DNA of 64,000 bases from Chloroflexota bacterium (GTDB lineage: Bacteria > Chloroflexota > Anaerolineae > Anaerolineales > Villigracilaceae): assembly GCA_016195815.1 (NCBI GenBank), contig JACPYX010000007.1, positions 248,001 to 312,000 of the forward strand. The letters run 5' to 3'. The notes beneath the pieces are model-generated. The model did not search any database. It worked only from the letters and a program-made list of their open reading frames with translations, and was not told where the DNA came from. Position 1 is the stretch's first letter. Each line of letters opens with the position of its first letter. The translations under genes were made by a program, and so were the position numbers. This document shows positions 1 through 64,000 of this stretch, one piece after another.

Positions 1-439
1 TGCGCTGGCGTTGTCCGCCGGAGATTTGCGCGGGGTATTGAGCGGCGATGTCTTCGATGCCAAGTCGTTTCAGCCAATGATTGACATTGCTCTCTGGCTC
101 GTAATTATCCGGCGAATGTTTTCCGTCCGGCCCGTAAAAATCGCGGACGCGCAATCCAATCTCCGCGTTTTGTCGAACGGTGGCCCACGGCAGGAGACCA
201 TAATCCTGCAAGATCAACCCGCTGCGCGGGCGCGGACGAGTCAACGGCTGGCCGTCAACCAGAATTTGTCCCGTGATTGGAAATTTCAGCCCGGCCAGCA
301 GATATAGCAAGGTTGTTTTGCCGCAGCCCGACGGACCGAGAATCGCCCACGTCTCGCCGCGCGCGATGGACAGGTTGAATCCATCGAAGATCAGGGCGTT
401 GGGAGAATAGCCAAAAGTGAGCGATTGGATTTGGATCAT
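1..439 (-). CDS. ABC transporter ATP-binding protein, NitT/TauT/SsuB type (partial, C-terminus outside window)
   Basis: ATPase that would energise import by the neighbouring substrate-binding lipoprotein. The ATG is at 437-439 and the frame stays open to base 1, so only the first 146 codons are present. Visible landmarks are the Walker A loop GPSGCGKTT at residues 35-43, a Q-loop region LILQDYGLLPW, and the ABC signature ISGGQRQR at residues 139-146, ending exactly at the window edge. Walker B and the H-loop lie outside. The gene follows the receptor gene by 67 bp on the same strand, the usual receptor/ATPase arrangement; a permease gene is expected beyond the window. The substrate cannot be told; nitrate, sulfonate/taurine or pyrimidine-precursor import are all possible for this subfamily. 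Confidence 0.9.
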   Translation of the reverse strand, partial: MIQIQSLTFGYSPNALIFDGFNLSIARGETWAILGPSGCGKTTLLYLLAGLKFPITGQILVDGQPLTRPRPRSGLILQDYGLLPWATVRQNAEIGLRVRDFYGPDGKHSPDNYEPESNVNHWLKRLGIEDIAAQYPAQISGGQRQR

Positions 440-506
440 TGAGGTGATGGAGGCGTCGCGCCATTCCAATTTGGGTTTGGCGCGACGCTATTTAAACGGG
501 AGCCGC

Positions 507-1478
507 TTACGGCTGAGGAAGAAGCGAGGAGTTCACTGAGTCCGCGTAAGAAACGTCGGCGCTCAACATTCCTTTTTCTTTCGCCCACGCCAGCGCGTCG
601 GCCCATTCTGATTCGGTGGGGACGCCCGCGGCGGGGAAGGGCGGGGCTTTATAAGTCGCGAGCAGCGGCGGCGGGACAAGTTTATTGTCGCTCAAGAGTG
701 TCGTGTATTTTGTCGGATCGTTGTTGAGCAAAGTCGTGGCTTCTTCGAGCGCGGCGAGGAAACTTTTGACGGCTTCGGGATTGGCGTCAATAATTTCCTT
801 GCGGAACGAGATCACGCTGAAACCGTATTCGGGATATTTTGAATCATTGAGTATGACCACTGCGCCTTGTTGCACGGCCAGTGCGCTGAGCGGGTCGGGA
901 AGCACGCCCGCCTTAAGTTCGCCCGACGCCAGCAACGACATGCGGTCCGGAATTTTTGGAACGGCAATCGTTTTGATTTCGTCTTTGGCGAAGCCTTCTT
1001 TTTCGAGCAGGCGATCTGTGACGTATTCGATCACCGTGCCTTGTGACACGCCGATCTCGACATTTTTCAATCCGCCCGGAGTCGTGATTCCGCTTTGAGC
1101 GGAAGCTAGAATAAAAAAGTGCGGCGCTTCGGCGGTTGGTCGAAGCGCGTAACGCACGACTTGCACTTGCGCTTTATCTTTGTTGAAGAGCATGGTCGAG
1201 ATCGTTTCGTTGATCATGCCGTCGGCCTGGCCTGCGGCGATGAGCTGGTCGCGTTCGGGCGCGGAGCCAACCGGAACGAATTCAACATTCAGGCCGCGCT
1301 TTGTAAAGAGTCCTTCCTGTTGCGCGACGTACATTGGCAATGTGTCAATGATCGGTAAAACCGCGATCTTGAGTGTGACCGGCTTGGCAATGGGCGCTTC
1401 AGTTGCGGCAGGCGCGCAACCCGCAAGTATCAAACTTAACAGGGCGGCGGTGAGAATTAATATTTTATAATGACGCAT
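507..1478 (-). CDS. ABC transporter substrate-binding lipoprotein (NMT1/SsuA-like)
   Basis: Extracytoplasmic receptor of an ABC importer, 323 residues. It begins MRHYKILILTAALLSLILAG followed by the lipobox cysteine (LILAGC), so it is a lipid-anchored lipoprotein. The mature part starts TLKIAVLPIIDTLPMYVAQQ, typical of the NMT1/THI5-SsuA-TauA fold, where the first beta strand precedes a helix of the form PxYVAQxxGxF. I chose the ATG at 1478 because AAAGGA precedes it by about 8 nt and because it starts the signal peptide directly; the frame is open upstream to 1580, but that adds a Lys/Arg-rich stretch with no signal character. It is followed by the ATPase gene. The ligand is unknown. Confidence 0.88.
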   Translation of the reverse strand: MRHYKILILTAALLSLILAGCAPAATEAPIAKPVTLKIAVLPIIDTLPMYVAQQEGLFTKRGLNVEFVPVGSAPERDQLIAAGQADGMINETISTMLFNKDKAQVQVVRYALRPTAEAPHFFILASAQSGITTPGGLKNVEIGVSQGTVIEYVTDRLLEKEGFAKDEIKTIAVPKIPDRMSLLASGELKAGVLPDPLSALAVQQGAVVILNDSKYPEYGFSVISFRKEIIDANPEAVKSFLAALEEATTLLNNDPTKYTTLLSDNKLVPPPLLATYKAPPFPAAGVPTESEWADALAWAKEKGMLSADVSYADSVNSSLLPQP

Positions 1479-1586
1479 AATATCCATCCTTTGGAATGAT
1501 TTAACTGCTCTTGTGATTTTACAGGACGGACGCTTTGACTCGTCAGGACATATTGCCTCAAATTTGTTGAGAAATATCACATGGCT

Positions 1587-2753
1587 TCACAGCCCGATAA
1601 GCAGGATCAGGTCGTTGACGTTTGTGCCGGAATAACCCGGCTTCAATAAATCGCTGAGGGACTCGAAGAACGGGTACGCGTCATTGCGGGACAAATGATC
1701 GGCCGCGAACATCCCAAGCCTTTCCGCCCGCTGACGGCTTTCGCCGTTAGCCGCCGCGCCTGCCGCATCGGTGGGGCCGTCGTCGCCGTCGGTGGCGAGC
1801 GAGATCAGCAAAACGTTTTCGACGCCGCTCAATTCGTCCACGGCGGCCAGCGCCAATTCCTGGTTGCGCCCGCCTTTGCCATTGCCTTTTATTGTCACCG
1901 TTGTTTCTCCGCCGGCGATCAGGCAAAATGAATTCAGCCTCTTTCTTCTTTCTTCTTTCAATTGTTTCGCAAATTGCAGGCCGATTACCCTGGCTTCGCC
2001 TTGAATTTCCGCGCTGAGGATTTCTGAATGAAAGCCGTTGGCCTCTGCCTGCTTTCGCGCGGCTTGCGCGGCAATGCGAATATCGCCGACGATAAAATTT
2101 TGCACGCGCGTTCCAAGCGACGAATCAATCGTCAAGCCGGACGCAATCGTCTCAAGCGAATTGCCAATCACATCCGACAAAATCAAGCTGATGACCTGCG
2201 CTTTTGTGGCCCGCGCTAATCCGCCGCCTTTGATGCGATCAAGTTGGCGGCGGATGATGTTGATCTCGTGAATCGTCGCGCCGCTGGCTAAAAGCGATGA
2301 TGTTGCCGATTGAATATCTTCGAGCGCGACGCCGTCTCTCGGCGCGGCGACCAGCGCCGAGCCTCCGCCGGAAATGAGACAGATCAGCAAATCATCTTCG
2401 TTCAAACGCGAGACAAATTCCAGCGCGGCGCGTCCCGCCGCGAGACTGCGCGCGTCCGGGACGGGATGTCCGCTTTCGATAACGGCGGCCCGTTCCGAAG
2501 TCCCGGGCGAGGCGTGTTTCGTGATGATAAGCGCATCGGTGAAGTGAGTCAAAATGCCGGCCGCGGCCAATGTCATGGGTTCGGCGGCTTTGCCGATCCC
2601 CAATAAATAAATCCGTTTGTGTGGCGGTAGTGCCGCCGTTGTCAAAAAGTCGCGCACGATTTTTCCCGGCTCGACTGCCTCTAGCGCGGCGGCGAGAATT
2701 CCCAAAACGCGCCTGTCTTGCAAAGTGTGTGTGCGAAAACGATTCGCGTCCAT
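1587..2753 (-). CDS. Glycerate 2-kinase, MOFRL family
   Basis: Phosphorylates D-glycerate (usually to 2-phosphoglycerate) with ATP, feeding glycerate into lower glycolysis. The 388 residues match the usual size of the GckA/TtuD-type family. The N-terminal DUF4147 part has the glycine-rich segment [10 protein letters not shown] and the [13 protein letters not shown] region. The C-terminal MOFRL part has [11 protein letters not shown] and [16 protein letters not shown]. The ATG at 2753 lies only 20 bp from the divergent start of the D-glycerate dehydrogenase gene, so the enzymes that make and use glycerate probably share a control region. A TATACT box ends 6 nt before this ATG and no Shine-Dalgarno sequence fits between them, suggesting a leaderless transcript. 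Confidence 0.9.
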
Positions 2754-2759
2754 GCTTGC

Positions 2760-2767
2760 AGTATACT
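2760..2767. promoter_or_regulatory. Shared palindromic -10 box for two divergent, probably leaderless genes
   Basis: AGTATACT at 2760-2767 is its own reverse complement, so each strand reads TATACT. On the plus strand the hexamer is 2762-2767, and a start 7 nt later is 2774, the A of the dehydrogenase ATG. On the minus strand the hexamer runs 2765 to 2760, and 7 nt later is 2753, the A of the glycerate kinase ATG. No clear -35 box is seen on either side; those positions lie inside the opposing coding regions. Promoter activity is inferred from sequence only. Confidence 0.6.
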
Positions 2768-2773
2768 TCGGCT

Positions 2774-3739
2774 ATGACGAAGCCGAAAGTTTTTGTGACG
2801 CGCGAAATCCCCGATAAGGGACTCGATCTGGTAAAAGAATTTTGCGATGCAGATATTTGGCCGCATGAAATACCGCCCGCGCGTGCTGAGTTGGTTGCGC
2901 GCGTCCGGGATGTGGACGGCCTGCTTTCCATGCTGACCGAAAAAGTGGACGCCGAGTTGATGGATGCCGCGCCGCGCTTGAAAGTGATCAGCAATTTTGC
3001 GGTGGGCGTTGATAATGTGGACGTGCCCGCCGCGACTGCGCGCAAGATCCCGGTTGGCAACACGCCCGGCGTGCTGACCGATGCCACCGCGGATATGGCC
3101 TTCGCATTGCTGATGTCCGCCGCGCGGCGCGTGACGGAGGGAGAACGCTATGTGCGCGCTGGAAAATGGAAGACGTGGAGTCCGCAATTTTTGCTCGGCG
3201 CGGATTTTGCCGGCGCGACGCTGGGCATTATTGGATTTGGACGAATTGGGCAGGCCGTTGCAAAACGCGCGCAGGGATTTGATTTGCGTGTGATTTACTT
3301 CGATCCGTCGTCGCAACCTGCATTTGGCGCAACTCCCGTTGATCTGGATGCACTTTTGCACGAATCGGACTTCATCTCTTTGCACGTGCCATTGACCGAA
3401 GAAACGCGTCACATGATAAACGCGGGCGCGTTAAGTAAGATGAAGCCAAACGCGGTTTTGGTTAATACCGCGCGCGGCCCGGTCGTTGACCCGCAGGCTT
3501 TGTATGCTGCGTTGAAATCAAAACAAATCTTTGCCGCCGCGCTGGATGTGACCGAACCCGAACCGTTGCCTGTTGACAGCCCGCTGTTGGAACTGGATAA
3601 CTGCATCATTATTCCGCATCTGGGAAGCGCTAGTAAACATACGCGTGACATGATGTCCCTGCTGGCCGCGCAGAATTTGATCGCCGGATTGAAAGGCGAG
3701 CAGTTGCCGAATTGCGTAAATAAAAAAGTTTACTACTAA
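2774..3739 (+). CDS. D-glycerate dehydrogenase / hydroxypyruvate-glyoxylate reductase (D-2-hydroxyacid dehydrogenase family)
   Basis: NAD(P)H-linked reduction of hydroxypyruvate or glyoxylate to D-glycerate or glycolate. The protein has 321 residues. The Rossmann motif [16 protein letters not shown] is followed by a strand ending in Asp (YFDPSS), which favours NAD(H). The catalytic Arg is in NTARGPVVD, the Glu is in the TEPEPLP region, and the His is in [12 protein letters not shown]. The start ATG at 2774 matches the family N-terminus ([11 protein letters not shown]). Pairing with the divergent glycerate kinase supports hydroxypyruvate/glycerate as substrate, although glyoxylate reductase or phosphoglycerate dehydrogenase-like activity cannot be excluded. 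The 3' flank up to 3858 holds no gene that I can support. Confidence 0.88.
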
Positions 3740-3858
3740 GAAAATTTCAAAGACCGTTTTTTGCATGAACAGCGAATCATCAAGCAGATCATGTTGCATG
3801 GATAAAAGTTTCGCTTGTCTGTGAACTTTTTATCGAACGCCTGCAAAAGCGAAGTGCA

Positions 3859-3887
3859 TTGACTAGACAAATCTACTGATGTACAAT
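3859..3887 (+). promoter_or_regulatory. Promoter of the purine operon
   Basis: TTGACT at 3859-3864 and TACAAT at 3882-3887 are separated by 17 nt, a good vegetative sigma promoter. Transcription would start near 3894, giving a leader of about 23 nt with a GGAAAG ribosome site before the GTG of purL. This leader is too short for a purine riboswitch, and no other regulatory element is visible, so control would have to act at the promoter. Confidence 0.7.
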
Positions 3888-3916
3888 CGCCCCAATTTCA
3901 TTGGAAAGAACAACCC

Positions 3917-6769
3917 GTGTCCATCTATCGTTTTGTCGTTCACTTCACTAACTTCGATCCTCGTTCGGCAAGATACCTTTCCGACGCGCACGCACTGGGG
4001 TTTCATAATTTGCAAAGGATCAAGTGTCAGGATTTATACTTCATCGAGGGTCAGTTGTCGCAGAAAGAATTGCAGCAATTGGCCCTCAAACTTTTAACGG
4101 ATCCTGTGACGCAATCCGCCTCGTGGGCGGAACTGCCTGCGCCTCCTTCCGCGCTCGAACCGGGTACCGCTATCGTGGAAGTTTCCCTTCGTCCAGGCGT
4201 CACTGACCCGGTCGCCCACGAAATTATCCGCGCCGCGCACGAACTTGGTTTTGGCGGAGTTCGGCGCGCAGCCACCGGCCAGCGCTTCCTTCTCACGCTT
4301 GATAACGAATCTGCTTCGACGTTTATTGATTCGGCCAATAAACTTGCGGCACAGCTTCTCGCCAATCCTGTCATTCATTGCTGGGTAGTTGGCGAGATCG
4401 CCCCATCATTTCTACAGGAAATGGAATCAAGCGGGGCAGTGGAAATCATTTCCATTTGTAACTTGACCGATGAAGAGTTGCTTGCTTTGTCCAAAGATCG
4501 CCGCGCTGCGCTCGATCTTGCAGAAATGAAGGCCATTCAAAGCTATTGCGTCAAAGAGAACCGCGAACTGACCGATGCGGAATTCGAGACAATCGCTCAA
4601 ACATGGAGCGAACACTGCGGGCATAAAACTTTTAAAGCAAAAATCGAACTTAATGATGGACGGGAAATCAACTCGATCTTGAAAACCTATCTCAAATCCG
4701 CCACCGACGAAATCAACGCCCCCTGGGTCTTATCTGCTTTTGTTGATAACGCGGGCATTATTGACCTGGATGGCGAGAATGAAGTCTCTTTCAAAGTGGA
4801 GACGCACAACCATCCGTCAGCGATTGAACCGTTCGGCGGAGCGAACACAGGAGTCGGCGGGGTCATACGCGATGTGCTGGGCGTCTCGCATAAACCGATT
4901 GCCAACACAGACATCCTGTGTTTCGGTCCGCAAAATGTCACCTTTGACCAGCTTCCGCAAGGCGTGCTTCATCCTCGCCGTGTGATGTCTGGCGTGGTTG
5001 CGGGCGTGCAGGATTACGGCAACAAGATCGGCATTCCCACTGTCAACGGGGCAATTCTTTTTGACGAAGGCTATACCGCCAACCCGTTGGTATTTTGCGG
5101 GTGTGTCGGCATCGCTCCAAAAGGGTTGCATGTCCGCAGTCCGCAAAAGGGAGACCGAGTCATTGTGCTTGGCGGACAAACAGGGCGTGATGGACTGCGA
5201 GGCGCAACTTTTTCTTCCATGACAATGGACGCGCAAACAGGCGAAGTCGCGGGGGCTTCCGTTCAAATCGGCGATCCGATCACCGAGAAAGGATTGATTG
5301 ATGTCATCGTCCGCGCGCGCGATTTAAAACTGTATCACGCCATCACCGATTGCGGCGCAGGCGGATTTTCCTCCGCAATTGGAGAAATGTCTTCCGCCAT
5401 CGGCGCAGATATCGAACTTCAGAATGTCCATTTGAAATATGCGGGTCTCGCCCCGTGGGAGATCTGGCTTTCTGAAGCGCAGGAACGCATGGTGCTTGCA
5501 GTTGCGCCTGAACACGTCGCAGCTCTTCAGGAATTGTGCGACACCTACGATACACAGCTGACAGACGTCGGAGAATTTACGGGTACTCATCGTCTGGTCG
5601 TGCGTTATGCAGGCAAAGTTGTTGTTGATCTGGAAAACGATTTTTTACATGACGGGATTCCGCAACGGCAATTAAAAGCGGTAATTAGGGATCGGGTAAT
5701 TGATAATCAGGAAGACCCCCTAATCTCTAATTACCAATTACCCAATATCTTGCTCCAACTTCTTTCTCACCCGAATATAGCGAGCAAGGCTTCTGTGATT
5801 AGAATCTACGATCACGAGGTTCAAGGCGGCACAGTCATCAAACCATTGACTGGCGTTGAAGCCGATGCTCCATCCGATGCAAGCGTGATTCATCCCCTCG
5901 GTGCAAAAGGACTCGCGGGCGTTGCCATTGCCAACGGCGTCAATCCCGAATATGGCAAACGTGACGCGTATCGCATGGCGTTTGCCGTTGTAGATGAAGC
6001 CGTCCGCAATCTGGTGGCGGTCGGCGCAGACCCTGAACGAATTGCCATCCTCGATAATTTCTGCTGGGGCGATCCGCTGTGCCCTGAAACGCTCGGCTCG
6101 CTTGTTGAAGCCGCGCGCGGCTGTCATGATGCGGCATTGCTTTATCGCACGCCCTTTATCAGCGGCAAAGATTCGCTCAATAACGAATACATGGGCGCCG
6201 ACGGTCAGCGTCATGCCATTCCGCCCACGCTGTTGATCTCGTCCATCGGCGTGATGCAAGATATCACTGAAGCCGTCACAATGGATTTGAAAGAAGCGGG
6301 CAACGAACTTTATCTGGTTGGAAAATTTGCACCGACATTTGGCGGCTCACATTTTTCATTGGTCACTTCTCAACACAAAAATGAATCTGTGCCAGATGTA
6401 AACAGGATCACCCCGCAAGTTTACAAAGCATTGCATCAAGCCATCAAAGCAAAATTGATTCGTTCATCCCACGATCTCTCTGAAGGCGGATTGGCAGTCG
6501 CGGCCGCGGAAATGTGTATCGGTGGACGCCTCGGCATTGACCTGACTCTCGACAGGGTTCCGCTTCAGACTCCCCTCAGCCTGTTCGGCGAAACGACAGG
6601 CTGCCTGCTCGTTGAGATTGCTCCTGCAAATATCGCCGCTTTTGAATTGATCTTCAAAGACCTGCCGCTTATCAAAATCGGACAGGTAACATCCGACTCT
6701 ATTCTTAAGTTTGGCGATGATGCCATCCTAGTCGGCAGCCTGGCTAATGCCTTCAATCCTTCCTCCTAA
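3917..6769 (+). CDS. purL: Phosphoribosylformylglycinamidine synthase, PurS-PurL fusion
   Basis: Catalyses the ATP-dependent conversion of FGAR to FGAM with ammonia supplied by PurQ. Of the 950 residues, about 1-75 and 85-160 look like two PurS-type alpha/beta modules in tandem (for example AIVEVSLRPGVTDPVAHEII), and the rest is the PurL ATPase core. Core signatures include TWSEHCGHKTFK and HNHPSAIEPFGGANTGVGGV. The small PurS subunit that many bacteria encode separately is therefore covalently attached here; the glutaminase is the next gene. The start is GTG at 3917, with a GGAAAG site 7-8 nt upstream. Residues about 589-611 are encoded by an AT-rich inverted-repeat insertion in the linker just before the second core half (LLQLLSHPNIASK). 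First gene of the operon. Confidence 0.95.
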   Translation: MSIYRFVVHFTNFDPRSARYLSDAHALGFHNLQRIKCQDLYFIEGQLSQKELQQLALKLLTDPVTQSASWAELPAPPSALEPGTAIVEVSLRPGVTDPVAHEIIRAAHELGFGGVRRAATGQRFLLTLDNESASTFIDSANKLAAQLLANPVIHCWVVGEIAPSFLQEMESSGAVEIISICNLTDEELLALSKDRRAALDLAEMKAIQSYCVKENRELTDAEFETIAQTWSEHCGHKTFKAKIELNDGREINSILKTYLKSATDEINAPWVLSAFVDNAGIIDLDGENEVSFKVETHNHPSAIEPFGGANTGVGGVIRDVLGVSHKPIANTDILCFGPQNVTFDQLPQGVLHPRRVMSGVVAGVQDYGNKIGIPTVNGAILFDEGYTANPLVFCGCVGIAPKGLHVRSPQKGDRVIVLGGQTGRDGLRGATFSSMTMDAQTGEVAGASVQIGDPITEKGLIDVIVRARDLKLYHAITDCGAGGFSSAIGEMSSAIGADIELQNVHLKYAGLAPWEIWLSEAQERMVLAVAPEHVAALQELCDTYDTQLTDVGEFTGTHRLVVRYAGKVVVDLENDFLHDGIPQRQLKAVIRDRVIDNQEDPLISNYQLPNILLQLLSHPNIASKASVIRIYDHEVQGGTVIKPLTGVEADAPSDASVIHPLGAKGLAGVAIANGVNPEYGKRDAYRMAFAVVDEAVRNLVAVGADPERIAILDNFCWGDPLCPETLGSLVEAARGCHDAALLYRTPFISGKDSLNNEYMGADGQRHAIPPTLLISSIGVMQDITEAVTMDLKEAGNELYLVGKFAPTFGGSHFSLVTSQHKNESVPDVNRITPQVYKALHQAIKAKLIRSSHDLSEGGLAVAAAEMCIGGRLGIDLTLDRVPLQTPLSLFGETTGCLLVEIAPANIAAFELIFKDLPLIKIGQVTSDSILKFGDDAILVGSLANAFNPSS
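5681..5747. repeat. AT-rich palindromic repeat inserted in frame within purL
   Basis: The left arm contains GGGTAATTGATAAT (5694-5707) and the right arm ATTACCAATTACCC (from about 5731), which pair with one mismatch. Both arms are built from TAATTAGGGAT / TAATTGGTAATTAGAGAT-like units. The 67 bp keep the purL frame and encode a linker of about 22 residues rich in Asn, Gln and Ile that has no counterpart I know of in other PurL proteins. Confidence 0.6.
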
Positions 6770-6802
6770 ATCCCAATCACCTGCTCTCTAATTTCCTAAC
6801 CC

Positions 6803-7600
6803 ATGAAACCAAAAGCCCTCATCTTACAAGCCCACGGAACGAACCGCGATTACGATGCCGCCGAAGCGTTGACTTTGGCAGGCGCCGACCCTGAAGGTGT
6901 GCCGCTCAATCATCTGCGATCCGGGAAGAAGCATTTCGGCGATTATCAAATGCTAGTCCTTCCAGGCGGATTCTCCTATGCCGACGCGCTCGGCGCGGGC
7001 AAACTGCTTGCCATTGACTTGAATACGTATTTTGTTAATGAGATCGATCAATTTGTCAGCGCTGGAAAACCCGTGATTGGCATTTGCAACGGATTTCAGG
7101 CATTGGTAAAGTCGGGAATATTGCCAGGAGAGAGATTAGAGAATAGTAAGCAGAGAGTAGTGCACAGCGCTGTTACATTAACATTTAATTCGCAAGGTCA
7201 TTTTGAGTGTCGTTGGGTGACGATCATGCCTGTATCTCAAAAATGTATTTGGACAAAAAACTTAAGTGAGAACATCACCTGTCCCATTGCACACGGCGAA
7301 GGCAATTTCCAAACCGCAGAACTCTTTCCTCTCTCCTCTTTCTTCAAACAAGATCAAATCGCCCTCACCTACATCCACACTGACGGCTCACCTGCTGATG
7401 GGGAATATCCTGCCAACCCCAACGGTTCAGTTTTCGATATCGCAGGCATTTGTAATCCGCAGGGAAATGTGTTGGGATTGATGCCGCACCCCGAGAATCA
7501 CATCCATCCATTTCAACATCCGAACTGGACGCGCGGCGCAAATCATCACAGCGGGCTGGCTTTGTTTCAAAATGGCGTCAAGTATGCAAGCAATTTATAA
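6803..7600 (+). CDS. purQ: Phosphoribosylformylglycinamidine synthase glutaminase subunit PurQ
   Basis: Class I glutamine amidotransferase that delivers ammonia to PurL; 265 residues. The nucleophile is the Cys in GICNGFQALV, and the catalytic His-Glu pair is in LMPHPENHIHP. The oxyanion region VLPGGFSYADALGAGK is typical. The gene follows purL by 33 bp. Between LPG and VTLTFNSQGHFECRWV there is an extra stretch of about 14 residues encoded by low-complexity GAGAGATTAGAGAA-type DNA (7126-7165), absent from the family as I know it; it probably forms a surface loop. The C-terminus (RGANHHSGLALFQNGV) is complete. Confidence 0.95.
   Translation: MKPKALILQAHGTNRDYDAAEALTLAGADPEGVPLNHLRSGKKHFGDYQMLVLPGGFSYADALGAGKLLAIDLNTYFVNEIDQFVSAGKPVIGICNGFQALVKSGILPGERLENSKQRVVHSAVTLTFNSQGHFECRWVTIMPVSQKCIWTKNLSENITCPIAHGEGNFQTAELFPLSSFFKQDQIALTYIHTDGSPADGEYPANPNGSVFDIAGICNPQGNVLGLMPHPENHIHPFQHPNWTRGANHHSGLALFQNGVKYASNL
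7126..7165. repeat. Low-complexity repeat remnant inserted in frame within purQ
   Basis: The purine-rich GAGAGATTAGAGAATAGTAA stretch interrupts a normally short loop of PurQ. It shares AGAGATTAG-type units with the palindromic insert in purL and with the purL-purQ spacer (complement of CTCTCTAATTTCC near 6783). I read these as decayed copies of one short repeat family, which is inference. Confidence 0.4.
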
Positions 7601-7612
7601 AACGGAGAAACA

Positions 7613-8584
7613 ATGATCTCAAAAGAAGAACTCATCAAACTTCTTCCGCAGGCTTTGGGCGGAACGGATTTGCCTTTAGCAGGAAAGACTTCTGGCAAGG
7701 TGCGCGATTGGTACGATCTTTCCAACGGGGAAAGATTGATTATCACAACAGACCGCCTCTCTGCATTTGATATTGTTTTGGCGCATGTCCCATACAAGGG
7801 GCAGGTACTCAATCAATTATCCGCCTGGTGGTTTGAGCAAACACAGGACCTCATCCCCAATCACCTGGTTTCCATTCCCGACCCGAATGCCGCCATTGTG
7901 CGCGTCGCGGATCCGTTAATGGTGGAGGTCATTGTGCGCGGATATATCACGGGAGTCACAACTACCGCGTTATGGTATCGCTATTCGCTTGGCGAGCGTG
8001 ATATTTATGGCTACACCTTTCCTGATGGATTGCAAAAGAATGCCGCCCTGCCTGAGCCGATCATCACGCCCACAACCAAAGGCGGCGCAACGGGACATGA
8101 CGAACGCCTGACCTGTGCCGAAGTCGTTGAGAAAGGCTTGCTCGATGCGAAGACATGGGGTCAAGTTCAAGCAGCGGCGCTGGCAATTTTCAAACGCGGG
8201 CAGGAGGTGGCGCGCAAAGCGGATTTAATTCTTGTAGATACGAAGTACGAATTTGGAATTGCACCTGATGGAAGCGTGGTGCTAATTGATGAAGTGCATA
8301 CCCCCGATTCTTCGCGCTTTTGGAAGGCGGACACTTACGAAGAACGTTTTGCCGCAGGTGCAGACCCTGAAAATTTTGATAAAGAATTCGTTCGCCTGGA
8401 ATATGCAAAGCATGGCTATCGTGGTGATGGCGAAATTCCAGCTATGCCCGCGGAGTTATGGGCGGCGGCGAGCGAACGTTATATCACGATCTATGAATTA
8501 TTGACGGGCAAAACATTTGAAGCGGGAGTTTATCCTGTTGAGCCGCGCTTGATTGATAATTTGCGAAAGGCAGGCATTAATTGA
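7613..8584 (+). CDS. purC: SAICAR synthase
   Basis: Joins CAIR with aspartate using ATP to give SAICAR. It has 323 residues, the longer form of the family. Signatures are GKTSGKVRDWYDL near the N-terminus (phosphate-binding), TDRLSAFD, NQLSAWWF, PLMVEVIVRGYITG, and the C-terminal LIDEVHTPDSSRFW. The ATG at 7613 has a GGAGAAACA site just upstream, 12 bp after purQ. Its stop overlaps the TTG start of purE by 4 bp (TTGA at 8581-8584), implying translational coupling with the enzyme that makes its substrate. Confidence 0.96.
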   Translation: MISKEELIKLLPQALGGTDLPLAGKTSGKVRDWYDLSNGERLIITTDRLSAFDIVLAHVPYKGQVLNQLSAWWFEQTQDLIPNHLVSIPDPNAAIVRVADPLMVEVIVRGYITGVTTTALWYRYSLGERDIYGYTFPDGLQKNAALPEPIITPTTKGGATGHDERLTCAEVVEKGLLDAKTWGQVQAAALAIFKRGQEVARKADLILVDTKYEFGIAPDGSVVLIDEVHTPDSSRFWKADTYEERFAAGADPENFDKEFVRLEYAKHGYRGDGEIPAMPAELWAAASERYITIYELLTGKTFEAGVYPVEPRLIDNLRKAGIN

Positions 8585-9057
8585 AACCCATTGTCGTTAT
8601 TCTCATGGGCTCCAAAGCGGATTTGGAACATTGCAACAAAATTTCTGATGCTTGCAAACAGTTTGGATTAGATACTGTTTTGCGTATCGCTTCCGCGCAT
8701 AAGACAGCGGAACATGCGTTGAAGATCCTGCGCGAATATGAATCTGATCCGCGCCCGAAGGTTTTCATCACGGCGGCGGGACGCAGTAACGCTTTGAGCG
8801 GATTCGCCGATGGCGCAGTCAGCGTGCCCGTGATTGCCTGCCCTTCTGTCAGTGAATTATTCGGCGGCGCGGATATTTTTTCTTCGCTGAGAATGCCTTC
8901 GGGGATTGCGCCTGCGGTTGTGCTGGAGCCTGCCAGCGCGGCATTGTTGGCGGCGAAAATTTTGGGGTTGGTAGATGCCGAGGTGCGGGAGCAGGTAAAG
9001 GTGAGTCAGAAGCGGGCAGCGGATAAAGTCATAGAGGATGATGCGAGTGTCAAGTAA
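8581..9057 (+). CDS. purE: Phosphoribosylaminoimidazole carboxylase PurE, class II (CO2-using) type
   Basis: Carboxylates AIR to CAIR. The 158 residues show class II hallmarks: SAHKTAEHALKILREYE, ITAAGRSNALSGFADG, SSLRMPSGIAPAVVLEP and the tail KVIEDDASVK, matching the metazoan and Treponema denticola AIR-carboxylase group. Class I N5-CAIR mutases instead carry SAHRTP and a GGAAHLPGM segment. Class II enzymes use CO2 directly and need no PurK, and indeed no purK is present in this otherwise nearly complete operon. The start is TTG at 8581, inside the TTGA overlap with purC; no better start exists before the first conserved strand PIVVILMGSKAD. Confidence 0.93.
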   Translation: MKPIVVILMGSKADLEHCNKISDACKQFGLDTVLRIASAHKTAEHALKILREYESDPRPKVFITAAGRSNALSGFADGAVSVPVIACPSVSELFGGADIFSSLRMPSGIAPAVVLEPASAALLAAKILGLVDAEVREQVKVSQKRAADKVIEDDASVK

Positions 9058-9088
9058 TCATTAATCAGTCGAGAGGTGTGAAAAAAAG

Positions 9089-10510
9089 ATGTTTGATTTG
9101 GAAGATGATTATCCAAAAGAAGAGTGCGGTGTGATTGGCGTTTTCGCTCCGAATGAAGATGTAGCCCGCATGACTTTCTTTGGATTGTTTGCGCTACAAC
9201 ATCGCGGGCAGGAAGCGGCGGGAATTGCGGTGGCGGATAGGCGCACGATGTCTATTCACAAAGGCGTTGGGTTGGTGTCACAGGTTTTTACGCCGCCGGT
9301 GATGGCGAGCTTAAATGGACATTACGCCATTGGTCACACACGTTATTCAACAACAGGCTCGTCGTCGGAACGCAATGCCCAGCCTTTTATGATCGAGACC
9401 ATACATGGACCGTTGGCGCTGGCGCATAATGGCAACCTGGTGAATTCTGCTGAATTGCGTGATGAGTTGATGCGGCAGGGAGTGGGACTTTCGTCGTCGT
9501 CCGATACTGAAGTGATGACGATGATGCTGGCGCGCAATGGCGGGGTGACGTGGGAGGAGCGCATCAAACATGCCATGCAAAAATGGATCGGCGCATACTC
9601 ATTGGTTATTTTGACTCGTGACAGCGTTTATGCAGTGCGTGACCCGTGGGGATTTCGTCCGCTGTGTATTGGCTTGCTTCCCAGCGGCGGACATGCAGTC
9701 GCGTCTGAGACGGGGGCACTGCAAACGCTCGGCTGTGAAGCTATTCGGGATGTGAAGCCTGGCGAAATTGTTGCGCTTTCAAATAACGCGCTGACTGTGA
9801 CGCAGGCGCTTCCGTCTGTTGCACCTGCGGCGATGTGTGTGTTCGAACATATTTATTTTGCCCGTCCCGACCAGGTGTGGGACGGAATCGGCGTGCACAA
9901 GGTGCGGCAGAGGCTTGGGGAGGAGTTGGCGAGGGAGGTGGGTAACGGATTCGCGGATGTTGTGATTCCTGTGCCTGATTCTTCTGTGCCTGCGGCGATT
10001 GGGTTTTCGCATGTGAGCGGAATCCCTTATAACGATGGCTTTATCAAGAATCGTTACGTTGGGCGGACTTTTATCGAGCCGACTGATTCACTGCGCAAGC
10101 GCGGGGTGGCGTTGAAATTCAATGTCATTAATGAGAATGTGCGCGGCAAGCGCGTGGTGATGATTGATGACAGTATTGTGCGCGGCAATACGACAGGTCC
10201 GCTGATCAAGTTGTTGCGTAACGCGGGTGCAAAGGAAGTGCATGTCGCCATTACCTGTCCGCCGATTGCTCATCCGTGTTTTATGGGTGTGGATATGGGA
10301 AAACACGCTGACCTGATCGCTCATAAGAGAACTGTTGACGAGATTTGTCATTTCGTTGGGGCAGACAGTTTGTATTATTTATCGCTGGATGGAATGATGC
10401 GTGCGGTTGGAAGGCAGGACGGGTTTTGCCAGGCGTGCTTCACGGGAAATTATCCGATACAAGTAAATGTTGATACTGTGAAGACTGGTTTTGAACAAAG
10501 TTTGAAGTGA
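9089..10510 (+). CDS. purF: Amidophosphoribosyltransferase (Fe-S, propeptide type)
   Basis: First committed step of purine synthesis: PRPP plus glutamine to phosphoribosylamine. It has 473 residues. The 12-residue N-terminus MFDLEDDYPKEE precedes Cys13 (CGVIGVF), so it must be cleaved to expose the catalytic cysteine. The PRPP loop is VVMIDDSIVRGNT. Cysteines in AAMCVFEHIYFA, HPCFMG and GFCQACFTG correspond to the four 4Fe-4S ligands of the Bacillus subtilis type, so an oxygen-sensitive cluster is expected. The gene lies 31 bp after purE and is followed by a repeat-filled spacer of 91 bp before purD. Confidence 0.96.
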   Translation: MFDLEDDYPKEECGVIGVFAPNEDVARMTFFGLFALQHRGQEAAGIAVADRRTMSIHKGVGLVSQVFTPPVMASLNGHYAIGHTRYSTTGSSSERNAQPFMIETIHGPLALAHNGNLVNSAELRDELMRQGVGLSSSSDTEVMTMMLARNGGVTWEERIKHAMQKWIGAYSLVILTRDSVYAVRDPWGFRPLCIGLLPSGGHAVASETGALQTLGCEAIRDVKPGEIVALSNNALTVTQALPSVAPAAMCVFEHIYFARPDQVWDGIGVHKVRQRLGEELAREVGNGFADVVIPVPDSSVPAAIGFSHVSGIPYNDGFIKNRYVGRTFIEPTDSLRKRGVALKFNVINENVRGKRVVMIDDSIVRGNTTGPLIKLLRNAGAKEVHVAITCPPIAHPCFMGVDMGKHADLIAHKRTVDEICHFVGADSLYYLSLDGMMRAVGRQDGFCQACFTGNYPIQVNVDTVKTGFEQSLK

Positions 10511-10529
10511 TATTGAAAACAGGCTTTGT

Positions 10530-10592
10530 AACGGATTCGCGGATTCCAAAACGGACTCTTTCACGGATTCACGGATTCCAAAACGGATTGAG
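10530..10592. repeat. Repeat copy R1 (CGGATTCACGGATTCC-AAAACGGACTC family) between purF and purD
   Basis: Two nearly identical units, ACGGATTCGCGGATTCCAAA and ACGGATTCACGGATTCCAAA, are separated by ACGGACTCTTTC and followed by ACGGATTGAGG. The last bases supply the GAGGAAG ribosome site of purD. Same family as the elements at 11847-11928, 12531-12620 and 13620-13659. Confidence 0.75.
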
Positions 10593-10601
10593 GAAGTGCT
10601 G

Positions 10602-11858
10602 ATGAATGTTTTGATAATCGGATCGGGCGGACGGGAACATGCGATTGCTTGGAAAGTAGCTCAGTCACCGCGTTTGACGAAACTTTATATTGCGCCTGGC
10701 AATGCAGGGACGGCGGATTGCGGTGAAAATGTTTTGCTTGAAGTGACTAACCACGCAGACGTTGTTCGCTTTTGTAAAAAGAAGCAGGTCGATCTGGTGT
10801 TGGTTGGCCCAGAAATCCCATTAGCGGATGGTTTGGCAGATTCATTGTCAGCGGGCGGAATCCGTTGTTTTGGGCCGAAGCAGGCAGCGGCACAGATCGA
10901 AGCGTCGAAAGTTTTTGCAAAGGATTTTATGACTCGGCATCATATTCCAACAGCGCGTTATGCCGCGTTTGATAAAGTCGCCGATGCAATTGCATATCTC
11001 GAAAGAACGGATTATTCAATTGTGATCAAGGCTTCTGGTTTGGCGGCGGGCAAAGGCGTGATGCTGCCAGAGACTCTTGATGAAGCAAGGTCAACCCTTG
11101 AATCTATTTTGGTTAATAGAACATTTGGCGAGGCCGGAAATGAAGCGATCATCGAGGAACGCTTGAGCGGACAAGAGGTCTCATTGATGGCGTTTACGGA
11201 TGGCGAGTCAATTGTGCCGATGCTTCCCGCGCAGGATCATAAGCGTTTGCTGGATGGCGACAACGGACCGAACACGGGCGGGATGGGTGCGTATGCTCCC
11301 GCTCCGATCTTCACTGCGGACTTAATGAACGAGGCGGTTGAATCTGTTTTGAAACCCGCCGTGAACGGATTACGACTTGAAGGGACTCCGTTTGTGGGCG
11401 TGTTGTATGCGGGGTTAATGCTTACTCAAAACGGCATTCGCGCGTTGGAGTTCAACTGTCGCTTCGGTGACCCGGAGACGCAGGCGGTGCTTCCGCTGCT
11501 TGAAACCGATTTGCTTGATATTGCTGAAGCCTGCGTGAATGGTACGCTTCAAGATGTGAATATCCGCTGGAAGGATGGCGCGGCGGTTTGCGTGGTGCTG
11601 GCAAGCAAGGGCTATCCTGAGAAAGCGGAAGTCGGAAAGCAGATTATTCTTTCTCCGCTTGATGAAAACATAATTTGTTTTCACGCAGGGACGACAAAAG
11701 AAAATGATAAGGTTGTTACTACTGGCGGGCGTGTGCTTGGCGTCACTGCCTGGGCTGAGACTCTGGCTGAATCGGTTGAGTTTGCTTATGATGCGGTTAA
11801 TAAAATCCGCTTTGACGGAATGCAGTATAGAAAAGATGTTGCTAAAAACGGACTCTAA
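10602..11858 (+). CDS. purD: Phosphoribosylamine-glycine ligase (GAR synthetase)
   Basis: ATP-grasp enzyme joining phosphoribosylamine and glycine; 418 residues. Signatures: MNVLIIGSGGREHAIAWK at the N-terminus, SGLAAGKGVMLP in the ATP-binding loop, GEAGNEAIIEERLSGQEVS, and NCRFGDPETQAVLPLL for metal binding. I prefer ATG 10602 over the GTG at 10596, because GAGGAAG (10590-10596) sits 5-6 nt before 10602. The last codons and the stop (AAAAACGGACTCTAA) fall within a dispersed repeat, so the natural C-terminus has probably been replaced by repeat-encoded residues (KNGL). Confidence 0.95.
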   Translation: MNVLIIGSGGREHAIAWKVAQSPRLTKLYIAPGNAGTADCGENVLLEVTNHADVVRFCKKKQVDLVLVGPEIPLADGLADSLSAGGIRCFGPKQAAAQIEASKVFAKDFMTRHHIPTARYAAFDKVADAIAYLERTDYSIVIKASGLAAGKGVMLPETLDEARSTLESILVNRTFGEAGNEAIIEERLSGQEVSLMAFTDGESIVPMLPAQDHKRLLDGDNGPNTGGMGAYAPAPIFTADLMNEAVESVLKPAVNGLRLEGTPFVGVLYAGLMLTQNGIRALEFNCRFGDPETQAVLPLLETDLLDIAEACVNGTLQDVNIRWKDGAAVCVVLASKGYPEKAEVGKQIILSPLDENIICFHAGTTKENDKVVTTGGRVLGVTAWAETLAESVEFAYDAVNKIRFDGMQYRKDVAKNGL

Positions 11859-11928
11859 AATGGACTCTTTCGCGGATTCGCGGATGGTTGAAAACGGACT
11901 CTTTCACGGATTCACGGATTGAGAACGG
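11847..11928. repeat. Repeat copy R2 spanning the purD stop codon and the purD-purM spacer
   Basis: Units ACGGACTCTAAAATGGACTC, CGCGGATTCGCGGATGG, AACGGACTCTTTCACGGATT and CACGGATTGAGAACGGATG follow one another. Same orientation as R1. It supplies the TAA stop of purD (11856-11858). Confidence 0.75.
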
Positions 11929-11961
11929 ATGTGAGGAGTAGTGTGATTTTCTGGAGAGATT

Positions 11962-13620
11962 ATGTCAAAGAATAAATCTGGCCTGGTTAAGACGCCGCTT
12001 GATGATTTGACTTATAAAGTCAACGGGTTGGCGATGCAGGTGCAGCGTGAACTAAAGTCAGGGCATAAAGAAGTGTTTTATCAACGCCGACTTAAAGAAC
12101 TGTGTCTTGAGGCTGGTCTAGAAGTTGACATGGAGAAGCGGGTCGAAGTTTGGATTGGCGACTCAATGGTCGGTTATCTCTATCTTGATCTATGGGTGGA
12201 GCAGAGCCTTGTTGTTGAATGCAAGACCTTAAATCACGACTTGACCAATGATGAACTCAGCCAAACACTTGTCTATTTGGCTGCAACGGGCGCACCTGTG
12301 GGAATGCTATATAACTTTGGACGTACAAGCCTTGAATATCGCCGCATCCTGCGACCGACAAATATGCAGGAATGGCAGAAATATCTTTATCGTGTGGTTT
12401 GGACTCTGCCCGGCACAACACTCCCGCTTGACGGCTCCCCAGAGTTTACCCAGCCCATCCGTTTCTCCATTGTCAGCCCCCTTGCCAATCAACTAGCAGT
12501 TCTGGAATCCAAAGAAGTGTCCACTTCCCAATCCGTTGGTATCCGTGAATCCGCGAAAGAGTCCGTTTTAGAATCCACTCCCATCCGTGAATCCGTGAAA
12601 GAGTCCGTTTTAGAGTCCGCTTATGAAAACTCAGGCGTCTCCATCGCCGCAGGGAACCAATCCGTTGATTTAATGAAAGACGCAGTTCGTTCCACATATA
12701 CCCCATCCGTTCTCGCAGGCATCGGCTCCTTTGGCGGGCTGTATGACGCCTCTGTTTTGAAAGTATTTAATAACCCTGTTCTTGTTGCATCCACAGATGG
12801 GGTCGGCACAAAAGTGAAACTGGCAGCACAGGCGGGGCGCTATCGCTCCATTGGACACGACATCGTAAATCATTGTATCAATGACATCCTCGTGCAAGGC
12901 GCGCGTCCGTTATTTTTTATGGACTACTTTGCCACTTCCAAACTGACTCCCGAAGTGTCAGCTGAAGTTGTTACAGGAATAGCCGAGGCATGCAAGGAAT
13001 CAGGCATGGCGCTACTTGGCGGCGAGACTGCTGAAATGCCCGGCGTATATCAGCCAAATGAATTTGATGTTGCTGGAACAATCGTCGGTGTGGTCGAACG
13101 GGATAACATCCTGCCGCGCAAGAATCTAAAAGCAGGCGATGTGCTTATTGGGCTCACTTCATCGGGTCCGCACACGAACGGCTACTCTCTTATTCGTAAG
13201 ATTTTTGCCGACACACCGCTCGATACAATTCTTCCCGAGCTCGATATTTCCCTTGCCGACGCTTTGCTTGCTTCGCATCGTTCCTATTATTCTGTCATCT
13301 ATTCCGTGCTGTCTGAAGTCAAAGCGCTTGCTCATTTAACCGGCGGCGGATTTATCGAGAACATCCCGCGCATTATGCCAGATGATCTCGATGCAGTTAT
13401 TCGCCTCGACGCATGGACGCCTCCGCCGCTCTGGAAACGGATTCAGTCCGAAGGGCATATCGCCACCGGCGAAATGTACCGCGTCTTCAACATGGGCATT
13501 GGCATGGTCATCATCGTGGATAAACGCAAAGCCGCCGAAGTCCAAAAACTTATCTCCGAACCGACTTTTATAATTGGCGAACTCGTCAAAGGCAAAAAGA
13601 AAGTTCGTTTGGTTTCCTGA
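11962..13620 (+). CDS. purM: GxxExxY nuclease-like domain fused to phosphoribosylformylglycinamidine cyclo-ligase (AIR synthetase)
   Basis: The PurM part (about residues 221-552) closes FGAM to AIR with ATP. It has YENSGVSIAAGNQSV, GIGSFGGLYD, VASTDGVGTKVKLAA, VNDILVQGA-like NHCINDILVQGARP, LLGGETAEMPGVY and TSSGPHTNGYSL, and is full length. Residues about 14-150 are a GxxExxY-family domain: G34-x-x-E37-x-x-Y40 followed by the PD-(D/E)xK-like D76 and VECKTL (E86, K88). Residues about 190-220, with repeated IRES(A/V)KESVLES, are translated from a dispersed repeat in the opposite orientation to R1/R2. No in-frame start codon lies just before the PurM domain, so a single 552-residue protein is the simplest reading. 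ATG 11962 has GGAGAG upstream. Whether the nuclease-like domain is active is unknown. Confidence 0.9.
   Translation: MSKNKSGLVKTPLDDLTYKVNGLAMQVQRELKSGHKEVFYQRRLKELCLEAGLEVDMEKRVEVWIGDSMVGYLYLDLWVEQSLVVECKTLNHDLTNDELSQTLVYLAATGAPVGMLYNFGRTSLEYRRILRPTNMQEWQKYLYRVVWTLPGTTLPLDGSPEFTQPIRFSIVSPLANQLAVLESKEVSTSQSVGIRESAKESVLESTPIRESVKESVLESAYENSGVSIAAGNQSVDLMKDAVRSTYTPSVLAGIGSFGGLYDASVLKVFNNPVLVASTDGVGTKVKLAAQAGRYRSIGHDIVNHCINDILVQGARPLFFMDYFATSKLTPEVSAEVVTGIAEACKESGMALLGGETAEMPGVYQPNEFDVAGTIVGVVERDNILPRKNLKAGDVLIGLTSSGPHTNGYSLIRKIFADTPLDTILPELDISLADALLASHRSYYSVIYSVLSEVKALAHLTGGGFIENIPRIMPDDLDAVIRLDAWTPPPLWKRIQSEGHIATGEMYRVFNMGIGMVIIVDKRKAAEVQKLISEPTFIIGELVKGKKKVRLVS
12531..12620. repeat. Repeat copy R3, translated as the interdomain linker of the purM fusion
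   Basis: ATCCGTGAATCCGCGAAAGA and ATCCGTGAATCCGTGAAAGA, each followed by GTCCGTTTTAGA, are the reverse complement of the R1/R2 units. They lie in frame between the GxxExxY and PurM domains. Confidence 0.8.
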
Positions 13621-13659
13621 TCCGTTCTCGTCCGTGAATCCGTTATAGAGTCCGTTGAA
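13620..13659. repeat. Repeat copy R4 between purM and the AICAR transformylase gene
   Basis: ATCCGTTCTCGTCCGTGAAT followed by CCGTTATAGAGTCCGTTG fills the whole 50-bp spacer and ends at the AAAGGAA ribosome site. Same orientation as R3. Confidence 0.7.
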
Positions 13660-13670
13660 AGGAATGTCTC

Positions 13671-14846
13671 ATGCCATCATCTCTTCCTCTGCGTTATGGC
13701 GCCAACCCTCAGCAGGCGCCTGCTCGTGTCTTCATGAAATCCGGCGCGGATTTGCCGATAGCTGTTCTCAACGGTTTGCCCGGATACATTAACTTGCTCG
13801 ATGCGCTGAACTCCTGGCAGCTTGTTCGCGAGTTGAAATCTGCTACTGGCTTGCCCGCCGCGGCATCATTTAAACATGTCAGCCCATCGGGAGCCGCAGT
13901 AGCAACACCACTACCCGATATTCTAAAGAAAATCTATTTTGTAGATGATCTTGAACTTTCGCCGCTTGCCACCGCCTATGCCCGCGCCCGCGGCGTAGAC
14001 CGCATGTCCTCCTTTGGCGATTGGATCGCCCTCTCCGATATTGTAGATGTGTCCACAGCTAAACTTATCAGCCGTGAAGTCTCTGACGGTGTTATCGCGC
14101 CCGCTTACGAATCAGACGCACTTGTGATTCTAAAAAAGAAAAAGCAAGGCAAATACGCCGTCGTCGAAATTGACCCGGCTTATGAATCGCCTGCGCTCGA
14201 AACACGCGATATCTTCGGCGTTACTTTTGAACAACATCATCATGACCGTTCCGTTACCCGCGCAGATTTTGCTAACATTGTCACCCAAAATAAGGATTTA
14301 CCCGAAAGCGCCATCCGCGATATGCTGATCGCATGGATAACACTCAAATATACACAGTCCAATTCGGTCTGCTATGCAGTGGATGGACAAGTGATCGGCG
14401 TGGGTGCGGGCCAACAATCGCGCGTGCATTGTGTTCGTCTCGCGGGCGTCAAATCGGACTTGTGGCGCTTGCGCCAGCATCCATCTGTTTTGAATTTACC
14501 TTTCAGGCCGGATATCAAACGTCCAGATCGCGACAACGCCATAGACCAATTTCTGCAACCCGATGTCACTGAAGCGGAAAAAGCCAACTGGAAGAACGTG
14601 TTTACAGAATCGCCGCGCCAACTCACAGTCGAGGAAAGACGCGCATGGTTGGATGGCATGTCTGATGTCGTGCTTGGCTCCGATGCTTTCTTCCCGTTCC
14701 GCGATTCGATTGATCGCGCTGTCAGAAGCGGTGTGAAATATGTTCTGCAGCCAGGCGGTTCCAACCGCGACGAAGATGTGATCGCCGCCTGTGATGAATA
14801 CGGCATGACGATGGTTTTCAGCGGCGTAAGATTGTTTCATCACTAA
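13671..14846 (+). CDS. purH: Monofunctional AICAR transformylase (PurH C-terminal domain only)
   Basis: Formylates AICAR to FAICAR using 10-formyltetrahydrofolate. The 391 residues correspond only to the transformylase half of bifunctional PurH: LRYGANPQQAPA, ASFKHVSPSGAA (the catalytic Lys-His pair), IAPAYESDAL, VGAGQQSRVHCVRLAG, SDAFFPFRD and VLQPGGSNRDEDVI. The N-terminal methylglyoxal-synthase-like IMP cyclohydrolase domain (about 200 residues) is missing, and the gene starts directly with PSSLPLRYGANPQQ after AAAGGAA, so this is not a truncation at the window edge. A separate IMP cyclohydrolase must be encoded elsewhere. The next gene starts 1 bp after the stop. Confidence 0.92.
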   Translation: MPSSLPLRYGANPQQAPARVFMKSGADLPIAVLNGLPGYINLLDALNSWQLVRELKSATGLPAAASFKHVSPSGAAVATPLPDILKKIYFVDDLELSPLATAYARARGVDRMSSFGDWIALSDIVDVSTAKLISREVSDGVIAPAYESDALVILKKKKQGKYAVVEIDPAYESPALETRDIFGVTFEQHHHDRSVTRADFANIVTQNKDLPESAIRDMLIAWITLKYTQSNSVCYAVDGQVIGVGAGQQSRVHCVRLAGVKSDLWRLRQHPSVLNLPFRPDIKRPDRDNAIDQFLQPDVTEAEKANWKNVFTESPRQLTVEERRAWLDGMSDVVLGSDAFFPFRDSIDRAVRSGVKYVLQPGGSNRDEDVIAACDEYGMTMVFSGVRLFHH

Positions 14847-14847
14847 A

Positions 14848-15447
14848 ATGTCTGCCCGCCTTGTCGTCCTAATCTCTGGAAACGGATCTAATTTGCAAGC
14901 GATTCTTGACGCTTGCGCGTCAGGCGAACTTGACGCCAGTGTTGTATCCGTCATCAGCAATAAAGCCGATGCCTATGGATTGACTCGCGCGCATAATGCT
15001 GGGGTTGAAGCACTGCATTTTGCGAAACTCGAAAACGAATCCCGCAGCGATTATGATGCCCGACTTGCTGTCTGCGTATCTGCTTATTTACCTGACTATG
15101 TGGTCTTGGCAGGCTGGATGCGAATTCTTTCTTCTTCCTTTCTTTTATCTTTCCCCAGTCGTGTCGTCAATTTGCATCCTGCTTTGCCCAAAACTTTCCC
15201 CGGCGTCCACGCCATTGAACGTGCTTATGCTGCCTATCAACGCGGCGAAATAAAACATACAGGCGTCATGGTGCATCTCGTCCCTGATGAGGGCGTGGAT
15301 AATGGGCCCGTTCTCGCCGCTCAAATCGTCCCCATCTTTGCCGATGACACGTTGGAATCTCTTGAAGCGCGCATTCATGGAGCGGAACATGGGCTGCTTG
15401 TGAAAACACTTCAAGAAATCGTTACAAAAAATAACCGCTTATCATGA
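14848..15447 (+). CDS. purN: Phosphoribosylglycinamide formyltransferase
   Basis: Transfers formyl from 10-formyltetrahydrofolate to GAR; 199 residues. Signatures: VVLISGNGSNLQAILDA at the N-terminus (phosphate loop), VVNLHPALPKTFPG with catalytic Asn and His, HTGVMVHLVPDEGVDNGPV with catalytic Asp. Last gene of the operon, starting 1 bp after the AICAR transformylase stop and followed by a strong hairpin terminator. Confidence 0.96.
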   Translation: MSARLVVLISGNGSNLQAILDACASGELDASVVSVISNKADAYGLTRAHNAGVEALHFAKLENESRSDYDARLAVCVSAYLPDYVVLAGWMRILSSSFLLSFPSRVVNLHPALPKTFPGVHAIERAYAAYQRGEIKHTGVMVHLVPDEGVDNGPVLAAQIVPIFADDTLESLEARIHGAEHGLLVKTLQEIVTKNNRLS

Positions 15448-15463
15448 GTTCGGAAGCTAAAAT

Positions 15464-15495
15464 AAAATCGCTCCTCAAAAAAGGAGCGATTTTTA
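15464..15495. terminator. Bidirectional terminator between purN and tRNA-Asp
   Basis: AAATCGCTCCT (15465-15475) pairs with AGGAGCGATTT (15482-15492) around a CAAAAA loop. The plus side is followed by TTTTT and the minus side by TTTTATTTT, so it can end both the purine operon and the tRNA transcript. Confidence 0.85.
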
Positions 15496-15501
15496 TCTCT
15501 G

Positions 15502-15574
15502 CGATCCCGACGGGGTTCGAACCCGCGATCTCGGCCTTGACAGGGCCGCATGTTAGCCGCTACACCACGGGATC
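15502..15574 (-). tRNA. tRNA-Asp (GTC)
   Basis: The minus strand folds as a full cloverleaf: acceptor GATCCCG/CGGGATC, D-arm region GTGTAGCGGCTAAC, anticodon stem CGGCC/GGCCG with loop CTGTCAA (anticodon GTC), and T-arm GCGGG-TTCGAAC-CCCGT region. The discriminator base is G. The 3' CCA is not encoded. The length is 73 nt. Confidence 0.97.
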
Positions 15575-15596
15575 AGTTGCGTTGTGAGCGGGCGAA

Positions 15597-15625
15597 AGTT
15601 TATCACAGGCAAATTCGTATGTCAA
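15597..15625 (-). promoter_or_regulatory. Promoter of tRNA-Asp
   Basis: On the minus strand TTGACA (15625-15620) is followed after 17 nt by TAAACT (15602-15597). The start would be near 15590, about 15 nt before the mature tRNA. It lies in the 383-bp gene-poor stretch 15448-15830, which otherwise holds only the terminator, the tRNA and the moxR promoter. Confidence 0.7.
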
Positions 15626-15774
15626 GCAAAGCAGATAAAGGCACGTCAACATAGACAGTGTAGGTGCCTGCAAAAAATTGCTACGTTCTCTGTATCGCAC
15701 TCGAAGAATATCGGCAGAGTTCGTGCTGCCGGGCATTCTGTTCGATACCTTCCTTCGTGGAAACCTCTCTCCCT

Positions 15775-15802
15775 TTGTCATCACTCTAAAACAAGGTAGA
15801 AT
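15775..15802 (+). promoter_or_regulatory. Promoter of the moxR-DUF58-MBL operon
   Basis: TTGTCA (15775-15780), a 16-nt spacer and TAGAAT (15797-15802). The predicted start near 15809 gives a leader of about 22 nt containing AGGA before the ATG at 15831. Confidence 0.6.
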
Positions 15803-15830
15803 CATCCCATCAATTTACTCAGGACATTTC

Positions 15831-16808
15831 ATGCAGACCATACAATTCTTCGGCGATCAAGTGATTGGAAATCTTGAAAAAGTCATTGTTGGTAAGCGCG
15901 ATGCAATCGAGTTGATCGTGATCGGCCTGCTGTGTCAGGGACATGTGCTGATCGAAGACGTCCCCGGCGTGGGCAAGACCATGCTGGCGCGCAGCCTGGC
16001 GAAATCGCTGGCCTGCACCTTCAACCGCATCCAGTTCACGCCCGACATGCTTCCCAGTGATGTGACGGGGGTTTCCATCTATAACCAGCAAAAGGGAAAA
16101 TTCGAATTCCGCCCTGGCCCAATTATCGGGCAGATCATCCTGGCCGACGAGATCAACCGCGCCACGCCCAAAACACAGGCGGCTTTGCTCGAGGCGATGG
16201 AGGAGCATCAGGTCACGGTGGACGGCGCAACACACATCCTGCCGCGTCCCTTTATGGTGCTCGCCACCCAAAACCCGATTGAGTATGAAGGCACGTTCCC
16301 GCTTCCTGAAGCCCAACTTGACCGTTTTCTTCTGCGCGTGCGGCTGGGCTATCCTGATTTTATGGATGAAGTGAAAATATTGGATGAACAGCGGCTCAAA
16401 CATCCGATCGAATCACTCAAAGCGATTGCCAAAACGAAAGAAGTGCTGGATGCCTCGCAAAAAGTTCGCACCGTATTTTTGTCCCCGGCCATTAAGCGCT
16501 ACCTCACGGACCTGACGCGGCGCACCCGTCAAAGCGGCGACATCTACCTCGGAGCCAGTCCGCGCGGCACGTTGGCTTTATCGCGCGCCTCCCAGGCGCG
16601 CGCGGCCTTGCAGGGGCGCGATCACGTCCTACCCGACGATGTCAAAGATATGGCCGTGCCGGTGCTTGGACACCGCATCATCGTCAGCCCGGCCGCGCGC
16701 CTGCGCGAGTTGAGCGCCGACCGCATCGTTCAGGAGATCGTGCATAACACGCCCGCGCCTGGCGGCGACTTCCACATGCCTCCGCCCGAAAAAAAGAAAG
16801 TCAAATGA
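15831..16808 (+). CDS. moxR: MoxR-family AAA+ ATPase
   Basis: Chaperone-like ATPase of the kind that works with a DUF58 protein, often in assembly or activation of VWA or metal-containing partners. It has 325 residues. Walker A is EDVPGVGKTM, Walker B is ILADEINRA, and the typical MoxR stretches ALLEAMEEHQVTVDG, LATQNPIEYEGTFPLPEAQLDRF and ASPRGTLALSRASQA are present. The start ATG 15831 is preceded by AGGA at 15821-15824 and gives the usual N-terminus; upstream in-frame codons overlap the promoter. The stop overlaps the next start by 4 bp (ATGA). Confidence 0.93.
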   Translation: MQTIQFFGDQVIGNLEKVIVGKRDAIELIVIGLLCQGHVLIEDVPGVGKTMLARSLAKSLACTFNRIQFTPDMLPSDVTGVSIYNQQKGKFEFRPGPIIGQIILADEINRATPKTQAALLEAMEEHQVTVDGATHILPRPFMVLATQNPIEYEGTFPLPEAQLDRFLLRVRLGYPDFMDEVKILDEQRLKHPIESLKAIAKTKEVLDASQKVRTVFLSPAIKRYLTDLTRRTRQSGDIYLGASPRGTLALSRASQARAALQGRDHVLPDDVKDMAVPVLGHRIIVSPAARLRELSADRIVQEIVHNTPAPGGDFHMPPPEKKKVK

Positions 16809-18127
16809 AGAATATCGGGCGCGCCCTCGTGGCACTTCTGATTTTTGGCGGATTGTTCGGCTCCCTGGTAAGCGGCGCGGCTTTCTATTCGCGCTTGCTG
16901 TATCTCGGCTTGCTGCTCTTCGCTGTCTCCTGGCTGTGGGTTGCCATAGTTGCCCGCTCCTTGCGTTTCACCCGCCAGGCGGAATTTTGGCGCGCCAGCG
17001 TCGGCGACATTTTCAAAGAACAATATGAAGTGAAAAACACAAGTTATCTTTCTGCCCTGTGGGTGGAAGTGTATAACCAGATGTCTCTGCCAACAGCTTC
17101 CGGCTCGCGGCTTTTGACTCGTATCCGGCCGCGCGAAAAACAATCCTATGTGGCCCGCACCTGGCTGACGCGGCGCGGTGGCTTTCCGCTTGGGCCGACT
17201 TTACTGGTAGTGTCTGACCCGCTCGGACTCTTCCGAATCCAGAAAAGATATCCGGCAGAAAAATCGCTCATCATCTTGCCAATGATTTTCCCGATCACGA
17301 CTTTTCTTTCGCCGCCCGGACTTTTACCCGGCGGACAAGTTATCCGCCGCAAGACAATGGATATTACGCCGCACGCGGCGGGCGTGCGTGAATACGTCCC
17401 GGGCGATGCAATGAAGCGCATTCACTGGCCCACCTCGGCGCGGCGCGGCCAGTTGATGGTCAAGGAATTCGAGCAGGACCCGCAGGCCGAAGTCTGGATT
17501 TTCCTCGACGCGCAACAAAAAGTACAGGCGCAGAAATCCTTCGAGACGCCAGCGATGCCGCTCGAAAATTTGCTCTTCAGCCGCAAACCAAAATTGACTC
17601 TGCCGCCCTCCACGCTCGAATATGAAATCAGCATCGCGGCCTCGCTGGCGCATTATTTCATCGAACACAAACGCGCCGTCGGTCTCGTCATGCAAGACCG
17701 CGCCTACAACATGATCTCCGCCGAGCGAAGCGAGCGCCAGGAAAATAAAATTCTCGAAACGCTGGCTTTTCTCGAAGGCAAAGGCAATCTCTCCATCGCG
17801 GCGCTGGTCGGCGCGCAGGCGCGTCAATTGCCGCAAGGCTCCAGCGTCATCCTCGTCACGCCCGCTGTCTCGCTCGATGTAATTCTCGCGGCCGATGATT
17901 TACAGCGGCGCAATTTACATCCAGTTGTTGTCTTGCTGGCGGCTGAATCTTTCGATGGGCCGCGCGGCAGCGATAAACTGGCCTTTCAATTGAAGGAACA
18001 GCGCGTGCCGGTCTGTCTTATCTATTGCGATGCTGATCTGGCGCAAACCCTTTCCGCTTTTTCTTCCAGCAACTTTTCTCAGGACTTGACCACATGGCAA
18101 AGACCAGTGTTATCACACTTGACTTAA
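16805..18127 (+). CDS. DUF58 domain-containing protein
   Basis: Membrane-anchored partner of MoxR with unknown biochemical role. Two hydrophobic segments lie near the N-terminus (about residues 8-30 and 33-52: LVALLIFGGLFGSLVSGAAF and LLYLGLLLFAVSWLWV). The DUF58 signature region follows in the middle: DITPHAAGVREYVPGDAMKR, then IHWPTSARRGQLMVKEFEQD. The 440 residues fit the family. The start overlaps moxR by 4 bp and the 3' end overlaps the MBL gene by 34 bp, so the three genes are tightly coupled. The usual third partner, a transglutaminase-like protein, is absent and replaced here by a metallo-hydrolase. Confidence 0.9.
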   Translation: MKNIGRALVALLIFGGLFGSLVSGAAFYSRLLYLGLLLFAVSWLWVAIVARSLRFTRQAEFWRASVGDIFKEQYEVKNTSYLSALWVEVYNQMSLPTASGSRLLTRIRPREKQSYVARTWLTRRGGFPLGPTLLVVSDPLGLFRIQKRYPAEKSLIILPMIFPITTFLSPPGLLPGGQVIRRKTMDITPHAAGVREYVPGDAMKRIHWPTSARRGQLMVKEFEQDPQAEVWIFLDAQQKVQAQKSFETPAMPLENLLFSRKPKLTLPPSTLEYEISIAASLAHYFIEHKRAVGLVMQDRAYNMISAERSERQENKILETLAFLEGKGNLSIAALVGAQARQLPQGSSVILVTPAVSLDVILAADDLQRRNLHPVVVLLAAESFDGPRGSDKLAFQLKEQRVPVCLIYCDADLAQTLSAFSSSNFSQDLTTWQRPVLSHLT

Positions 18128-18999
18128 ATTTTCAGGGCCAGACGCAAGCCATCGCGTCGTATCTCATTCGACACTCAAGCGGCGCGATCTTAATTGAAAG
18201 CGGACCCGGCTCGACTCTTTCTGGACTTCAAGCGGGCCTCACGGCAAACGGCTTGCGCGTGTCTGACGTCACTCACGTCCTGTTGACGCACATTCATCTT
18301 GATCATGCCGGCGCGGCGGGATGGCTGGCAAAACAAGGCGCACAGATTTACGTCCACCCGGTCGGCGCGCCGCACATGCTCAACCCGGAAAAGTTGATTG
18401 CGTCTGCCACGCGCATCTACGGCGACAAGATGCAAACGCTGTGGGGTGAGTTCCTGCCCGTGCCGCAGAATCAACTCAAAGTCCCGAACGACGCGGAAGA
18501 GATCGTCATCGGCAATTTGAAATTCATCCCGATTAACACGCCCGGTCACGCCGAGCATCATTATTCCTATATTTTTGAAGATGTGTGTTTCAGCGGCGAC
18601 GTGGGCGGAGTCAGAATCCCCGGCTATCCATATTTGCGCGTGCCGATGCCGCCGCCTGAATTGCATTTTGCAAAATGGCGTGAGAGCGTGGCTCGTTTGA
18701 AAAAAGAAAAATTTGCGCGCATCGCCCCGACTCATTTTGGAATCTTCAATGACCCCGACTGGCATTTGCGCGAAGTCGAAAAAAGTTTGGATGCCGCTGA
18801 AGGCTGGCTCGAAAAAGTGATGCCGTCCGCGCCGCAAGTGGACGAGATGAAGCATATGTTCGGCGAATGGATGACGGAGCAAAGCCGCCAGCAGGGCTTG
18901 AGCGCCGAAGCGGTGAAGGCCTACGATTTGGCGAACCCGCTGGGCATGTCGGTGGATGGGTTGTTGCGGTATTGGAAGAAAGTCAGGATGGCGGCGTAG
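18094..18999 (+). CDS. MBL-fold metallo-hydrolase
   Basis: Metallo-beta-lactamase-fold hydrolase of 301 residues; substrate unknown. The metal site is visible as LLTHIHLDHAGAAGWL (HxHxDH), the later His in NTPGHAEHHY, the Asp in CFSGDVGG, and the His in IAPTHFGIF. This binuclear zinc or iron set is complete. The C-terminal 80 residues form a helical extension (WHLREVEKSLDAAEGWLEKV). The start at 18094 lies inside the 3' end of the DUF58 gene; the N-terminus TSVITLDLNFQG fits the first strand of the fold. A 118-bp spacer follows before argF, with an inverted repeat TCACGC/GCGTGA at 19044-19060 that lacks a T-run. Confidence 0.9.
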   Translation: MAKTSVITLDLNFQGQTQAIASYLIRHSSGAILIESGPGSTLSGLQAGLTANGLRVSDVTHVLLTHIHLDHAGAAGWLAKQGAQIYVHPVGAPHMLNPEKLIASATRIYGDKMQTLWGEFLPVPQNQLKVPNDAEEIVIGNLKFIPINTPGHAEHHYSYIFEDVCFSGDVGGVRIPGYPYLRVPMPPPELHFAKWRESVARLKKEKFARIAPTHFGIFNDPDWHLREVEKSLDAAEGWLEKVMPSAPQVDEMKHMFGEWMTEQSRQQGLSAEAVKAYDLANPLGMSVDGLLRYWKKVRMAA

Positions 19000-19117
19000 C
19001 GCTGATTTTCGACTATCGAATATCGGCTTTTGCCAGACGTATGTCACGCGTAAGGCGTGATGCTTGAAACATGGCAGAAATGCCTGTTCACGATATACTC
19101 ACTTTCAAGGAGATGTT

Positions 19118-20041
19118 ATGAATCATTTTCTCGCGATTTCGGATTTATCCTCTTCCGAAGTTCAGAACCTGCTCGATCTTGCTGTTCGTTTGAAAAAGGA
19201 ATATTTCGAGAAGGGCAATCCACCGATCTTCAAAGGCAAAGTGCTGGGTATGATCTTCCAGAAACCCAGCCTGCGCACGCGCGTCTCGTTCGACATGGCC
19301 ATGCGCCATTGCGGCGGCGATGCCTTGTATCTCTCGCCGAACGAAATCGGCCTCGGCAAGCGCGAATCTATCGCGGACGTGGCGCGGGTTTTATCGGGCT
19401 ATGTCCAGGCTTTGATGGCGCGCGTCTTCGAGCATGAGCACGTATTGGAGTTGGCGAAGTGGTCATCCATCCCGGTGGTCAACGGCTTGAGCGATTATAA
19501 CCATCCCTGCCAGGGCATGGCCGATGCGCTGACTATTCAGGAAAAGTTCGGAAAGAAAAAAGGACTCAACGTCACGTTCGTGGGCGATGGAAACAACGTG
19601 GCTGTTTCGCTGATGCACGTCTCTGCAAAACTTGGCTGGAATTTCACGCTTGCCAGCCCGGAAGGTTATGATTTGAATCTGAAAGCCATTGAAGTTGCGA
19701 AGAATATCGCGAAGGAAACGGGAAGCAAGTTATCTTTCCTGCGCGATCCGCACGATGCCGTCAAAGGCGCGCATGTGATCTACACCGATACATGGACTTC
19801 GATGGGGCAGGAGGAAGAAACCGCCAAACGCGAGAAAGTCTTCCCGCCGTATCAGGTCAACGCCAAACTGGTCAGCGAAGCGGACAAGGATGTGATCGTA
19901 ATGCACTGTCTGCCCGCGCACCGCAATCACGAGTTGACGGATGACGTGGCGGATGGTCCGCATTCGGTGATCTTCCCGCAGGCGCATAATCGTCTCCACG
20001 CGCAGAAGGCGATTTTGGCCAGATTGTTTGGCGTGGCGTAG
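19118..20041 (+). CDS. argF: Ornithine carbamoyltransferase
   Basis: Forms citrulline from ornithine and carbamoyl phosphate (arginine synthesis), or the reverse in catabolism. It has 307 residues. The carbamoyl-phosphate loop is KPSLRTRVSF (the more usual form is S-T-R-T-R). GDALYLSPNEIGLGKRESI, NGLSDYNHPCQGMADALT and VMHCLPAHRNHELTDDV are the ornithine-enzyme signatures. I start at ATG 19118 because AAGGAG lies 5 nt upstream; a TATACT box at 19094-19099 would start transcription about 12 nt before the ATG. The next gene is ornithine aminotransferase, so the pair handles ornithine. Confidence 0.94.
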   Translation: MNHFLAISDLSSSEVQNLLDLAVRLKKEYFEKGNPPIFKGKVLGMIFQKPSLRTRVSFDMAMRHCGGDALYLSPNEIGLGKRESIADVARVLSGYVQALMARVFEHEHVLELAKWSSIPVVNGLSDYNHPCQGMADALTIQEKFGKKKGLNVTFVGDGNNVAVSLMHVSAKLGWNFTLASPEGYDLNLKAIEVAKNIAKETGSKLSFLRDPHDAVKGAHVIYTDTWTSMGQEEETAKREKVFPPYQVNAKLVSEADKDVIVMHCLPAHRNHELTDDVADGPHSVIFPQAHNRLHAQKAILARLFGVA

Positions 20042-20048
20042 GCTCCAC

Positions 20049-20131
20049 GTCATTGCGAGGAGCGTCGCGCTGACTGGTGAAGCCGCGTCGAAGCGGAGAT
20101 TGCTTCGGGCAAAGAACGCCCTCGCAACGAC
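20049..20131. repeat. GTCATTGCGAGG-type palindromic repeat between argF and rocD
   Basis: GTCATTGCGAGG (20049-20060) and CCTCGCAACGAC (20120-20131) form imperfect inverted ends of an 83-bp GC-rich element that contains AGATTGCTTCGGGC-type internal sequence. This short element family recurs in many environmental bacterial genomes. It fills the argF-rocD spacer. Confidence 0.75.
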
Positions 20132-20157
20132 ATAACATTATTAATGAGGATGGATTG

Positions 20158-21360
20158 ATGAATACACAGGATTACATTGCTTTAGAGGAAAAGTACGGCG
20201 CGCATAATTATCATCCGCTGGATGTGGTCATCACACGTGGCGAAGGGGTGTGGGTTTATGACGTGGACGGAAAGAAATATTTAGATTGTTTATCGGCTTA
20301 TTCCGCTCTGAATCAGGGACACGTTCATCCCCAAATTCTGAACGCCTTGCTGGAACAAGCAAAGAAAATCACTTTGACTTCCCGCGCCTTCCGCAACGAC
20401 CAATTGCCCTTGCTTTATAAAGAATTATCCGAGATGACCGGCTACGATATGTCCCTGCCAATGAACAGCGGGGCGGAAGCGGTCGAGACGGCAGTCAAAC
20501 TTGTCCGCAAGTGGGCATATCGAGTCAAAGGTGTGCCGCGCCACCAGGCCGAGATCATCACCGCCGCCGGAAATTTCCATGGGCGGACGACAACCATCGT
20601 CTCATTCTCGACCGAGCCATCCTACCGCGACGACTTCGGCCCGTTCACGCCCGGATTTATCACTGTGCCTTACGGTGACGCGTCCGCGATTGAAAAAGCA
20701 ATCACAAAAAACACCGCGGCAGTTTTGCTTGAACCGATTCAAGGCGAAGGCGGAGTCATTATCCCGCCTGCGGGTTATTTGAAGAAGGTTGCCGAGATAT
20801 GCAGAAAGAATAATGTGTTGTTCGCGGCGGACGAAATCCAAACCGGGTTGGGGCGCACCGGAAAATTGTTTGCCTGTGAATACGAAGGCGTCCGCCCCGA
20901 CATTGTCATTGTTGGGAAAGCATTAGCCGGAGGCTTTTATCCGGTCTCCGCGATTCTGGCGGATAAATCCATTCTCGGTTTGTTCACGCCTGGCGAGCAC
21001 GGCTCGACCTTCGGCGGGAATCCGCTGGCGGCGGCTGTGGCGCGCGCCGCGCTGGCCGTGATCCGCGACGAGAAACTGGCCGAGCGGGCTGAAAAGATGG
21101 GTACATATTTTATGGAACAGTTGGCCGAGATTCCGAGCCCGCACGTGAAGGAAGTGCGCGGCAAGGGGTTGCTGATCGGCGTCGAACTAAAACCGTCCGC
21201 GGGTGGGGCGCGTCGCTTCTGCGAGGCGATGCAAAAGAAAGGCATACTCGCCAAAGAGACACATGAGAATGTCATCCGTTTTGCGCCGCCGCTTATTATA
21301 GAAAAAGATACGATTGATTGGGCGCTTCCATCTGTCAGGGAAGTGTTGAATATGAAGTAA
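20158..21360 (+). CDS. rocD: Ornithine aminotransferase
   Basis: PLP enzyme moving the delta-amino group of ornithine to 2-oxoglutarate, giving glutamate semialdehyde. It has 400 residues. The N-terminus [20 protein letters not shown] matches ornithine-oxo-acid transaminases; [38 protein letters not shown] and [13 protein letters not shown] line the cofactor site, and the Schiff-base lysine is in [14 protein letters not shown]. The ATG at 20158 has GAGGATGG upstream; it follows a repeat element. The family also contains acetylornithine aminotransferases, but the N-terminus and the [10 protein letters not shown]-like [15 protein letters not shown] favour ornithine. Confidence 0.92.
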
Positions 21361-21366
21361 TTTTTT

Positions 21367-21448
21367 CCCTCACCTGTCCTCACCTGCACTTGCGCCAGGT
21401 GCAAGTGTCGGACACCCTCTCCCATCGGGAGAGGGAAAGGGATGAGGG
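21367..21448. repeat. CCCTCA...TGAGGG repeat between rocD and ald
   Basis: Inverted ends CCCTCA (21367-21372) and TGAGGG (21443-21448) enclose a perfect hairpin CCCTCTCCC/GGGAGAGGG (21415-21423 with 21427-21435) and a second palindrome CACTTG/CAAGTG. This is the widespread CCCTCTCCC-hairpin repeat family. It may also slow or end rocD transcription, but no T-run follows. Confidence 0.75.
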
Positions 21449-21462
21449 AGTCGGAGGGCACT

Positions 21463-22563
21463 ATGAATATTGGAATTCCAAAAGAGCGCCGCCCGTTCGA
21501 GTTTCGCGTGGGGTTATCGCCCGCAGGCGTGGAAATACTCGTCCAAAACGGGCACAAGGTTTTCGTCGAGCATGAAGCGGGCGTGATGGTGGGCTTCAGT
21601 GACTCGGAGTACGAAAAGGCCGGCGCGCGTCTGGCCTACTCAACCGAGGAGGTCATTGGCCGCGCAGATCTGTTACTTAAAGTGGCGCGGCCGATGCAGG
21701 AGGAATTGAACTGGCTTCAGCCGGGTTCCATCCTGACCGGCTTTCTGCATCTTGCATCAGCAAGGCAGGATAAGATCAATGTCTTGCTGGAAAGAAAAGT
21801 CACAGCCATCGCTTATGAACAGATTACCGCGCCTGACGGCTCGCTGCCTGTTTTGCGGCCGTTCAGCCAAATCGGCGGAGCCATGGCGGCGCAGATCGCG
21901 GCGCGCCTGCTTCAAAACAATTGGGGCGGCAAAGGCATTTTGATGGGCGGCGTGCCCGGCGTGCCGCCTGCGGAAATTGTCATCCTTGGCGCAGGCGTTG
22001 TCGGAACATACGCAACTCAAATGTTCCTCGGCATGGGTGCTCATGTTACGATCATTGATCAAAGCTTGGCGGCGCTCCAGCACATTTGGGATCGCTTCCC
22101 GAATATCGTGACCATGCTTTCGACCAGGCGTAATATTGAACGCTCGGTCGCCTATGCGGATGTAGTTGTCGGCGCGGTGTTGAGTTCCGGGCAACGCACG
22201 CCGATCCTGGTCACGCGCGAAATGGTGCGCTCGATGAAGCCGCGCTCTGTCATCATGGATGTCAGCATTGATGAAGGAGGCTGCGTTGAAACATCGCGCC
22301 CAACCACGCACGAACACCCGGTTTACATCGAAGAAGGCATTCTTCATTATTGTGTACCGAATATGCCGGGCGCGGTGGCCCGCACCGCTACTCACGCTTT
22401 CGTGAATGCGGCCATGCCTTACATTACAGAGATTGCCGCGCTTGGCCCCGATGCCGTCTTGAATATTCCGTCTATCGAAGCTGCGGTCAATACGCATAAT
22501 GGCGAGAACAGGCATCTCGCCCGCCTGACTGGCGGCAGGGAGGTGGATGATGGATTGGACTAG
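21463..22563 (+). CDS. ald: Alanine dehydrogenase
   Basis: NAD-dependent oxidative deamination of L-alanine to pyruvate and ammonia, reversible; 366 residues. The N-terminus MNIGIPKERRPFEFRVGLSP has the substrate-binding Arg and Lys region; KVARPMQEE and GFLHLASARQ follow. The NAD motif is VILGAGVVGTYATQMFLGMGA, and the closing region is VSIDEGGCVETSRPTTHEHP. The ATG at 21463 has GGAGGG 5 nt upstream, just after a repeat element. The 3' end overlaps the CoA-transferase gene by 14-17 bp. The related proton-translocating transhydrogenase alpha subunit is less likely given the full-length Ald signature. Confidence 0.93.
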   Translation: MNIGIPKERRPFEFRVGLSPAGVEILVQNGHKVFVEHEAGVMVGFSDSEYEKAGARLAYSTEEVIGRADLLLKVARPMQEELNWLQPGSILTGFLHLASARQDKINVLLERKVTAIAYEQITAPDGSLPVLRPFSQIGGAMAAQIAARLLQNNWGGKGILMGGVPGVPPAEIVILGAGVVGTYATQMFLGMGAHVTIIDQSLAALQHIWDRFPNIVTMLSTRRNIERSVAYADVVVGAVLSSGQRTPILVTREMVRSMKPRSVIMDVSIDEGGCVETSRPTTHEHPVYIEEGILHYCVPNMPGAVARTATHAFVNAAMPYITEIAALGPDAVLNIPSIEAAVNTHNGENRHLARLTGGREVDDGLD

Positions 22564-23860
22564 CCAATACAAATCGCGCGTGGTCAGCGCACACGAAGCC
22601 GTCAAGGCGATCAAATCGAACAGCCGCATCTTTCTGACCGGGAACGTGTCGGTGCCCCAGAAGACGCTGGCAGCCTTGGTTGAATACGCTCCCAATCTCA
22701 CCAACGTGGAAATCTGCCAGGCGTTGACGATTGGCGGGGTTGATTATGTCAAGCCGGAAATGGACGGGCATTTGCGCGTGAACACCATGTTCATCAGCGG
22801 CAATGTCCGCAAAGCGGTGCAGGAAGGCCGGGCCGATTTTACGCCGGTGCTACTCTCAGAATTTCCGCTGCTGTTCAAGCGCGGCATTCTCCCATTGGAC
22901 GCGGCTTTGATCCATGTGTCTGTGCCGGATGAACATGGCTTTTGCAGCCTGGGTGTGGAAGTGGGTCTGACAAAATCTGCGGCGGAATCAGCGAAGGTCA
23001 TCATCGCCGAAGTCAACGAACAGATGCCGCGCACGCTGGGCGATTCGTTCATTCATGTCAGCCGTCTGAATTACATCGTGCCGGCCAATTATCCAATTCC
23101 CGAAATGGCGATGGGCGAAGAAGGCGACATGGATGTTGTCGAAAAGATTGCAGGCCATATCGCCGAATTGATTCCCGACGGCGCGACCATGCAAATGGGC
23201 ATCGGCGCCATCCCCGACGCGGTCTTGAAATACCTGCTCAACAAAAAAGATCTCGGCATCCACAGCGAACTCTTTTCAGACGGCGTAATTGAACTCGTCG
23301 AGCGCGGCGTGTTGACCAGCGCGCGCAAGAGCCTGCATCCAGGCAAGATCGTGGCTGGATTCATTCTCGGCACAAAGAGGCTTTACGATTGGGTGGATGA
23401 TAACCCGCTCATCGAACTGCATCGCACGGAATACATCAACGACCCGTTCGTGATCGCGCAGAACGAGCGCATGGTCGCCATCAATTCGGCTATTGAGGTG
23501 GATCTCACAGGCCAGGTCTGCGCCGACAGCATCGGCCCCAAATTCTATAGCGGCATCGGCGGACAAATTGATTTTATTTATGGCGCGTCGCGTTCAAAAG
23601 GCGGCGTTCCGATCATCGCGCTGCCAAGCACGACCATACTCAGAGACGGCACGCAGTTGAGCCGCATCGTGTGCATGTTGAAACAGGGCGCAGGCGTTGT
23701 CACTGGCCGCAACCATGTTCATTACGTCGTCACCGAATATGGCGTGGCCGATCTGTACGGCAAGACCATTCGTCAGCGCGCGCAGCAACTGATTAACATC
23801 GCCCATCCCGATTTTAGAAAAGATTTGGAAAAGCAGGCGCGGGAATTGCATTTTATGTAA
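22550..23860 (+). CDS. Acyl-CoA:carboxylate CoA-transferase (4-hydroxybutyrate/acetyl-CoA hydrolase-transferase family)
   Basis: Transfers CoA between acetyl-CoA-like donors and carboxylates such as 4-hydroxybutyrate, succinate or butyrate. It has 436 residues. Family landmarks are VPDEHGFCSLGVEVG, GATMQMGIGAIPDAVL, GGQIDFIYGASRSKGG and VVTEYGVADLYGKT, the last containing the likely catalytic glutamate. GGGAGG at 22538-22543 is 6 nt before ATG 22550, so I prefer it to ATG 22547. The overlap with ald suggests coupled translation and a possible role in amino-acid fermentation. The exact acid substrate cannot be told by eye. Confidence 0.88.
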   Translation: MDWTSQYKSRVVSAHEAVKAIKSNSRIFLTGNVSVPQKTLAALVEYAPNLTNVEICQALTIGGVDYVKPEMDGHLRVNTMFISGNVRKAVQEGRADFTPVLLSEFPLLFKRGILPLDAALIHVSVPDEHGFCSLGVEVGLTKSAAESAKVIIAEVNEQMPRTLGDSFIHVSRLNYIVPANYPIPEMAMGEEGDMDVVEKIAGHIAELIPDGATMQMGIGAIPDAVLKYLLNKKDLGIHSELFSDGVIELVERGVLTSARKSLHPGKIVAGFILGTKRLYDWVDDNPLIELHRTEYINDPFVIAQNERMVAINSAIEVDLTGQVCADSIGPKFYSGIGGQIDFIYGASRSKGGVPIIALPSTTILRDGTQLSRIVCMLKQGAGVVTGRNHVHYVVTEYGVADLYGKTIRQRAQQLINIAHPDFRKDLEKQARELHFM

Positions 23861-23882
23861 TTCCCGACAATCAAAAGTTTAC

Positions 23883-23911
23883 AAAAGCCCGGCCGAAAAG
23901 TCGGGCTTTTT
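23883..23911 (+). terminator. Terminator after the CoA-transferase gene
   Basis: AAAAGCCCG (23883-23891) pairs with CGGGCTTTT (23902-23910) and is followed by T, with poly-T contained in the right arm. It ends the argF-rocD-ald-CoA-transferase group. Confidence 0.8.
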
Positions 23912-23978
23912 GCACAACTTCCTTCTCCAAACCGTGTTTCTGTTTCGTGATATAACTACGAACTTGGAAGGAACTATT

Positions 23979-25418
23979 ATGTCTCGTAACGCAAAAATTG
24001 TTGCAACCATTGGCCCTGCCAGCCAGAATGAAGAAGTACTCGAGCGATTGATCCGCGCCGGAATGAACGTGGCGCGCATGAACTTTTCGCATGGCACGCA
24101 GGCAGAACATGCGGCGCATATCGCCACCATCCGCGCCATCTCCGAGCGGGTGGGACAAGCCGTCGGCATTTTGCAGGATTTGCAAGGTCCCAAGATCCGC
24201 GTGGGCGAATTGCCTGCGCCGATCCAGTTATCCGAAGGCGAGACGGTCTATTTGTTCGCGACCGGTACGAAGCCGCCGGACGGCGACGGACAAAGAATCC
24301 CAGTGGATTTTCGCCAGCTCTTCGATTCGTGCCGGACCTCGGACCGGCTCCTGCTCGATGATGGCCGCCTCACGCTGGAAGTTGTCTCCGTCAAAGGCCG
24401 CGACACCCTGACCGCCAGGGTAATTGTCGGCGGGATATTGACGTCGCATAAAGGGATCAACCTGCCGGGTGTGCGGCTTCGCATCGCGGGCTTCACCGAA
24501 AAAGACGAAGCCGATCTGGCCTTTGGCATTTCGCAAAATGTGGATGCGGTCGCCATTTCTTTCGTCCGCTCGGCGGATGATGTAAAGAAAGTCCGCTATG
24601 CGATGCAGAGATTTTCAAACGGCAAACGACTTCCGCTTTTGATCGCCAAGCTGGAAAAACCGGAGGCCATTGATCACCTCGATTCCATTTTAGATAATGT
24701 GGATGGCGTGATGGTGGCGCGCGGCGACCTCGGCGTGGAACTTCCGCCGGAGCAGGTGCCCGCCTTGCAGAAACTCATCATCAGCAAAGCCAATGCGCGC
24801 GCCAAACTGGTCATCACTGCCACGCAGATGTTGGAGTCGATGATCATGAATCCGCTGCCCACGCGGGCTGAGGCATCAGATGTTGCCAACGCTATCTTTG
24901 ACGGGACCGACGCGGTCATGTTGTCGGCAGAATCGGCTTCGGGAAAATATCCGGTTGAGGCGGTGCAGATGATGGACCGCATCGTGCGCGAAGCGGAGAG
25001 TCACTTCGATGAGTGGGGCAAGCATTTCGCCGCGGTGAATGGGTTTGAAGCGAGCGACGCGGCTTCGATGGCGCGCGCCGCGCAAGCGCTTGCCAACGAT
25101 AAAAATGTCACGGCGGTGGCATGTTTTACCACGCAGGGACAGACCGCCTGGCTGATGTCAAAGATCAGGCCGCGCGTGCCGATCATGGCTTTCACGCCGG
25201 ACGATGTGACGTATCGCCGGCTGGCATTTTTGTGGGGCGTGCGTCCCCAGCGCGTGCCGTTCGCCAATTCATTGGAGGAAATGCTGGGCTACGTTGATTC
25301 GGCCTTGATGCGCTCGGAAGTTGTGCAATCCGGCGATCAGGTCGTGCTGGTATGCGGCTTCCCGGTGGGAGCTGTGCGTCCGCCGAACATGGCGTTGTTG
25401 CATACCGTTGGAGAATAA
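23979..25418 (+). CDS. pyk: Pyruvate kinase
   Basis: Converts phosphoenolpyruvate and ADP to pyruvate and ATP; 479 residues, full length with the C-terminal domain. Signatures: RNAKIVATIGPAS at the N-terminus, GMNVARMNFSHG, ILQDLQGPKIRVGEL, the catalytic lysine in LLIAKLEKPEAIDHLD, GVMVARGDLGVELPPE, and TATQMLESMIMNPLPTRAE. The start ATG 23979 has GGAAGGA upstream; in-frame upstream codons are not of family type. It stands alone between a terminator and a convergent transporter gene. A later pyruvate phosphate dikinase gene could run the reverse reaction. Confidence 0.96.
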   Translation: MSRNAKIVATIGPASQNEEVLERLIRAGMNVARMNFSHGTQAEHAAHIATIRAISERVGQAVGILQDLQGPKIRVGELPAPIQLSEGETVYLFATGTKPPDGDGQRIPVDFRQLFDSCRTSDRLLLDDGRLTLEVVSVKGRDTLTARVIVGGILTSHKGINLPGVRLRIAGFTEKDEADLAFGISQNVDAVAISFVRSADDVKKVRYAMQRFSNGKRLPLLIAKLEKPEAIDHLDSILDNVDGVMVARGDLGVELPPEQVPALQKLIISKANARAKLVITATQMLESMIMNPLPTRAEASDVANAIFDGTDAVMLSAESASGKYPVEAVQMMDRIVREAESHFDEWGKHFAAVNGFEASDAASMARAAQALANDKNVTAVACFTTQGQTAWLMSKIRPRVPIMAFTPDDVTYRRLAFLWGVRPQRVPFANSLEEMLGYVDSALMRSEVVQSGDQVVLVCGFPVGAVRPPNMALLHTVGE

Positions 25419-25420
25419 TC

Positions 25421-25466
25421 CACGCGAATTTTTTGCCACGAGTTACACGAATTTTCACGGATTTAT
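25421..25466. repeat. CACGAATT-type repeat between pyk and the convergent EamA gene
   Basis: CCACGAGTTACACGAATTTT and TCACGGATTTA are the GCCACGAATTACACGAATT motif common as scattered short repeats in environmental bacteria. It fills the whole 44-bp spacer and reaches the last codons of the convergent gene. Confidence 0.6.
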
Positions 25467-26344
25467 TTTTTTTCCGTTGAAGAAATCACCAGTCCAATCC
25501 CGATCAACACGCCGCCGAACATAAACAGCGGCGTGATTTTTTCTCCAAGAAAGACCGCGCCGAGAATTGTGCCGACAACGGGCTGCGCGAAAAACGTCAG
25601 CGAGGCCAGGGCGGCTGGCAATTCGGCAAAAGCATAATTCCAGAGAAACATGGCGATGGCTGTCGAGATGATCCCCAGAAAAAGAATCCCCCCGATAATA
25701 CCGGGCGTGATCATGCCCAAGCCTTGAGACTTTATTTCCAATGCGCCGAATAAAATACTTGAAGGCAGTCCGCCTGCCAGCATGATTGCAGTGGAAGTGA
25801 TGACATCCGTGTTCTGTGTCACTTTGCGGACCAGCACCGAATACAATGCCCAGGTCAATGCGGCGGCGATCAGACTCATGTTCCCCCAAAACAGTGCAGG
25901 CGATAGTTCCGCGCTGCGCGGGTCAATCACGGCGATTACGCCAAGTGTGGAAATAATCAATGCGACGATGCGGCGCGCGGTGGTTTTTTCGCCCAGCAAA
26001 AAAGGCGCGAAAAGCAAAATGAAAGCAGGGGTGGCCGAAGTCACGAGCGAGCCGTTGGACGCGGTGGAAAGTTTTGTGCCAACGAATTGGAATCCGAGTG
26101 AGACGCCGTATCCCACCACGCCGACCAAAAAGATTTGCCAAATTTGAGTCCGCGTGAGATTGGCTTTTGGCCGCAAAACGATGGCGACGGCCAGCGCGAT
26201 AATTCCCAGCAGGAGGCGCGCTGTGAGCAATGCAAAAGGCGGAACAACTTCAAGCACCACTTTGCTGACAACGTACATGCCGCCCCAGATGGATGCCGCA
26301 CTGAGTCCGGCGAGCAGGCCGATCAAGGCGTGTTTGGTTTGCAT
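25463..26344 (-). CDS. EamA/DMT-family transporter
   Basis: Predicted inner-membrane exporter or permease with ten transmembrane helices in two EamA repeats; 293 residues. Each half shows the pattern of hydrophobic segments (for example HALIGLLAGLSAASIWGGMY and FWGNMSLIAAALTWALYSVL). The second-half motif ALASLTFFAQPVVGTILGAV is typical of the family. I start at ATG 26344, because the longer form adds 15 non-hydrophobic residues and because a TATAAT box ends 10 nt before this ATG, leaving a leader of only 3-4 nt. The substrate is unknown; family members export amino acids or metabolites. Confidence 0.88.
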   Translation of the reverse strand: MQTKHALIGLLAGLSAASIWGGMYVVSKVVLEVVPPFALLTARLLLGIIALAVAIVLRPKANLTRTQIWQIFLVGVVGYGVSLGFQFVGTKLSTASNGSLVTSATPAFILLFAPFLLGEKTTARRIVALIISTLGVIAVIDPRSAELSPALFWGNMSLIAAALTWALYSVLVRKVTQNTDVITSTAIMLAGGLPSSILFGALEIKSQGLGMITPGIIGGILFLGIISTAIAMFLWNYAFAELPAALASLTFFAQPVVGTILGAVFLGEKITPLFMFGGVLIGIGLVISSTEKK

Positions 26345-26354
26345 AATGGGGCTG

Positions 26355-26360
26355 ATTATA
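26355..26360 (-). promoter_or_regulatory. -10 box immediately upstream of the EamA start
   Basis: Consensus TATAAT on the minus strand (26360-26355), with transcription predicted to start near 26348, 3-4 nt before the ATG. No Shine-Dalgarno sequence can fit, so initiation is probably leaderless or nearly so. Confidence 0.45.
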
Positions 26361-26410
26361 CTTGTCCCGCCTTGGCCCGCTGGCTGCAAAGTATTTCTTT
26401 AGGCAGAGAC

Positions 26411-27832
26411 TCAGTTACCCGTCAGATGGCGCAAATTGCTCAACACAGACTCAATCTCGTCAACCGAAACAGGCCGGTCTTCATCGCGATGTTTTAACCT
26501 GCCCGCCTGTGCCTGTTCAACAGCCACTGCGCGCACGGTCGTATCGCGTTTCAACGCTTCCTTGACCAGCGCCGCGCCTTGCGCGTACCCGATCAGCGGG
26601 TTCAAGGCTGTCACGATGATGGCGTTCTTCTCCAGCCAGCCTTCGGCCTTCTCACGGTTGGCGCTCAGTCCGCGCACGGCCTTATCGGTGAAGGCGCGCA
26701 CGGCTTCGATTGTTATCTGCATTTCCTCGAACAGCTCATAAGCGATGACTGGCATCATCACATTCAATTCCAGTTGACCGGCTTGCGCGGCCAGCGCCAC
26801 GCTCGCATCGCATCCCACTACGTGGAACATGGCCATATTCAGCATCTCAGCCATGACCGGATTAACCTTGCCGGGCATAATGCTCGAACCGGGCTGGACG
26901 GCGGGCAATTGAATCTCGTCCAGGCCGGTGGATGGGCCGGATGACAGCAAACGAAAATCGTTTGCGATTCGGATCAAGGTCAAGGCCAGGGTGCGGATGG
27001 AGGCGGAGAAGGCGGCCGCGTCCGACATGGATTGCATCGTCTCGAATAAATTATCCGACTCGCGCAATCTGAAGCCGGTCAACTCAGACAGCTTCCTGAC
27101 CATTTGAGCGTGATATTGGGGATGGGCGTTCAAACCGGACCCGACAGCGGTGCCGCCGATCCCGAGGCGGCTCAGCCCCTCGGCCGCGTATCTTATTCGC
27201 TGTGCGTCGCGTTCAACGGCTTTGGCATACGCCCCAAATTCCTGGCCCAGCCGTACAGGCACAGCGTCCTGCAAATGTGTGCGCCCCGATTTGATGATGT
27301 CGTCGAACTCGGTTGCTTTTTCATTCAAAGCGTCGGATAGATTCTTCAAAACAGCCAGCAATTCGTCCAGCCGCCACAAACAACCCAGACGAATTGCGGT
27401 CGGGATGGTGTCGTTCGTAGATTGCGACATGTTGACATGATCGTTGGGATGGACGCGATATTCCCCCAGTTTCCCGCCCATCAATTGAGTGGCGCGATTT
27501 GCAATGACCTCGTTCGTGTTCATGTTGTGACTGGTGCCCGCTCCGGCCTGGAACGGATCGACCGGGAACTGATCTCTCCATTTATCGTCAATCACTTCCT
27601 GCGCGGCGCGGACGATCGCACCGGCCCGTTCGGCATCGAGCAAACCCAAATCGCGATTGACTTCAGCCGCGGCTCGTTTGATGACCGCCATAGACCAGAC
27701 AAAAGCCCGCCGCGGCTTTAATCCTGAAATGGGAAAGTTCTCGACCGCGCGCTGAGTCTGCGCGCCATATAAAGCCTCGGCCGGGACGTGTACATCGCCG
27801 AGCGAATCATGTTCGATACGCGTAGTAGTCAT
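26411..27832 (-). CDS. Aspartase/fumarase-family lyase (aspartate ammonia-lyase more likely than class II fumarase)
   Basis: Reversible addition or removal of ammonia or water on fumarate; 473 residues. The superfamily signature GSSIMPGKVNPVMAEML with the catalytic Ser loop is intact. Several stretches are aspartase-like: DQFPVDPFQAGAGTSHNMNTNEV, split here as DQFPVDPFQAG and AGTSHNMNTNEV; VNMSQSTNDT (fumarases usually read SQSSND); RLLSSGPSTGLDEIQLP; and AQAGQLELNVMMPV. The N-terminal ALYGAQTQRA is fumarase-like, so the choice stays open. ATG 27832 has AGGA about 9 nt upstream. It follows arfB by 62 bp on the same strand. Confidence 0.85.
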   Translation of the reverse strand: MTTTRIEHDSLGDVHVPAEALYGAQTQRAVENFPISGLKPRRAFVWSMAVIKRAAAEVNRDLGLLDAERAGAIVRAAQEVIDDKWRDQFPVDPFQAGAGTSHNMNTNEVIANRATQLMGGKLGEYRVHPNDHVNMSQSTNDTIPTAIRLGCLWRLDELLAVLKNLSDALNEKATEFDDIIKSGRTHLQDAVPVRLGQEFGAYAKAVERDAQRIRYAAEGLSRLGIGGTAVGSGLNAHPQYHAQMVRKLSELTGFRLRESDNLFETMQSMSDAAAFSASIRTLALTLIRIANDFRLLSSGPSTGLDEIQLPAVQPGSSIMPGKVNPVMAEMLNMAMFHVVGCDASVALAAQAGQLELNVMMPVIAYELFEEMQITIEAVRAFTDKAVRGLSANREKAEGWLEKNAIIVTALNPLIGYAQGAALVKEALKRDTTVRAVAVEQAQAGRLKHRDEDRPVSVDEIESVLSNLRHLTGN

Positions 27833-27894
27833 GCTGTGGGTTCCTGTATGGCAATAATTTTAATGCCTCGACGATTTCGCGTTGAGGGTGCCGT

Positions 27895-28314
27895 TTACTG
27901 TTCAAGCAGCTTGTTCGAGCGGATGCGTTTTACTTCCGCGCGCCTTTTCTTGGACTGCAAACGCTTCTCTCTCGACCCGGCAGTGGGCCTCGTTTTCTGA
28001 CGCGGCTTGGGCGCTTCGAGCGACTTCTGTGCCAATGCAATGAAACGCGCAATGGCGTCGGCGCGGTTTTGCTCCTGCGTCCGGCGGCGGCGCGCTTCGA
28101 TGATCAGCACACCTTCCTGCGTAATGCGTTTGCCCGCCAGCCTGACCAGCCGCGCCTTAACATCTGCAGGCAGGGACGTGTTGCCCCGCACATCGAAGCG
28201 TAATTGCACGGCCGTCGCCACCTTGTTGACATTCTGTCCGCCCGGCCCCGCCGCGCGGATGTAATCAAAGGTCACTTCGCGTTCGTCAATATTGATGGCA
28301 GAATTTATTTTCAT
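27895..28314 (-). CDS. arfB: Peptidyl-tRNA hydrolase ArfB (ribosome rescue)
   Basis: Frees ribosomes stalled on non-stop messages by hydrolysing peptidyl-tRNA. It has 139 residues. The GGQ motif is in RAAGPGGQNVNKVATAVQLRFD, and the C-terminal tail KPRQKTRPTAGSREKRLQSK, then KRRAEVKRIRSNK, is the basic segment that sits in the empty mRNA channel. I start at ATG 28314 (MKINSAINIDEREV), the usual family N-terminus. The ATG comes only 4 nt after the T-run of the korB terminator, with no Shine-Dalgarno sequence, so how it is expressed is unclear. Confidence 0.93.
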   Translation of the reverse strand: MKINSAINIDEREVTFDYIRAAGPGGQNVNKVATAVQLRFDVRGNTSLPADVKARLVRLAGKRITQEGVLIIEARRRRTQEQNRADAIARFIALAQKSLEAPKPRQKTRPTAGSREKRLQSKKRRAEVKRIRSNKLLEQ

Positions 28315-28318
28315 AATT

Positions 28319-28352
28319 AAAAAGCATGGACACAGCATTGCTGTGTCCATGC
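28319..28352 (-). terminator. Terminator after korB
   Basis: On the minus strand GCATGGACACAGCA pairs perfectly with TGCTGTGTCCATGC across a one-base centre (28352-28324), followed by TTTTT (28323-28319). It ends the GntR-korA-korB operon and directly abuts the arfB start. Confidence 0.88.
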
Positions 28353-28363
28353 AAGATTGACGG

Positions 28364-29419
28364 TTAGAACATCAGGCTGTTGATCAAATCTATTTTATCG
28401 GGGGCCGGCCTGAGATCCGCCTGGGTGAGGCGGTTAAGCGGGGTGTCGGTCAGGTTGTAGGTGTCGGTCAGCGCGGGTTTGGTGGGGTCTATATAAAGCA
28501 GGCCGGTGATGAGCCAGTTGTTGCGCCGGGCTTCTTCCATCACGCGCAGGGCCTCGAAACGATTGGTCGGGTCGTATCCTTTTTCGAGATTTTTCAAGAT
28601 GACCGTTGAGCCATCGTGCAGGCCGACTTCGCGCACTTCACCTTCATCCATTTCACGTTCGAGAACGATTTCGTTGCGCGGGGCGATGTAGGTGATGTCG
28701 TGCAGAGGCTCCTCGTGATCTTTGCCCCAGGCGTAGGAGTGGAAGGTATTGTCCTGATTGTTGAAGGTCACGCAGGGACTGATGATGTCGAGCAGGGCGG
28801 TGCCATTGTGAGCCAGGGCGGCCTTGAGCAATTCCTTAACCTGTTTGGGGTTGCCCGCGAAGGAGCGCGCCACAAAGGTGGCGTTGGAGGCGAGTCCCTC
28901 CATGCAGATATCAACGGGCATGTACTGGTTGACGCCCTGGTGTTTGAGACTCAGCCCAACTTCAGATGTGGCCGAGAACTGGCCTTTGGTCAGGCCGTAC
29001 ACGCCGTTATTCTCGACGATATAAACCATGTTGACGTTGCGGCGGATGATGTGCTTGAACTGGCCCATGCCGATGCTGGCAGTATCGCCGTCGCCCGAGA
29101 CGCCCAGGCCTTTCGCATGATGGTCGCCGAACAGCGCGCCGGTGGCAATGGATGGCATGCGTCCGTGCAGGCTGTTGAAACCGAACGAACGGTTCATAAA
29201 ATAGGTCGGCGATTTGCTCGAACAACCAATGCCGCTGAACTTGATCACGTTCTCAGGCACAATGTTCATTTCAAACAGCGCGCTCACGATCTGGTTCGAG
29301 ATCGAGTTATGCCCACAACCCTGGCATAGAGTAGTCGGGTTGCCGCGGTAATCATTTTTTGCGAGACCGGCAAGATTTACCTGTACGTTTGTGCCGGCCA
29401 TTGGAAGAGTTTCAGTCAT
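28364..29419 (-). CDS. korB: 2-oxoacid:ferredoxin oxidoreductase, beta subunit
   Basis: TPP-binding subunit of a 2-oxoglutarate (or related 2-oxoacid):ferredoxin oxidoreductase; 351 residues. CQGCGHNSISNQIVSALFE at the N-terminus and SGDGDTASIGMGQFKHIIRR followed by ENNGVYGLTKGQ form the TPP/Mg site. The length and NPTTLCQGCG start fit KorB rather than the shorter pyruvate enzymes. ATG 29419 has AGGAG upstream; the frame is open a further 6 codons. It lies 42 bp downstream of the alpha-gamma subunit gene. No separate four-cluster ferredoxin subunit is encoded, as in two-subunit KorAB enzymes. Confidence 0.92.
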   Translation of the reverse strand: MTETLPMAGTNVQVNLAGLAKNDYRGNPTTLCQGCGHNSISNQIVSALFEMNIVPENVIKFSGIGCSSKSPTYFMNRSFGFNSLHGRMPSIATGALFGDHHAKGLGVSGDGDTASIGMGQFKHIIRRNVNMVYIVENNGVYGLTKGQFSATSEVGLSLKHQGVNQYMPVDICMEGLASNATFVARSFAGNPKQVKELLKAALAHNGTALLDIISPCVTFNNQDNTFHSYAWGKDHEEPLHDITYIAPRNEIVLEREMDEGEVREVGLHDGSTVILKNLEKGYDPTNRFEALRVMEEARRNNWLITGLLYIDPTKPALTDTYNLTDTPLNRLTQADLRPAPDKIDLINSLMF

Positions 29420-29461
29420 AGTTTTCTCCTTTTTCATCCGCTAAATTTCACGGATCAGGAT

Positions 29462-31417
29462 TTATTTTCGTTTGGATGTGGCCTTCGTCTTTGCCGACGA
29501 GATTTTCTTGCTGGCGGTTTTCCTGCCCGCCGCATGATTTGACCTGGAACCGGTCGCCGTTTTCGATGCCTTTACTTTGGCTGGAGATTTTTTCGCCGCG
29601 CCGGCAACTTTTGCCGTTACCGGTTTTTTATATTTTGCCAAAATTCCTTCGCGCACCCACTTAGCGGAAGCAGGCAAACCATCGCCGTAAGCGACAGATT
29701 GGAAGTGTGCGCCATATTCGGGATAATCTATTTTGAGCATTTGATCCATCTGGCCATCGCGGTTCATTTCGACCACGAAGATCTGATCGTATTTCTTGAT
29801 GAAGGCCGTGACTTCGTCTGTGAAGGGCAGTGCCCGCACACGCAGGAAATCCGTTTTTAGGTTGTGCTGTGTGGCGAGTTGGTGCTGCGCTTCGAGCACC
29901 GCGGCTTCGGTCGAGCCGAAGGCGATGATACCGACCGTCGCTCCGCTCATCTTATGCAGAACTGGCGCAGGGACATATTGTTTGGCGGTCTCATATTTCT
30001 TTTCGAGCCTATCCATATTTTTCAGCCAGACCGGAGCCTCTTCACTGTACTTGGCATATTCATCATGACCAGTGCCGCGTGTGAAGTATGAACTCAATGG
30101 ACTCTTATTGCCGGGCACGGTGCGATAGGGAATGCCGTCGCCGTCTTTGTCGAGATAGCGTCCCCAATTCCCCTTGATCTCCTCAAGGTCTTTTTCCCAT
30201 AAAACTTTGCCGCGATCCATTGGGACATTAGGATATGTGAAGGGTTTGCTCATCCACTGGTTCATGCCCATGTCGAGATCGCTCAACACAAAGACCGGGG
30301 TCTGCAAACGCTCGGCAATATCGAAAGCCTTCCAGCCGAACTCGAAGCATTCATCCACGCCGCCGGGCAACAGAATAACAGATTGAGAATCGCCATGGCC
30401 GATGAAGGCCACAAAGGTCAGGTCGCCTTGTGAAGTGCGCGTCGGCAAACCGGTCGAAGGACCGATGCGGGTCACATCCCAGATCACAACCGGAACCTCT
30501 GAATAATAAGCCAGGCCGGCAAACTCTGTCATCAGGCTCAGGCCGGGACCCGATGTGGATGTCATGGAGCGCAGCCCGCTCCAGCCTGCGCCGATTGACA
30601 TGCCAATTGCGGCCAGCTCATCCTCTGCCTGCACGACAGCGTAAGTATGTTTGCCGTCTTCGCGCTTGCGAAGTTGCGGCAGGTAATCGTTCAACGCTTC
30701 TGCCAAACTTGTGGCCGGTGTGATTGGATACCATGCCGCGAATTGCACGCCGCCGAAAATAGAACCGAGCGCTGCAGCGGTGTTGCCGTCCGCCATGATC
30801 AATCCGTCGGTTTTGGTCATTGGCTCGACGTAGAACGGGTCTTTCTTTTCAAGATTGGCCTTCGTCCATTCAGCAGCGGCCTTGACTGTGTTAAAGTTCA
30901 TGTCAATCGGCTTTTGTTTGTTTTTGAAATGGAAAGTCAGCGCGGCGTTGATCTTGTCGAGGTCAATGCCGAGGATTTGAGCCAGCACGCCAACGTAAAC
31001 CATGTTGCCGACCAGATCGCGATAATCACTGGGAATATTAGGGTCGCTTTTGACAATGCTTTTCACAGGCATCGGATAAGTAAAAATGTCCGTGCGAGTG
31101 ATGGGTTGTTTAATATCATCCGCGTAGAAGAAAGCGCCACCGGCCGCTGTCTCTGCCTGGTCGCGTGTAAATGAGTTGGGATTCATAGCCACAACGATAT
31201 CATGTTCCTCGCGGCGGGCGATGTATCCGTCTTTGTTGACACGGATGGTGTACCACGTCGGCAGACCTTGAATATTGGAAGGGAACAGGTTCTTGCCCGA
31301 GACCGGGATGCCCATTTTGAACAATGCGCGCAAAATGGTGTTGTTGGCAGTTGAACTGCCTGAGCCGTTCACAGTGCCGACTGTGATGGAAAAATCATTG
31401 ATTATTTTGTTCGACAT
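29462..31417 (-). CDS. korA: 2-oxoacid:ferredoxin oxidoreductase, fused gamma-alpha subunit with basic C-terminal tail
   Basis: Large subunit of the KorAB enzyme; 651 residues. The N-terminal gamma domain (about 1-180) starts INDFSITVGTVNGSGSSTAN, and the alpha domain carries AAWYPITPATSLAEALNDYL, EDELAAIGMSIGAGWSG and TSTSGPGLSLMTEF. The catalytic core ends near KWVREGILAKYKKP (about residue 596); the last 55 residues are Lys/Ala/Ser-rich (for example AAKKSPAKVKASKTATG), resembling histone H1-like tails and not needed by the fold. AGGAGACTT precedes the ATG. It is transcribed after the GntR-family regulator gene, which starts the operon. Confidence 0.92.
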   Translation of the reverse strand: MSNKIINDFSITVGTVNGSGSSTANNTILRALFKMGIPVSGKNLFPSNIQGLPTWYTIRVNKDGYIARREEHDIVVAMNPNSFTRDQAETAAGGAFFYADDIKQPITRTDIFTYPMPVKSIVKSDPNIPSDYRDLVGNMVYVGVLAQILGIDLDKINAALTFHFKNKQKPIDMNFNTVKAAAEWTKANLEKKDPFYVEPMTKTDGLIMADGNTAAALGSIFGGVQFAAWYPITPATSLAEALNDYLPQLRKREDGKHTYAVVQAEDELAAIGMSIGAGWSGLRSMTSTSGPGLSLMTEFAGLAYYSEVPVVIWDVTRIGPSTGLPTRTSQGDLTFVAFIGHGDSQSVILLPGGVDECFEFGWKAFDIAERLQTPVFVLSDLDMGMNQWMSKPFTYPNVPMDRGKVLWEKDLEEIKGNWGRYLDKDGDGIPYRTVPGNKSPLSSYFTRGTGHDEYAKYSEEAPVWLKNMDRLEKKYETAKQYVPAPVLHKMSGATVGIIAFGSTEAAVLEAQHQLATQHNLKTDFLRVRALPFTDEVTAFIKKYDQIFVVEMNRDGQMDQMLKIDYPEYGAHFQSVAYGDGLPASAKWVREGILAKYKKPVTAKVAGAAKKSPAKVKASKTATGSRSNHAAGRKTASKKISSAKTKATSKRK

Positions 31418-31461
31418 AAGTCTCCTAAATGTTTTACCGCGGCGTTGGCCGCGAAAAGTTA

Positions 31462-32136
31462 CTATTCGGGGCGTTGAGCGAGCAGGTCAATGTGTTTTAT
31501 CAAAGCCTCACGTCCCGCCTCGTATTTGCCGTTGCAAATACTTTCAACCATCTGGGCATGATATTGCCAGACTTCCTGCAAATAATCCATGCCGCCCGCG
31601 TAGACATTGAGGCCAACAGTCTCATAAGCTTCCCAATACGCTTCGAGAATGCCGGTTACAAACGGATCGTCCAGGCGGCGGTAAATTAGCAGATGTAACT
31701 TGCGATGTTCTTCATGCGGAACCTGTATAGGCACACCGTTCAACTTTTCTTGTGCACGTGCGATAAACGCTTTCAATTCGCTCTTGTCTTCATCTGTTAA
31801 TTTGGATACTGCTTCGTTCCAATAGGCGGCCTCAACGTGATTGCGTAAATTCGAATATTTTTGAAAATAGCTTGAGTCGAGGGCCAGCGCATATTGCAAA
31901 CTCTGTCTGACGGCAGGCGTGAAAGTGTAGGGAAGTCGCCTCATTCCAGTCCGAGGCCGGACCTCCACTAAACCGAGCGCACGCGCCACTTCAAGTTGTT
32001 CACGCAACCCGGCTACGCTGATGCCTAATTCCCGACTGAGCTCTGTTAACGCCGCAAGTCTATTCTCGGCCTCATCATGTGCAGCCAAGTAACGGAAGAA
32101 CTCAGAAATGTCTGGAGAAATGCGTTCTCGAAGCAT
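31462..32136 (-). CDS. GntR/FadR-family transcriptional regulator (FCD domain)
   Basis: DNA-binding regulator of 224 residues. The N-terminal winged helix has LAALTELSRELGISVAGLRE followed by QLEVARALGLVEVRPRTGMR. The C-terminal all-helical FCD-type domain (about 80-220) binds an effector, with acidic and His residues in HEEHRKLHLLIYRRLDDPF and YHAQMVESI. It is the first gene of the operon with korA and korB (44 bp upstream of korA), so it probably senses a 2-oxoacid or related metabolite and controls the operon, including itself. The start ATG 32136 follows a strong promoter by about 28 nt. Confidence 0.85.
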   Translation of the reverse strand: MLRERISPDISEFFRYLAAHDEAENRLAALTELSRELGISVAGLREQLEVARALGLVEVRPRTGMRRLPYTFTPAVRQSLQYALALDSSYFQKYSNLRNHVEAAYWNEAVSKLTDEDKSELKAFIARAQEKLNGVPIQVPHEEHRKLHLLIYRRLDDPFVTGILEAYWEAYETVGLNVYAGGMDYLQEVWQYHAQMVESICNGKYEAGREALIKHIDLLAQRPE

Positions 32137-32170
32137 AATGTCTGATTAATCTGATTATTCTTAGGAATGT

Positions 32171-32199
32171 AGTATAATGCGTTAAACAAATTGCGTCAA
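32171..32199 (-). promoter_or_regulatory. Promoter of the GntR-korA-korB operon
   Basis: TTGACG (32199-32194), a 17-nt spacer and TATACT (32176-32171) on the minus strand. Between the predicted start (about 32164) and the ATG lie two direct copies of TCTGATTA (32141-32148 and 32150-32157) and the palindrome GATTAATC (32143-32150), candidate sites for autoregulation. Confidence 0.7.
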
Positions 32200-32219
32200 G
32201 GAATTTTTGGGCATGAAGT

Positions 32220-32525
32220 GCCATAACATATATTAGGTTTAAAAAGAATCCAGCGCCCCCAATACCTTGTGGTCGGTTAACGATTTGCTTTGCGCCATGT
32301 TGGCTGGCAATAGCTTGGAATTGAATGCCATAGTCCCTGAAAAAAACTTCTGGTTGCACGCGTGATGAGACATGGGATATGAAAACAATGCGGCGAAGTT
32401 AGAGGCTCAGGGTCGTATAATTTATCTCAAGGATGTTTCTCAAGTTTTTAACTTGATGGCATTAATGGAAGTATTGCTTTATATGAAAAGCGAGCTAAAA
32501 CTAAAGTTGGGCCTGCAAGGTAGTG
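32220..32525. other. AT-rich intergenic stretch with a 17-bp palindrome
   Basis: This part of the 428-bp gap between the divergent regulator and the 520-residue protein encodes nothing that I can support. It holds a TATAAT at 32416-32421 without a good -35, and the palindrome TCAAGTT-TTT-AACTTGA at 32440-32456, a possible operator or weak hairpin. Confidence 0.4.
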
Positions 32526-32531
32526 TATAAT
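32526..32531 (+). promoter_or_regulatory. -10 box of the two-gene unknown cassette
   Basis: TATAAT at 32526-32531, preceded directly by TG. No -35 at 16-18 nt is convincing. The start would be near 32538, leaving a leader of about 27 nt with AAGGA before the ATG at 32565. Confidence 0.4.
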
Positions 32532-32564
32532 TATTTGGCTAATAAAATAAGTCACAAGGAATCT

Positions 32565-34127
32565 ATGGCTGGAAACTTTTCTCTATCATTGGATTATTGG
32601 AAGACACTCCAAATCACATCACAAGATGTTGAAGTTTTACATACACATTTGTTCGAAGCTGAGACACCGCTTACAGCGCGTGACCTTGCATTGATATTCA
32701 TTGAGACGCGCGTTAAGTTTGAACGTGATGCACGCGCGAAGGAACGTCAGGCAGGAGGCAAGACATTCATCCCAAGGGGAAAATTTAATATAGGCGACAA
32801 TTTGGTATTCCCAGCCCTCGGTTGGGAAAAAGGCCGGATAACGGCGACCCGCTCGGGGGTTAATCCTGATGCGGGCGAATTCGATGTAATCACTGTCGCA
32901 CTGGCGGATGGTTCAGAGAAGATGTTCGCCGCCGGGCTTGCAAATCATATTTTGAACGAAGAATCGTTCGCGGCGGCTGAGGAAGAAAATCTTAACCCGG
33001 AAACAATTTTGCAGGAAAATGGAATCGAGATCGAGAAAAAACTTGAAATTGCTTTTTCGAATGACGAAAGCCTTGTGAAGATCGCGGGGCGCTGGTTTCC
33101 ACGCGGCCTGCTTATTAATGTAAATGAAGGCCATCTCAATTTAGCCGAGGCGGCATTGGACATAGCGCAGGGTGAGCCTCAACCGACTTCTGCCTTGTTG
33201 AAGGATGTGGAATTGCCAGCCGGCGTAAATTCGAAGTTGGCCGAGTTCTCTTTGAATTATGCCCTTCAGGACGACGAGCGCTTCGATGAAGTCGGCCCGT
33301 CCGGTGAAGTGCTGTGGTGTTTACGCCGTCTTGAGCCGGGCGCGGTGCGTGAAGTGCCGGCACCTTTGCGCTATGAACAAATCAAGTATGATCGGTTTGT
33401 CCTCGACGAGGCCATGTTGAAACTTGAGACTCAACTGGACGATGAGTTGAGCGATGTGGATGGAACCTTTCGTAAAGACGTCAAAGAAGTGACGATTAGC
33501 TTGATCTATCCTCATCTGCGCGCCGGCACTTTGCCGCTTTCAGCGCGTACGCGCTTGTTATTCCCAACCGCAATTGAGTCTCCGCGCGTTCGTTTCACTT
33601 TGGTGGATGGCAAATCCGGTTTGAGGATGCCGGCTTGGGCGGTACTCGAGCATGGATATGTTTTTGGATTGCGCGACTGGTATAAAAATCTTCAACTTAT
33701 CCCCGGCAGTTTGGTCTCGGTGAAGCGCGGGCAGAAATCCGGAGAAGTGATCGTGGAAGCCAGGACTCAGCGTTCATCTAAAGATTGGGTGCGGACATTG
33801 ATCGTGGGCGCGGATGGCGGTCTCGTGTTTGCGATGTTGAAGCAGGCTATTACCGCTGAATTCAACGACCGCATGGCGATTTATGTACCTGATTTCAAGG
33901 CGCTCGATCCGTTATGGGAGAAGAAGCGGACGTTTGAAGAACTGGTTGTTTCTGTAATGCGCGAGATGACCAAACTCACCCCGCAGGGGCATGTCCATGC
34001 GCAGGAGTTATATGCGGCGGTCAATCTTGTACGCCGCGTACCGCCCGCACCCTTGTTTGCTTTGTTGGCAAGCCAGCCGCGTTTTATCCATGTGGGCGAT
34101 TTGCATTTCCGTCTGGAGGAGGCATAA
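32565..34127 (+). CDS. Unrecognised protein, possible winged-helix / HARE-HTH-like nucleic-acid-binding protein
   Basis: I do not recognise this 520-residue protein. It has no signal peptide or membrane segment, so it is cytoplasmic. Residues about 10-50 (TSQDVEVLHTHLFEAETPLT and ARDLALIFIETRV) could form a helix-turn-helix. Residues about 75-135 (FNIGDNLVFPALGWEKGRIT, then DVITVALADGSEKMFAA) look like a small beta barrel of the KOW/SH3 kind. The C-terminal 50 residues (LTPQGHVHAQELYAAVNLVR, then PAPLFALLASQPRFIHVGD) resemble HARE-HTH winged helices such as in RpoE/delta. ATG 32565 has AAGGA upstream. The next gene starts at the base after its stop, so the two are surely co-expressed. Confidence 0.75.
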   Translation: MAGNFSLSLDYWKTLQITSQDVEVLHTHLFEAETPLTARDLALIFIETRVKFERDARAKERQAGGKTFIPRGKFNIGDNLVFPALGWEKGRITATRSGVNPDAGEFDVITVALADGSEKMFAAGLANHILNEESFAAAEEENLNPETILQENGIEIEKKLEIAFSNDESLVKIAGRWFPRGLLINVNEGHLNLAEAALDIAQGEPQPTSALLKDVELPAGVNSKLAEFSLNYALQDDERFDEVGPSGEVLWCLRRLEPGAVREVPAPLRYEQIKYDRFVLDEAMLKLETQLDDELSDVDGTFRKDVKEVTISLIYPHLRAGTLPLSARTRLLFPTAIESPRVRFTLVDGKSGLRMPAWAVLEHGYVFGLRDWYKNLQLIPGSLVSVKRGQKSGEVIVEARTQRSSKDWVRTLIVGADGGLVFAMLKQAITAEFNDRMAIYVPDFKALDPLWEKKRTFEELVVSVMREMTKLTPQGHVHAQELYAAVNLVRRVPPAPLFALLASQPRFIHVGDLHFRLEEA

Positions 34128-34589
34128 ATGAGTCTGCTTAAACCGTCTGTCCAGACACCCTTCCATATAGACTTTGAGTGGTGGGAGCAGAACGATCGCG
34201 ATTGGCGCGTTTACCTGCGCAGTTTGTTATGTGCAGACCACCAGCAGTCATTGGCCGATGTGCAGGAAGGCGCGTTGATTGACTGGATAGACCCTGATAC
34301 GGCCGAGGTGAAACCAGTGGATGGAATCCAGCATGCGCTCATGAGTCATTGCGCGCTCCTGCCCGATTTTGTCAACGAACACACCGCGGTGGTCGAAGCC
34401 GTTTTTCGTATTTTTCTCGTCAATGGCAATCAGCCGATGAACGCGGCATCTCTTTCGAAGCAACTTCATCGCCCGGCCGAAACCATCTTGCGGACTTTGG
34501 CCGGCCCGCGTGTCTACCGAGGGTTAAGGCCTTATCAGACCTCAAAGCCGCAAGATGAAACAGAAGAAACCGAAGCCGCGGCAGTTTGA
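34128..34589 (+). CDS. Unrecognised small protein with predicted helix-turn-helix, partner of the preceding gene
   Basis: I do not recognise this 153-residue protein. It is cytoplasmic and acidic. The N-terminal part has WWEQNDRDWRVYLRSLLCAD, a tryptophan-rich amphipathic segment. Residues about 95-140 (EAVFRIFLVNGNQPMNAASL and SKQLHRPAETILRTLAGPRV) read as a winged helix with recognition helix ETILRTLAG. The ATG at 34128 directly follows the TAA of the upstream gene. tRNA-Arg begins 8 bp after its stop, with no terminator between them, so the tRNA may be part of the same transcript. Confidence 0.72.
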   Translation: MSLLKPSVQTPFHIDFEWWEQNDRDWRVYLRSLLCADHQQSLADVQEGALIDWIDPDTAEVKPVDGIQHALMSHCALLPDFVNEHTAVVEAVFRIFLVNGNQPMNAASLSKQLHRPAETILRTLAGPRVYRGLRPYQTSKPQDETEETEAAAV

Positions 34590-34597
34590 GTGCCTTT

Positions 34598-34670
34598 GCC
34601 CCTGTAGCTCAATGGATAGAGCACCTGCCTTCTAAGCAGTAGGTTGTGGGTTCGAATCCCGCCAGGGGCG
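34598..34670 (+). tRNA. tRNA-Arg (TCT)
   Basis: Cloverleaf of 73 nt: acceptor GCCCCTG/CAGGGGC, D-arm AGCTCAATGGATAGAGCA, anticodon stem CTGCC/GGCAG-type (CTGCCTTCTAAGCAG) with loop CTTCTAA (anticodon TCT), T-arm GTGGGTTCGAATCCCGC. The discriminator is G and CCA is not encoded. No terminator separates it from tpx. Confidence 0.97.
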
Positions 34671-34704
34671 CTGGTAAGAATAAACTACATTAGGAATATT
34701 TTCT

Positions 34705-35229
34705 ATGCTAATTGAAAGAGTTGGGTTAATTAAAGTCGGCGGCAAGGATGCAACGGTTATTGGTGAGGATATTAAAGTGGGGCAGGCCGCACCAGATTTC
34801 ACTGCCCATGCAACGAACTGGTCCCTGGTTCGCGGACTAGCCGATACAGAAGGTAAGGTTCGAATTATTGCTGCGCTTCCGTCGCTGGACACCGAAGTGT
34901 GTGACCGCGAAACACGCCGCTTTAATGAAGAGGCCGCCTTGTTGAGCAAAGATATTGTCATCGAGGTGATCAGTACCGACCTGCCGTATGCTCAGAAACG
35001 CTGGTGCGGCGCGGCGGGCATTGAGCAGGTGACGACTCTCTCCGATCATCAGAACGCCGAGTTCGGTGAGAAATATGGTGTGCTGATTAAAGAACGCCGC
35101 ATCCTTCGCCGCGCAGTCTTTGTGGTCGGACGAGACGGCAAGGTTGTTTACTCTGCTTATATGCCCGCATTGGGGGACGAGCCTGATTACGTCGAAGTGC
35201 TTGAAGCCGCGAAGAAGGCTTTAGGATAG
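34705..35229 (+). CDS. tpx: Thiol peroxidase (Tpx-type peroxiredoxin)
   Basis: Reduces hydroperoxides with thioredoxin; 174 residues. The peroxidatic Cys is in LPSLDTEVCDRETRRFN, and the resolving Cys in DLPYAQKRWCGAAGIEQVTT, spaced as in atypical 2-Cys Tpx enzymes. The N-terminus ERVGLIKVGGKDATVIGEDI is typical. It starts a stress-related run, tpx-hsp20-lon, right after tRNA-Arg. AGGA lies about 10 nt before the ATG. Confidence 0.93.
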   Translation: MLIERVGLIKVGGKDATVIGEDIKVGQAAPDFTAHATNWSLVRGLADTEGKVRIIAALPSLDTEVCDRETRRFNEEAALLSKDIVIEVISTDLPYAQKRWCGAAGIEQVTTLSDHQNAEFGEKYGVLIKERRILRRAVFVVGRDGKVVYSAYMPALGDEPDYVEVLEAAKKALG

Positions 35230-35250
35230 CCTCTTGCAAGGAGTACGACT

Positions 35251-35651
35251 ATGCCCACCGTAATTCGCAGATCTGAAATAACATTGACAGAGAAGCGCCG
35301 CGAGATCCTCCATGCGGTAGGCTGGCAGGTGATGCCAAACCTGTGGAGTCCGCCAACGGATATTTTTGAGACGGAGAAAGCATACATCGTGCGCGTTGAG
35401 GTAGCCGGGATGCGCGATGCTGATTTCGAGATCACGTTGGAAGATGGGCATTTGTTTATAAACGGAATCCGGCCCGACCTCCCGGAGAGGCGCGCGTATC
35501 ATCAAATGGAAATCCGCTTTGGAAAGTTTTCTACAGTGATCGCGATTCCGGGACCGGTGGACCTCGAGAAATCCGAGGCCGAATACAAAGACGGATTCCT
35601 GAGCGTCACTTTGCCGAAACAAAAACCAACGAATGTAAAGGTTGAGGAATA

Positions 35652-35652
<1 letters not shown>
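35251..35652 (+). CDS. Hsp20/alpha-crystallin-family small heat-shock protein
   Basis: ATP-independent holdase chaperone of 133 residues. The alpha-crystallin domain (about 38-128) contains [39 protein letters not shown] and the closing [13 protein letters not shown] (A/G-x-L motif region). The C-terminal I-x-I motif is weak (TNVKVEE). It starts 21 bp after tpx with AAGGAG upstream, and its stop overlaps the lon start by one base (TAATG), placing chaperone and protease in one translational unit. Confidence 0.92.
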
Positions 35653-38238
<2,586 letters not shown>

Positions 38239-38267
<29 letters not shown>

Positions 38268-38601
38268 CCTCACGATGGTCAACCTGCTAGAGACGCTGTT
38301 GAAGATGGACGGCTTCGAGGTCATCGCGTTGGATGCGGACGACGACGTGCCTGCCGCGTTGCAACGCGAGTGTCCAGACGTTTTGCTGCTAGATGTGCAC
38401 CTGTCGAATCAGAATGGACTTGAGATCCTGGATGCCATCCGCAGCTCAGAGCAAATTTGCGAAACGCGGATTGTAATGATCTCAGGATCGAATGTCAAAG
38501 ACGAGTGCATGAAACACGGCGCTGATGGTTTTCTGCTCAAGCCCTTCATGCCGGACGATTTGATCCAAATGCTAAAACACAAAGCCAAACCCTGGCGATG
38601 A
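38239..38601 (+). CDS. Single-domain response regulator (receiver only)
   Basis: CheY-like receiver of 120 residues with no output domain. The acidic pocket is LLAEDDLTM, the phosphoacceptor Asp is in [18 protein letters not shown], the Thr/Ser switch is VMISGSN, and the lysine is in [10 protein letters not shown]. It is translated from within the 3' end of lon (29-bp overlap) and overlaps the acetyltransferase gene by 4 bp. No histidine kinase is nearby, so its partner is unknown. Confidence 0.92.
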
Positions 38602-39029
38602 ATTCAGTTCGCATTCGAGAATTTCATTACCCCGATGATTATTCGGCCACGTTTGATCTGTGGCAAAGCATCGAAAAGGGCGTCCATGTTGGCCGATCGG
38701 ATACGCTGGTTGAAATAGAAAAGAAACTTCAACGCGACCCCGATCTTTTTCTGGTGGCTGAAGTGGATGGTAAAATCATCGCCTCCGTCATCGGAGGTTA
38801 TGATGGACGAAGAGGCCTGATCTACCATCTGGCTGTTTCCGCATCCTTTCGCGGATTGGGAATCGGCTCCCGTTTAATGAGCGAAGTCGAAACCCGATTA
38901 CGCTCCAAAGGCTGCCTGAAGTGTTATTTGTTGGTCACGATTGATAATGATGAAGCCATGCAATATTACGAGCATCATGGCTGGCAGCACATGGATGGCG
39001 TAAAACTTTACGGCAAAGAATTGGCATGA
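38598..39029 (+). CDS. GNAT-family N-acetyltransferase
   Basis: Acetyl-CoA-dependent acetyltransferase of 143 residues; substrate unknown. The acetyl-CoA loop is in SASFRGLGIGSRLMSEVETR (RGLGIG, the Q/RxxGxG/A motif), preceded by the beta strand GLIYHLAVS. The C-terminal segment NDEAMQYYEHHGWQ is the usual motif B. The acceptor could be a protein N-terminus (RimI-like), but that is only a guess. It overlaps both neighbours by 4 bp (ATGA). Confidence 0.9.
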   Translation: MNSVRIREFHYPDDYSATFDLWQSIEKGVHVGRSDTLVEIEKKLQRDPDLFLVAEVDGKIIASVIGGYDGRRGLIYHLAVSASFRGLGIGSRLMSEVETRLRSKGCLKCYLLVTIDNDEAMQYYEHHGWQHMDGVKLYGKELA

Positions 39030-39535
39030 GTCTGCGAATCGCTGTTTTGACTGTTTCAGACCGTTCCTCGCGCGGTGAACGGCCGGACGAGTCCGGCCCC
39101 GCGCTTGTGGAAGTCATCCACAGCAAAGGCTGGACAGCGGCCCTTCAGGCCATCCTGCCGGATGATTTGAACATCCTGCGCGAGACCCTCGCGGCCTGGG
39201 CCGATAGCGGCGGCGTGGACATTATCCTCACCACCGGCGGCACGGGCTTCGCACCGCGTGATGTTACGCCCGAAGCGACGCGCGGCGTTATCGAACGTGA
39301 AGCGCCCGGCCTGGCCGAGGCCATGCGCGCCGCGAGTTTGTCGAAATCTGCTCACGCCATGCTTTCGCGGGCAGTGACTGGTATTCGCGGCAAAGTGTTG
39401 ATCATTAATTTGCCGGGAAGTCCAAAAGGCGCAGTTGAAAACCTTCAGGTCGTTCTGCCTGCGCTTGAACATGCAGTGAAGCTTTTGCATGACGCCCCGG
39501 ATGCCGAAGCGGGACATAATCCTGGATCAGCGTGA
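39026..39535 (+). CDS. mog: MogA/MoaB-family molybdopterin adenylyltransferase
   Basis: Adenylylates molybdopterin before metal insertion; 169 residues. Signatures are AVLTVSDRSSRGERPDESGP, IILTTGGTGFAPRDVTPEAT (the TGGTG nucleotide loop) and VLIINLPGSPKGAVENL. The start overlaps the acetyltransferase gene by 4 bp. It implies molybdenum or tungsten enzymes elsewhere in the genome; no other cofactor gene lies nearby. A MoaB designation is equally possible at this resolution. Confidence 0.92.
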   Translation: MSLRIAVLTVSDRSSRGERPDESGPALVEVIHSKGWTAALQAILPDDLNILRETLAAWADSGGVDIILTTGGTGFAPRDVTPEATRGVIEREAPGLAEAMRAASLSKSAHAMLSRAVTGIRGKVLIINLPGSPKGAVENLQVVLPALEHAVKLLHDAPDAEAGHNPGSA

Positions 39536-39597
39536 TATAATCCCGCCGCTCGCAGGGCGCTTCGCAAGTTCGCAATCTTTGAAAGAGGTGATTTTTT

Positions 39598-40155
39598 ATG
39601 ATTGACGTGAATGAACTCCGTAAAGGAGTCACTTTCGAAATGGACGGCAACCTGTACAAGGTGCTGGATTACAGCCATAACAAGACCGGACGCGGCAACG
39701 CATCCATCCGCATCAAGGCCCGCAACCTGGTCAGCGGGTCTAATATTGAAAAGACGTTTTCGTCCGGCCAGAGCGTGCAGGACGTAAGCCTTGATTTTCA
39801 CAATGTTTCATATTTGTATTCGGACGGCGATTTTTATCATTTCATGGATAACGAAACCTTCGAGCAACCCGCAGTCAAGGGGACTGCACTTGGCGATGAC
39901 GCCAAATATTTAAAAGAAGGCATGGAAGTTAAGCTGACCTTTTATAAAGGCGAACCGCTCGACATGGAATTGCCCACCACTGTAGATTTGAAAGTGCTCG
40001 AGGCCGAAATGGCTATTCGGGGCGATACCGCCACAGGCGTGACCAAAAAAGTCAAGACCGAAACAGGCTTGGAAGTCCAGTGCCCGCAGTTCGTGAACGT
40101 TGGCGATACCATCCGCGTCGATACGCGCACGGGGTCATACGTCACTCGCGTGTAG
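39598..40155 (+). CDS. efp: Elongation factor P with Arg at the tRNA-contacting tip
   Basis: Rescues ribosomes stalled at polyproline; 185 residues, three beta domains. The N-terminal KOW-like domain has the tip loop HNKTGRGNASIRIK, where residue 32 is Arg (positions K29-T30-G31-R32-G33) instead of the Lys found in most bacteria. The C-terminal signature VQCPQFVNVGDTIRVDTRTG is complete. AAAGAGGTG precedes the ATG by 8 nt. Arg32 elsewhere goes with EarP-dependent rhamnosylation; no modification gene is visible in this window. Confidence 0.95.
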   Translation: MIDVNELRKGVTFEMDGNLYKVLDYSHNKTGRGNASIRIKARNLVSGSNIEKTFSSGQSVQDVSLDFHNVSYLYSDGDFYHFMDNETFEQPAVKGTALGDDAKYLKEGMEVKLTFYKGEPLDMELPTTVDLKVLEAEMAIRGDTATGVTKKVKTETGLEVQCPQFVNVGDTIRVDTRTGSYVTRV

Positions 40156-40232
40156 CATATTCCGGTAATCTGTATCTGGATGGAAGACCGATCTTTTCCG
40201 GGTCAACCTTCTTTATTTATCGTCCTCCTCTT

Positions 40233-40562
40233 ATGAAAACTCCTGCCGGCAAGGAATGTAAATATTTTTACGGCAATTATTTTCGCGGCCGCAATGAGGA
40301 GGAGTGTCGCCTGCTCAAAGCCTCCGGCCAGTCATGGACGGCTGACTTGTGCCATACCTGCCCGGTACCCGCCATCTTACAGGCTAATGCCTGTGAATTT
40401 CTGCAATTACGCGGAACGGTCTCGCGCCCGCTGGATTCTTTCTTCCAGCGCCGCGTGCAGGTTTCTGCATATTGCGAAAAGACCAACCGCTCCGTGACAG
40501 AGCCGCAAATCGGCTGCGGAGAATGTCATCCGCTCCCGCCTATTTTTGAAGTAAAAAAATAA
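40233..40562 (+). CDS. Cysteine-rich small protein of unknown function
   Basis: I do not recognise this 109-residue protein. It has eight cysteines, in KECKYFYGN, EEECRLL, DLCHTCPVPA, NACEFL, AYCEKT and IGCGECHPLP, an arrangement suited to one or two zinc or Fe-S sites. No signal peptide or membrane segment. ATG 40233 follows a pyrimidine-rich TCGTCCTCCTCTT without a Shine-Dalgarno sequence, 77 bp after efp. The frame is open further upstream but overlaps efp with atypical sequence, so I take the internal ATG. Confidence 0.72.
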   Translation: MKTPAGKECKYFYGNYFRGRNEEECRLLKASGQSWTADLCHTCPVPAILQANACEFLQLRGTVSRPLDSFFQRRVQVSAYCEKTNRSVTEPQIGCGECHPLPPIFEVKK

Positions 40563-40592
40563 CCCCGCGCATCTCCGGCCCCGATGCTTCGA

Positions 40593-40598
40593 TAAAAT
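40593..40598 (+). promoter_or_regulatory. -10 box of the HAD-DinB gene
   Basis: TAAAAT at 40593-40598 predicts a start at about 40605, essentially at the ATG (40604). No Shine-Dalgarno sequence is present, so this is a second leaderless candidate in the window. No -35 box is obvious. Confidence 0.4.
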
Positions 40599-40603
40599 TG
40601 AAT

Positions 40604-41794
40604 ATGACTCTCACACTGCTGCTCGACCTCGATGATACCCTGCTAGACACCAACATGGATGCCTTTGTTCCCGCCTATTTTCAGGCGCTGGCGAAGCATC
40701 TCAAGGGACATGTTCAGCCGGAAAGCATGTTGCCCGCATTGATGTCTGGTACGCAGTTAATGCTTGCCAGCGACGACCCGGCGCATACATTGCAGGAGGT
40801 CTTTGAAGCCGACTTTTATCCAAAACTCGGCATTCCTAAAGAACAACTTGGCGATGTTATTGAACAATTCTACGATGAAGTCTTTCCAACCATTGGCCGC
40901 GTAACTAAAAAACGCGAAGGCGCGGCCGAGCTGGTGGATTGGGCTTTCGCGCAAGGTTATCGGGTGGCGGTCGCGACCGATCCGCTCTTTCCGCGCAAGG
41001 CCACTCTTCACCGCATTCGCTGGGCGGGACTGGAGCCGGAACGCTTCGACCTGGTCTCCTCCTTTGAAACATTCCATTTCAGCAAATCACACCCCGCTTA
41101 TTTTGCTGAAGTGCTCGGACGCCTCGGCTGGCCGGATAGCCCGGTCTTGATGGTGGGCAATGACGTGGAGCGCGATCTTGTTCCGGCGCAAAGGCTTGGG
41201 CTGGCGACCTATCAAATTGACGGCGTGCCCGCTTCCAGGTTCGGACCTGAAGCGGCGCGGCGCGGCAATTTGGTTGATCTGCGCCTGTGGCTTGAGTCCG
41301 CCGACCTCGCACTGCTCGAGCCATCCTTCAAAACAACAGACGCCATTCTTGCAGTCCTGGCATCCACACCGGGCGTGCTGGCCGGCCTGTCATCCGGATT
41401 GTGCGAAACGGCCTGGTCGTATGAACCCAAGCCGGATGATTGGGCAATGATCGAAATCCTGTGCCACTTGCGGGATACCGAGCGCGAGATTCACCAGATG
41501 CAAGTCAAGACTTTGCTTGAAGAGGTTTCGCCTTTCATCCCGCGGCCCGACGCGGCGGTGTGGGCCAAGCAGCGTCAATATCTGAATGAAAACGCTCATC
41601 TTGCATTGCAGGAATTCACCGCATCCAGAATTTCAATCTTAAGCAAATTAAAAGGCTTGGGCGAAGATATTTGGTCGCGGACTGCGCGTCATGCCATTTT
41701 TGGGCCATCCAATTTTCGAGAAGTGGTTGGCTTCATTGCCGATCATGACAGGCTGCATATTCAGCAGGCCTGGAATACTATTAAAACGCTCTAA
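40604..41794 (+). CDS. HAD-superfamily hydrolase fused to a DinB-like domain
   Basis: Two-domain protein of 396 residues. The N-terminal HAD phosphatase (about 1-230) has the nucleophile motif LLLDLDDTLLDTN, VAVATDPLFP (motif II Thr) and VLMVGNDVERDLVPAQ (motif IV acidic pair). The C-terminal domain (about 245-395) resembles DinB-like four-helix metal proteins: WSYEPKPDDWAMIEILCHLR, and near the end FIADHDRLHIQQA, with His residues in the usual positions. The substrate is unknown. I choose ATG 40604 over the TTG at 40598, because a TAAAAT box overlaps the latter. A strong terminator follows. Confidence 0.85.
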   Translation: MTLTLLLDLDDTLLDTNMDAFVPAYFQALAKHLKGHVQPESMLPALMSGTQLMLASDDPAHTLQEVFEADFYPKLGIPKEQLGDVIEQFYDEVFPTIGRVTKKREGAAELVDWAFAQGYRVAVATDPLFPRKATLHRIRWAGLEPERFDLVSSFETFHFSKSHPAYFAEVLGRLGWPDSPVLMVGNDVERDLVPAQRLGLATYQIDGVPASRFGPEAARRGNLVDLRLWLESADLALLEPSFKTTDAILAVLASTPGVLAGLSSGLCETAWSYEPKPDDWAMIEILCHLRDTEREIHQMQVKTLLEEVSPFIPRPDAAVWAKQRQYLNENAHLALQEFTASRISILSKLKGLGEDIWSRTARHAIFGPSNFREVVGFIADHDRLHIQQAWNTIKTL

Positions 41795-41844
41795 TCCAAA
41801 AGCCGCATCGGTTTAAGAAAGGCTGTGTTATAACTGCCAGACTT

Positions 41845-41879
41845 ATGTAGGACAAGATGTCGTCTTGTCCTACATTTTT
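41845..41879 (+). terminator. Terminator after the HAD-DinB gene
   Basis: ATGTAGGACAAGA (41845-41857) pairs perfectly with TCTTGTCCTACAT (41863-41875), followed by TTTTT. Confidence 0.88.
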
Positions 41880-41946
41880 CTGTGTACGATGAAATCAACC
41901 AAATCGTTTATCCTTGAGAATCAATAAAAAATGTAGGAGAATTTTT

Positions 41947-43188
41947 ATGAGACGAAGGGTTGTGGTGACAGGGCTGGGATGCGTTTCCCCGTTGGGTTTG
42001 AACTTTGCCGAAACCTGGGCAGCGTTGCTGGCTGGAAAGTCGGGTGCTGCGCCGATTACACGCTTTGATGCCAGCCAGCATAAAACGAAATTTGCCGCCG
42101 AGGTCAAGGGCTTTGACCCGCTGGCCTTGTTCGGCGCACGCGAAGCGCGTAAGATGGATCGCTTTGCGCAGTTTGCGATTGCCGCGGCGCAGGAAGCATT
42201 GGAACATTCCGAATTAAAGATTGACGAAGCGAATCGCGACCGTGTTGGAGTTTTGATCGGCACAGGTATCGGCGGGATCATCACGATCCTGGAGAACAAC
42301 GATGTGTTACGCGATCGCGGCCCGGAACGCGTCAGCCCATTCTTAATTCCAATGATGATCTCCGACAGCGCGGCGGGAATGCTGGCGATTCGAACGGGCG
42401 CGCGCGGCCCCAATATGTCACTGGCTACGGCCTGTGCCAGCGGATCGAATGCAGTCGGCGAGGCGGCCGAGATGATCCGGCGCGGCGCGGCCGACGCGAT
42501 GATCGCCGGCGCGGCGGAAGCGGCGATTGTCTCGCTGGCGATGGCGGGCATGAATGTGATGACTGCCTTGTCGACGCGAAACGATGAACCTGAAAAAGCT
42601 TCGCGCCCGTTCGATAAAAACCGAGACGGTTTTCTGATGGGGGAAGGTGGCGGCGTCGTTATTTTGGAATCGCTCGAATCGGCGCAGGCCCGCGGCGCAA
42701 AGGTCTTGTGCGAATTTTCCGGCTATGGCACATCTGATGACGCATATCATGTTTCCGCCCCGGCCGAGAACGGCGCGGGCGCAGCGATTTCCATGCGGCT
42801 CGCTCTTGAGAACGCCGGTTTGAAGCCGGAAGATATCGGCTATATCAATGCTCATGGCACATCCACGCAGTTGAATGATAAAAGCGAGACGGCGGCCATC
42901 AAGACGACCTTTGGCGATTATGCTTATCAGGTTCCGATCTCCTCCACCAAATCCATGACCGGACACCTGCTCGGTGCATCGGGCGCGCTGGAAACGGCCA
43001 TCTGTACCAATGTGTTGATTGAAAATATTCTGCCGCCCACCATCAATTACGAAACCCCCGATCCTGCCTGTAATTTGGATTATGTGCCCAATACGCCTCG
43101 TAAAGCCACCCCAAGGCACATCATGTCCAATTCATTTGGATTCGGCGGACACAATGCGACCATCATTTTGAGTCGCTTCGAAGGATAG
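41947..43188 (+). CDS. fabF: Beta-ketoacyl-ACP synthase II
   Basis: Elongating condensing enzyme of type II fatty-acid synthesis; 413 residues. The Cys nucleophile is in TACASGSNAVGEAAEM, and the two His are in INAHGTSTQLND and NSFGFGGHNATI. The N-terminus RRRVVVTGLGCVSPLG is typical. ATG 41947 has TAGGAGAA 6 nt upstream; the 11 codons before it run through the ribosome site. It is followed 63 bp later by fabH on the same strand, probably an operon. Confidence 0.95.
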   Translation: MRRRVVVTGLGCVSPLGLNFAETWAALLAGKSGAAPITRFDASQHKTKFAAEVKGFDPLALFGAREARKMDRFAQFAIAAAQEALEHSELKIDEANRDRVGVLIGTGIGGIITILENNDVLRDRGPERVSPFLIPMMISDSAAGMLAIRTGARGPNMSLATACASGSNAVGEAAEMIRRGAADAMIAGAAEAAIVSLAMAGMNVMTALSTRNDEPEKASRPFDKNRDGFLMGEGGGVVILESLESAQARGAKVLCEFSGYGTSDDAYHVSAPAENGAGAAISMRLALENAGLKPEDIGYINAHGTSTQLNDKSETAAIKTTFGDYAYQVPISSTKSMTGHLLGASGALETAICTNVLIENILPPTINYETPDPACNLDYVPNTPRKATPRHIMSNSFGFGGHNATIILSRFEG

Positions 43189-43251
43189 TTTTCACAACGA
43201 AGAATTAATGATTTCTCTGCACGCGTTGCGCAGTGGATCATAGGAGGCTTT

Positions 43252-44355
43252 ATGCCTTACGCACATATTACGGGATGGGGGATGTCTGTTCCTGAAACGG
43301 TTCTGACAAACGACGATCTTGCCAAGATTATTGACACCAATGACGAATGGATTCGCGGTCATACCGGCATTCGCGAGCGCCGCATCGCGAGCGAAAATCA
43401 GTTTCCGTCCACGTTGGCGGTTGATGCTTCGATCAAAGCTTTGCAGGTTGCCAACCTCAAACCAACCGATATTGACCTGATCATCTGCGCCACATCTTCA
43501 CCGGAATACATATTTCCAGCCACCGCCTGCCTGATCCAGGACGAACTTGGCGCGACCAAAGCCGGTGCATTTGATCTGTTGGCGGCCTGCACTGGTTTTA
43601 TTTATGCGACCAACATGGCGGCGCAGTCCATTCGTTCCGGTTCGATCAGGAATGCGTTGGTCATCGGCGCCGAGACTCTTTCGCGCTTTGTTGATTGGAA
43701 AGACCGCAATACCTGCATTCTTTTTGGCGACGGGGCGGGCGCATTTGTTTTGCAGGCCAGCGATCAACCCGGCGGCGTTCTATCTGCCGTGATGCACTCG
43801 GATGGTTCCGGCGGAGATGCGCTGTCGCTGCCCGGAGGCGGAAGCCATATTCCGGCCACCGAGGCGTCAATTCATGAAGGTAAACATTACATCCACATGG
43901 ACGGCAAGAAAGTATTTCGTTTTGCAACGCGCGTCATGGGTCAGGCCGCAAAAGAGGTTCTGGAACTTGCCGGCTTAACCACAAATGACGTGCAATGGAT
44001 CATCCCGCATCAAGCCAATTTCCGCATCATCGAGACCGCCGCGAAATATCTGAAAATGCCGCTCGATAAATTTATCATCAATGTTGACCGTTATGGAAAT
44101 ACATCCACGGCATCCATTCCGATCGCAACTGTGGAAGCCGTGGAAAAGGGGCTGCTCAAGAATGGCGATAAAATCGTCCTTGTCGGCTTTGGGGCGGGAT
44201 TGACCTGGGGCGCATTGGCGGCCGAGTGGACGGGGCCAATACCTGCTGAACACAAGGTGCATCCCGAAAGCTACCGCACCTGGGCAAGGACGCGTTCATT
44301 CATGCGGCGCATCGTCCGTTTTATCGAAGGTCTGATCTGGGGACGCGACTCGTAG
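43252..44355 (+). CDS. fabH: Beta-ketoacyl-ACP synthase III with C-terminal extension
   Basis: Starts fatty-acid chains by condensing acyl-CoA with malonyl-ACP; 367 residues. The Cys is in DLLAACTGFIYATNM, the His in WIIPHQANFRIIETA, and the Asn in VDRYGNTSTASIP. The N-terminus ITGWGMSVPETVLTNDDLAK and the DTNDEWIRGHTGIRERRI region are family-typical. The usual FabH is about 320-330 residues; here about 35 extra residues, Arg- and Trp-rich (RTWARTRSFMRRIVRFIEGL), form a likely amphipathic helix that could touch the membrane. AGGAGG precedes the ATG. Confidence 0.94.
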   Translation: MPYAHITGWGMSVPETVLTNDDLAKIIDTNDEWIRGHTGIRERRIASENQFPSTLAVDASIKALQVANLKPTDIDLIICATSSPEYIFPATACLIQDELGATKAGAFDLLAACTGFIYATNMAAQSIRSGSIRNALVIGAETLSRFVDWKDRNTCILFGDGAGAFVLQASDQPGGVLSAVMHSDGSGGDALSLPGGGSHIPATEASIHEGKHYIHMDGKKVFRFATRVMGQAAKEVLELAGLTTNDVQWIIPHQANFRIIETAAKYLKMPLDKFIINVDRYGNTSTASIPIATVEAVEKGLLKNGDKIVLVGFGAGLTWGALAAEWTGPIPAEHKVHPESYRTWARTRSFMRRIVRFIEGLIWGRDS

Positions 44356-44444
44356 CGTGCTCGGATCAGAATGGAATAGGATGGATCCGGGCAGGCATAG
44401 TAAATTCCTGCCGGTTGTGGTAAAGTAATTCAAAAGGAGTACAT

Positions 44445-44639
44445 ATGTTTCGCGATTTTGGCATTCCTGAACTGCTAATTATTCTGGTGATCGTTGTTCT
44501 GCTGTTTGGTCCTGGCCGCATCGGCAAGGTTGCCGGTGAACTTGGGAAAGGTATTCGTAATTTCCGGGACGGCCTTACAAGCAAAGACGATACAGATATC
44601 GGCAACAAGCCGCCGGAAGAAGATGCTGAGAAAAAATAA
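44445..44639 (+). CDS. tatA: Sec-independent translocase subunit TatA/E
   Basis: Pore-forming component of the twin-arginine translocase; 64 residues. One membrane helix (ELLIILVIVVLLFGPGRIGK) starting after the conserved FGIPE, then an amphipathic helix (VAGELGKGIRNFRDGL) and an acidic tail. AAAGGAG lies 7 nt before the ATG. tatC is not in the window. It sits 89 bp after fabH, behind an imperfect hairpin (CCGGGCAGG/CCTGCCGG, 44387-44414). Confidence 0.94.
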   Translation: MFRDFGIPELLIILVIVVLLFGPGRIGKVAGELGKGIRNFRDGLTSKDDTDIGNKPPEEDAEKK

Positions 44640-44643
44640 TCCA

Positions 44644-44681
44644 GCAAAAGGCTCCCTGACGTGCAGAGAGCCTTTTGCTTT
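44644..44681 (+). terminator. Terminator after tatA
   Basis: GCAAAAGGCTC (44644-44654) pairs with GAGCCTTTTGC (44668-44678), followed by TTT. Confidence 0.75.
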
Positions 44682-44735
44682 GCAGCCAACTGCTGGCAAT
44701 TCTGAACTTAATTTATTGCAGTAAAATAATCGGTC

Positions 44736-44764
44736 GGCAGGATAGCTCCGCCTGCCATTTTTTG
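44736..44764 (+). terminator. Second terminator-like hairpin before the oxidase-maturation genes
   Basis: GGCAGG (44736-44741) pairs with CCTGCC (44751-44756), then A and six T. It reinforces the tatA terminator. The rest of the 268-bp stretch 44640-44907 holds a possible promoter (TTGCAA, 18 nt, AATAAT) and no convincing gene. Confidence 0.5.
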
Positions 44765-44907
44765 TTTGGAGGCTGTGACGCATTGCAAGACATTGTGGAT
44801 TTGGGGAATAATGATCGGCGCCGCCCTGGAAGATTTCACGCTTCCTTGTCAAAGGTTCCAGCCAAATTTGCCGCGCGCCGCTGGCGCGTCTGACCCTGAG
44901 TTTTTGA

Positions 44908-45417
44908 ATGAGTAAAAAATTGCGCTTCAATGATGTTCTAAAGAAGGTGTTGCTGTCACTCTTGGCTGGCATCCTGCTCTCCTGGGCAGTTAGCGAGATC
45001 GCGTATTTTATATTGAAAACGGGCGAAACGCGTCCGCCGAAGAAAGTTGAATTAACTATCCCGCGCGGAACTGCCGAGCTTGTAGCTCAAGGCCGGGCTG
45101 CTTTGCCAATTCCTTCCAGGATGTTTTTTGTTGTGGGCGATACTTTGCAAGTCAACAATCAAGATATCGTGCCGCACCAATTTGGCGCTCTTTATATTGC
45201 GGCCGGGTCATCTGCTTCCATGCTTCTTGATACTGCCCAGAATTACGCTTATTCCTGCTCGTTTTGCCCCGGCCAGTATATAGGCGTTGCCGTCAACGCT
45301 CCGCTCGACATTTCCACGCGCCTGATTGGAATTCTACAAGCCGGTGTACCGATGGGTTTCCTTATTGCCCTGTATACCATTTTCGCAGTCCCATCTCGGA
45401 AGAAACTGTCCGTATGA
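44908..45417 (+). CDS. Membrane-anchored cupredoxin-like protein
   Basis: A 169-residue protein with an N-terminal membrane anchor (VLLSLLAGILLSWAVSEIAY, about residues 13-32), an extracytoplasmic beta domain and a second hydrophobic helix at the C-terminus (AGVPMGFLIALYTIFAVPS). The middle region FVVGDTLQVNNQDIVPHQFG and later AYSCSFCPGQYIG look like a cupredoxin-type fold with possible copper ligands His and Cys. It overlaps the SURF1 gene by 4 bp, so a role in copper or haem delivery to a terminal oxidase is likely by context, not shown by sequence. Confidence 0.75.
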   Translation: MSKKLRFNDVLKKVLLSLLAGILLSWAVSEIAYFILKTGETRPPKKVELTIPRGTAELVAQGRAALPIPSRMFFVVGDTLQVNNQDIVPHQFGALYIAAGSSASMLLDTAQNYAYSCSFCPGQYIGVAVNAPLDISTRLIGILQAGVPMGFLIALYTIFAVPSRKKLSV

Positions 45418-46157
45418 TATTTCGCAAAATGTTCAGTCGTAGCTGGATTTTTACGACTATTTTGGTTATCCTGGCAGCGCTGGTGTGCGCCAGGCTTGGC
45501 ATCTGGCAACTGGATCGCCTCGCACAACGCAGGGCCTTCAATGCGCAAGTCAATGCAATGCGCGCCATGACTGCGCTCGAACTGCCAGCCAAAGATGATT
45601 TGACCAAAATGGATTGGCGCGCAGTCCGCGTGAAGGGAACGTATGACTTCGAGAATCAGGTTGCGATTCGCAACCAATTCAACGGTAATCAGCCTGGGTA
45701 CCATCTCGTCACCCCGCTTCGTTTGGCAGACGGGGAAGCGGTGCTCGTTGATCGCGGCTGGATTCCATCTGACGGCAACGCCGCTCCTGCGGACTGGCGG
45801 AAATATGACCAACCCGGCGAAGTCGCTCTCAGCGGCATCATCCGCCTCAGTCAAGCACAGCCCGTTTTCGGCGGCTCATCTGATCCGGCTTTGACTCCCG
45901 GTCAGACGCGGCTTGACTTCTGGATCTTCGTCAACGAACAGCGGATAGCCGCTCAAATTCCATATCCGATCCTGCCCGTTTACATCCAGCTTGATGTTGA
46001 CCCGAAGCGAACAACCCCGCCGATTCCATTTCAGCCCCAATTGGATCTAAGCGAAGGTCCTCATCTGGGCTATGCTTATCAATGGTTTGCTTTTTCGTTA
46101 TTGCTTCTTGGTGGTTATCCGTTTTATTTGAAGAAACAGGAATCAGAGAAAAAATGA
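45414..46157 (+). CDS. SURF1-family cytochrome oxidase assembly protein
   Basis: Assists haem insertion or assembly of haem-copper oxidases; 247 residues. It has the family topology of two terminal membrane helices (FTTILVILAALVCARLGIWQ with the conserved RLGxWQLDRL near the N-terminus, and WFAFSLLLLGGYPFY at the C-terminus) enclosing a beta domain. FENQVAIRNQFNGNQPGYHL, then VTPLRL, and VLVDRGWIPSD are SURF1 signatures. I use ATG 45414 in the ATGA overlap with the previous gene; the frame opens further upstream but lies in the other gene. The stop overlaps the next gene by 4 bp. Confidence 0.92.
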   Translation: MIFRKMFSRSWIFTTILVILAALVCARLGIWQLDRLAQRRAFNAQVNAMRAMTALELPAKDDLTKMDWRAVRVKGTYDFENQVAIRNQFNGNQPGYHLVTPLRLADGEAVLVDRGWIPSDGNAAPADWRKYDQPGEVALSGIIRLSQAQPVFGGSSDPALTPGQTRLDFWIFVNEQRIAAQIPYPILPVYIQLDVDPKRTTPPIPFQPQLDLSEGPHLGYAYQWFAFSLLLLGGYPFYLKKQESEKK

Positions 46158-47470
46158 AATATTCCCTCTCGTCTTCGTTCGCCCGCTTGAGCCTGGCCCT
46201 GCTTGGCAGCGTTTTACTTTTGACTATAACGGGCCGCCTGACGACTATCAGCGGCGCAGCGTTTGCATGCGCCGGCTGGCCTTTGTGCGTGCCGGCCAGT
46301 TCGCTTGGATGGTTTAAACTGATTCACATGGTTTTAGTGGGAGTGTCGGCGGTTTTGGTGATCTGGCTTTATCTCAAAGCATGGCGCGAACAACGCGATG
46401 ATTCTGTTCTGCTTCCACTGACCACGATTACGGCCATCCTGTTCTTCGGGCAGGCCTTTGTTGGCGCAATCCAGGTCGCGCGAGGCTTTCCTCTGCATTT
46501 GGTGATCCTGCATACGTTCACGGCTGTCTCACTTTGGATATCGCTTATTATGCTGACCCTGACATCCGGGTTGTTGGCGCGCGATGGAAAAGAATTTCCA
46601 GCGGAACTGTTTCGCCGGCGCTTGAGCGATTTCTTCGTTCTAAGCAAACCGTTGATCGTAGCGCTTCTGCTTATTACCACATTTGGCGGATTAGTAATGG
46701 GGGGCAGGGCCTGGCCCTCGCCTTCGCTTGCATTTTGGACCTTGCTTGGGGGCGCGTTGGCGGCCGGCGGATCATCAGCTCTGAATCAATACATTGACCG
46801 CGAACTCGATAAGAATATGCAGCGTACTGCCAAGCGCCCGCTCGCGGCGGGACGCCTGACTCCCGCCGAAGGCTTGGCGTATGGCCTTGCCCTCTGCCTG
46901 ACAAGTTATTACATTCTGGCGGGTTTCGTCAACCTGACGGCGGCTCTTTTGTCCCTCGCCGGGATTTTCTATTATGTGATCTTTTATAGTGTCCTGCTCA
47001 AGAAAGCGACTGTTCAAAACATTGTGATCGGCGGCGGAGCCGGGGCCATCCCGCCGATGGTCGGATGGGCCGCGGCCGCAGGTCATCTTAATCTGGCGGC
47101 TTGGATTCTGTTCCTGATCATTTTCATGTGGACGCCGCCGCATTTCTGGGCCCTGGCAATTGTCCGCTTGAAAGATTACGAACATGCCGGTGTGCCCATG
47201 CTGCCTGTGGTCAAAGGCGAGCGCGAGACGCGCTGGCAGATATTGATCTATACGTTTGCCCTGGTGGGCGTGACATTTTTGCTTCCGCTCATCAAGGCCA
47301 CCGGCGCGGTTTATTTGATCTCAGCCAGCCTGCTTGGGCTGTGGCTGATCTACGGCGCGTGGCGGGTATGGACTGTCCCCGGCAACAAAGTAGCCTGGAC
47401 GATGTATCGCTGGTCAAGTATGTATCTGGCATTCATCTTTTTGGCGCTGGTCGTTGATGCGGTGATGTGA
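46154..47470 (+). CDS. ctaB: Haem o synthase with N-terminal half-CtaA-like domain
   Basis: The C-terminal part (about 150-438) farnesylates haem b to haem o: SKPLIVALLLITTFGGLVMG, SSALNQYIDRELDKNMQRTA with the NxxxDxxxD prenyl-diphosphate site, RPLAAGRLTP, and RLKDYEHAGVPMLPVVKGER. The N-terminal 145 residues have four membrane helices and resemble one half of the haem A synthase CtaA (TGRLTTISGAAFACAGWPLC, KLIHMVLVG, LHLVILHTF with haem-ligand-like histidines). Whether this half binds haem or makes haem a is unknown. ATG 46154 overlaps the SURF1 stop. No oxidase subunits are in the window. Confidence 0.9.
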   Translation: MKYSLSSSFARLSLALLGSVLLLTITGRLTTISGAAFACAGWPLCVPASSLGWFKLIHMVLVGVSAVLVIWLYLKAWREQRDDSVLLPLTTITAILFFGQAFVGAIQVARGFPLHLVILHTFTAVSLWISLIMLTLTSGLLARDGKEFPAELFRRRLSDFFVLSKPLIVALLLITTFGGLVMGGRAWPSPSLAFWTLLGGALAAGGSSALNQYIDRELDKNMQRTAKRPLAAGRLTPAEGLAYGLALCLTSYYILAGFVNLTAALLSLAGIFYYVIFYSVLLKKATVQNIVIGGGAGAIPPMVGWAAAAGHLNLAAWILFLIIFMWTPPHFWALAIVRLKDYEHAGVPMLPVVKGERETRWQILIYTFALVGVTFLLPLIKATGAVYLISASLLGLWLIYGAWRVWTVPGNKVAWTMYRWSSMYLAFIFLALVVDAVM

Positions 47471-47476
47471 AAGGAA

Positions 47477-47508
47477 AATGGCTCTCGATTTTGAGAGCCA
47501 TTATTTTA
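47477..47508 (+). terminator. Terminator after ctaB
   Basis: AATGGCTCTC (47477-47486) pairs with GAGAGCCATT (47493-47502), followed by ATTTTAT. It also argues against a translation start for the next gene upstream of 47510. Confidence 0.75.
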
Positions 47509-47520
47509 TCGGAGCGCATG

Positions 47521-49068
47521 ATGCAGGGCAGGCAGGCCAGCTGGGCCGGACTCTTCCTCTTGTTTTCAATTTTATTTGGCGCGCTTGTCCGCTTTGCGCC
47601 CACACTTCTGGCCGGTTCGCCGATCAATGACGGCGGCATGTTCTACGTCATGATCGAGGACCTCAAGGCCAACCGTTTTTTGCTGCCTGCTTTCACTTCG
47701 TACAATTATCTCAACATTCCGTTTGCATATCCGCCGCTTGCGTTTTATGTTGGCGGATTAACTTCGTTGCTTGGAATTTCCACACTTAATATTATTCGCT
47801 GGGTTCCGCCATTTATCTCGACCCTCTCCATTCTTGCCTTCTATTGGATGGCAAGCTTAATGCTTGACTCGCGCTCGAAAGCCGCTCTTGCGGTTTTCGC
47901 CTATGCCTTGATACCGCGCTCGTTTTCATGGTACGTCATGGGCGGCGGCCTCAGCCGGAGTTTCGGCGTGCTCTTCCTGCTCCTGGTTTCTGCGGCGGCC
48001 TGGGCTTTATTTACCAAACCCGCGCTGAAATATGTTTTCCTGACTGCGTTATTCGGCGCGGGCGCGGTGCTCAGCCATCCAGAGACTGGACTTCATGCCG
48101 CGGCGGCCTGTGCGTTGATCTGGCTTTTTAAAGGGCGAACCGCACGAGGTCTGCGCGACGCGGCTTTTGTCGCACTTGGCGTTGTTCTTCTGACCAGCCC
48201 GTGGTGGGGGACTGTAATTATTCAGCACGGGTTTGCGCCTTTTCAATCTGCTCTCAGCACGGGCGGGCACGGCGGATTCTCGTGGCTTGCATGGATCACG
48301 TTCGATTTTGCCGAGGAACGCTTCGTCACGCTTCTTACCGTGTTTGGGCTGATCGGTTTTGCAGTTCAAAGCATACGCCGCGAATGGTTTTTGCAGGTTT
48401 GGATGTTGGTTCCGTTTATTGTTGAGCCGCGCAGCGCCGCCGCCATTGCGATCTTTCCGATGGCAATTTTGGCCGGCATTGGGCTGTCAGATTTTGTGAT
48501 CCCAAATATTGCCGCGCTGGCAGCCGGGTCTAGGAATGATGCGCAGGATTGGGCGGTGCTTCTATCGCAAAGCGGCGCGGCGCGAATCGTCATGGGCTTT
48601 GTCTTGTTTATTGCACTCATCGGCGCGTTGACTTACGATCTCACTCTTGCCAACTATGCCGTCCCTGCCGATAGCCGCATCGCAATGCAATGGGTGAAAC
48701 TCAACGCGCCTGCCGACAGCAAATTTTTGATCTTGACTGGCAGGCCCGATCCTTTTTCCGATCCGTCCGCTGAATGGTTTCCAGTCTTCGCCGAACGAAC
48801 GAGTCAAAATACCATTCAAGGCAGGGAGTGGCTGTTGGGGAAAAACTTTCTCCCTTTTCGCGACGATCTTGAAAACTTGCAAAATTGCTTGAATGCAACG
48901 CCGGTCTGTCTCGATGATTGGGCATCGGCGCGTGAAACTGATTTCAATTTTGTCTATATTGAAAAGTCGAAACAAATCCCCGCTTTGTTGCTGATGCAAT
49001 TGCGCCGGGACTCGAAATACGTTCTGGTTTACGAAAACAACGGCGCGGCTATCTTCGAACGAAAATGA
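47521..49068 (+). CDS. Polytopic membrane protein, GT-C glycosyltransferase-like
   Basis: About 515 residues with roughly ten hydrophobic segments and a C-terminal soluble part. The N-terminal loop after the first helix has SPINDGGMFYVMIEDL, with acidic residues in the position where GT-C lipid-linked sugar transferases keep their catalytic Asp. The C-terminal periplasmic part ends YVLVYENNGAAIFERK. I choose ATG 47521, because GGAG (47511-47514) is 6 nt upstream. The sugar donor and acceptor are unknown. Its last 20 bp overlap the 3' end of the convergent gene. Confidence 0.78.
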   Translation: MQGRQASWAGLFLLFSILFGALVRFAPTLLAGSPINDGGMFYVMIEDLKANRFLLPAFTSYNYLNIPFAYPPLAFYVGGLTSLLGISTLNIIRWVPPFISTLSILAFYWMASLMLDSRSKAALAVFAYALIPRSFSWYVMGGGLSRSFGVLFLLLVSAAAWALFTKPALKYVFLTALFGAGAVLSHPETGLHAAAACALIWLFKGRTARGLRDAAFVALGVVLLTSPWWGTVIIQHGFAPFQSALSTGGHGGFSWLAWITFDFAEERFVTLLTVFGLIGFAVQSIRREWFLQVWMLVPFIVEPRSAAAIAIFPMAILAGIGLSDFVIPNIAALAAGSRNDAQDWAVLLSQSGAARIVMGFVLFIALIGALTYDLTLANYAVPADSRIAMQWVKLNAPADSKFLILTGRPDPFSDPSAEWFPVFAERTSQNTIQGREWLLGKNFLPFRDDLENLQNCLNATPVCLDDWASARETDFNFVYIEKSKQIPALLLMQLRRDSKYVLVYENNGAAIFERK

Positions 49069-50524
49069 CCGCGACAGAATCCTCGTAAATGATTTGCCAA
49101 CCCGCATTCGAACGCGCCGCCTTGACCAATCCCGCCTCGCGCGGGACGATGATCCAGTTCACGTTATATTGACCTAATTCGGCGTCCCAGTTTCCTTTGC
49201 CGTTTAATATCTCTTCACTCTGGCGCGTTAACTCCTCGCCGTAAAAATCGCTCTGGCTGTCAATGAACACGCGCTGGCCCGGCCAGAGCCGATACAGCAA
49301 ATATCCGCCCCAGTTGAAATCGTTGAACATATTTCCCGATTGCGGATGAGACTCGATCCAGTCTGCAGCCTGCGCCGGGAAAACCTGCGGGTCGAATTGG
49401 AAGAATGACGTTTGTGTTTTGGCCTGGCGTAAAGCAAAGAAGCCGATGATTGCAATGACGCTGATGACCGGCCACAAAAAGCCGCGCAGGGTCGCGTCTA
49501 TTTTTGCGAATCCATCTTCCAGTTTTGTCCAACGATTTTCTTTTTCGTAAGTTTGCTTAACCCATCCTGCTAAAATCGGCGCGGCGGCGATGGCAAAGAG
49601 CGGGATATTGCGCGCCATCAGGAGACTCAGCGCGGTAAGGCCCGCCAGTAGAAAGATGTGACTTGCTTCAACTTTTTTTCTGTTCAGAAGCGTAAATAAA
49701 ATTACCAGCATCAGCAAACCAGCAAACGGCCAGATGCCCGGAGTTGCAAAATTGGGCGGCATCGTTTCGACGGTGCGGCTGAGAATATATGCGCTTCGAT
49801 TATTGAGAACCGCTTCCCAGTTGCCCCACAAGTCGGGAGTGAGAATGCTCGCGATCAAGGATGTTCCGCCAATAATCAGCAGGATTTGACCATCTTTCCA
49901 GTTGGCTGATTTGCGAAAAACTTTCCATAACCAGCCTGCAAGATATGCCAGCCATGCCAGAAAGCCGAAGATGAATCCACCATGTGTATTGGCCCAGATC
50001 AACATTAGGGCCGGAAAAAGCCAGACTGCAAAATTCTTGTTGGTGCGGTTTTTTTCCAATCCATAAAGCCAGATCGCGAAAAACAGGAATGAGAATATAT
50101 GCGGACGCGTCAGCCAGTGCAGGCTGGATGCAGACGCCGCCCAGATGGTGAGAAATAAAGCCAGAATTGGCGCGCCGCTTCGTTGTGTTGAGTCGACATA
50201 AACCAACAGGAATGCCGCGGCGATGAGCGAAGCCGTCAGCAGGATGACGCCATCCAGGTTGAGAAGCCGATAAACGCTGGCGAATAAAACCTGTGCCAGC
50301 CATTCATAGGGCGGTCTGGGTTGGTCGGGTTTGGTGAACGAGAGCAGGTCGCGGGTCGGGATTTGACGCGTGTCGAGGATATAGCCTCCCAGAGTCAGGT
50401 GTCGTCCCAGGTCGCTGTCTGTATTCAACATGCGCTGGCCGATTAACAGCGCACCGGCGAAGATGGTGATGAAGAGGAAATCGCGCAGTCGCGGCAGGAG
50501 ATAGTGGAGCATTTTTCTGGGCAT
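49049..50524 (-). CDS. Polytopic membrane protein, GT-C-like, convergent with its neighbour
   Basis: 491 residues with about ten membrane helices. After the first helix comes MLNTDSDLGRHLTLGGYILD and FTKPDQPRPPYEWLAQVLF, a pattern seen in a widespread uncharacterised family of membrane glycosyltransferase-like proteins; the soluble C-terminal part has FNDFNWGGYLLYRLWPGQRV and ends WQIIYEDSVAVIFVRR. The start (ATG 50524, or 50512) has no ribosome site and comes directly after the sigma-factor terminator, so its expression may rely on readthrough. The function is unknown. Confidence 0.78.
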   Translation of the reverse strand: MPRKMLHYLLPRLRDFLFITIFAGALLIGQRMLNTDSDLGRHLTLGGYILDTRQIPTRDLLSFTKPDQPRPPYEWLAQVLFASVYRLLNLDGVILLTASLIAAAFLLVYVDSTQRSGAPILALFLTIWAASASSLHWLTRPHIFSFLFFAIWLYGLEKNRTNKNFAVWLFPALMLIWANTHGGFIFGFLAWLAYLAGWLWKVFRKSANWKDGQILLIIGGTSLIASILTPDLWGNWEAVLNNRSAYILSRTVETMPPNFATPGIWPFAGLLMLVILFTLLNRKKVEASHIFLLAGLTALSLLMARNIPLFAIAAAPILAGWVKQTYEKENRWTKLEDGFAKIDATLRGFLWPVISVIAIIGFFALRQAKTQTSFFQFDPQVFPAQAADWIESHPQSGNMFNDFNWGGYLLYRLWPGQRVFIDSQSDFYGEELTRQSEEILNGKGNWDAELGQYNVNWIIVPREAGLVKAARSNAGWQIIYEDSVAVIFVRR

Positions 50525-50566
50525 AAAAAGAAAACCTCGCGAAGGTTACGAACCTTCGCGAGGTTT
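50523..50566 (-). terminator. Terminator after the primary sigma factor gene
   Basis: A perfect 16-bp stem AAACCTCGCGAAGGTT / AACCTTCGCGAGGTTT (50532-50547 with 50551-50566) with loop ACG is followed on the minus strand by TTCTTTTT. The ATG of the downstream membrane protein begins at the end of this T-run. Confidence 0.88.
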
Positions 50567-50583
50567 ATTCTACTGTGAAATCT

Positions 50584-51795
50584 TTATTCGCCCAGGTAGT
50601 CGCGCAATTTGCGGCGGATGGAAGGGTGGCGCAAGCGGCTCAAAGCCTGGGCTTCGATCTGGCGCACGCGCTCACGGGTCACGCCCATTTTGCGGCCGAC
50701 TTCTTCGAGGGTGTAAGCCTGTCCATCCAGCAGGCCGTAACGCAATTGCAAAATGCGGACTTCGCGCGGCGGCAGGCCGTTTAGCACTTCGCTGAGATGT
50801 TCGCGCAGAAGATTATAGGTGGCGGTGTCGTCGGGTGGGGGCGCTTCGTCGTCTTCGATGAAATCGCCTAAAACGGAATCCTCTTCATCGTCCGTGGGTG
50901 TTTCGAGCGAAAGCGGACGGCGCGCAACTTGGATCATGTTCTCGACTTTCTTGGGCGGCACATCCAGCGCCTCGGCCAGTTCTTCCACGCTGGGTTCGCG
51001 GCCAAGCCGCTGCGTGAGTTGATGCTGGACGCGCAATAACTTGTTGATCTGGTCGCCCATGTGCACCGGCACGCGGATGGTGCGCCCCTGATCGGCAATG
51101 GCGCGCGTCACAGCCTGGCGAATCCACCAGGTGGCATAGGTCGAGAACTTGTGGCCGCGGCGGTAATCGAATTTTTTGGTGGCGCGGATCAGGCCGATGT
51201 TGCCCTCCTGGATCAAATCGAGGAAAGGCACGCCGCGGCCCATATATTTTTTGGCAACTGAAATCACAAGGCGTGAGTTGGCCGTAATTAGATGTTCGCG
51301 CGCGGCCCAGCCATCTTCGATGAGCTTGCGGAGTTCAAGTCGGCGGCGGGCATTGGCGTTGCCTTTGGCAAGTTCTTCGCGCGACATGCGTCCGCGTTCG
51401 ATGCGTTGGGCCAGCTCAACTTCTTCCGTGGCGGTAAGAAGCGGAACCCGGCTGACTTCTTTGAGATACAGGCCGATGGTATCGTCAGTGTCAATATTGG
51501 CGAGATAATCATCAAGGGAGAGATCGGGTTCAGGCTCAACTTCGGTTTCTTCAACAGCCACCAGCTCATCTTCGGTCGGCTCGCCGGGCGTTGTATCTTC
51601 AACGAAGGGGATGCCTGCGCTAAGCAAAGCCGAAAAGGCCTCCTCAAGTTGTTCGACGTCCTGTTCGGCCTCGGGGAAGAAATGCAGTATATCGTCAAGC
51701 GTGACGTAAGATTTCTGGCGGCCAAGTTCGATCAGCCGGGCAATTGCGGGAAATTCTTCCTCATCGTCAACGATAATAATTTTCTCTACATCCAT
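50584..51795 (-). CDS. rpoD: Primary RNA polymerase sigma factor (RpoD/SigA)
   Basis: Vegetative sigma-70, 403 residues. Region 1.1-like acidic N-terminus, region 1.2 [16 protein letters not shown], region 2 with [20 protein letters not shown] and [20 protein letters not shown] (-10 recognition), region 3 [20 protein letters not shown], and region 4.2 [20 protein letters not shown] with [12 protein letters not shown] (-35 recognition). The intact regions 2.4 and 4.2 fit the TTGACA/TATAAT-like promoters seen across the window. It has its own promoter and a strong terminator. Confidence 0.96.
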
Positions 51796-51825
51796 TTATC
51801 TTGTCCAGTTCCTGAATTTGAATTT

Positions 51826-51854
51826 AGAATACACTTTTTTGACATGAAAATCAA
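51826..51854 (-). promoter_or_regulatory. Promoter of rpoD
   Basis: On the minus strand TTGATT (51854-51849), 17 nt, TATTCT (51831-51826). The start near 51819 gives a leader of about 24 nt. Confidence 0.6.
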
Positions 51855-51918
51855 TACCCTTTTGATTTTGCCAGGGTATGTGTGTCTCTTATTCAGGACG
51901 TATTTCCTGTTTCGCCTC

Positions 51919-52560
51919 TTACGGAGACTTTGTAGCGGTTTCCGTTACAGAAGGCGTTTCTGTGGCTGACGCGGGTGTTATCTCTGGCGTGGATGTTTCG
52001 ATTGGTGTTGCAGTCGCAGCGGGCGTGGCAGTTGCGGCAAACGGCGGATTGGTTAGCATGGTAAGCAGGGCGTCCAGTCCCTGTTTATCAATAATTTGGA
52101 CAGCGCCCGCGTCCAATTGGGCATAATAGCCGGTTTGGATCGGGGTGATAGAGCCGATAATCAGTTTGTGAGTTTTGCCGCCGGTGAAAGTCAGTGTTAC
52201 GGTGTAGGATGGTTTAGCCAGGCCAACCACATCCAACCCAAGTTGAACATCGCCTATCACATTTAATGCGCCCACTTGTGTGGCCGCGGCTTCCGCGGAG
52301 GCTTGATCTGCGGCCGCTTCTGTCGGTGCTTTCACCACCCATACGTTGCTGGTATTGCGCGCTACTTCAACTGACTGACCGGTTGACGATTCGATCTTTA
52401 TGTCGGTTGGCAGGCCGCTGTCGGCTGTGAATAACGTGGTCGTGCCCTTTGTCGGGGTGGCCTGCGCCGCTTGTTTTGTTTTCTGATTTTGTAAGTAGAA
52501 CGAGAGACCGATCAAGGCGGCTAAAACGACGAGTAGTATCCAGGTGTTTCTGCGGATCAT
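51919..52560 (-). CDS. DUF4340 domain-containing membrane-anchored protein
   Basis: Last gene of the ABC export module; 213 residues. A single N-terminal membrane helix (TWILLVVLAALIGLSFYLQN) anchors an extracytoplasmic domain of DUF4340 type (DIKIESSTGQSVEVARNTSN, then PTEAAADQASAEAAATQVGA and TGYYAQLDAGAVQIIDK). The last 40 residues are Thr/Pro/Ala-rich (ATATPAATATPIETSTPEIT), a flexible extracytoplasmic tail. I use ATG 52560, because the preceding 11 codons overlap the upstream gene's 3' end with non-family sequence. Function unknown; it regularly accompanies GldG-like proteins. Confidence 0.82.
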   Translation of the reverse strand: MIRRNTWILLVVLAALIGLSFYLQNQKTKQAAQATPTKGTTTLFTADSGLPTDIKIESSTGQSVEVARNTSNVWVVKAPTEAAADQASAEAAATQVGALNVIGDVQLGLDVVGLAKPSYTVTLTFTGGKTHKLIIGSITPIQTGYYAQLDAGAVQIIDKQGLDALLTMLTNPPFAATATPAATATPIETSTPEITPASATETPSVTETATKSP

Positions 52561-52565
52561 AAAGT

Positions 52566-54173
52566 TTAACCTTGTCTCCGGCGCGCCACCCATGTGGAAA
52601 TACCGGCCGCAATCACCAGTCCGGGGATGATGATGACGGACAGGAGCAGGATAATAAGTACCTGACCTTGAGATGGCAGGTTGAAGGTGCGAGTGATGGC
52701 TTGGCGCGCAGTGATGTTAACCAGGTTGGCTTGTTTGGCCGCCCAGTCCACTGAATTTGTAAATATGTCGCCGTTGGCGTAGGCATCGAATCCCTGGTCG
52801 GTTGCGAAGATCGAATTGCCGAAAACCACAACGCGGCCGGTGGTAGTTGCGTTCTCTCCGCTTGCGGCCAAAGTCAATGGGCCTGCAAAATCAGTCGCGG
52901 CGTCGAAGCCTGGCTGGTTGTTGTTCTTGATTCCGGCGAGATCTGTTTCGCCCCAGGCTTGCTGGGACGTGAGGATCAAGCCGGTCAGCGTTACATTCTG
53001 CGGAGCAGTCTTGCTGAGGGATAGACTGCGGGCTTGTGGCATGACAGTCACGGCGGTCAGGCGCTGTGTGATGGGATGGGTGTTGTTGTATGAAGCCGAG
53101 ATCGCATAGATTGGCTGATTGGAAGTATTGTCAATCACCAAATCATTGTTGAGTGTGATGCCCCAATCGCTTGTCAGATAATTTATCAGTGGGTCTGGGT
53201 TTGTTCCCGCATTTGTAAACAATGTGGGGGTCTCAAGAACAACAAGCGAGCCGCCTTTGTTGACATACGCCTTGAGCAGGGACACTTCCTGGTCGAGCAG
53301 TGGATTTAACGAACCGGCAATCACAATGACTTTGGCGTCGGCAGGGATTTTGTTTTCCGCGGCCAGATTCAAGGTCTTGACGGTGTAGTTCTTGCTTTCC
53401 AGTGTTTGACGCGCCCGCGCATAACCTTTGTTGTCGGTAGCGTTAATATCGGGTTCGCCGTGCCCGGTGATGAAATATACAGTCCGTTGCTCCGGGCTGA
53501 TCAGGCGGATCATTGAATTGACCAGGTCGCTTTCAGATGCCGACGCTGCGATTTCCTTTTTATCGCCCATGGTCAGTACGATTGTGCCGTCGCGGGTGAT
53601 GCTGTATTGGCGGGCTGAAACAGGGTCGGTGTTCGGGTCGACAAACTTGAAATCGAACTTGCCGTTACTGTCCGACTTTAAGTTAGAAAGCAATTGCCTG
53701 GCTGTATCTGTTGGGTTTTGCTGTGTGTAGAATGCAAGGGCCGTTACCTTTTCGGGGAGAGTGGCAAGAGCTTGGATTGTTTCGGGTGCGAGGGTATTCT
53801 GTTTATCTTCCGTCATATCCAGCGGCTTGACCGGATTCTTGATGGCCAGCGTGTTGGCGACGAGAAGAATGCCGAGAAAGGCCAGGGACATGATTAAGGT
53901 ATTCGAGCCGTAGCGGGCCTGGCGTCCGGTAATGAAGCGGGTGGCTTTTTCCGGTGCAAGAATCGCGTATATCGCGAGTCCAAGCACGATCGCCAGAATG
54001 CTGACAATCAGACCAATGTTGATTATATTGGTTTGAGCAGGGTCGGGGGTATAAGCCTTGATTGCAACTGCGCCTTTCACGAGGATTAATAGGAAGGTTG
54101 CAATACTGGCCAGCAGGGTGATGACCATGCCAACGGGCGCATAGCGCGCGGTTTTGTTCGTTTTCTTAGCCAT
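52566..54173 (-). CDS. GldG-like ABC export auxiliary protein
   Basis: 535-residue membrane protein of the GldG family that partners ABC-2 permeases. Three N-terminal hydrophobic segments (VGMVITLLASIATFLLILVK, NIGLIVSILAIVLGLAIYAI, TLIMSLAFLGILLVANTLAI) precede a large extracytoplasmic domain (ALATLPEKVTALAFYTQQNP, then FITGHGEPDI and GGSLVVLETPTLF), with a C-terminal membrane helix. GGAGGTGGAGCT precedes ATG 54173, whose A is shared with the TAA of the permease gene. In gliding Bacteroidetes GldG acts with GldA and GldF; here the module is used outside that context. Confidence 0.85.
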   Translation of the reverse strand: MAKKTNKTARYAPVGMVITLLASIATFLLILVKGAVAIKAYTPDPAQTNIINIGLIVSILAIVLGLAIYAILAPEKATRFITGRQARYGSNTLIMSLAFLGILLVANTLAIKNPVKPLDMTEDKQNTLAPETIQALATLPEKVTALAFYTQQNPTDTARQLLSNLKSDSNGKFDFKFVDPNTDPVSARQYSITRDGTIVLTMGDKKEIAASASESDLVNSMIRLISPEQRTVYFITGHGEPDINATDNKGYARARQTLESKNYTVKTLNLAAENKIPADAKVIVIAGSLNPLLDQEVSLLKAYVNKGGSLVVLETPTLFTNAGTNPDPLINYLTSDWGITLNNDLVIDNTSNQPIYAISASYNNTHPITQRLTAVTVMPQARSLSLSKTAPQNVTLTGLILTSQQAWGETDLAGIKNNNQPGFDAATDFAGPLTLAASGENATTTGRVVVFGNSIFATDQGFDAYANGDIFTNSVDWAAKQANLVNITARQAITRTFNLPSQGQVLIILLLSVIIIPGLVIAAGISTWVARRRQG

Positions 54174-54931
54174 TAGCTCCACCTCCGGGCATCAATCGCG
54201 GCAGTGCCGGTGAATAGGCCAAGCGCGGTGAGGCTCAGGAAATATATGACATCAGAGAGAGATATCTTTCCGGAATATAAAGTACTCAAATGAGATGTTG
54301 TGTTGAGATAAGTAAATAAATCGCTTGCTGATTGGAAGTAATTTGCGGGAAAGCCGATCAGCCACCACAGGAAAATAAACAGGCCGAGAGTTGAGAATAG
54401 GGCCGCGATTTGATTTGTGAACAGCGATGAGATGCCAACTCCGAGCGCGAGATACGCGGCGGATAAAAGGATCACACTCAGGTAGACGGACACCATCAAC
54501 CCTTGATCGAGTCCCGGCTTTTCCAGGCTGTTAAGAATGATCGGATATACAAGCGTTATTGCCAGGATCGTTAGAATGAACAGGAAGGCGCCCAGCCATT
54601 TGCCCACGATCAATTCCCAATCGCGCAGGGGCGCGGTTAGCAGGAGTTCCATGGTGCCTGTGCGATTCTCGTCAGCGACCAGGCGCATGGTCAGCGCGGG
54701 GATGGTGAGCATTAACAGGAAGTTGAAAGTGCTTCCCAGCCAGTCCACGCCGGGCGCAGTGCTCGGTCCGCCAAAGCCGCCGCCTGTCAGCGCAGACTGA
54801 TAGGAACTCCAAACAACGAGACCGAAAATAAATCCCAAAGTCAGCAGGATCACAAACGCTACCACATATGCAATGGGGCTGGTAAAGTAGTGATTGTATT
54901 CACGACGTGCGATCGTCCAAATGTTTCTCAT
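54173..54931 (-). CDS. ABC-2 type transporter permease (GldF-like)
   Basis: Membrane subunit of an ABC exporter, 252 residues with six hydrophobic segments (first IAYVVAFVILLTLGFIFGLV; later FILTILAITLVYPIIL and IAALFSTLGLFIFLWWLIGF). RLVADENRTGTMELLLTAPL followed by RDWELIVGKWLGAFL is the typical ABC-2 coupling-helix signature. It begins 8 bp after the ATPase gene and shares one base with the GldG-like gene, so all four genes form a unit. The cargo is unknown. Confidence 0.9.
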   Translation of the reverse strand: MRNIWTIARREYNHYFTSPIAYVVAFVILLTLGFIFGLVVWSSYQSALTGGGFGGPSTAPGVDWLGSTFNFLLMLTIPALTMRLVADENRTGTMELLLTAPLRDWELIVGKWLGAFLFILTILAITLVYPIILNSLEKPGLDQGLMVSVYLSVILLSAAYLALGVGISSLFTNQIAALFSTLGLFIFLWWLIGFPANYFQSASDLFTYLNTTSHLSTLYSGKISLSDVIYFLSLTALGLFTGTAAIDARRWS

Positions 54932-54939
54932 GTCTGCCT

Positions 54940-55872
54940 CTATTTTTTACCGCGATGTGCATCTTCACGGGTCAGCTCAAGGAATATTTCCTCCAGGCTC
55001 AAGCCAACCGGGCGCATTTCAAGCAGTTCGTAACCAGAATTGACGATGGTCTTTGCGACCAGCGGGCGAACATCCTGACCCGGTGCGAATTGGAATTCCA
55101 CCGAGCCATCTGGCGCATTATGCGCGCTTTGTACACCCTTGATCTTCATGAGAAGTTTGGACAAGCCGTCTGAATCGCCGCGCACCCGCAGCGATACGCG
55201 TTCAGAACCCACCAGCCGGGCTTGCAGATTTTCAGGAGTGTCCTCAGCTACGATTTTGCCCTTGTTAATGATCAGGACTCGGTCACAAATTTGCTGGGCT
55301 TCTGACAAAATGTGCGTGGAAAGCAGGACGGTGCGCTGCTTGCCGATCTCGCGGATGATGTTGCGAACTTCCACTACCTGACCAGGGTCTAGGCCGATGG
55401 TTGGTTCATCTAAAATAAGAACTTCAGGCTCATGGATCAGTGCCTGTGCAAGCCCAACTCTCTGTCGCATACCCTTTGAAAGGCTGCCGATAAAACTGTT
55501 GGCCCGGCTGTCTAATCCAACCATTTCCAGGGTCTCGAAGGCTCGCTCTTCTGAATCGGGGATCTGGCGCAGATCGGCCATGAACTTGAGATAATCCAGC
55601 GCCGTCATATCTGTGTAAAGCGGGACGGTCTCTGGCAAATACCCAACCCGCTTGCGAACCTCAAGCGATTCCGTAACGACATCGTACCCGGCGACAGTTG
55701 CGGAGCCTTCAGTGGGCGGCATGTAACCGGTCAGGATGCGCATGGTGGTAGTCTTCCCTGCGCCGTTGGGCCCAAGGAAACCCACAACCTCACCCTGTCC
55801 GGTTTCGAAACTCAGGTCTGAAAGCGCGCGGCGCGAACCGTAATCTTTTGTAAGACCTTCAACTCGAATCAT
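54940..55872 (-). CDS. ABC transporter ATPase of the Gld-like export module
   Basis: Nucleotide-binding subunit; 310 residues from ATG 55872. Walker A GFLGPNGAGKTTTMRIL, Q-loop VGYLPETVPLY, signature LSKGMRQRVGLAQALIHEPE, Walker B VLILDEPTIGLDP, H-loop LLSTHILSEA. The last 90 residues form the C-terminal domain found in DrrA/CcmA-type exporters. AAGGAG precedes the ATG by 6 nt. The frame is open 33 codons further but without family sequence. First gene of the module, with its own promoter about 75 nt upstream. Confidence 0.93.
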   Translation of the reverse strand: MIRVEGLTKDYGSRRALSDLSFETGQGEVVGFLGPNGAGKTTTMRILTGYMPPTEGSATVAGYDVVTESLEVRKRVGYLPETVPLYTDMTALDYLKFMADLRQIPDSEERAFETLEMVGLDSRANSFIGSLSKGMRQRVGLAQALIHEPEVLILDEPTIGLDPGQVVEVRNIIREIGKQRTVLLSTHILSEAQQICDRVLIINKGKIVAEDTPENLQARLVGSERVSLRVRGDSDGLSKLLMKIKGVQSAHNAPDGSVEFQFAPGQDVRPLVAKTIVNSGYELLEMRPVGLSLEEIFLELTREDAHRGKK

Positions 55873-55954
55873 TGACACTCCTTCTGAAATTAAAAATGAC
55901 GTAACAAAAGGCACAGCGCCGAAGGGCGGCAGTGCCCGATTGTGACCGATGATT

Positions 55955-55984
55955 ACTATACAATAATTCAAAGAACAGAGTCAA
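55955..55984 (-). promoter_or_regulatory. Promoter of the Gld-like ABC module
   Basis: TTGACT (55984-55979), 18-nt spacer, TATAGT (55960-55955) on the minus strand. The leader of about 75 nt before the ATG contains a short GGGCAGTGCCC-like repeat but no known element. Confidence 0.6.
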
Positions 55985-56019
55985 GTAGGTAGCCAGACTC
56001 TAATCAAATGCTAATCTGG

Positions 56020-56048
56020 TTGCTCGACGACTCGTTTTGTTGTAAACT
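56020..56048 (+). promoter_or_regulatory. Promoter of alaX
   Basis: TTGCTC (56020-56025), 17-nt spacer, TAAACT (56043-56048). The start near 56055 gives a 16-nt leader containing AAGGA. Confidence 0.5.
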
Positions 56049-56070
56049 AACATGCAAGGAACCATAAACC

Positions 56071-56775
56071 ATGACGGACTTACTTTATCAGACGGATGGC
56101 TACTTAAAGGAATTCGAGGCGGTTGTCACCGCATCTTTCCCGGACGAAAAAGCGGTCGCGCTCGACCGGTCCGCTTTCTATCCCGGGGGCGGCGGACAAC
56201 CCAATGATGTCGGAAAGCTGGCCGGTTTGAACGTTGTGAAAGTGAAGAAAGCGGGCGATGATGTTCTACACTTTCTGGACGGCGACCTGCCCGCAGTCGG
56301 CGCAGTGGTGCGCGGCATGATTGATTGGGATCGCCGTTATCAATTGATGCGGACGCACACCGCCATGCACATTTTATGCGGAACAGTCTTTCGCGATTAT
56401 GGGGCGCTCGTCACCGGCGGAGACATGGAGCCGCTCAAAGGCCGCATGGATTTTGAGTTCGAGCGGCTGCAAAAGGAGTTGGTGTCGGTTATCGAGGCGG
56501 CTGTTAATCTCGAGATCCAGGCTGGCCGCGCAGTGAAGGTGCAAATTCTGCCGCGCGACAAAGCTTTCCAAATTCCGGATTTGATCCGCACCAAGATCAA
56601 TCTATTGCCTGAAGGAATCCAGCAGGTGCGTACTGTTGAGATTGTTGGACTCGATTTGCAGGCAGATGGTGGAACGCATGTCGAGAATACATCTGAAGTT
56701 GGGCACATCCGTATCGTGGACTATAAAAGCAAGGGCGCTGCCAATAAACGTATTTACGTCGAAATTGACGGATGA
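56071..56775 (+). CDS. alaX: Alanyl-tRNA editing protein AlaX
   Basis: Free-standing editing factor that deacylates Ser-tRNA-Ala or Gly-tRNA-Ala; 234 residues. Domain I carries DRSAFYPGGGGQPNDVG; the zinc-site motifs are RTHTAMHIL (HxxxH) and DLQADGGTHVENTSEVGHI. In classic AlaX and AlaRS the second motif reads CGGTH with a zinc-binding Cys; here that position is Asp (DGGTH), so metal binding may use Asp, as I believe it does in some bacterial relatives. The C-terminal piece IRIVDYKSKGAANKRIYVEI fits the longer AlaX-M type. Confidence 0.9.
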   Translation: MTDLLYQTDGYLKEFEAVVTASFPDEKAVALDRSAFYPGGGGQPNDVGKLAGLNVVKVKKAGDDVLHFLDGDLPAVGAVVRGMIDWDRRYQLMRTHTAMHILCGTVFRDYGALVTGGDMEPLKGRMDFEFERLQKELVSVIEAAVNLEIQAGRAVKVQILPRDKAFQIPDLIRTKINLLPEGIQQVRTVEIVGLDLQADGGTHVENTSEVGHIRIVDYKSKGAANKRIYVEIDG

Positions 56776-56810
56776 TATTTAGGGCGCCATGCATTTGTTG
56801 GTTTTCGCTG

Positions 56811-56839
56811 TTGACAAGGCTTAACCCTGCCGTTATAAT
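56811..56839 (+). promoter_or_regulatory. Consensus promoter of the rplU-rpmA-rpmE operon
   Basis: TTGACA (56811-56816) and TATAAT (56834-56839), both perfect hexamers, with the ideal 17-nt spacer. The strongest-looking promoter in the window, as expected for ribosomal protein genes. Confidence 0.88.
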
Positions 56840-56845
56840 ACCGTC

Positions 56846-56971
56846 CGCTTCAGCCCTGGCCGCGAGAATGCCGGGGCGGAAACATGAATCCCAGCTTCCC
56901 CGACGGCGCGCGTAGGATGTAATCGCTCCCGCAGGTTGGACGGTGAAGTGAATGACTGGAGAGAAAGAATA
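56846..56971 (+). promoter_or_regulatory. Candidate structured leader of rplU
   Basis: The predicted start near 56846 leaves about 126 nt of GC-rich untranslated RNA. A clear hairpin is GCCCTGGC (56853-56860) with GCCGGGGC (56870-56877); further GC-rich pairing is possible in CCCCGACGGCGCGCG and around CGCTCCCGCAGG. Ribosomal protein leaders that bind their own product are known for L21 in Firmicutes; I cannot match this one to a known model. The translation signal GGAGAG lies just before the ATG. Confidence 0.4.
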
Positions 56972-57535
56972 ATGAGATACGCAATTGTTGAAAGCGGCGG
57001 CAAGCAATATCGCGCCGTCGAAGGCGGGAAGATCGAAGTGGATCGTTTATCTGCCGAAAAGGGCGACAAGATCAACATTGACCGCGTCCTTTTGATGGCA
57101 GATGGCGACGAGTATTTGGTCGGCGCTCCGGCCCTGGGCGAAATTTTGGTTAAGGCTACAGTTGTTGACCATTTCCGCGGTGAGAAAGTTTTCCGTTTCA
57201 AATACAGCCCCAAAAAGCGCATTCGTGTGCGCGGCGGACATCGCCAGCAGTATACGCGGCTGATGGTGGATTTCATCGGGCGCGAAGGCGAGGTTCGCAA
57301 GATTGAGCAGGCCGAGCCCGAGAAGAAGCCTGAAGTAAAAGTGGAAAAGGTCAAGGCCGAGCCGAAGCCAAAAGCCGAGAAGCCCGCGGCAAGTCCCGCG
57401 AAGGAAGCGGCGAAAAAGATCGAGAAAACTCCTGCGAAGAAAACCGAAAAGGCGCCTGCCAGGAAGTCAACCAGCACGAAGTCTGCAACAACAAAAAAAC
57501 CTTCGACGACAACCAAGAAGTCGTCCAGCAAGTAA
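56972..57535 (+). CDS. rplU: 50S ribosomal protein L21 with Lys/Ala-rich tail
   Basis: Large-subunit protein binding 23S rRNA; 187 residues. Residues 1-105 are normal L21 (MRYAIVESGGKQYRAVEGGK, VGAPALGEILVKATVVDHFR, then KYSPKKRIRVRGGHRQQYTR). The remaining 80 residues are a low-complexity Lys/Pro/Ala/Thr tail (for example KTPAKKTEKAPARKSTSTK) not present in ordinary L21. ATG 56972 follows GGAGAG; a start at 56936 would add 12 residues in the leader. Linked to rpmA by 14 bp; the usual obg gene does not follow. Confidence 0.94.
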   Translation: MRYAIVESGGKQYRAVEGGKIEVDRLSAEKGDKINIDRVLLMADGDEYLVGAPALGEILVKATVVDHFRGEKVFRFKYSPKKRIRVRGGHRQQYTRLMVDFIGREGEVRKIEQAEPEKKPEVKVEKVKAEPKPKAEKPAASPAKEAAKKIEKTPAKKTEKAPARKSTSTKSATTKKPSTTTKKSSSK

Positions 57536-57549
57536 ATTGAGAGGTAGAA

Positions 57550-57807
57550 ATGGCTCATAAAAAAGGCGGCGGTTCAAGCCGCAACGGTCGTGACTCAAAT
57601 TCCCAGCGACTGGGTGTCAAACGCTATGCCGGTCAGTTCGTGTTGGCCGGAAATATCCTGATCCGCCAGCGCGGCACAAAGATCAAGCCTGGTTTGAATG
57701 TTGACGCTGGTAAAGACGATACTTTATTCGCTACCGCGGACGGCGTGGTAATGTTCGACCTTGTGCGCGGCCGCAAGCGCGTGAACGTCGTCCCGGCGGA
57801 GAAATAG
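57550..57807 (+). CDS. rpmA: 50S ribosomal protein L27
   Basis: Peptidyl-transferase-centre protein of 85 residues. It starts [20 protein letters not shown], so the N-terminal end that reaches the P-site tRNA is exposed without a cleavable prepeptide (unlike Firmicutes). [20 protein letters not shown] and [20 protein letters not shown] are typical. GAGAGG precedes the ATG. Its stop is one base from the rpmE start. Confidence 0.97.
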
Positions 57808-57808
57808 C

Positions 57809-58285
57809 ATGAAAGCTGAAATTCACCCCACATATTATCCCGATGCGAAAGTGATTTGCGCTTCCTGCGGCCGGACCTGGACAACGGGCTCGACCAGGAA
57901 AGAATTGCGCGTTGACATCTGTTCCAATTGTCATCCGTTCTTCAGCGGCGAATCTCGCATTATTGACGTGGAAGGCCAGGTGGACCGCTTCTACAAGAAA
58001 CTCTCAGCCCGGCAGACTTATGTTGAAAAGAAAAAGGCCAAGGAAGTCGCCGGCAAATCCCCCGAGCGCGCCATTGCCGAGTTGGAAATGTCTGGCCGTG
58101 TGAATGAAGCGCTGGCAAAGGCAGGCATAACCGAGGTCGGCCAGTTCCTCGCCAAGTTGGCCGAAGGCGATGCGGCGGTTTTGGCGATTGAAGGGTTTGG
58201 TCAGAAGTCGCTGGTGGATATCAAGAAGAAACTGCGCGCGATGGGTTACAATCTTCCCGAAGCCGCCACCGAAGCTGGCGCATAG
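57809..58285 (+). CDS. rpmE: 50S ribosomal protein L31 fused to an RNA polymerase alpha-CTD-like domain
   Basis: 158 residues. The N-terminal 75 are zinc-type L31: C17xxC20 in [10 protein letters not shown] and C38xxC41 in [10 protein letters not shown], with [12 protein letters not shown]. After a Lys-rich linker, residues about 90-155 ([59 protein letters not shown]) match the helix-hairpin-helix pattern of the RpoA C-terminal domain, with Arg and Lys at the places of Escherichia coli Arg265 and Lys298. The coding frame is continuous and one stop ends it. The added domain may bind DNA, rRNA or a partner; the role is unknown. Confidence 0.92.
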
Positions 58286-58332
58286 TTTCCACGCAAGTTT
58301 TTGTCAGGGAAGTAATATCAGGTAAACTTAAC

Positions 58333-58362
58333 AGGCAGATGCAGAAAAGCATCTGCCTTTTT
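58333..58362 (+). terminator. Terminator after rpmE
   Basis: AGGCAGATGC (58333-58342) pairs with GCATCTGCCT (58349-58358), followed by TTTTT. The T-run overlaps the tdk promoter. Confidence 0.85.
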
Positions 58363-58370
58363 GTTATAAT
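58362..58370 (+). promoter_or_regulatory. Extended -10 promoter of tdk
   Basis: TGTTATAAT: the TG at 58362-58363 one base before TATAAT (58365-58370) is an extended -10. No -35 is needed or seen, as that region is the rpmE terminator stem. The start would be near 58377. Confidence 0.55.
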
Positions 58371-58405
58371 TTTCGAAATTTTCGAGGAAACGACGGGAGA
58401 CTGAT

Positions 58406-58975
58406 GTGAGACATACTCACGGTTCTATTGAAGTTGTCTGCGGTTCGATGTTCAGCGGCAAGACAGATGAGTTGATCCGCCGCCTGATCCGCGCGACAAT
58501 TGCCAGGCAAAAAGTGCAGGTCTTCAAGCCCGCCATTGATATGCGTTACGCGGTCGAAAAAGTAACGTCTCACGCCGGCGCGGATTTCGACGCGGCCCCG
58601 GTTGAGAGGGCAGCGGATATTCTTGCCAGGATTAACAAAGACACTACTGTCGTCGGTGTGGATGAAGCACAGTTTTTTGATCCCGGTATTGTGGAAGTTT
58701 GCCAGCAACTGGCCGAACGCGGCGTGCGCGTACTGGTGGCCGGACTCGACATGGACTTTCGCGGCGAGCCGTTCGGCCCGATGCCGATCTTGATGTCGCG
58801 CGCCGAACACGTGGATAAACTTCATGCTATTTGCATGGTGTGCGGCGATGAAGCCTCGCGCACACAGAGACTGGTCAACGGCAAACCGGCGCGGTATGAT
58901 GACCCGGTGGTGATCGTCGGCGCTTCGGAATTATACGAAGCGCGTTGTCGCCTGCATCATGAAATCCCGCGTTAG
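58406..58975 (+). CDS. tdk: Thymidine kinase (type II)
   Basis: Phosphorylates thymidine in the salvage pathway; 189 residues. P-loop [18 protein letters not shown], Mg-binding [13 protein letters not shown], substrate lasso with zinc cysteines [11 protein letters not shown] and [10 protein letters not shown] (CxxC plus C and H). The start is GTG 58406, with GGGAG 8 nt upstream; no ATG fits before the first strand. It heads a group with hpt (85 bp downstream). Confidence 0.94.
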
Positions 58976-59060
58976 CGGGGTAGGCGTATCCGCGTAAATG
59001 CCGGTCAATACAGATTTTTTTATCTGCCTTGATCCATGCGAATCTGCGGCCGGAGAAAAA

Positions 59061-59615
59061 ATGCAAGATTATAAAAGCGTCCTCGCTGAAATATTGATTG
59101 ACGAAAAGACTCTACAGAAACGCGTCGCCGAACTGGGCGCGGAGATCAGCGCCGATTACCCCGGCGATAATCTCCTGCTGATTTGTATTTTGCGCGGTGG
59201 TGTGCCGTTTATGGTGGACTTGAGCCGTTGTATCACTGTTCCGCACATGATGGATTTCATGGCGGTTTCATCCTACGGCGCAGGCAAGCGCGAGTCAACC
59301 GGCGATGTGCGCGTCACATTCGACTTACAAACCAACATCCGCGGCAGAGACGTTTTGCTTGTTGAAGATATTGTGGATAGCGGCCACACCATTGCATCGG
59401 TGCTGGAAATGCTGATCACGCGCCAGCCTGAAAGCCTCAAGGTCTGCGCCCTGCTGGATAAGGTCGAACGGCGCGAAGCGATTGTTCCCATTCATTACCG
59501 CGGCTTCAGCATCCCGAACAAGTTCGTCTTCGGATACGGCCTCGACCTCGACGAGTATTACCGCAACCTGCCTTTCGTCGGCGTTGTGGATTTAAAGAAG
59601 TATCATCCCGAATAA
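59061..59615 (+). CDS. hpt: Hypoxanthine phosphoribosyltransferase
   Basis: Salvages hypoxanthine (and often guanine) with PRPP; 184 residues. The PRPP loop is VLLVEDIVDSGHTIASVLEM, preceded by ICILRGGVPFMVDLSR and MAVSSYGAGKRESTGDV. The C-terminal KFVFGYGLDLDEYYRNLPFV is typical. ATG 59061 has GGAG 7 nt upstream; an ATG 63 bp earlier lacks a site. It complements the de novo purine operon. Confidence 0.95.
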   Translation: MQDYKSVLAEILIDEKTLQKRVAELGAEISADYPGDNLLLICILRGGVPFMVDLSRCITVPHMMDFMAVSSYGAGKRESTGDVRVTFDLQTNIRGRDVLLVEDIVDSGHTIASVLEMLITRQPESLKVCALLDKVERREAIVPIHYRGFSIPNKFVFGYGLDLDEYYRNLPFVGVVDLKKYHPE

Positions 59616-59636
59616 TTCGCTTTGGCGAGAGCGGCG

Positions 59637-61289
59637 ATGATGGACGACAAGGCGCAAAATATTTCTCCGTACTTGGGGCGCTGGGTTGCCAGGCTGCGCG
59701 GCAAAATTATTGCCAGCGGCGGCACGCCTGAACAGGCACTTCGTGCGGCGCAAAAAAGCAGGCACAAAGAGACGCCGGAAATTATTTATATGTCATTCCC
59801 CTTCGCCTTTCCTCCTTTGCTGAATTCTGTGTGCAGCGCATTGCCTGACGCGGAGATTTATCTAGTGGGCGGTGCGATGCGCGATATCTTACTTAATCGC
59901 GTCTCGCATGACCTGGACTTTGCTGTTCCAAAGAATGCGATTGCCACCGCGCGACGCGTTGCGTCCGCCCTCAAGACAGACTTCTTTGTTCTCGACGAAT
60001 CATTGGATACTGCCCGCCTCATCGTCTCGACTTTGGACGGAGTGCGCGATATTTTAGATTTCGCGGCATTCCGCGGCCCCAGCTTGGATAGCGATTTGCG
60101 CGGCCGCGATTTCACCATCAATGCCATCGCATTTGATCTTCGCCAACAGACTATTCTCGATCCGCTCAACGGCGCCGCCGATTTGCGCGCGAAAAAGATT
60201 CGGGCCTGTTCTGAAACTTCGCTTCAGGATGATCCGATTCGTATATTGCGCGCCGTGCGTCAAGCAGCGGCCTTCGGGTTCAAAATCGAACCTGAAACGC
60301 GCAATGCTATGAAGGCTGCGGTCAACCTGCTGCCAAATATTTCCGCTGAACGCCAACGCGACGAATTATTCAAAATCCTTGAAGGCCCGCGCCCCGATGC
60401 GTCCCTGCGCGCGCTGGAAATGCTAGGCGTGTTTCCGCATCTTCTGCCTGAGTTAACTGAACTAAAAGGTGTCTCGCAATCTGCGCCGCACATCTATGAT
60501 GTTTGGGAACACACCTTGAGCGTTATCCAGCATCTGGACGGCTTGCTGGCTGATCTCGCTCCCGGTTACAGCGCTGAAAAAACCAATGACATACTCACGG
60601 GTCTGCTCACTCTGCGCCTCGGACGGTATCGCCAGCAAATCGCCGAACACTTTACGAAATCACTCAACGCAGATCGCTCGCTGCGCGCCCTGCTTTTTTT
60701 CGCCGCGTTGTATCACGATATATCGAAACCCGCCACAAGGTCCGTGGACGAAAGCGGGAGAATCCGTTTTTTTGACCATGATCAATTGGGAGCAAAGGTC
60801 ATATCTGAACGAGCGCGCCTCTTCAATCTCAGTAACGATGAAATTGAGCGATTGCAGACGATAATCCAAAACCACATGCGTTTTCATTTCTTCGTCAGCC
60901 GCATGGAAGGCGGGAAGAAAGAACCGTCGCGCAAAGCCATCTATCGCTTCTTTCGCGAATCTGGCGAAGGCGGCGTTGACCTCGTCCTGCTCGGCCTCGC
61001 CGATCTGCGCGGCACGCGCGGTCATACCCTGAATCAAGAAACATGGGCCGCCGCCCTTGATGTGGCCCGCATTTTGTTGGAGAATTACTGGGAGAAGCCG
61101 CAAGAAACGGTTGCGCCGCCGCGTCTGGTGGATGGACACGATGCCATCAAGGAATATAATATGAAGCAGGGGCCGCTCGTCGGCCTATTGTTGGAGGCCA
61201 TTCGTGAAGCGCAGGCCATGGGTAAAGTGTCTACCCGTGCTGAAGCAATTGAATTTGGGCGTGCCTGGGTGAAGGAAAATCAAAAATGA
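59637..61289 (+). CDS. CCA-adding/poly(A)-polymerase-family nucleotidyltransferase with HD domain and N-terminal DUF5678-like extension
   Basis: 550 residues. The class II nucleotidyltransferase core has IYLVGGAMRDILLNRVSHDL with DFAV (GG and DxD motif), LRGRDFTINAIAFDL, DDPIRILRAVRQAAAFGFKI, and a following HD phosphohydrolase domain (FFAALYHDISKP; NHMRFHF). It likely adds CCA to tRNA, matching the tRNA genes here that lack CCA. The first 55 residues (SPYLGRWVARLRGKIIASGG, TPEQALRAAQ) look like the small DUF5678-type domain usually found separately, possibly a fused neighbour. A second in-frame Met at residue 52 (MSFPFAFPP) could be the original start. Confidence 0.88.
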   Translation: MMDDKAQNISPYLGRWVARLRGKIIASGGTPEQALRAAQKSRHKETPEIIYMSFPFAFPPLLNSVCSALPDAEIYLVGGAMRDILLNRVSHDLDFAVPKNAIATARRVASALKTDFFVLDESLDTARLIVSTLDGVRDILDFAAFRGPSLDSDLRGRDFTINAIAFDLRQQTILDPLNGAADLRAKKIRACSETSLQDDPIRILRAVRQAAAFGFKIEPETRNAMKAAVNLLPNISAERQRDELFKILEGPRPDASLRALEMLGVFPHLLPELTELKGVSQSAPHIYDVWEHTLSVIQHLDGLLADLAPGYSAEKTNDILTGLLTLRLGRYRQQIAEHFTKSLNADRSLRALLFFAALYHDISKPATRSVDESGRIRFFDHDQLGAKVISERARLFNLSNDEIERLQTIIQNHMRFHFFVSRMEGGKKEPSRKAIYRFFRESGEGGVDLVLLGLADLRGTRGHTLNQETWAAALDVARILLENYWEKPQETVAPPRLVDGHDAIKEYNMKQGPLVGLLLEAIREAQAMGKVSTRAEAIEFGRAWVKENQK

Positions 61290-61819
61290 ATCAGGTCTAT
61301 TTTGATCTTGAAACCCAGAAGCTTTTTGAAGATGTCGGCGGGCGGGATCCGTCCAGGCTGCTTCTGGCTTGCGGAGTGACTTATTCGACCGCTAAAAATG
61401 ATTTCGCCGTTTACTGGGAAAAGGATGCCCCGACTCTAATCGCCGAGTTGAAGACTGCTGATAAAGTAATTGGCTTCAATATCAAGAATTTTGATTACCA
61501 GGTTTTGCAAGCCTATGCCCCGCAGGAGAATTTCAGGAGCTTTCGCTCTGTGGACATGCTGGACGATATTTTCCGCACATTGGGGTTTCGCATCAGTCTC
61601 GATTCGCTGGCGAAGGCTTGTCTCGGTGTAACGAAGACCGCCGATGGCATTCAGTCTGTGGAATGGTTTCGTGCGGGCGAGCTGGATAAAGTCGCTGAAT
61701 ATTGCAAGGCCGATGTGGATATCACCCGCCGCATTTATGAATTTGGCTGCAACAATAGATTTGTTTATTACTATTCAAAGCTTGGCAGTAAATTAAAGGT
61801 CGCTGTGAATTGGAGGTAA
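61286..61819 (+). CDS. Predicted 3'-5' exonuclease, RNase H-like (YprB-type)
   Basis: 177 residues. The DEDD set is visible: D and E in VYFDLETQKLF, D in FNIKNFDYQVLQ, and the last Asp in YCKADVDITRRIYEFG, in the YxxxD form (DEDDy-like). The substrate, DNA or RNA, is unknown. It overlaps the nucleotidyltransferase gene by 4 bp and is one base from the hydrolase gene, so it may share its transcript. No helicase domain is attached. Confidence 0.82.
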   Translation: MNQVYFDLETQKLFEDVGGRDPSRLLLACGVTYSTAKNDFAVYWEKDAPTLIAELKTADKVIGFNIKNFDYQVLQAYAPQENFRSFRSVDMLDDIFRTLGFRISLDSLAKACLGVTKTADGIQSVEWFRAGELDKVAEYCKADVDITRRIYEFGCNNRFVYYYSKLGSKLKVAVNWR

Positions 61820-61820
61820 T

Positions 61821-62609
61821 ATGAAAAAGATCAAAGTTAACGGTTTTGACCTGGCTTTTGAACGGAACGGACGCGGCATGCCGCTCGTTTTGATTCATGG
61901 TTATCCACTTGATCACACCATCTGGAATGAATCAGCACCGTTGCTCGAAAAGGATTTTGATTTGATCCTGCCGGATCTGCGGGGTTTTGGCCAATCTGGC
62001 ACAGTTGCTGAGCCATATAGCATGGCTGACCTGGCCTCTGATATTGTTGGATTGCTGGATCAGCTTGAACTTGATAAGGCATTTGTTGCGGGGCACTCGA
62101 TGGGCGGGTATGTGGCGCTGGCTTTTGCGCGCGCATATCCCCAGCGCCTGGCCGGGCTTGGAATGATTTCTTCACAAGTTTCCGACGACCCGCCAGACCG
62201 CAAGGAAGGCCGTTACAAAACGGCGGCTGATGTTGCTGAAAAGGGCGCAGGTCTGGTCGCGGACGCCATGGCGCCGAAACTTTCGGCTGACGCTCACGTG
62301 CAGTTGTTCGTGCGCGATTTGATCGGAAGGCAAAAAGCCGCGGGCGTAATTGGCGCGCTTAAGGCCATGGCCGAGCGCCCGGATTCTGCCGATCTGTTGA
62401 AGAAGTTAAAAGTGCCGGCGGTAATTGTCCATGGCGACGCGGATGCTTTGATACCTGTCGAACGCGGGCGGGAAATGAAAGCGGCTATCCCTGGTGCGTA
62501 TTATGCCGAATTGCCGGGTGTCGGTCATATGCCGATGACTGAATCTCCCAAAGCTGTTGCTGCCGCATTGAAACTTTTTGTAAAGCGCAATAGTGCTGGA
62601 CAAGAATGA
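61821..62609 (+). CDS. Alpha/beta-hydrolase
   Basis: 262 residues of alpha/beta-hydrolase fold; substrate unknown. Nucleophile elbow AGHSMGGYVAL, oxyanion region LIHGYPLDHTIW, catalytic Asp in VHGDADALIPV, His in GVGHMPMTESP. No signal peptide, so it is cytoplasmic. GGAGG lies 5 nt before the ATG. It ends in a strong hairpin. Confidence 0.9.
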   Translation: MKKIKVNGFDLAFERNGRGMPLVLIHGYPLDHTIWNESAPLLEKDFDLILPDLRGFGQSGTVAEPYSMADLASDIVGLLDQLELDKAFVAGHSMGGYVALAFARAYPQRLAGLGMISSQVSDDPPDRKEGRYKTAADVAEKGAGLVADAMAPKLSADAHVQLFVRDLIGRQKAAGVIGALKAMAERPDSADLLKKLKVPAVIVHGDADALIPVERGREMKAAIPGAYYAELPGVGHMPMTESPKAVAAALKLFVKRNSAGQE

Positions 62610-62640
62610 AAACCGGGACCCGCTAGCGGGTCCCGGTTTT
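62609..62640. terminator. Bidirectional terminator between the hydrolase and the receiver gene
   Basis: AAAACCGGGACCCGC (62609-62623) and GCGGGTCCCGGTTTT (62626-62640) form a perfect 15-bp stem with a two-base centre, and T-rich ends face both ways. Its left arm starts in the hydrolase stop codon, and the receiver gene ends at 62648. Confidence 0.85.
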
Positions 62641-62647
62641 CATTGCG

Positions 62648-63076
62648 TTACCGTGAGAGCGGCTGGGTGTTGGGCCGCATCGCCACATCTTTGTTTGCCG
62701 GTGGATACAGCATTCCGGTTCGCCTGCACAATTTGTTTATATGGGCAACCAGCACTGCACTTGGAATCGGTTTTACCAGATAGTCATCGGCGCCTGCGTC
62801 AAGCACACTAGCGACGACAGCGGGATCATCAAGAGCTGAAAGAACCATGATGGGTATGTTGCTGAAATTGCGGACCGCCTTGCACACTTGCCAGCCGTCC
62901 ATGTTCGGCATCATAAGATCAAGGATGACAAGTTGCGGAGATTTTTCTTTGATAATGCGGATGCCATCTTCGCCATCGTTTGCAACGAGAACATCAAACC
63001 CATGGCTTCTCAAAATGATAGCAAGTAGTTCGGTGATCGCATTATCGTCGTCAATAGTTAAAAGGGTATTTGCCAT
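62648..63076 (-). CDS. Single-domain response regulator (receiver only)
   Basis: Receiver of 142 residues with no output domain. Acidic pair LLTIDDDNAI, phosphoacceptor in LVILDLMMPNMDGWQV, switch VLSALDD, lysine in DYLVKPI. The last 25 residues (TGMLYPPANKDVAMRPNT) form an unstructured tail. Divergent from ppdK across 159 bp. Its histidine kinase is not in the window. Confidence 0.92.
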   Translation of the reverse strand: MANTLLTIDDDNAITELLAIILRSHGFDVLVANDGEDGIRIIKEKSPQLVILDLMMPNMDGWQVCKAVRNFSNIPIMVLSALDDPAVVASVLDAGADDYLVKPIPSAVLVAHINKLCRRTGMLYPPANKDVAMRPNTQPLSR

Positions 63077-63153
63077 TTTTTCTCTGACCTATTATCACGG
63101 ATGTATGAGGAATTGTAGTTTGCAGGTTATTTACAGATTGATATAGCGGATGT

Positions 63154-63177
63154 GATATTTGTCAATTGGCAAATATC
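63154..63177. promoter_or_regulatory. Operator-like 24-bp palindrome over the ppdK -35 region
   Basis: GATATTTG (63154-63161) and CAAATATC (63170-63177) are exact inverted repeats around TCAATTGG, whose core CAATTG is itself palindromic; only one base pair breaks the symmetry. It overlaps the candidate -35 box at 63166-63171, as a repressor site would. The regulator is unknown. Confidence 0.5.
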
Positions 63178-63193
63178 TTGTTTTTGGTAAAAT
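63166..63193 (+). promoter_or_regulatory. Promoter of ppdK
   Basis: TTGGCA (63166-63171), 16-nt spacer, TAAAAT (63188-63193). A second -10-like TATTAT lies at 63211-63216. The leader ends with CAGGAGG. Confidence 0.5.
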
Positions 63194-63235
63194 ATTTCAC
63201 AATCGAATGGTATTATAAATTTTCAGGAGGCTGAA

Positions 63236-64000
63236 ATGAAAAAGTGGGTTTACTTGTTCGGTGAAGTAAAAGAGGTCGAAAAGATTTCGGGCGGTAATTG
63301 GGATGGTGTGAAGGCATTGGTTGGCGGAAAGGGCGCGGGATTGCTCGATATGACTCGTGCCGGTGTGCCTGTCCCGCCGTTTTTCACGGTGACGACAGAA
63401 GCGTGTAATGAATATCAAAAGGCGGGAAAGTTCCCAGCGGGGATGTGGGATCAGGAATTGGCGGCACTGAAGCAAGTCGAGAAGAAGACCGGCAAGAAGT
63501 TCGGTGATCCAAAGAATCCATTGCTGGTTTCCTGCCGTTCGGGTGCGAAGTTTTCTATGCCGGGCATGATGGACACGGTGCTGAACATCGGCCTGACGGA
63601 TGAGACCGCGGCGGGGATGGTGAAACTAACTGGCAATCCGCGCTTTGTGTACGATTCGTATCGCCGTTTGGTCGAAATGTTCGGCGCGGTGGTATTGGGA
63701 ATTCCCGACGAATCGTTTGAAGAACCGCTCAAAGAATACAAGGCGAAAAAAGGTTATGAGCTTGACACCGAAATGACCGCCGACGACTGGAAGGAGATGG
63801 TTGGCAAATTCCGCGCGGTGGTGAAAAAATATAAAGGTTTTGATTTTCCACAGGATCCGTTCAAACAATTGGAACTCGCAACGGAGGCCGTCTTCAAGTC
63901 CTGGAACGGGAAGCGGGCAATTGATTATCGCAACCATGAACACATCCCGCATGACCTCGGCACGGCAGTCAATATCGTGACGATGGTCTTCGGCAACATG
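63236..64000 (+). CDS. ppdK: Pyruvate, phosphate dikinase (partial, C-terminus outside window)
   Basis: Interconverts pyruvate, ATP and phosphate with phosphoenolpyruvate, AMP and pyrophosphate. Only the first 255 codons are visible: MKKWVYLFGEVKE, then the ATP-grasp N-terminal signature LVGGKGAGLLDMTRAGVPVP, LVSCRSGAKFSMPGMMDTVL and DSYRRLVEMFGAVVLGI, all typical of PpdK and not of PEP synthase. CAGGAGG lies 5-6 nt before the ATG. The enzyme could run gluconeogenically beside the window's pyruvate kinase. Confidence 0.94.
   Translation, partial: MKKWVYLFGEVKEVEKISGGNWDGVKALVGGKGAGLLDMTRAGVPVPPFFTVTTEACNEYQKAGKFPAGMWDQELAALKQVEKKTGKKFGDPKNPLLVSCRSGAKFSMPGMMDTVLNIGLTDETAAGMVKLTGNPRFVYDSYRRLVEMFGAVVLGIPDESFEEPLKEYKAKKGYELDTEMTADDWKEMVGKFRAVVKKYKGFDFPQDPFKQLELATEAVFKSWNGKRAIDYRNHEHIPHDLGTAVNIVTMVFGNM

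Follow-up and report, generated by a model that had tools for sequence, protein, structure and literature searches.

An in-frame GxxExxY-PurM fusion bounded by inverted word arrays in Anaerolineae: a candidate homing-like element

The window, i.e., the whole 64,000-nt stretch of a Chloroflexota contig that was analysed, carries a purine operon in which the gene after purD encodes more than PurM (Table 1). The frame at 11962-13620 is open over 552 codons, as the initial annotation had read it, and its ATG start is preceded by GGAGAG. It encodes a GxxExxY (PDDEXK_3) domain, then a repeat-encoded linker, and then a complete PurM. The N-terminal residues, which the initial annotation had proposed to compare with GxxExxY models, pass the cut-offs of two of them in profile searches: PF13366 matches residues 15-129 with an E-value of 2e-19 (70.5 bits, cut-off 22) and TIGR04256 (GxxExxY) matches with an E-value of 2e-21 (76.6 bits, cut-off 35). 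Likewise, TIGR00878 (purM) matches residues 220-543 with 352 bits against a cut-off of 236 and covers model positions 2-331 of 332. Judged by this profile, the PurM part is a complete equivalog-level domain, in agreement with the complete AIR synthetase reported earlier. A Pfam search of the frame returned PDDEXK_3, AIRS, and AIRS_C only, with no intein or other self-splicing domain, and the fused protein had no match in a search of defence models.

Table 1. Features of the purD-purM region, with positions in the window
Feature	Position	Strand	Remarks
Solitary word copy in the purF/purD gap, oriented as the 5' arm	10552..10576	-	exact match
purD (GAR synthetase)	10596..11858	+	ORF; last codons (KNGL*) written in the 5' repeat arm
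5' arm, words CACGGAT/CGCGGAT/ACGGACTC reading toward the GxxExxY gene	11846..11919	.	inverted repeats I1-I4
GxxExxY / PD-(D/E)XK nuclease-like domain, core residues 15-129 and conserved C-terminal extension to residue 172	11962..12477	+	PF13366, TIGR04256
Catalytic residues D76 (12187-12189), E86 (12217-12219), K88 (12223-12225)	12187..12225	+	invariant across alignments
3' arm = linker IRES(A/V)KESVLES, reverse-complement words ATCCGTG	12541..12622	+	in-frame GTG at 12595
PurM (AIR synthetase) domain, residues 220-552, and stop codon	12619..13620	+	TIGR00878; PF00586, PF02769
Solitary word copy in the gap 3' of purM, oriented as the 3' arm	13630..13654	+	3 mismatches

GxxExxY proteins are otherwise known in free-standing form, at about 130 residues, as the initial annotation also stated. 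The domain in the window differs from this family in that it is fused in frame to PurM and falls in a divergent subfamily whose members carry a C-terminal extension, but it keeps the family's signature and core. G34, E37, Y40, D76, E86, and K88 are invariant in alignments of the GxxExxY domain, and so is Q101. The initial annotation had placed G34/E37/Y40 and E86-C87-K88 correctly; D76 is added here and completes a nuclease triad with E86 and K88. In other words, both the G-x-x-E-x-x-Y signature and the D/ExK/QxxxY core are retained in the fused domain, and the triad is kept in 25 fused proteins and in viral free-standing relatives.

What kind of nuclease does the domain resemble? The AF2 model of the full-length fusion was poor (pLDDT 57.7), and therefore the model of the N-terminal domain alone (pLDDT 86.7) was used. 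Its best structural match was Cas4 SSO0001 (Z 9.6, 3.8 A over 117 residues), and RecB-family, lambda-exonuclease-type, and Holliday-junction-resolvase nucleases stood lower on the list of matches. No solved structure matched the sequence of the fused domain significantly, and a Cas4 profile matched, weakly (E-value of 6e-4), a free-standing relative only. Compared with Cas4, whose fold the model resembles, the GxxExxY domain is shorter and lies in a purine operon, not adjoining CRISPR genes. The model and the retained residues point to a putative active nuclease. A literature search found no function reported for the GxxExxY family.

The linker between the two domains is translated from a dispersed repeat, as had been claimed: the 25-mer linker repeat occurs in six copies in the window, where 0 are expected, and in 13 copies in the whole genome. 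The initial annotation was also right that repeats flank the gene; what it missed is that they are opposed in orientation, forming the two inverted arms of a cassette, and that such arms are general to free-standing GxxExxY genes. The repeats at 11846-11919 and 12541-12622 face each other and share a stretch of 29 nt with 100% complementarity, and the inverted repeats I1-I4 of the 5' arm (I1 starting at 11846) are 90-100% complementary to the linker. The arm score of the 5' arm against the linker was 49, compared with 9-13 in controls, and this arm overwrites the final codons of purD. Matching arms in the 5' gap (from purD to the GxxExxY start) and in the linker were present in 27 of 30 fused loci and in 0 of 30 in each of three controls. 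For free-standing genes, the two 200-bp flanks of 107 GxxExxY genes of the same family with full flanks were compared, and a score of at least 16 was taken as an inverted repeat. Inverted flanking arms were found at 88 of the 107 genes (82%, p 6e-29), as opposed to 1% of windows placed 500 bp further out and 8% of flank pairs drawn from different loci. Outside the family but within the phylum, 13 of 21 GxxExxY loci reached the same score. Only one of eight GxxExxY loci on plasmids of other phyla (a Bacteroides locus) reached the strict score, so the arm rule holds for Chloroflexota and is only hinted at elsewhere.

In the arms, 7-nt words of the form CRCNRAK follow one another in arrays at a spacing of 8-10 nt; they are fivefold enriched in one orientation only and co-vary with the protein. 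The dominant word followed protein relatedness (Mantel rho 0.345, maximum of 1000 permutations 0.088) and was common to the nearest relative in 53% versus 7%. Mean word cosine was 0.05 at <40% protein identity and 0.58 at 70-80%. Across species, the arms of a locus matched those of other loci with a score of 25.0 when the protein type was the same and 12.8 when it was another type. The arms stay type-matched although synonymous sites of the GxxExxY gene are often near saturation, and because the 5' arm is mostly noncoding, the constraint there acts on the DNA. Concerted evolution of the two arms of each locus was not supported, since own arms match no better than same-type arms elsewhere. A strict spaced-word pattern search of the window's own genome gave no match. 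An array of the same words lies between two genes at G000:C4:20246-20449 (L008, L011, L012) with no adjoining GxxExxY gene and is either an orphan arm or a relic. The genome of the window also carries two decayed GxxExxY copies, at G000:C4:113004-113120 (L003) and G000:C11:105121-105234 (L004), and each adjoins differently worded arms.

A nuclease gene that has co-evolved with its cognate dispersed repeats is known from REPtrons, in which TnpA-REP (RAYT) is paired with REP palindromes (PMC8266576). The GxxExxY arm words likewise co-vary with their protein. However, TnpA-REP proteins are HuH enzymes, whereas GxxExxY is PD-(D/E)XK by profile (PDDEXK_3), and the GxxExxY repeats are arrays of spaced 7-nt words. 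Inverted repeats at both ends, as found at most free-standing and fused loci, are also a feature of transposons. The arms could be the terminal inverted repeats of a DNA transposon-like unit that is moved by the nuclease, perhaps with host factors, and the PurM fusion would then be one insertion that was later inherited and recombined. Several copies per genome, varied operon neighbours, and decayed copies adjoining repeat arms in the window's genome fit such a unit. This explanation is nevertheless improbable, as neither a transposase domain nor a target duplication was seen, the arms are not fixed ends but arrays whose length varies, and every PurM fusion traces to a single origin.

The initial annotation had proposed looking for the same fusion in related Anaerolineae, and it was found in at least 31 distinct genomes of several families. 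When public genome contigs were scanned for the fused domain, 25 loci were recovered, all in Chloroflexota assemblies and 25 of 25 fused to PurM. A class-wide search extended this by five fused loci, with two more families represented, and also recovered free-standing members of the subfamily. Most of the genomes were assembled from metagenomes, and several consist of contig fragments. The former could raise the suspicion that misassembly or a sequencing error joined two genes, but this has next to no probability: an artefact is excluded because at least 31 independent assemblies show this in-frame join, with linkers that differ among them. The fused domains form one clade (support 100/99) that is sister to free-standing members of the same subfamily, which is most simply explained by a single fusion event. 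In its narrow form, the initial reading, namely a lineage-specific insertion or accidental fusion of recent date, would account for repeats dispersed in the genome and for a plainly repeat-derived linker. It is refuted by the conserved distribution, with one origin and occurrence in several families, and is very improbable. The part of the initial reading that stands is a mobile-like gene flanked by repeats and fused in frame to an essential purine gene; the one-off insertion gives way to a single origin followed by purifying selection and later horizontal exchange at the same site.

PurM was found in four states among 120 genomes of this family: fused to GxxExxY (GxxExxY-PurM), fused to PurD (PurD-PurM), fused to both (PurD-GxxExxY-PurM, in G033), and alone. 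The fused, PurD-PurM, and free states are interleaved in the PurM tree, and the fused clade is nested among unfused members. In relatives with an empty site, the purD stop overlaps the purM start (ATGA). No target-site duplication was seen in a comparison of filled with empty junctions, which have diverged. PurD-PurM is a single continuous protein of 764-815 aa in 12 family genomes (L022, L023, L033, L035, L039, L044-L047, L183, L184, L189), with its domains ordered as in ADE5,7, the bifunctional enzyme of fungi. PurD-GxxExxY-PurM in G033 (L191/L067) is a single frame of 1081 aa in which a long word-repeat linker (ATDLATDGETDKRMM) lies ahead of GxxExxY. About two thirds of the 120 genomes had no clear PurM, with weak matches of about 30% identity to other proteins, and this may reflect purine auxotrophy or a divergent enzyme.

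Is PurM made only as part of the fusion? The initial annotation had argued that it must be, as no start codon sits just before the PurM part. There is indeed no ATG before this part of the frame, but an in-frame GTG lies at 12595-12597 (V212, within the repeat), 13 codons ahead of the GVSI motif. In 8 of 26 fusions, the 40 codons preceding PurM contain no ATG, GTG, or TTG. The argument is therefore safe for those eight, whereas the GTG makes synthesis as a fusion only likely for the frame in the window.

GxxExxY has also been joined to another protein. In three genomes of another family (L242, L243, L244), it is in frame with a DUF4213/DUF364 protein through a linker of the same kind as the PurM linker, made of SVASVPPSASGSV repeats. 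A downstream gene has thus probably been captured in frame through the 3' arm on at least two occasions. The DUF4213/DUF364 partner is a putative heavy-metal chelation protein. Five other candidates (L089, L106, L217, L219, L222) were rejected as further fusions, as they were judged by eye to be stop-free translations of upstream DNA with no recognisable protein. Free-standing GxxExxY genes are present in several copies per genome, in many unrelated places; on a Sphingomonas plasmid (L204), the gene lies between fabD and fabG of a fatty-acid operon. A phage origin was not supported, with no match in 50,697 phage records and three loci in viral contigs.

Does the cassette share the history of the genes around it? 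Trees of GxxExxY, purD, purM, and purH were compared in the same 22 operons. In AU tests, the GxxExxY alignment lost 608-816 lnL when forced on the purD, purM, or purH tree. The flanking genes lost 464-797 lnL on the GxxExxY tree and 70-215 on each other's trees, the latter loss indicating that background recombination or tree error is present. The GxxExxY domain is short for tree building, and flank slices cut to its length lost 145-338 lnL on the GxxExxY tree versus 5-155 on flank trees. Further evidence comes from pairs of loci. Between L066 and L057, identity is mostly 80-93% along the operon and falls to 43-67% over the cassette; L050 and L061 are 84-94% identical outside the cassette and 53-64% inside. 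The breakpoints fall within the final codons of purD and the opening codons of PurM. Pairwise dN correlated at 0.85 between purD and purM and at 0.15 between cassette and purM. In L049, L050, and L056, purM dS is 0.54-0.64, while the cassette has a dS of at least 2.4 and a dN of 0.03-0.055; by these values, they are separate acquisitions of a nearly identical protein. The discordant GxxExxY tree, the drop in identity over the cassette, and the empty sites together indicate block exchange at a fixed operon site. In other words, the sequences place the cassette (5' array, nuclease, and linker array) as a block exchanged horizontally between species, with the flanking genes staying put. Synonymous divergence shows that the cassette is old, so that none of the transfers detected here was very recent.

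By its dN/dS ratio, the GxxExxY domain is under strong purifying selection that is tighter than that on PurM (omega of about 0.02 versus 0.12, the dS values close to their cap being rough). A constraint exceeding that of PurM, the coexistence of divergent GxxExxY types in closely related hosts, and breakpoints that fall in homologous flanks would all be expected if the host used the GxxExxY part as a domesticated accessory domain (for regulation, DNA-state sensing, defence, or PurM stability), its types being swapped by ordinary homologous recombination under diversifying selection. This is the main rival explanation, and a possible one, yet on the whole unlikely: close relatives live without the GxxExxY part, free-standing relatives with the same arms occur in many unrelated places, the second fusion joins an unrelated protein, and the defence models did not match the fused protein.

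How could a nuclease gene persist in an essential enzyme? Inteins and intron-encoded homing endonucleases are nuclease genes that lie inside essential genes and have empty and filled alleles. Filled and empty alleles at one fixed site, with an insert that moves relative to the flanking DNA, are found here too. Unlike inteins, GxxExxY-PurM has no intein domain by Pfam and its insert is N-terminal, so splicing is not needed. A closer parallel comes from the WHO elements of yeasts, intein-like nucleases downstream of FBA1 that target this essential metabolic gene, replace its 3' end, and keep it functional without protein splicing, parts of one gene giving discordant trees (PMC7282813). The PurM cassette also sits at an essential metabolic gene, does without splicing, and gives discordant trees within one gene; it differs in that its PD-(D/E)XK domain is part of the enzyme and is accompanied by inverted word arrays. 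In its anatomy, i.e., nuclease, inverted arrays, a fixed site that is occupied or empty, and exchange bounded by the flanks, the cassette resembles homing elements and above all WHO. By the features tested, it is a member of neither the WHO homing elements nor the REPtrons.

On balance, the modelled fold, the sequence patterns, and the analogy to WHO make it somewhat probable that the cassette is a homing-like element, maintained by its in-frame fusion and independent of splicing. In this reading, a gene for a Cas4/RecB-like PD-(D/E)XK nuclease is flanked by two inverted arrays of a type-specific short word, and the whole forms a GxxExxY cassette. A cassette of one subfamily settled once at the purD/purM junction, where its 3' array came to be read through in frame as the PurM linker, and the block of 5' array, nuclease, and linker array has since been swapped among species, with occasional gain or loss. 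The nuclease would recognise either its own words or the purD/purM junction that lacks a cassette. Cutting and subsequent repair from the flanks in purD and purM would copy the cassette, which amounts to homing, and fusion to an essential enzyme would protect it from deletion. Among the points that count against homing, ordinary homologous recombination via purD and purM could account for the exchange, and a domain that benefits the host would be expected to show strong constraint as well.

GxxExxY proteins are common in these genomes, and the arrays, the covariation, and the block exchange give the family a testable hypothesis, namely that of a repeat-bounded homing-like nuclease. Literature searches covering the family, the repeat words, and comparable elements found no description of such a system. 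It can be proposed, more tentatively than homing at purM itself, that GxxExxY genes are the enzyme half of an undescribed class of mobile elements in several bacterial phyla, in which a Cas4/RecB-like nuclease would recognise inverted 7-nt arrays and spread in a homing-like manner, and would gain permanence when its 3' array is translated as a linker (to PurM and, independently, to DUF4213/DUF364). If the homing-like hypothesis is right, a selfish gene would have made itself secure by being translated as one protein with an essential enzyme, splicing playing no part, and a share of the short dispersed word repeats in these genomes would have an explanation.
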